Assembly: GCF_000003605.2 (NCBI RefSeq)
Contig: NW_003130870.1
Coordinates: forward strand, 1-23,794
Direction of reading: 5' to 3'
From: Saccoglossus kowalevskii
Lineage: Eukaryota > Hemichordata > Enteropneusta > Harrimaniidae
Length of the DNA: 23,794 nt
A program made the translations under genes and the position numbers. Positions 1 through 23,794 of this stretch are shown in pieces; the first letter of the stretch is position 1; each line of letters opens with the position of its first letter. Under the pieces are notes generated by a model that saw only the letters and a program-made list of their open reading frames with translations, made no database searches and was not told the origin of the DNA.

Positions 1-31
1 TCATCCACATGGTAATATTGTTTTTATTTAG

Positions 32-1614
32 AGGTGAAATATCAGAACTAAAGAAGCGAAATGAAGAACTAAATAAGCAGATTTACATTATCTAGAAATC
101 TATATTTGGAGGTAAGCAATAAAAGAGCAGTACATGGTTAAAACATGTGTAAACCAGATCAAATTATTGTCATGGTAATTGAAATGTTGTACCCTCTCGC
201 ACCTTAGAATAGTTTACTCGTAGTTCACATAGTTTTCACCTGTTTTTCTTTTGTTATATATATTTGTTTGTAGGCAGAACAAAAATTAGCAGATCATATG
301 GATAATAACCGTAAACTAAATCATAGATTGTTAGCCGCTGAACAGAGGGTATCAGATGCCAATCAAAAGGTAAATAATTAATCCATTTTTTGTTCTTTTA
401 GAGCCCTCTTATTTTCATCTATGTTGGCAGTAGGACTCATTTCATCATTTCACTGTGCACATTGACTTTTTACTTCTAACTATATGCTTCTGCTACAACA
501 TAAATAGCTGGCACAATTCATGTCACGAGAACGTCAAATATTACAAGATAAACAGCATCTACAGAAAGAGTTGGATAGATCTAAATTGGAGACATCTAGA
601 CCATTTAGGTATGACATTACATGCCTGTATGTGTCATTGTTGTATTGCATGTACATGTCATTGTCATATCACATTTTTGTTTTATTGTCTTATCGCATGT
701 ACATGTCTGTATTCTGTTATCTTGCTAAATCTACTTTTTAGTCTTTTTAGCATGAACCACTTTCAGTTTTGGTTAAAATTACGTATTATTATAAAATATG
801 TTAAACATGTGTGGCATGTCATATACTGAAGCACTTTAACTGATTTTCATTAAATTCACCCAAGACCTCCCTAAGAGTTGTATCACTAACGAGTGTCTTT
901 TGTTGTATGACCTTTGGTCGCAAAACTGTATCCATTTGCGTAAAGTTTAATAACTTTTGAGTGAATATCATGGAAAAAATTCAAAGCCTTTCAGTAATGA
1001 GACGGCATACATGCTTAAAGTGGGAGAGTTGTCACCTGCGCATGCGTCATGGCATGTCATTGTTTACATGAGCCTTTGCATTTTTAGCGTGTGTTGTTAT
1101 CGTCGCTTGGGACTCAATTCCTGTGTGTGCGCAGACGACGACCCTCTCGCTTTAACATGCATAGATCAAAGTTTATGAGACCCCCGTCATGCACAGTAGT
1201 ACCTCATGGTACGTGGCGTGGAACTCTGTGTTATGTTCAGTACCCGATGTTACATGTATGTTCAGTGGGCTCTCATGTTATGTACAGTGAGACCTGTTAC
1301 CTCATGTTCTGTGATGTACCGGTAACCCCATGTTATGTGCAGTTTTGTCCATTGTTTTCCAATTATATTTCACTTTTAAGTTATGTTACTATTTTAAAAA
1401 GTATTCACTTTTTTCAAAAAGTTGAGATCTCATTAACATTTCTAAAACCCACTAGAGTAAAACTATGTAGGTTTGTAGTAAGTGTTCACTTATTTATCAA
1501 TTGTTCATTTTTTCTTTCAGAGGAGGCTATGCAAGTATTAGGTTGTCTGATCTGGACAATGTTAGTACATACAGAACTCCTAGACGCACCATACTTAAAG
1601 CAGACTCCACTTAA
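32..1614 (+). CDS. 3' end of a coiled-coil protein gene (four terminal coding exons, 5' part outside window)
   Basis: I infer four exons: 32-111, 274-369, 508-608 and 1521-1614. Exons two to four have clean AG/GT borders and join in one frame. Exon two is 32 codons in phase 0 (starts AEQKLADHM), exon three is 33 codons plus two bases (starts LAQFMSRERQ), and the last exon completes an Arg codon and ends at TAA 1612-1614 (C-terminus TPRRTILKADST). The residues are Leu/Glu/Lys/Gln-rich with heptad character, so a coiled coil is likely; the basic Ser/Thr-rich tail is probably disordered. The first exon reads as coiled coil (starts GEISELKKRNEE) but meets TAG at 93-95, and its donor leaves the wrong phase for exon two. 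One base of shift repairs both faults, so this is a sequencing error, an allele or early decay. I do not recognise the family. The last intron hosts a MITE. Confidence 0.6.
1019..1151 (+). mobile_element. TTAA-flanked MITE (copy 1, 133 bp)
   Basis: The element is bracketed by TTAA at 1015-1018 and 1152-1155. Its ends are imperfect inverted repeats: AGTGGGAGAGTTGTC at the left, and GACGACCCTCTCGCT at the right, which reverse-complements to AGCGAGAGGGTCGTC. A second copy lies in reverse orientation at 22891-23056 and shares the internal segment around TCGTCGCTTGGGACTCAATTC. TTAA target duplication is typical of piggyBac and some other DDE families; the superfamily is inference. It contains a GCGCATGCG motif. 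It sits inside the last intron of the coiled-coil gene. Confidence 0.75.
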
Positions 1615-1691
1615 TCTGACAATAATGCACGACATTATGCTATTAATCATTGTATTTATTCACCAATCCATTCAATAATGTATATCTACAA

Positions 1692-1697
1692 AATAAA
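1692..1697 (+). terminator. Polyadenylation signal AATAAA of the coiled-coil gene
   Basis: A canonical AATAAA lies about 78 bp after the TAA stop at 1612-1614, within a short AT-rich 3' UTR, and is followed by more A/T-rich sequence. Confidence 0.55.
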
Positions 1698-3615
1698 ATA
1701 ATAAAGATTATTTAAAAATGTATAATTTTGACTTGAATTAGTATCTAGTTATTAGTTAAAATGCAGAATATATGCCAAGCACCATTTTTTATTTCTTCCA
1801 ACCTTAAGTTTGCTTCACCCATCAGTGTCAGTGCACCTTTAGTTTAAAATTACTTTGCTGGACAGGAAGTGATTTCTCATAACTGACATAGGACCAATAT
1901 GGGAACTTTAGAACTACTGTATCTAGCACATTTAAAAAAAAAAAAATAACACAAGTTCAACATTATTATGAATACAATATCTCAAAAGTGGATTTCCCTT
2001 GAGAGTTCACGTGAATCAGTTTAAAAGGTTCATTATCAGATGACCTAGGCGACTTTCTTTGTCACTAATGAATATAATGCCTCAAACATATCTATGTTGT
2101 TATCGGCAATATAACAGCTTCCTGAAAACATGTTTTTATGAAATTGATATTGATACATATAGTAGCGGACAGTAACATTATTTTGTAGAAGTTTATTACA
2201 TATTGTATATTAAGAATTACATAACACTCTATGAAGAACAACGCACCAATAGACAACACAAGGAGATTATAGGATTCTGTGGTGTGGTAAAGGTAATTGT
2301 AATCACTGTATATATTCTGGGGTTGTGTATCAAATTAACACATCTGCTGCTGAAACCTTTACGGACATAATAAAATCAATGGGGAAAAAAGAAGTCGACA
2401 GGCAATACGTTAAAATTTGTAGAGTTCCAACAATGTGATAATGCAAATACCAGTTTTATAGGTGAAAAAAGGTCTGAATAAAAGTAACAGCTGATTTTGA
2501 AAAGTGACATCTACTGTGACCTAATAATTATGATTTGATACAAACATGTATCTTTGGCATATCAGTCATGCAATCAATGACATTTTCAACAAAAGTCTAC
2601 TCTTCACATTTCACAAAATAATCTCACATAAAAAAATAAAATATTTGGTTTGATTACATCATTAAATCTTGTATAGATTTTGATAAGGATATTGAAATGA
2701 TTTCATTGTCGCATTTTGCCCCATTTATTTTGGTTATGTGTGGAAACTATTAGCAGGCAATCTCCAAATCTTTTAACAAAACCTATATCATCATTTAAAA
2801 ATGAATGCATTCTTTTCTACAATTAAATTCGTCTGTCCTGTAACCAATGTACACACATTCTGAAAACTTTGTTTAGGAGAAAACTTTCAAATTTAATAAC
2901 ACTGCTATGTATCAAGAATTAAACGAAGAATCTTCTGCATATCACATCCTGTGCTGACCTAATTGGTTCCAGTGTACAGTATGCTAAGCACAAAATATGT
3001 ACATGTTCTATTATATGCAAGCTTTCAGAATATACATGCATTATATACATACATGCACAGTAACTGACAATGTGTCATATATTAAACATTTACTTAGCTG
3101 CTATCTTATTGTGTTAATTAAAATATAGAAAAACAAATATGGAATTCAATTAATTTTCATGGAAATATACATTTTTCGTTAAAAAGCAGTCTGTACTGTT
3201 AATGAAGAAAACTGCCAGGAATATGTACAGGATGAGGAGCACATATATTGCATTTTCTCTTAGAAGCACACCTCCAATAGAAGCACACGTATACTATAAG
3301 TGCATGCGCTACTCAGAGAATAATTTTGGGGGAAAAAAAGAAGGGTTAAAAATTTAAAAAGTACTAGGAATTATATAGTCCTTGTAATAACAATTTCAGA
3401 CAATTAAAAGTACCTTTTAGACAACATGCATTCCAGACATCTGAGTTTAAAACCTCAATCCCTGCGATTGCTACTGTGCACTACTGTTTTACACCCAAGT
3501 ACATTGTGGGAAAATCAACCCACAAACTTTCAGATTTAATCGCTATATAGTCCAATTTGTGTTACGTTAAAACTTTTGGCAGTGGATATCTTCGGACTTC
3601 GGAATAGTTACTGGT
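1698..3615. other. AT-rich spacer between convergent genes; probable long 3' UTR of the minus-strand gene
   Basis: I see no convincing coding frame here. The coiled-coil gene ends at about 1.7 kb on the plus strand and the charged-protein gene ends at 3616 on the minus strand, so the two are tail to tail. Several TTTATT strings (AATAAA on the minus strand, for example 2192-2197) could end the minus transcript, but none can be chosen by reading alone. Confidence 0.4.
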
Positions 3616-4794
3616 TTAGTCAATCTCCATTAATTCTATATCTTCCTTTTTTTTCTCTACATCTTTATCTGTTTCTTCTCCACATTCAGCTCCTTCATCC
3701 TTTTTTTTAAAACTTTCATCTATTCCATCTTTGATTTCATTAATTTCCTTATCATTCCCATCCAGTTCTTTTTCTTTCTGCATATTTTTTTTATCAATAT
3801 CTTTCTCATCTTTTTTGTCATTCTCATCTAATTTTTCTTTCTCATCCTTTTTTTTTACCTCAGAGATTTCATTTTTAGAACTTTTATCATCTCCATCAGT
3901 TTTAATAACTATTTTAACCTTGTCATCTTTTCCACTAACTACAGCATTTATGTTGTCTTTTTTTTTCTCTGCAAGTTTTTCATTTTCTTTGGTCACTGGC
4001 TTTAATTCTCTTTTTTTAGTTTTTATTTTAATCTTTAGATGCCGTGTCTCCCCATCATCACTTAAATCTTCACTCTCAATTTCACTTTCTGTTTTATACT
4101 CCTCATCATCATCAACTTTTTTCTCATCAAGTTTCTTAGAATTTTCTTTTTTATCTGAATCACTACTTTTTTCATTTTCATCTTCCTTGATTTTTTCCCA
4201 CCATGGTTTCAACTTCTTTTGTAGGTTCTGGGCTGCCTTTCTTCTTGGTCTTAGCTTTTCAAGAGTTTCTATTTCTCCTATGTCTTTCCTAATACCTGGA
4301 TTGAACTCGTCATCACTTTTATCAAGAACATCACCCTCACTCTCACTGCTATCAAAACTTATCTCTTGTCGTGTCTTCAATCTCTGTTTACGTTTCACCC
4401 CTCTACTTCCTTTAGGTTGTGTTATTATAGTTTTTGACTTCATCTTTACAGTTTCAGGTTTGGGTTCTTTTGTCTCTTCATCTGAATCCAAATCAATAAT
4501 GATCACAGGCCCCTGGGGTTTGGGTAGAATCTTTGCTAGCGGTTTAGGTTTGATTTTCTGATTCACTTGATTAGCTTTCCTGGTTTTAGCAGCTCTGCTT
4601 CTCGCCATTCTCTTGTTGTATTCATCTTCATTCTCACATTGCATGTCAAGTAAACACCCATCGTCGTCGTTATTTGCATTTTCTGGTTTATATTCACGTA
4701 TTATCTCAACTCGAAACTTGCGTATTGGTTGTACAGGGTCGTCGTTACCAGGTTTAATTGTGGTCGATGGAATGGCAGTTACCGTTGTCGCCAT
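3616..4794 (-). CDS. Highly charged, disordered, probably nuclear protein with SUMO-interaction-like motif (392 aa)
   Basis: This is an uninterrupted 392-codon frame with no intron. Residues 97-107 read VIIIDLDSDEE, a hydrophobic run followed by acidic residues, which is the form of a SUMO-interacting motif; VKIVIKTDGDD (about 293-303) is a weaker second candidate. Basic clusters GVKRKQRLKTR (132-142) and RPRRKAAQNLQKKLK (182-196) look like nuclear localisation signals. Ser-acidic stretches such as SFDSSESEGD (146-155) look like CK2 sites. LKPWWEKIK (195-203) is one of few aromatic spots. From about residue 205 the chain is almost all Lys, Glu, Asp and Ser, so it should be disordered. I see no enzyme fold and do not recognise the family. 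A chromatin or nuclear scaffold role is inference. The start fits because the ATG lies inside a YY1-like motif and the N-terminus is Met-Ala. Confidence 0.75.
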   Translation of the reverse strand: MATTVTAIPSTTIKPGNDDPVQPIRKFRVEIIREYKPENANNDDDGCLLDMQCENEDEYNKRMARSRAAKTRKANQVNQKIKPKPLAKILPKPQGPVIIIDLDSDEETKEPKPETVKMKSKTIITQPKGSRGVKRKQRLKTRQEISFDSSESEGDVLDKSDDEFNPGIRKDIGEIETLEKLRPRRKAAQNLQKKLKPWWEKIKEDENEKSSDSDKKENSKKLDEKKVDDDEEYKTESEIESEDLSDDGETRHLKIKIKTKKRELKPVTKENEKLAEKKKDNINAVVSGKDDKVKIVIKTDGDDKSSKNEISEVKKKDEKEKLDENDKKDEKDIDKKNMQKEKELDGNDKEINEIKDGIDESFKKKDEGAECGEETDKDVEKKKEDIELMEID

Positions 4795-4797
4795 ATT
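4787..4797 (-). promoter_or_regulatory. YY1-like site spanning the start codon
   Basis: On the minus strand these bases read AATATGGCGAC, an exact match to AANATGGCGNC, with the ATG of the charged-protein gene inside it. In animals YY1 motifs overlapping start codons are frequent in TATA-less housekeeping promoters. The site supports this ATG as the start and suggests constitutive expression. Binding itself is inference. Confidence 0.5.
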
Positions 4798-5162
4798 GGC
4801 AAGACACGTAACAATTACGGTTAGCGACAGTCGAGAGATATGTTCAATCAGAAACGTTCCTTCGATCAGACAAGCAAACTTAAAGTGTATTAGACGGCGA
4901 CACTAGTGGATGGCAATGCAACAGAACAAACCACGTCGATCAATAACTGTTTTTGCTGAATTTTTCACCCGGATGAAATTTCTTGTCAGAGCCCGTTTAT
5001 ATATATATATGTGTCAAATAGTACACTGTCACGCTCGTCCAGTTGTCATCGAGTGCAGAATTAATATTATACAACCAATTGCACCTACCCGGTACCACAA
5101 TGCCGTAAGTTTAAACCAAACTCGTATCTATTGTTACACGCAAAACACGGCTTCACAACAAA

Positions 5163-5330
5163 ATGGCTTCGCATTTCCCAATGCTGACTAAAGAGGGCGG
5201 ATTTCATTTTGAACCGTATTCTCCGGCGGACATCCGGGCATTTTCACCGCCTGGCAACCCTCGCGGTGAAAACAAAGGCCAAAAACTCGCAGAAAACGGT
5301 ACTTTGGGATGGTTGTTGAGACTCCCCTGA
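5163..5330 (+). CDS. Short open frame, possible first exon or small protein (55 aa)
   Basis: The frame starts MASHFPMLTKEGGFHFEPY and ends at TGA 5328-5330. The composition (Phe, Pro, Gly, few repeats) looks coding and the AAAATGGCT start context is good. It lies 368 bp from the minus-strand ATG at 4794, so a shared bidirectional promoter is possible. A GT at CGCG/gtgaaa (about 5265) or ACG/gtactt could act as a splice donor, making this the first exon of a gene whose other exons I cannot place. I do not recognise the sequence. The long minus-strand frame across the same bases looks like a shadow. Confidence 0.3.
   Translation: MASHFPMLTKEGGFHFEPYSPADIRAFSPPGNPRGENKGQKLAENGTLGWLLRLP
5241..5272. 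repeat. Perfect 10-bp inverted repeat (hairpin)
   Basis: TTTTCACCGC and GCGGTGAAAA are exact reverse complements around a 12-base loop, within the short frame at 5163-5330. It may be chance or a protein-binding palindrome. Confidence 0.5.
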
Positions 5331-5513
5331 ACAGTAACAAGATTAGCCCTGCGTGTGTAACATATATAGATTTGGTTGTTCAGAATTATTTCAAAGTTGA
5401 GTTTGTGTTGTTTTCTCGAACTTTCACCGGCTCGACCGGCGTTCCACAGCAGCACGCACAGAGCCCATAGAACTGCATGGCATTGACGCGGTTATTAAGC
5501 TTACTTTTTTGGG

Positions 5514-5600
5514 GATGCCCGGTGGCCGAGGGGAAGACGTGTAGTGGCGTGAAGCTAGGCGATTAGGTGCCGTACGCGAGCGCCGGTTCGAGTCACGCAC
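5514..5600 (+). repeat. tRNA-like sequence with pol III A and B boxes (SINE head or tRNA relic)
   Basis: The A-box-like TGGCCGAGGGG (5523-5533) and B-box-like GGTTCGAGTC (5585-5594) are spaced as in a long-variable-arm tRNA; GTGGCCGAG is typical of Ser/Leu tRNAs. The T-stem does not pair well and there is no clear acceptor stem, so it is not a working tRNA. The most likely origin is a tRNA-derived SINE head or a tRNA pseudogene. A 37-bp duplication lies just downstream. Confidence 0.45.
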
Positions 5601-5627
5601 GCAGTACGTATTTACTATAATTAGACA

Positions 5628-5700
5628 TAGTCTTTACCTTGCCGTTTATTCGGTGTTATTTGCTTAGTCTTTACCTTGCCGTTTATTCGGTGTTATTTGC
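5628..5700 (+). repeat. Tandem duplication, 37-bp period, two copies
   Basis: A 36-base string beginning TAGTCTTTACCTTGCC and ending GTGTTATTTGC occurs at 5628-5663 and is repeated exactly at 5665-5700. The identity suggests a recent event. It may be the tail of the SINE-like element that starts at about 5514. Confidence 0.85.
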
Positions 5701-6335
5701 GAGCTTTGCATAGAACTCATTTGCATATTCGAACATGTTCGAACTACAAGACCCTGTCGGTTAACAAAGTTATGCGTAAGTCACTTGGTTACTTTAAACA
5801 CTTTAATAAGACGTTTCACGCCCCGACTCCGAATAAAATGTTCTGTTAATTAGATTAAAATATACTTGACTTGCGCTAGAAAAGTGCAATCCTTTCCTAC
5901 ATGCCAAAGCATTAGTTTCTTCTATAAATGACTAACTTTATAAACTTACTAGAACCTTTGTGTTCTATTGCTGTTAGACGAATATTCACCAGAATACAAG
6001 ATGAACGGAAATGTTAGAAAACTTTTTTCAGTGAAATTAGTCTTTAATGTTTCTTTTCCAACTATATACGATAACAGAATGTTTTTTACTTCCAAGTTTT
6101 AGTGTATCACGTGCGCCATTTCACTACAGTAACATTACCTTGCAAAACATAGTCCGCGATAAAATGGTTCGTATTTACGTTTTTTCTGAGGTCTGACATT
6201 AATAAATAGTTCGGATGTCACATACGTTTTTCCCCCACTTTTTGTAGTACGTTTTCAGATGTAACAGGTACAAGAAAATGGCCGTGCGTAGTGAGGTGAT
6301 TGACCACAAAATTGAAGGCTGCCTGTGGCAGAGGC
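5701..6335. other. Non-coding AT-rich spacer
   Basis: I see no supported gene, RNA or clear element here. An ACTTTAAACACTTTAA string and scattered A/T runs are the only local structure. Confidence 0.4.
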
Positions 6336-6463
6336 ACTATTGCGTAAAGCACAAAGGCCTATGGGAAGGAGATTGATGACACAGGTCTGTGCGATCTCCG
6401 CACAGTTCGATGCGCGTTACTTACTATTGCGTAAGGCGCAAAGGCCTATGGGAAGGAGATTGA
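6336..6463 (+). repeat. Pair of 41-bp direct repeats, 87 bp apart
   Basis: ACTATTGCGTAAAGCACAAA at 6336 continues through GGCCTATGGGAAGGAGATTGA to 6376. The same 41 bases recur at 6423-6463 with two differences (AAAGCACA against AAGGCGCA). AGGTCTGTGC also follows each copy. The repeat is open in one frame, giving a repeated peptide around LLRKAQRPMGRRL, but there is no other sign of coding. Confidence 0.8.
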
Positions 6464-6711
6464 GGTCTGTGCTGGAACCACAGGGAGTTGGACAAACTTA
6501 TGTATTTTAATAAATTATTAAATGATAAATTGTTATATAACTTTTCTTTTACCCCCCCCCCTTCCTGGTATCGATTTCAAGTAATCACTGATTCTTGTTT
6601 ATACCACTATTTCCTTTATCACAACTTTGTTACGCGCTAATGTTATATGCAAATTTTAACGCGCGATGTAGACACGCCCTATTATAGTAAAATATCCCAA
6701 GGGTTGAAACG

Positions 6712-6924
6712 TATTCACTCTCTTGTATTTGCCGAGATGACCAGTTCAGAAATGTCTATTCACTCTCTTGTATTTGCCGAGATGACCAGTTCAGAAATGT
6801 CTATTCACTCTCTTGTATTTGCCGAGATGACCAGTTCAGAAATGTCTATTCACTCTCTTGTATTTGCCGAGATGACCAGTTCAGAAATGTCTATTCACTC
6901 TCTTGTATTTGCCGAGATGACCAG
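6712..6924 (+). repeat. 45-bp minisatellite, about 4.7 perfect copies
   Basis: Units begin TATTCACTCTCTTGTATTTG and start at 6712, 6757, 6802, 6847 and 6892; the last is cut off. I found no differences between units. Because 45 is divisible by three, the plus frame stays open and repeats a 15-residue unit (IHSLVFAEMTSSEMS), but flanking sequence offers no gene context. Confidence 0.9.
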
Positions 6925-7253
6925 TATGTATAATTGCTGAACACATGACATTACATTTTGTAATCGTGTCAGTTGTTCATACATATATATAATTGTATTT
7001 TATATTAAATACAAATAAATACACCATGCGTGCAACGTACGCAACGAGTTATTATTAGATGAATGTAAATACGCCGTACTTGTATGGTGCGAGTTATTGG
7101 TAAATAAATATCACAAATGCGCGTATGAGTTAAAACATGTAACTGCATAAAAATACGCTATTGTATTAGTAAATATATTTAAAATCATTAATTAAATCTA
7201 AATATATGTATATAATTGCAGGGACTCAATCGATAGGATATAAAAGACCGATC

Positions 7254-7557
7254 GGTCACTGATAGCCCAGTGGTTGTCACATCAGGCACATGATAAGTAC
7301 TCCCAAGTTCAAATCCCGCCTCAGGCTGAACATCAAAAGGGTCGACCCCGACATTAATTTGCCATTTGGTAGGAAGATGGCCGCACAGCCCTGTCATGTA
7401 GTTTCTACATGAATATGATCCGTGGCAAAAATGCACAATGTGTCAGCACTAGCACTTGCAATTTGCACATACAAACAAGTCAGGAGAGGCAACAGTGACA
7501 TTCGATGTCCGGAACTGTCGCCTGGCACAACAAATACTTAAAAAAAAAAAAAAAAAA
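7254..7557 (+). mobile_element. tRNA-derived SINE with poly(A) tail (about 304 bp)
   Basis: The head carries an A box TAGCCCAGTGG (7263-7273) and a B box AGTTCAAATCC (7306-7316), 43 bases apart from start to start, as in a class I tRNA. An anticodon-like stem (ATCA/TGAT) lies between them. A unique body follows, and the element ends in a 17-18-base A run (7540-7557). Box order plus the 3' A-tail mark a retroposed pol III transcript. I could not find a convincing target-site duplication, so the 5' edge is approximate. The open frames across it are incidental. Confidence 0.8.
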
Positions 7558-7821
7558 CGATTTCATACAAATTACAATTATCTTATTGGAATTATCACAG
7601 GATTCTCTGAAAAACTGATATCAAAGGTCCTATTGCAGAACTATCAGTATATACAAATAATACATTTATAAACAAAATACAACAACCTAGAAATACCACA
7701 AGCACCTCTGTGCGTGTCTTGGCGAGTGTACGTGGAAGTTCAACATGCGAACCGGTTTGCTTATGATTTTTTTAAAGATTATACAGAACTGACATTATTT
7801 TGCCTGACGTTATACATTATA

Positions 7822-8135
7822 CTGTAAAATGACAAATTTTCACTGGGTTTAAATTTCACTGATTTACCATTTCAGGCATATTCTGTGGGTTTTAAATTCA
7901 TGGTTTTATCATTTAGATAATGTGTTTTATGCTAAATTTTACATATTCACCGGGTTTTAATTTAGCGCATTTACCATTTCAGGCATGTTCTGTGGGTTTT
8001 AAATTCACGGTTTTATCATTTAGATAATGTGTTTTATGCTAAATTTTACATATTCACTGGGTTTTAATTTAGCGCATTTTCCAGTCAGCGAAATAAGCCA
8101 AATTAAAACCCAGTGAATAATTAACCATTTTACAG
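7822..8135. mobile_element. TA-flanked MITE with internal 107-bp tandem duplication (314 bp)
   Basis: Terminal inverted repeats begin CTGTAAAATG and end CATTTTACAG, flanked by TA at 7820-7821 and 8136-8137. Subterminal TTCACTGGGTTTAAATTT on the left mirrors AAATTAAAACCCAGTGAATAA on the right apart from small differences. TA duplication fits the Tc1/mariner superfamily (inference). Inside, a 107-bp block containing TTACCATTTCAGGCAT and TTTAGATAATGTGTTTTATG occurs twice in tandem with few differences. Confidence 0.8.
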
Positions 8136-8137
8136 TA

Positions 8138-9180
8138 CGTGTCGCATTCTATTGTTTTACTAGAATAAATGTGAAAAAGTTGTCTCTTCTAGTTCCCTTC
8201 TATTGATGATTCCACAAACATTTCAAGAATGACCACGTATTTTTTTTACTAAACATGAGTTGTAATTGCTAAGAATTAAGAATAGTTGACATGGTCACCA
8301 ACACATATCTGACAGAAATTAACCCAAGATACCTACATAACATATATCAATTCGGTAGTTTTAAAGATGTCGTCAGAAATTGTTGTCAAAAATGACCCAA
8401 AATATTCACAAAAAATACAATATTGATACAAAATCTGAGAGAGACCCGCCCAAAGTAGTAAACATAAAAACACTCGGGCTACTGGTTTTCAAGAAGATGC
8501 GAATACAATTGTTAGTATTGAAGTCGCAAATACAAAATTAATGATTATATTTTTAATAAAATAATGAAAATTTAAATTGTATATTTTCAGTAAGCTTAAC
8601 AACATACCATGATGATCATTGTTTTGTCTTGTTTTTTTTTTTTAATTTGTCACTATAAAACTTGTCAAAAGTTTTCTCTCTTATCTTCTGTATTTGTACA
8701 GATTATAAATGTCATGATTATATATATATGTATGCTTATTTGCTAAAGTAGTGCGCCATTTACGTTCGAAGTTAACACGATGTTCCAAATATTCTGACTT
8801 TTACATGTACGCAATGTTATCTAAACTTTATTTAATGCGCTGTGCAAGTGTACTCGGCAAACATTGTTCTTAGTAGAACACCTGGTAGTATATGGCACTG
8901 AAAATATTATCGCACGTTAACGTTCGACTTTAATTCCTAGGTTGATTCACGCATGCGCGTCACACAGACCCAGAAGATTTGTCACATTATTACGCGTTTA
9001 TGGGAGGATTATTCAATGTGTGAAATTGTTTGATTCTTGATTTTTAAACACAAATTATCAAATACATGTATATTAAAAAACTGGTAAATGTAATTATGAA
9101 TTTGTTTTATCTATGAAGTGTAAAAACCCAATTTTTACTGTAAATAGAACTTTTATTTTATTTTCTGTAACCTGTACCAG
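8138..9180. other. Non-coding AT-rich spacer
   Basis: I see no supported gene. There is a T run near 8630-8643 and an NRF1-like ACGCATGCGCGT at about 8948-8959. No element ends were recognised. Confidence 0.4.
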
Positions 9181-9436
9181 CTACCTCCCCCACATCATAT
9201 TGCCCACCCTCACATCAGAGAACTGTGTCGGCGCTTGGGATGACGACGACCAAGATCGCCCGAAACCCTCTAGCTACGGGCATAGAAAATCTGTATACTG
9301 CAGTCACCGCTAGGATACAAGTCGACAAGGAACACAATAACACATTTTACATGTTCTTGAAAAAAATGTCAAAAACAGATATTACAGAGTTATGGTGCCA
9401 ATTTTTTTTAAATGAAGACATCAGGTGTTATTTTGT
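9181..9436 (+). CDS. Orphan exon-like open frame before the satellite arrays
   Basis: A splice-acceptor-like TTTTCTGTAACCTGTACCAG ends at 9180. The following frame (ACC at 9183 onward) reads PTSYCPPSHQRTV, then ALGMTTTKIARNPLATGIEN, then LYTAVTARIQVDKEH and continues about 80 codons before the 53-bp array. Its base composition is richer than the surroundings and its residues look coding. A second frame in the same bases ends at TAG 9311-9313. I do not recognise the protein, and I found no partner exon. It could be an exon of a gene interrupted by the arrays, an exon fragment carried by a transposon, or chance. The end coordinate is only a guess at a donor. Confidence 0.25.
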
Positions 9437-9445
9437 AACTTACAG

Positions 9446-9903
9446 GTCCTATTATTTTGTGGTCTCAATGAATGAGATGCCATAATTTGTAGACACACGT
9501 CTTATTATTTTGTGGTGTCCATGAATGAGATGCCATAATTTGTAGACACAGAACCTAATATTTTATGGTCTCAATGAATGAGATGCCATAATTGTAGACA
9601 CAGGACCAGTATTTTGTGGTCTCAATGAAAGAAATGCCATAATTTGTAGACCTAGGCCCTATTATTTTGTGGTCTCAATGAATGAGATGCCATAATTTGT
9701 AGACACAGGTCGTCCTATTATTTTGTGGTCTCAATGAATGAGATGCCATAATTTGTAGACACAGGTCCTATTATTTTGTAGTGTCAATGAATGAGATGTC
9801 ATAATTTGTAGACACAGGTCCTATTATTTTGTGGTGTCAATGAATGAGATGCCATAATTTGTAGACACACGCTTATTATTTTGTGGTGTCAATGAATGAG
9901 ATG
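9446..9903 (+). repeat. Satellite array, about 53-bp unit, nine copies
   Basis: The unit reads CTATTATTTTGTGGTCTCAA, then TGAATGAGATGCCATAATTT, then GTAGACACAGGTC. Copies differ by substitutions and small indels (GTGTC for GTCTC, ATGTCATAA once, AGTATTTTG once). The last unit is cut after GAATGAGATG, where the 92-bp array begins without spacer. Confidence 0.9.
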
Positions 9904-10916
9904 TTTGTTGAGACATTTGTTCTCTCAATTTAACAACTTGTAATGGTGGAAATTAATCAAACGTGAGTTGTTTACACCTAAATAAGTCTAAAATGTTTGT
10001 TGAGACATTTGTTCTCTCAATTTAACAACTTGTAATGGTGGAAAATAATTAAATGAGAGTTGTTTACACCAAAATAAGTCTAAAATGTTTGTTGAGACAT
10101 TTGTTCTTTAAATTTAACAACTTGTAATGGTGGAAATTAATCAAACGTGAGTTGTTTACACCTAAATAAGTCTAAAATGTTTGTTGAGACATTTGTTCTC
10201 TCAATTTAACAACTTGTAATGGTGGAAAATAATTAAATGAGAGTTGTTTACACCAAAATAAGTCTAAAATATATGTTGAGACATTTGTTCTTTAAATTTA
10301 ACAACTTGTAATGGTGGAAATTAATCAAACGTGAGTTGTTTACACCAAATAAGTCTAAAATATTTGTTGAAACGTTTGTTCTCTCAATTTAACAACTTGT
10401 AATGGTGGAAAATAATTAAATGAGAGTTGTTTACACCAAAANNNNNNNNNNNNNNNNNNNNNNNNNNNNNNNNNNNNNNNNNNNNNNNNNNNNNNNNNNN
10501 NNNNNNNNNNNNNNNNNNNNNNNNNNNNNNNNNNNNNNNNNNNNNNNNNNNNNNNNNNNNNNNNNNNNNNNNNNNNNNNNNNNNNNNNNNNNNNNNNNNN
10601 NNTAAGTCTAAAATGTTTGTTGAGACATTTGTTCTCTCAATTTAACAACTTGTAATGGGGGGAAAATAATTAAATGAGAGTTGTTTACACCAAAATAAGT
10701 CTAAAATGTTTGTTGAGACATTTGTTCTCTCAATTTAACAACTAGTAATGGGGGGAAAATAATTAAATTAGAGTTGTTTACACCAAAATAAGTCTAAAAT
10801 GTTTGTTGAGACATTTGTTCTTTAAATTTAACAACTTGTAATGGTGGAAATTAATCAAACGCGAGTTGTTTACACCAAAATAAGTCTAAAATATTTCTTG
10901 AGACATTTGTTCTCTC
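9904..10916 (+). repeat. Satellite array, 92-bp unit in alternating types, interrupted by the assembly gap
   Basis: Units begin TTTGTTGAGACATTTGTTCT at 9904, 9996, 10088 and 10180, in variant form at 10272 and 10363, and after the gap at 10616, 10709, 10802 and 10894. Two types alternate before the gap: one with GAAATTAATCAAACGTGAG, the other with GAAAATAATTAAATGAGAG. The working period is therefore a dimer of about 184 bp. After the gap two units of the second type follow each other. The array stops abruptly in TTCTCTC. Confidence 0.9.
10442..10602. other. Assembly gap (161 N)
   Basis: All bases are N. The flanks CACCAAAA and TAAGTCTA would join seamlessly within one 92-bp unit, so the true gap is probably a whole number of units. 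Confidence 0.99.
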
Positions 10917-12420
10917 CTGTGTTTTCTGTGCTTGGGGTGCCCTCTGCTTGCCCTTGGCTGAGCCAACTGGCTAGCGGATTCGATCTGAATGCTCTGGTTC
11001 ATTGCACTCCGAAGCTCTGAGACTGTACCCACCATTCTCCAAACAAAAATGGTGAAAAATGTCCATTCTGCGTCACTGACGTGGGGACGTACCCCCTGAC
11101 TCAGCTTGCTGGCGAAAACACACGCATCGAAGGCCGCGTCTCACGTAGATGTCACACGTAGATGTCACACGTAGATGTGTGGTGGCCCACCAATAAATGT
11201 GTCGCCTGGTTTAGGAGGCTGGTGCATTCTGCCTCCGAGGTCTCAGAGTCCTGTGCGCGCACAATAATGCGCTCAAGCAACTCTGCCCTCATGGCGTGAT
11301 GGATTGTCTCAGATTGAGCTGGCGAGAACGCCCATGAAACGTGGCTGTCCACCTTTACCCAGTCTGCCCAACAGAAATTCGTGGTACTGGGGTCTGGGGA
11401 AGGAGCCTTGGGACCCGGTTGGGGGTATTTTGGTCTTATCCCACACTTTGGGTACTGATCCCGAAACCACACCGACCGGGTAGCGTTTGGTCCAGTGGAA
11501 AGTGTTGCATAAGATTTTACCCCATCCGGGGGCCTTAAGCAATACCTCATCCGCGGCTGACCAACGCCCGCTCATCAACACCGTTTGCGTGCTCTGTGTC
11601 CCACTCCGCACTCGAACGGGCAGGAAGAGACGTGCCGACGGGGTTGCTTTGGATCCCATAAGCGTTGAACCAACTGAAAGTGGTCGCCTTAGGATCAGGG
11701 GTGGGGGTATCACTAAGATCGATGGAACTCTGTATCATCCCAAAAGCGTAGCTCACCGAGTCGTTACGGATGGAAGACTCTGAGGGGCCGCCCGAGGTAC
11801 CGGCTGAATCCGACGAGAGCGAACTGTGTCTCCTTTTCACTTTAAATATGTGAGAGAGAGCGTGTTCGACTGTGCGTCTCATGACAGGGTCGGTTCCCTC
11901 TGGGGATGCCTGTAGGTCAGTAAAAAGGGTAAATTCGTTACCATTGTACCATTACCGCTTGACGAACCCTGGCTGGCTGAAAGTAGGGGGGTCAACGTGT
12001 GCCCTGCCCTGAAAGCTCTGCCCTGAGATCGGAGGCTTGGCTGCCAGCACCCCAGCCAGCATTCAGTGCCCGAGGCTCCAGAGGAGGCCCGGTGCAATTA
12101 GCCTGAGCCTCGGCCTGACCCAAATTAGTGGGAGAGCCGCGGCTAGGAATGGGGGTTCCCCAGAAGAGACATGTTTGAATGCAAACATGCTTTCGTGTTT
12201 CTTCCTGCTTGCCCACCGGGGGCGCAGTGGAGACAGCTCACCTCGACTGCGTCTGATCTATCCAGCCTGCCAGGGACGCAATTTGCTCGACAGTCCTTCG
12301 ACCAAAGCCCTCAACCTCAACTCGGGGGCAAACCCAGCGTCGTGTGAGTAAGGGTTCATAGGAGGAAAAAAACCTCCAGGGGCACAGCCTCGCTGTAGCC
12401 GGTAAAATCAGGTAAACCAC
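10916..12420 (-). pseudogene. Decayed gag-like or transposon ORF, GC-richer than surroundings
   Basis: Reading the minus strand, several open stretches follow in order: 12420-12238 (VEVEGFGRRTVEQIASLAGW), one TGA, then 12237-11992 in the same frame (Gly/Ala/Pro-rich), then in another frame about 11990-11547 (VMRRTVEHALSHIFKVKRR, KATTFSWFNAYGIQSNPVG), then 11550-11155 (ETIHHAMRAELLERIIVRAQ, LLNQATHLLVGHH), then 11140-10916 (DAAFDACVFASKLSQGV, FTIFVWRMVGTVSELRSAMN). All look protein-like but are broken by stops and frame changes, so this is a relic. The helix-rich, Cys-poor character would fit a retroelement structural protein, but I cannot assign a family and see no polymerase or integrase. 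The left edge abuts the 92-bp satellite. Plus-strand frames here are shadows. Confidence 0.45.
11145..11179. repeat. 13-bp tandem repeat (three units) inside the decayed ORF
   Basis: GTAGATGTCACAC occurs twice, followed by a partial third unit. In the minus-strand reading, removing two 13-bp units restores one frame between the HHTST and DAAFDACVF segments. The expansion therefore probably arose after the ORF, and an in-frame TGA (11143-11141) remains. Confidence 0.75.
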
Positions 12421-12958
12421 CGCCTAAAAACACAGACTGTGAGGATGCCCTCCGATCAGCAGGGGGAGGCCGAAAAAATATCGGTACGTCTACTGTCGGG
12501 CCTCCTACTCAACGTCCCGGTACGCGAAGCACCGGTAGCCTTGAGCCAAACATGCAACTCACAATTTGTACTAGACGCGCGACCTTGCTGTGGAAAAACG
12601 AGCGACGCGGTCAGTCTCAGCGATTTTGACGCGCGCCTTCAAGGCAAAGACCCTGAACCTCGCACGCAGCCACGGCGAAAAAGCATATCAGATGCAGGTT
12701 CTATGCTGGTAAATTCTGAATATAACCACTACACAGTCAACTCAAAAACGAGGAGACCAAAAAACTGCAGCGAGTCATGGAGCTGTCATTACATCTATTC
12801 ATTTCTATATACGTAGATCAAGCATGAAGACGACATGCATGAGGGAAGCGAATTACAGTAGTAAAAGGTCACCGGGAGAATCGCTGATTAATGCCTACAG
12901 TTCAGAATAGCCATTTTGACTGACCGGAGTCTATGGTGGGTAATTGAACGTAGTGAAT
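12421..12958. other. Mixed spacer, probably the edge of the decayed element
   Basis: GC-richer sequence continues to about 12.72 kb and then turns AT-rich. A 125-codon plus-strand frame (12439-12816) has no recognisable features or splice context and I do not call it a gene. Confidence 0.3.
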
Positions 12959-13024
12959 TTAGCATATTTGGCGGGAAATAATCACCGAGCGCAGAGAGGT
13001 GATTATTTAACCCAAATATGCTAA
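12959..13024. repeat. Long imperfect hairpin (about 27-bp arms)
   Basis: TTAGCATATTTGG and AAATAATCACC on the left pair with GGTGATTATTT and CCCAAATATGCTAA on the right across a loop of about ten bases; only the middle GCGGG/AA segment mismatches. It could be a miniature foldback element or a transcribed stem-loop. No flanking duplication was clear. Confidence 0.75.
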
Positions 13025-13447
13025 TTTTCTCTAGAGAGGTCTTATATCCGCTACCGTTTACAACAATGTTGAATATTTAATGGGAATACGGCATCTTTCT
13101 GAAACGAAGTGTGGGGAGGGATGAATAACCACATTCTGGAGCCTCATCATACACTCTTTCAATAGAAATCACTCCGAGACACGTTTGCACAGGCATGTAA
13201 TTCCAAGCGAAAACGATAAAACAGGTTATTATAAAATTGCAAATGTTCAAGTTTATTACTTAAAATACATCGTCAATAAATAGAAAAATATACAAATATA
13301 GAACAGAATATATAAATATATAGAATATACAAATATAGAACAGGAAAAATATACACATGAATCGACATTATGAAATTTACATTTGTTAAGAGTGGTAAAT
13401 TTGAACATGGCAGTTTGAAATTTTTCAAGTTGTCATTTTCAAGGATT
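13025..13447. other. Non-coding AT-rich spacer
   Basis: No gene is supported. ATACAAATATAGAACAG occurs twice (about 13289 and 13327) within A/T-rich sequence just beyond the 3' end of the recombinase fossil. Confidence 0.4.
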
Positions 13448-14845
13448 TTAGTTTGGTTTTGGAGAAATATAATTGTTAGTATACACATATACAGAGCCTC
13501 CGAAATTGCAGTTTTTGAACAGGTTTTCTGTTGCGACTGAGCTTGAGCATACCGTTTCACTTGTGGAGATATTTCTCTGACACTTTACTTGAGCCATGCC
13601 CGATGTTGACGGCCGAACAACGCTGGAACTGAGGGCCATCTGAAGGTAATTGTTACCATGCTCATCGACGGTAGGAACACCGACTTTTGACATTAAAATG
13701 TCACTACACTGAAATTTTTGTTCACTATAACTGTTGCGACAGTAACTCCTGACACTCCCTTCATTCTGATGGCAACTTAAATTCATGATTATCCGTGTTG
13801 GTATTTCAGCGTCGTTCAATGATTTCATAGTGGTTGCTCTCACACAGTGGTTAGTGTACAGCATGCTCAACTGGCCGCTGAAGAAAAGCATTAGTGCTTG
13901 GGTGAAGCTTACTTGTAAAATTTAGAAGTCTGTTTTGTACATCCGTTTCTCTGATTCAAAGTCATCCTTCAAATCCCTGGGGTGGTTTTTGGTTGCTTCC
14001 AAATAGGCCAAAGTGATTCCGAGGACCCTTCCGTCCCCTTCGGCAAAAGAAAAACTCTACATAAAGCCACACAAAACGTAAAACGACATCTTTAATACTC
14101 ATGTCTCTCGCACTGATAACTTTTGTGTTGGATTTTATCTTTCCCCTCCCGCTTCAAACTTTTTACTTTCCCTGTAAATACATTATTGGCAGTTTGAAAT
14201 TCCCGATCTTTGATAATGTTAATGGGGCGATTGAATGGAACATTGGTTATGTGGCGATGGATTGCTGCTCGAATTCCAGCATAGCTTCTTATGCTGTATA
14301 CTTTCCCGTCTCTAGCCCTGACCTCGGCATAAAAATGCTTCAATATGTTTGCCAGCTCTTGCACTTCTACCATTTCAAAGGCTGGGTCGATTTTCCATTC
14401 AGAACACCACACTGTACAAAAAAAACAAACATAATTTTAGTATGGAAATTGGGTCATCATTGGGTCAAACTTTCAACGCATTGTTTACAAACAATGAAAA
14501 TGGCGGTGTTCGGCGGTACAAACTATAGTTATGTCATTTTTTTTTAATTTTGACTTTTATCACGCTTACATTTGGGTAATTTCACACCCCATTTTCTGGA
14601 GGCGTGAGTATTCACTTCATTTTCTTTGCTGCCAAGTTGTCGACCATTTCTTCAGAAAATTCTGGGAATCTTTGCCTTTCGGCAGACACCGGCATGTGTT
14701 GATCTGACTCGTTATTACCGCCGGCGCTTTGTTGCTCTCATTTAATTGTAGCTTGAAGAAGTTTTTCATCAGTAGCGTCAATTTCATCCAGCTAGTACCA
14801 TTTGAAATTGAGATCACAATTGATCTGAGGCTCGTTGTCTGACAT
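13448..14845 (-). pseudogene. Broken Crypton-type tyrosine recombinase (ZMYM/KIAA1958/QRICH1-like family)
   Basis: The start ATG is at 14845-14843 (MSDNEPQINCDLNF). The frame meets TAG (14794-14792) and TGA (14740-14738), continues through RFPEFSEEMVDNLAA, and shifts one frame before NEVNTHASRKWGVKLPK. A gtaagc donor (14569) and ttttttgtacag acceptor (14412) are phase-compatible and lead into LWCSEWKIDP, then ELANILKHFYAEVRARDGK, SIRSYAGIRAAIHRH and NIIKDREFQTANNVF, the N-terminal core-binding region of this family. A third block at about 14037-13924 (ITLAYLEATKNHP, ESEKRMYKTDF) is in another frame and ends in TAA. A last block, 13891-13448, carries YTNHCVRATTMKSLNDAEIP, then LSCHQNEGSVRSYCR. 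The H-x-x-R, a later His and the Tyr of the catalytic centre are visible. The segment with the first catalytic Arg is missing. The family match rests on remembered motif resemblance; the multiple breaks argue it is dead. Confidence 0.75.
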
Positions 14846-15112
14846 AATTACCATGCTCTGAAAATGCCGCTTGTGGCTTGCAGACGACAATATTTATTAT
14901 ATTTCAATCCAGTTTATTCCAGTTTTTGTTTTATTAATTATTCATCAAACAGGGCCCGAGTCATATATTGCCAGATGTATACACCCTGGCTTCAACCAAT
15001 CAGATGGCTAGATTCACACTGGTCATATTATAATTTAGTTTATATCGTGTTTGACTGCCTTGCCTTTGCTGGTATACCATCTCTTTCGTATCTGGTAGCC
15101 TCTTTTTGAGTA
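14846..15112. other. Spacer between recombinase fossil and minisatellite
   Basis: Nothing recognisable is seen. A plus-strand frame of 81 codons here has no supporting features. It may include the promoter side of the recombinase relic. Confidence 0.4.
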
Positions 15113-17541
15113 CATGTGGTCCAAGAGATGCAGCCTACACTCCCCGATGTAGTCCAAGAGATGCAGCCTACACTCCCCCGATGTAGTCCACGAGATGCAG
15201 CCTACACTCCCCATGTGGTCAACGAGATGCAGCCTACACTCCTCTAATGCAGTTTAAGACATGCAGCCTACACTCCATGAGATGCAGCCTACATTCCTCC
15301 GATGTAGTCCACAAGATGCAGCCTACACTCCTCCGATGTAGTCCATAAGATGCAGCCTACATTCCTTTGATGTAGTCCACAAGATGCAGCCTACATTCCT
15401 CCGATGTAGTCCACAAGATGCAGCCTACATTCCTCCGATGTGGTCCACGAGATGCAGCCTACATTCCTCTGATGTATTCCACAAGATGCAGCCTACACTC
15501 CCCCGATGTGGTCCAAGAGATGCAGCCTACACTTCCCTGATGTGGTCCAGGAGATGCAGCCTACATTCCCCCGATGTGGTCCAGGAGATGCAGCCTACAT
15601 TTCTCCGATGTAGTCCATGAGATGCAGCCTACATTCCTCTGATGTGGTCCACGAGATGCAGCCTACATTCCTCCAATGCAGTCTAAGAGATGCAGCCTAC
15701 ACTCCTCCTAAGTAGTTCAAGAGATGCAGCCTACACTCCTCCTATGTGGTCCATGAGATGCAGCCTACACTCCCCGATGTGGTCCAGGAGATGCAGCCTA
15801 CATTCTCCCGATGTAGTCCACGAGATGCAGCCTACATTCCTCCGATGTAGTTCACGAGATGCAGCTTACACTCCTCTGATGTGGTCCACGAGATGCAGCC
15901 TACATTCCTCCAATGCAGTCTAAGAGATGCAGCCTACACTCCTCCTAAGTAGTCCAAGAGATGCAGCCTACACTCCCCCGATGTGGTCCAGGAGATGCAG
16001 CCTACATTCCTCTTTGTGGTCCACGAGATGCAGCCTACACTCCTCCTATGTGGTCCACAAAATTCAGCCTATACTGCCCCGATGTAGTCCAAGAGTTACA
16101 GCCTACACTCCTTCTATGTGGTCCACGAGATGCAGCCTACACTCCCGATGTAGTCCAAGAGATGCAGCCTACACTCCCCCGATGTAGTCCACGTGATGCA
16201 GCCTACACTCCCCCATGTGGTCAACGAGATTCAGCCTACACTCCACTGATGTGGTCCACGAGATGCAGCCTACACTCCCCCGATGTGGTCCAAGAGATGC
16301 AGCCTACACTCCTGATGTAGTCCAAGAGATGCAGCCTACACTCCCCGATGTAGTCCACGAGATGCAGCCTACACTCCCCCATGTGGTCAACGAGATGCAG
16401 CCTACACTCCACTGATGTGGTCCACGAGATGCAGCCTACACTCCCCCGATGTAGTCCACAAGATGCAGCCTACACTCTCCCGATGTAGTCCACGAGATGC
16501 AGCCTACACTTCCCCGACGTAGTACACGAGATGCAGCCTACACTCCCCTGATGTGGTCCACGAGACGCAGCCTACATTCCTTCGATGTAGTCCACGAGAT
16601 GCAGCCTACATTCCCCTGATGTGGTCCACGAGATGCAGCCTACACTCCCGATGTAGTCCAAGAGATGCAGCCTACACTCCCCCGATGTAGTCCACGAGAT
16701 GCAGCCTACACTCCCCCATGTGGTCCACGAGACGCAGCCTACATTCCTCCGATGTAGTCCACGAGATGCAGCCTACACTCCTCTAATGTGGTTCAAGAGA
16801 TGCAGCCTACACTCCTCCTAAGTAGTCCAAGAGATTCAGCCTACACTCCTCCTATATGGTCCATGATATGCAGCCTACACTCCCCCGATGTGGTCCAGGA
16901 GATGCAGCCTACATTCCGCTTTGTGGTCCACGAGATGCAGCCTACACTCCTCCTATGTGGTCCACAAAACGCAGCCTATACTGCCCCGATGTAGTCCAAG
17001 AGTTACAGCCTACACTCCTTCTATGTGGTCCACGAGATGCAGCCTACACTCCCCGATGTAGTCAAGGAGATGCAGCCTACACTCCCCTGATGTAGTCCAC
17101 GAGATGCAGCCTACACTCCCCCATGTGGTCAATGAGATGCAGCCTACACTCCTCTAATGCAGTTTAAGACATGCAGCTTACATTCCTCCAATGTAGTCCA
17201 GAAGATGCAGCCTACACTCCTCCGATGTAGTCCATAAGATGCAGCCTACATTCCTTCGATGTAGTCCAAGAGATGCAGCCTACATTCCTCCGATGTAGTC
17301 CACAAGATGCAGCCTACATTCCTCCGATGTGGTCCACGAGATGCAGCCTACATTCCTCTGATGTATTCCACAAGATGCAGCCTACACTCCCCCGATGTGG
17401 TCCAAGAGATGCAGCCTACACTTCCCCGATGTGGTCCAGGAGATGCAGCCTACATTCCCCCGATGTGGTCCAGGAGATGCAGCCTACATTTCTCCGATGT
17501 AGTCCACGAGATGCAGCCTACATTCCTCCGATATGGTCCAT
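15113..17541 (+). repeat. 34-bp minisatellite, about 71 units, with internal segmental duplications
   Basis: The unit begins GATGCAGCCTACACTCC and ends GATGTGGTCCACGA, with variants (GTAGTCC, AAGA, AGGA, CATTCC) and occasional short units. Because 34 is not divisible by three, the plus strand reads through all three frames and repeats as a 34-residue unit (MQPTLPRCGPRDAAY and so on), so its many open frames need not be genes. The block at about 15240-15650 recurs at about 17150-17545 (offset 1889-1910), and the one at about 15941-16122 recurs at about 16814-17030 (offset 873, later 907; the difference is one 34-bp unit). There are no TAG or TAA stops in many units, but no start or splice context either. 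Confidence 0.95.
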
Positions 17542-17971
17542 GTGTGTGTTTGGTTGAGTGGAACAAACATACGCAGCTAGTTGTCTGGCATTAAGCCTCG
17601 ACAAACAGTATGCATGACAGGTTGCAGATCTCACAATAATTAATTTTGAATGGTGAACAGCTGCGTATGTAACAGCACGATCCTTATATCCTATCATTTC
17701 CAAACCGTAGATATTGTAATATCTCGCTGGTATATCACGGAATAATATGTCTAAACTGAGATGAAGGTTTGCTGAAGCGTTAGCTTACTAAAAACAACAA
17801 CTACCGTAGTTACATGCAAGTTAACAGTTGTATTTGATGTTTATGACTGGTGTATAAGGTTGGTTCTAGTATTATTTATATTACGTTAAATATTTATGAC
17901 CTATGGCAACGTAATTTTGAGGTCAAAGTAAGTGAGTATCGATGAAACTAAAAATTCCTTCGTTACATTCT
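17542..17971. other. Non-coding spacer
   Basis: No gene or RNA is supported between the minisatellite and the TIR element. It may hold the promoter and first untranslated exon of the vWD gene, but I cannot locate one. Confidence 0.35.
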
Positions 17972-18241
17972 CAGAGGCGGCGGCACGAAATTTTGCAGGA
18001 GGGGCGAGATCTGCTCACCAACCTCGCGCCGAAATCGACACCTTCTAGGTCCGGGGGTATGCTCCCTCTTAACAAGTTTGAAATCTAAACCCTTTAAAAC
18101 GCTATTTCCTGTATTTTACGGGACACATTTTGCTGACAAAAAGGGTTTCAGCTTGATTTTTTAGAGGGGCGGTCGCCCCTCAACATGTTATTCTAGGGGC
18201 GACCGTCTATCTCTTCCCCCTCCCCTGTGCCGCCGCCACTG
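17972..18241. mobile_element. Short TIR element (270 bp) with GC-rich ends
   Basis: The ends CAGAGGCGGCGGCAC and GTGCCGCCGCCACTG are inverted repeats with one mismatch. ATTCT flanks both sides (17967-17971 and 18242-18246), a probable 5-bp target duplication. Inside there is a near-palindrome AGGGGCGGTCGCCCCT and a related GGGGCGACCG. There is no coding capacity. A non-autonomous DNA transposon is the best reading; the superfamily is not clear from five flanking bases. It ends 59 bp before the vWD gene start codon. Confidence 0.75.
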
Positions 18242-18280
18242 ATTCTTGTGTTTTTGTTTCACATAGTTAACTAACTGCAG

Positions 18281-18300
18281 GTGTGCCGTAAAAAAGCAAG
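18281..18300 (+). promoter_or_regulatory. Probable 3' splice site of a 5' UTR intron and start of the first coding exon
   Basis: A T-rich stretch followed by TTAACTAACTGCAG ends at 18280, with a branch-point-like CTAAC, 20 bases before the vWD gene ATG. If used, an untranslated first exon lies upstream and the TIR element (17972-18241) is in the intron. If not used, that element is next to the promoter. Confidence 0.4.
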
Positions 18301-21300
18301 ATGTATCTTGTGATATTTGTCATGGCTTTATTGGTGTACAATGTTGGCACAGACCCACCGGTAAGTTAAAATTAAAAGACAATACCTTTATATAAAACTA
18401 GAAATTATTAAACTAACAATCCATAATATGATTGAGTTACACGTCATTTGAGCCATACACGCTGTGCATAGCAGTACACACGTGTACGTGCCATATCATT
18501 AATATTGTGTGATTTACGCCGTTGAACCAAAAACTGGGTTTACAAACATATGTGTTTGTGATTCACGATGAGATGTTTGAGATGTTTTGCGTTCAAACAC
18601 AAATATCAAATTAAGATAATAAACTTTCATTCTTCGGTATTTTGTATTTTGTTTTTCATGGTTTCATTCTGTAGCTCTATGAAAAATAAACATAAAACTA
18701 ATCAAAATAATGTGGTTAATTAGTAAACAAATTAAAACTACAAATTCCTGAAATGAATAAATAAATACACATAATTAGAATATTCACCGTAACGTGTTTC
18801 CTTGGAAACAATGACTTGGTGTTTTCGCTATAAAGCTAAACATTACTTTAGTAACCAATTTTAATTGCAAATTAATCAACTGAGGTTTATGATTAAAGAA
18901 CTAGTTCACTTACCCCAATACTTACTGTATGTTAGCGTTCACTGTAAAAACAAAAAAATGACACCGAATACGCGAGAGAGATGAATCAAATATAGATAGA
19001 AGATTACAGCACGACAAAATATTTGATTATGTGTATTGTTTTATTCATATAATATAGTACGCCACCATACCGCAAAGTGGCACTGAAATTACTATCGTAC
19101 GATATGGCCAAAATGTGGTATCGTTTATTTACGGGATGTGACTCCATTATTATTTCTGAGGTGAAAGTATAGATGTATAGTTATTTATCACAATGCATAT
19201 TACGCAACATTCTTGTTCTGTGGCTAGATGAAAATATACAATTATATTCATTATTATAACTGTATTTGTTAATTTCAGAGCAGATTAGATGATTTTTATA
19301 AAGGTCACTATCAAAGTAAGACGATTCATATGTTACTTGTCAGTTTCAGTGAGAGTGGAGAAAAATGTATACGATTATATTTGTGCTGATGATTATTCGA
19401 ACTAAAGAAGTGAATACACACACCATACGTGCAAATAATGGCTGTGGTTAATCTGAGTCAGTATATTTAATATTGACACGTGCTTCAAAGATATAAATTG
19501 TAATTACTGTCGATATCACCAGCCGTCTCGTTTTCAAAACTGGTAAATTGTGAAAATACTAACATGTTTAATTGTCATTGTATTACTCGGCAACGGCAGA
19601 ATGTTAATCTGTAAAAGCTGTTTCCCAAATGTTGTTTTCATGAGCTGTACATAGTATGTCTTACTACATATATATTATTTTTATTCACATATAGAAGACG
19701 AGCATCATTATGCAAGGCACGAAAGGGGCTACACATTGGGTAAATCTAATTATAAAACACTAAGTATATATACTTACATATAATGTGTTTATGTAGAGGT
19801 ATTGTAATGAATTTCTAAATATTTACTAGCGAATTTATTATTTCAATCGATCACACCATAATGTTTGTCGCCATATTGTGCATTTGAACAGGTGCATGCA
19901 GATCAGACAAGATAGGTGGTTCAGATACATATAAAAGTGGAATGTGTTTACCTAAGTGTGATGGCATAGACATATTACAAGTGAATTACAGGTATCAACG
20001 GTCTCCAAGTCTTACTTGTGATGTTGTGAAAAATAATTGTGGACTTAAATGCTGCATTGAGAAAGCAGGTGAATGTATATGTACAATATGTTAAATGGTT
20101 CATGTATGTGAAGTTTTATTGTGTTCTAATATACGTGATGTGTGCATTATTAACTAATTATGAATTACTGTTTTATAGATGCAGAAGAACTCGCGAGAGA
20201 AAATTATCCATGTATTGCAGACGAAGGTAAATACTGTTATTGATTGAATACATCATGTCATTGTATGGCCCATAAAGAAAACACGTTCGCCCCCACAAAC
20301 ACTGTCTTGAATTACTAACTCAAAGCAATGTCTTGCTTGGAGTTAATTTGAAAATTTTCCCTCGAGTTCACTGTCGGCTTATTTTAGCATAATCACTTTG
20401 CTTGCTCAGCAATGTCAATTAATATGTATTTATTAATCCACAGATAAGGATTACTGTTATTGCCATCATGGCGGTGAATGTAAAGCCTCTTGTGATGAGC
20501 ATACAGAAAGACATATAGCGATAGACGGTTTATGTTCAATTAATTGTGTATGCTGTAAAAAGAGTAAGTTTAATCAAATAAATAAATACACATTATAAAG
20601 CCAGACGAAAAAATAAATTTAAAACAAATTACTATCTACTAAACCACAGATTACGGTATCTAATATCACGCATGATTCTTTTCTATTTCAGAAATAGAAG
20701 CTGCACGTAAGATAGCTTTTTACATTTATTCATTGTTCAGTTGTTATTCCGACATCTTGGTATTATTATAGTGAAGATTGTCCAACTAACTTTTAAAAAA
20801 AAATACATCCTTTAAAAATCAATGTTAATTAGCTGTGATTGTAGACCAACTATAAATATTTATATTCCAAATTCATTTTCATTATTTCAAATCAGTTCCA
20901 ATACTTTCAAGATCAAATTTTGTAGATTAATATGACTGTGTACGTAATATATTTACCTTATTTTACATGCTTATTATGAATATTTGGAGTTACGTTTGGT
21001 AAGTGATTCCATTTGTTACATTCTGTATGATAAAAGATCGATATTGTCACATACAAATGGACATCATGGACGCAAAAAATAGATTTAATGTGAATTGTTG
21101 GTGTTACATAATTATATGTTTTTTTTTTCTCTTCGAATTTAGAATCACACAGAACCGATGGAAAAACCAAGCTTCACCACTTTCGATCTGTTCAACTATA
21201 CATTCGGCGGCGGAGAATGCACGTACATACTGTTTAAAGAATGTGTGAAGCATCCAACTTTTTTGGTCGCTGTGAGATATATGGGATATTTAGATGACTC

Positions 21301-22807
21301 TGGAGTTTACCACACACAAGTATCAGACGTTCTTTTTAAAATCAAACCATATTTAATTCAGCTGGGATTACATTTGGAAGTATACGTGAGTATTTACGCA
21401 AACATAATATTATTTCTTGCTTTGAATATTTAAAATATGTAATGCTTCAATTGATATTGCTTTGAATAATAACATAAGCAACGTAATGACGTTAATCAAT
21501 AATAAATGAACTTGTTCGATTTGTATTAATAAGCCCATAGAATTTCCAGAATTGTGCCGAGCCTTTGTTACAAAATCATTAATTGTCGTTGCAGGTGAAT
21601 GGTAAACGAGTAACTGAATCGTTGCCATGGTCAGACGACGAACGAATAGTCATCAAGAAAAGAGATGATAAGCATGTCAAAGTGATATTAGTTAACAAAT
21701 TTAAACTAGTTTGGAACGGAAATGGTAACTTGGTTACTGGCACGGACAATTCCCTGCATGGTTATATTTGTGGGTTGCTTGGTAACGCTGATGGAAATCC
21801 GTATAACGACCTGATCATGGAAATTCCTGGAGGTGGATGGAAAATAACCAAGGATATAAATGAGTTTGCAAACAGCTGGATGATACCAGGAAGGTAGATT
21901 TTACAAACTAGTAATATCAAATATATATATGCGCTTCCAGATAACAGAGCTCAACAATTGCACGATAATGCAATTTAAATTACTGTTTTTATATCACTTT
22001 TCAATCACCAGATATTATCTCACATCAGTTAGCTTAAGTTATGACTGAAATCATTTTCTTTATTGTTTACAAGAGTGATTATGATGTCATATTTTACACA
22101 TGATTCCTCGCTGAAAAATCAAAATGGCGGACAACGTATACTAATTAAAAATGTGAATATTTATGGGTAATGAAAAGTGATATAGAATGATGTCAATTGC
22201 ATTCCTCTAAATTTGTTGACTCGTTTCATCGATTCCGATATTAGTGTCTATTGACGAAACGAAAGTTAAAAATGCATAAATGAATATCAAATTGGTGACC
22301 CATAACTATAAATAATTTATAATTTTATTCTAGTATAATTCATAACAATATTTCCCGTCACCAATTTCGTTCACGTCACATAATTTGCAAATTCACTGGT
22401 TGCATGAAATATTACAATAGCGACCTGTTTTATGGATACGTTTTGACAGGAAATTCTCATTGCCGTTTTTTAGTTTTTGATCTATATTAATACTGAGATA
22501 ATTTCTTTTTTTCTATGTTTTTACTTTCTTTTTAATACATTTGCATTTAATTGCTTCCATCATTTCAGTACATATATATTTGTTTCAATTTTTTTCAGAA
22601 TTCTTTTTGTTTGACGTAATTTTATCAGTTTCACAGAACATTTAACCAGTGTCAAATATTTTGTGGAAATTTTACTATGCTAGTGTAAGTTAGTTACAAT
22701 CATATTGAATAGTGCTGTATGTATATATTCGTTACAGCTGCAAGAATGTCGCCACCAAGGAAGAAGCCGATTTTGTTCATAATCATGAAAACTGGATTCC
22801 ACATTGA
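18301..22807 (+). CDS. Secreted protein with two cysteine-rich defensin-like modules and a vWD domain (367 aa, ten coding exons)
   Basis: Exons: 18301-18360, 19279-19315, 19695-19739, 19892-20068, 20179-20226, 20444-20563, 20692-20706, 21153-21385, 21595-21893 and 22738-22807. They total 1104 bases, join without stops and end at TGA 22805-22807. Residues 1-16 form a signal peptide (MYLVIFVMALLVYNVG). Residues 21-47 are a His/Tyr-rich linker. Module 1 (48-106) has Cys at 50, 66, 70, 90, 97, 101 and 102. After a short linker, module 2 (123-162) has Cys at 127, 129, 135, 139, 153, 157, 159 and 160, giving C-x5-C-x3-C-x13-C-x3-C-x-CC with GGEC and DGLC glycines. Residues 173-346 are a vWD domain (SFTTFDLFNYTF, GECTYIL, CGLLGNADGNPYND, FANSWMIPG). 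The GDPH motif is absent and the signature's second Cys (CGLCGN) is Leu. An extracellular, mucus, matrix or defence role is inference. Termination at AGG-TAG (21892-21897) is an alternative if the last intron is retained. Confidence 0.8.
20692..20706 (+). other. 15-base microexon of the vWD gene
   Basis: A pyrimidine-rich tract ending TTCTATTTCAG precedes, and GTAAGA follows. It encodes KIEAA in phase 1-1, so including or skipping it keeps the frame between module 2 and the vWD domain. It could be a cassette exon in a hinge. Confidence 0.6.
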
Positions 22808-22890
22808 CAGATTGTACACAACTACATATTTTATTTAAAAATTATTGTTTATTCGTATTCCTGACGTCTAGAAAAATAGAAAGTATTTAA
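22808..22890 (+). other. Proximal 3' UTR of the vWD gene
   Basis: AT-rich sequence follows the TGA. I see no canonical AATAAA before the MITE at 22891, so the transcript may use a variant signal or run into the MITE. Confidence 0.4.
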
Positions 22891-23056
22891 AGCGGGAGGG
22901 TCGTCACCTGCGCACGCGCGGGAATTGAGTCCCAAACGACGATAACAACACACGCTAAAACGCAAAGGCTCGTGTGTGGACGCTTGTTTGTAAACAACGA
23001 CACGCTATGGCCATCTGGCGCATGCGCAAATGACGATTCCACCTCCACCCCCCGCT
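22891..23056 (-). mobile_element. TTAA-flanked MITE (copy 2, 166 bp, reverse orientation to copy 1)
   Basis: It is flanked by TTAA at 22887-22890 and 23057-23060, with ends AGCGGGAGGG and CCCCCCGCT. The inner GGAATTGAGTCCC, ACGACGATAACAACACACGC and AAACGCAAAGGCTC are reverse complements of segments in copy 1 at 1019-1151. It holds CTGCGCACGCGCG and GGCGCATGCGCAAA, close to the NRF1 palindrome. It is longer than copy 1 by 33 bp, mainly in the arm near its right end. Confidence 0.8.
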
Positions 23057-23060
23057 TTAA

Positions 23061-23515
23061 ATAACATTTTCTTTAACTAACGGGAAGCTGTGTTTTAACA
23101 TTAGCATAATATATCTCAGTTCTTTTCTACATAAAATAATTTCTTGTCAAAATTAGTCTCAAGAATTCGAAAAAGTGTATCGTTTTCAAAATTAAAGGAT
23201 TGTGGTGGTGTCTGTTGTAGGCCAAAAGTTTATATAATTTTATATTACAATGTGAAATATTAAATAACAGTGTGTGGTAGCAAAAGTGAATTAACTGGGG
23301 AGAATATACATATAAATGTACAAATAAATATAATAGTTTATAATAAGTTCGTATATGTGTACATATTTTAACACACAAACGTACACGTACACGTGCACAC
23401 AGTCAGTTTAACCATAAAACATCCATATAACCTCAGTGAAATCTCTCAGTGCTATTACTGATTTCATTAATCTCTCGAATTTGTTAATGATAACAAATCT
23501 TTAATAATAGTTTGA
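23061..23515. other. AT-rich spacer
   Basis: No coding frame is supported. A CACGTACACGTGCACAC string lies near 23384-23400. Confidence 0.4.
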
Positions 23516-23593
23516 GATCAAAGCGGTTCTGATGAGTTGAAAAAGAAGACAAACCAGAAAATACAGAAATTGGAAGATGACTTCAATGTTTAG
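23516..23593 (+). CDS. Possible terminal-exon or ORF fragment with coiled-coil character
   Basis: The frame reads DQSGSDELKKKTNQ, then KIQKLEDDFNV, and stops at TAG 23591-23593. Its Lys/Glu/Asp/Gln pattern with spaced Leu/Ile resembles a coiled-coil end. An AG just upstream (TTTGAG) could be an acceptor but has a weak pyrimidine tract. It may be a transposon ORF scrap or chance. Confidence 0.2.
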   Translation, partial: DQSGSDELKKKTNQKIQKLEDDFNV

Positions 23594-23794
23594 TTGCATG
23601 CATTGAATGATTAGTATACTCTGTGGTTGATGTTGTGTGTTCGAACTTTTGGCCAACTTTTTCAAGAGTCGAGAAAAAACTCTTCGACAACTTCAGACGT
23701 TGCACTGCGACTAAATCCGCTTAGTCTTTAGCCAAGGTGCAAGGTAAGATTTACAATTATAGTAGTTTACAAAAGATGCCGCAGTTATGTCCCC

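Follow-up and report, generated by a model that had tools for sequence, protein, structure and literature searches.

The stretch of Saccoglossus kowalevskii DNA analysed here (23,794 nucleotides, hereafter the window, which is the gene's contig at full length in a genome of 572 Mb) very probably encodes a protein in which cysteine modules with beta-defensin kinship are fused to a vWD domain. Its reading frame consists of ten exons on the forward strand (18301-22807), whose stop-free join comprises 368 codons including the stop and yields 367 amino acids. All introns are of the GT..AG type, and six in a row, from intron 2/3 to intron 7/8, are each in phase 1. The residues run from a putative signal peptide through cysteine module 1, cysteine module 2 and a single vWD domain to the stop. 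A first-pass annotation of the same DNA had proposed this 367-codon frame over ten phase-consistent exons; the in-frame join to 367 amino acids, the GT..AG introns and the support from a gene family agree with it. The features are:

18301..22807, forward strand: whole coding region, ten exons, 367 amino acids; in-frame join, GT..AG introns, family support.
18301..18360, forward strand: exon 1, putative signal peptide; hydrophobic start MYLVIFVMALLVYNVG; no convincing paralogue counterpart found.
19279..19315, forward strand: exon 2; counterparts and splice sites in paralogue loci L009, L011 and L012.
19695..19739, forward strand: exon 3, 45 nucleotides, uncertain; splice sites only.
19892..20068, forward strand: exon 4, cysteine module 1 (C50-C102); relatives in L009, L011, L012 and two further loci; probably related to module 2.
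20179..20226, forward strand: exon 5, linker with C118; counterparts in L009, L011 and L012.
20444..20563, forward strand: exon 6, cysteine module 2 (C127-C160), beta-/big-defensin-like; profile matches, shuffled controls.
20692..20706, forward strand: exon 7, 15-nucleotide microexon, uncertain; splice sites only.
21153..21385, forward strand: exon 8, first half of the vWD domain; PF00094, paralogues.
21595..21893, forward strand: exon 9, second half of the vWD domain with CGLLGNADGNPYND; PF00094, at least 90 genome matches.
22738..22807, forward strand: exon 10, last vWD cysteine (C346), short tail and stop; counterparts in L011 and L012.

The start of exon 8 was set to 21153 because an alternative acceptor at 21143 destroys the frame and was therefore discarded. 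Exon 8 is entered in phase 1 in six of the seven paralogues with a legible acceptor (L009 reads phase 0, and the acceptor of L019 is illegible). The loci L009, L011 and L012 contain counterparts of exons 2 and 5 complete with splice sites, and counterparts of exon 10 are present in L011 and L012. No counterparts of exons 3 and 7 were found in these three loci, and skipping either exon leaves the frame intact. Exon 1 was the sole signal-peptide-like candidate in a scan of window positions 17001-19279; applied to the paralogues, the scan yielded two weak candidates in L011 and none in the other two loci, L009 and L012. We regard exons 1, 3 and 7 as the least certain parts of this predicted gene model. 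An Rfam search of the window and an NCBIfam search resulted in no match. Elsewhere in the genome, COX1 on contig C4830 contains 9 in-frame TGA codons and lacks AGR codons.

The window gene belongs to a family, some members of which carry further module types, an aspect absent from the first-pass annotation. Exon 9 as a query against the genome resulted in at least 90 matches (E <= 0.001) distributed over 58 contigs; on 17 of these contigs there are between two and five. vWD matches in the genome numbered 158. We sampled 16 of the 19 nearest loci (rows 2-16 and row 20 of the exon-9 match table) and searched them for the module pattern C..[G/C]xC..C..C..CC. At least one match was located upstream of a vWD domain on the same strand in 15 of the 16; the remaining locus (L030) contains a run of N. 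In total, the 16 loci contained 27 matches on the sense strand, including a first match in L014 that looks accidental, compared to none on the antisense strand and none in 20 shuffles of three-base blocks. Four more distant vWD loci (E 7e-8 to 9e-7 with exon 9), searched over 6 kb, all lacked the pattern. The idea that modules accompany all 90 vWD matches was rejected on these four loci, and together with the 15 of 16 near loci they indicate that the fusion marks a subfamily rather than all vWD genes. One of the distant vWD copies adjoins an apparent LamG exon (judged by eye).

Searching the genome with the modules themselves pointed to the same association. Module 2 of the window had four non-self matches (E 0.006-2.5) and a module of L014 had three (E 2e-10 to 0.23); a vWD domain is present in the locus of each of these seven. 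Module 1 retrieved itself and two chance-level matches (E 1.45 and 1.81). A vWD tree of 22 rows left 11 of 19 inner branches open, and by it a single origin of the fusion is neither shown nor excluded.

Module 2 reads C129-x5-C135-x3-C139-x13-C153-x3-C157-x-C159-C160, with a glycine two residues ahead of C135 and of C153 and with C127 and C118 as further cysteines. The six-cysteine order C..C..C..C..CC is found in C127 or C129, C135, C139, C153, C159 and C160, leaving two extra cysteines. We built a module-2 profile from 16 sequences (one from the window and 15 from 14 other loci), all of which have C13, C17, C37 and C38 (numbered within the module). In a PDB search (E <= 10), this profile matched seven distinct sequences, all seven in the beta-defensin group (E 0.051-1.7), namely big defensin 1 twice, beta-defensins 7, 8 and 106, helianthamide, and CpoBD13, which we take to be a beta-defensin, judging by its name. 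Each of these matches is weak individually, the best one having an E value of 0.051. Two control profiles with shuffled non-cysteine columns yielded three matches and one match in the PDB, none of them a beta-defensin. Therefore, the kinship detected by the profile exceeds what cysteine spacing alone would give, and by this controlled comparison of sequences we assign module 2 to the kin of beta- and big defensins.

Pfam (E <= 10) did not match either module of the window, Defensin_beta and Defensin_beta_2 included. Defensin_beta_2 matched three of ten modules below the cut-off (E 0.09-0.98), none of them a window module. At E <= 1, the 16 module-2 members had two matches to Defensin_beta_2, one to Defensin_beta and one to TSP_3, and two paralogue modules gave sub-cut-off matches elsewhere in Pfam (TSP_3, E 0.006; Toxin_11, E 0.012). 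The big defensin family PF14862 had no match in the genome or in the window protein (both E <= 1), and membership in this family was rejected. A CS-alpha-beta, TIL or EGF identity of the window modules was likewise rejected, as no such family appeared in the Pfam or PDB searches. An AlphaFold prediction of exon 6 alone (39 residues) reached a mean pLDDT of 49.8 and gave no usable model.

Module 1 reads C50-x15-C66-x3-C70-x19-C90-x6-C97-x3-C101-C102. Comparison with module 2 by hhalign resulted in 71% (E 3.6e-5 for one comparison), with 1.7% for a single shuffled control, and no defensin was among the PDB matches of the module 1 profile. A relationship of module 1 to module 2 is thus supported by sequence comparison, more weakly than the defensin kinship of module 2. 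The first-pass annotation had described the cysteine spacing of module 2 and the glycine before two of its cysteines correctly and omitted C127 and C118. Its view that module 1 follows the same plan is supported as regards the relationship between the modules and does not extend to a defensin match of module 1. It had compared the modules with both CS-alpha-beta and beta-/big defensins, of which the PDB profile matches (seven of seven) sustain the latter and the Pfam and PDB searches give no trace of the former. TIL and EGF, the alternative identities it had named, were absent from the Pfam matches of the whole protein at E <= 1 and of the window modules at E <= 10.

Additional modules are present elsewhere in the family. 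L015 and L018 contain an additional module type, L029 has about five successive cysteine-rich stretches ahead of its vWD domain (read by eye), and a module with the loops C-x11..12-C-x6-C-x8-C-x7-CC is found in L020 and L029. A profile of nine further modules matched micronemal protein 4, proepiregulin (E 1.8) and a carboxypeptidase inhibitor (E 2) in the PDB (overall E 0.55-2) and showed no clear relationship to module 2 (1.2%). One module of a further type, searched alone, had no match. We dropped a disulfide scheme linking the modules; the cysteines ahead of the vWD domain number 16 in the window and 17 in L011 (hand count).

At E <= 1, a Pfam search with the whole protein gave a single match, the vWD domain (PF00094, residues 172-320, E 2.3e-17). 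This domain had been called degenerate, which is overstated: the match takes in 147 of the 156 profile positions and scores 64.2 bits, where the cut-off is 22.9. The conserved elements comprise G-x-C-x-Y-x-L, the second cysteine, the CGL..GN.D...ND loop and the last cysteine (C190, C198, C304 and C346), and the calcium loop is presumably retained. The CGLC motif reads CGLL, its second cysteine being gone. In VWF structures, this cysteine pairs with a cysteine just ahead of the TFD motif, which is likewise missing from the window protein. As both partners are absent, one entire disulfide seems to have been lost, and from its sequence the fold itself does not appear to have decayed. Exon 10 adds 22 whole codons before the stop, and Pfam detected no C8 or TIL module in the protein (E <= 1). 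The protein thus lacks the elements of a VWF-type D assembly (CGLC followed by C8 and TIL), which makes VWF-type multimers unlikely. When the whole protein was compared with PDB sequences, the vWD domain had its nearest relative of solved structure in IgGFc-binding protein (E 0.00025). Three further weak matches were disregarded, namely to a dehydrogenase (E 1.5), to lipovitellin (E 2.1) and, over residues 92-160, to rhodniin (E 3.9).

The modules and the vWD domain differ in their rate of change. Between the neighbouring loci L011 and L012, dN and dS were 0.22 and 0.52 for module 1, 0.131 and 0.16 for module 2, and 0.029 and 0.088 as well as 0.041 and 0.12 for the two vWD halves. By dN, the modules of this one pair evolve roughly three to eight times as fast as the vWD domain, and no dN/dS ratio exceeds 1. 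Since dS is uneven among the exons of L011 and L012, the vWD exons may have been made more alike by gene conversion, which would account for part of the rate contrast. The net charge of the 16 module-2 sequences is -2 in six cases, -1 in one, 0 in one and +1 to +3 in eight; in the window gene, module 2 has a charge of -2 and module 1 of +3. With module-2 charges spanning -2 to +3, a uniform cationic killer is unlikely.

We propose that the window gene encodes a secreted multidomain binding protein acting in innate immune or mucosal recognition. The two tandem modules, taken as kin to beta- and big defensins, would serve as variable binding heads, and the single vWD domain would be their carrier or their anchor to a microbial surface or to mucus, matrix or clot. 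Secretion, the three-dimensional fold, binding to microbes and anchoring through the vWD domain are all predicted here. The faster change of the modules (one pair) and their inconsistent charge favour binding or recognition over membrane killing, and we consider a recognition role plausible, with a confidence somewhat short of even. A contribution to pattern recognition has been reported for the vWD domain of zebrafish vitellogenin (cited in PMC4632452). For the family as a whole, with its partly tandem genes and predicted secretion, a recognition repertoire best fits the combination of faster-changing modules with a more slowly changing carrier. We tentatively suggest, as a possible reading, that it represents a lineage-specific, partly tandem repertoire for variable innate recognition, in which phase-1 exons place between one and about five beta-defensin-like modules per gene, of differing kinds, on a conserved and more slowly changing vWD carrier.

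Alternatively, the tandem modules could block hydrolases in the manner of the tick carboxypeptidase inhibitor, with the vWD domain as their carrier. That inhibitor is built of two beta-defensin-like repeats (PMC6339383). Helianthamide is among the matches of module 2, and amylase inhibition is known for anemone peptides related to it (PMC6835510). Additionally, the modules are on average near neutral, and a carboxypeptidase inhibitor is one of the three weak PDB matches (E 2) of the other module types. However, we identified no inhibitory loop or tail, and the module 2 profile did not match the tick carboxypeptidase inhibitor, so that enzyme inhibition appears rather doubtful to us. Direct killing of bacteria by defensin-like modules, either freed from the vWD domain or displayed on it, would accord with the big-defensin kinship, since the oyster protein Cg-BigDef1 both entraps bacteria and kills them (PMC6805989), and with the eight of 16 module-2 sequences that carry +1 to +3. 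However, six of the 16, including that of the window, carry -2, and one each carries -1 and 0. Apart from the vWD domain, the protein has a single dibasic site, at the end of module 2 (residues 161-163); a release of single modules is therefore not obvious, and we judge direct killing quite improbable.

Mucus and matrix proteins commonly contain vWD domains. A structural matrix, mucus or adhesive protein with the cysteine modules as stable spacers would be in line with this, with IgGFc-binding protein as the closest solved relative, with the abundance of vWD matches in the genome and with the LamG-like exon beside a distant copy. We nevertheless hold it to be unlikely: the loss of the second CGLC cysteine and the lack of C8 and TIL speak against VWF-type multimers, and a quicker change of the modules (one pair) is not expected of spacers. 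If the family does use the beta-defensin fold as an exchangeable, exon-borne module on a vWD carrier, this would be a case of a defensin module being shuffled into secreted proteins of larger size, and one could test whether such folds act in recognition or inhibition instead of killing.

Beta-defensins are known chiefly as small free peptides, and big defensins add one small N-terminal domain. The first-pass annotation knew of no architecture that pairs defensin-like modules with a vWD domain, and we likewise found no description of such a fusion in open-licence full texts, among the matches listed. Texts that pair vWD and defensin terms include work on fish mucins, fish skin and gut mucus. 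Unannotated relatives of the fusion may well exist in the gene catalogues of other animals. What appears to be new, in that we did not find it described, is the fusion to vWD, and tandem beta-defensin-like modules fused to another domain are already known in kind (PMC6339383).

Among the systems compared, big defensins (Cg-BigDef1, PDB 6QBK/6QBL; PF14862) share the cysteine order and G-x-C with module 2, and the modules of L014, L017, L018 and L020 contain C-R-P-x-C as does the aligned oyster big defensin. The window protein differs from them in having extra cysteines and two or more modules plus vWD, and no hydrophobic N-terminal domain was found in it. Helianthamide (PDB 4X0N) matches weakly across the entire module 2 (E 0.59 with the whole protein, 0.27 with the profile); unlike the window protein, it is a lone chain of 44 residues without other domains. 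The vWD assemblies of IgGFc-binding protein and VWF have the CGL..GN.D...ND loop and the SW..PG end in common with the window vWD domain, which departs from them by the missing second cysteine of CGLC, the absence of C8/TIL after vWD and its single copy. The tick carboxypeptidase inhibitor is not known to contain a vWD domain, and no match to it was found with the module-2 profile (PDB, E <= 10). It does share the two tandem beta-defensin-like modules (PDB 1ZLH), and one paper calls it the only described structure with two (PMC6339383). A parallel in layout is offered by rusticalin and rusticalin-like proteins (PMC6339383), which likewise are secreted (predicted for the window protein) and combine two beta-defensin-like repeats with a larger C-terminal domain. 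The module of L020 and L029 follows C-x6-C-x8-C-x7-CC as in the rusticalin motif (Cx6Cx6-7Cx8Cx7CC), with a first loop of 11-12 residues compared to 6 in rusticalin, and the spacing between the second and third cysteine is x3 in the window modules compared to 6-7. The MD-clan peptidase of the rusticalin-like proteins has no equivalent in the window protein, in which Pfam found no peptidase family; where rusticalin ends in a peptidase domain, the window protein ends in vWD.

The vWD repertoire of the genome assembly that holds the window (572 Mb) is large. At least 158 matches to PF00094, the Pfam vWD family, were obtained across the whole genome with 150 of the 425 candidates scored, where the unit of count is an exon or fragment and not a gene. 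At the paralogue locus L029 of the same genome, about five consecutive cysteine-rich stretches followed by a vWD domain could be read by eye at positions 1300-3420. By this reading, the locus may represent a longer version of the architecture of the window gene, in which cysteine modules precede the vWD domain.

Another contig of the assembly, C4830 (L031), is mitochondrial. Its COX1 frame lacks AGR codons and lies on the strand opposite to the frames read as ND1 and COX2.

Within the window, an open frame of 392 codons rich in Lys, Glu and Asp (3616-4794, minus strand) had no match in Pfam at E<=1. Tandem repeats were observed in several places. A 97-codon open frame contains 4.8 perfect copies of a 45-bp unit (6712-6925), and at 9442-10916 three arrays lie next to one another, their repeat units measuring roughly 53, 92 and 93 bp. 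A long minisatellite with a 34-bp unit (15114-17540; about 67 copies from 15274 onward and about five further copies ahead of it) is the source of several spurious ORFs. Most of the window has a G+C content of 30-40%, with an island of 53-54% at 11001-13000, for which neither an Rfam search nor a comparison of two of its frames with Pfam gave a match.

Directly 3' of the gene, a near-perfect inverted repeat of 16 bp, with arms 148 bases apart, was found at 22884-23063. It resembles a small terminal-inverted-repeat element.
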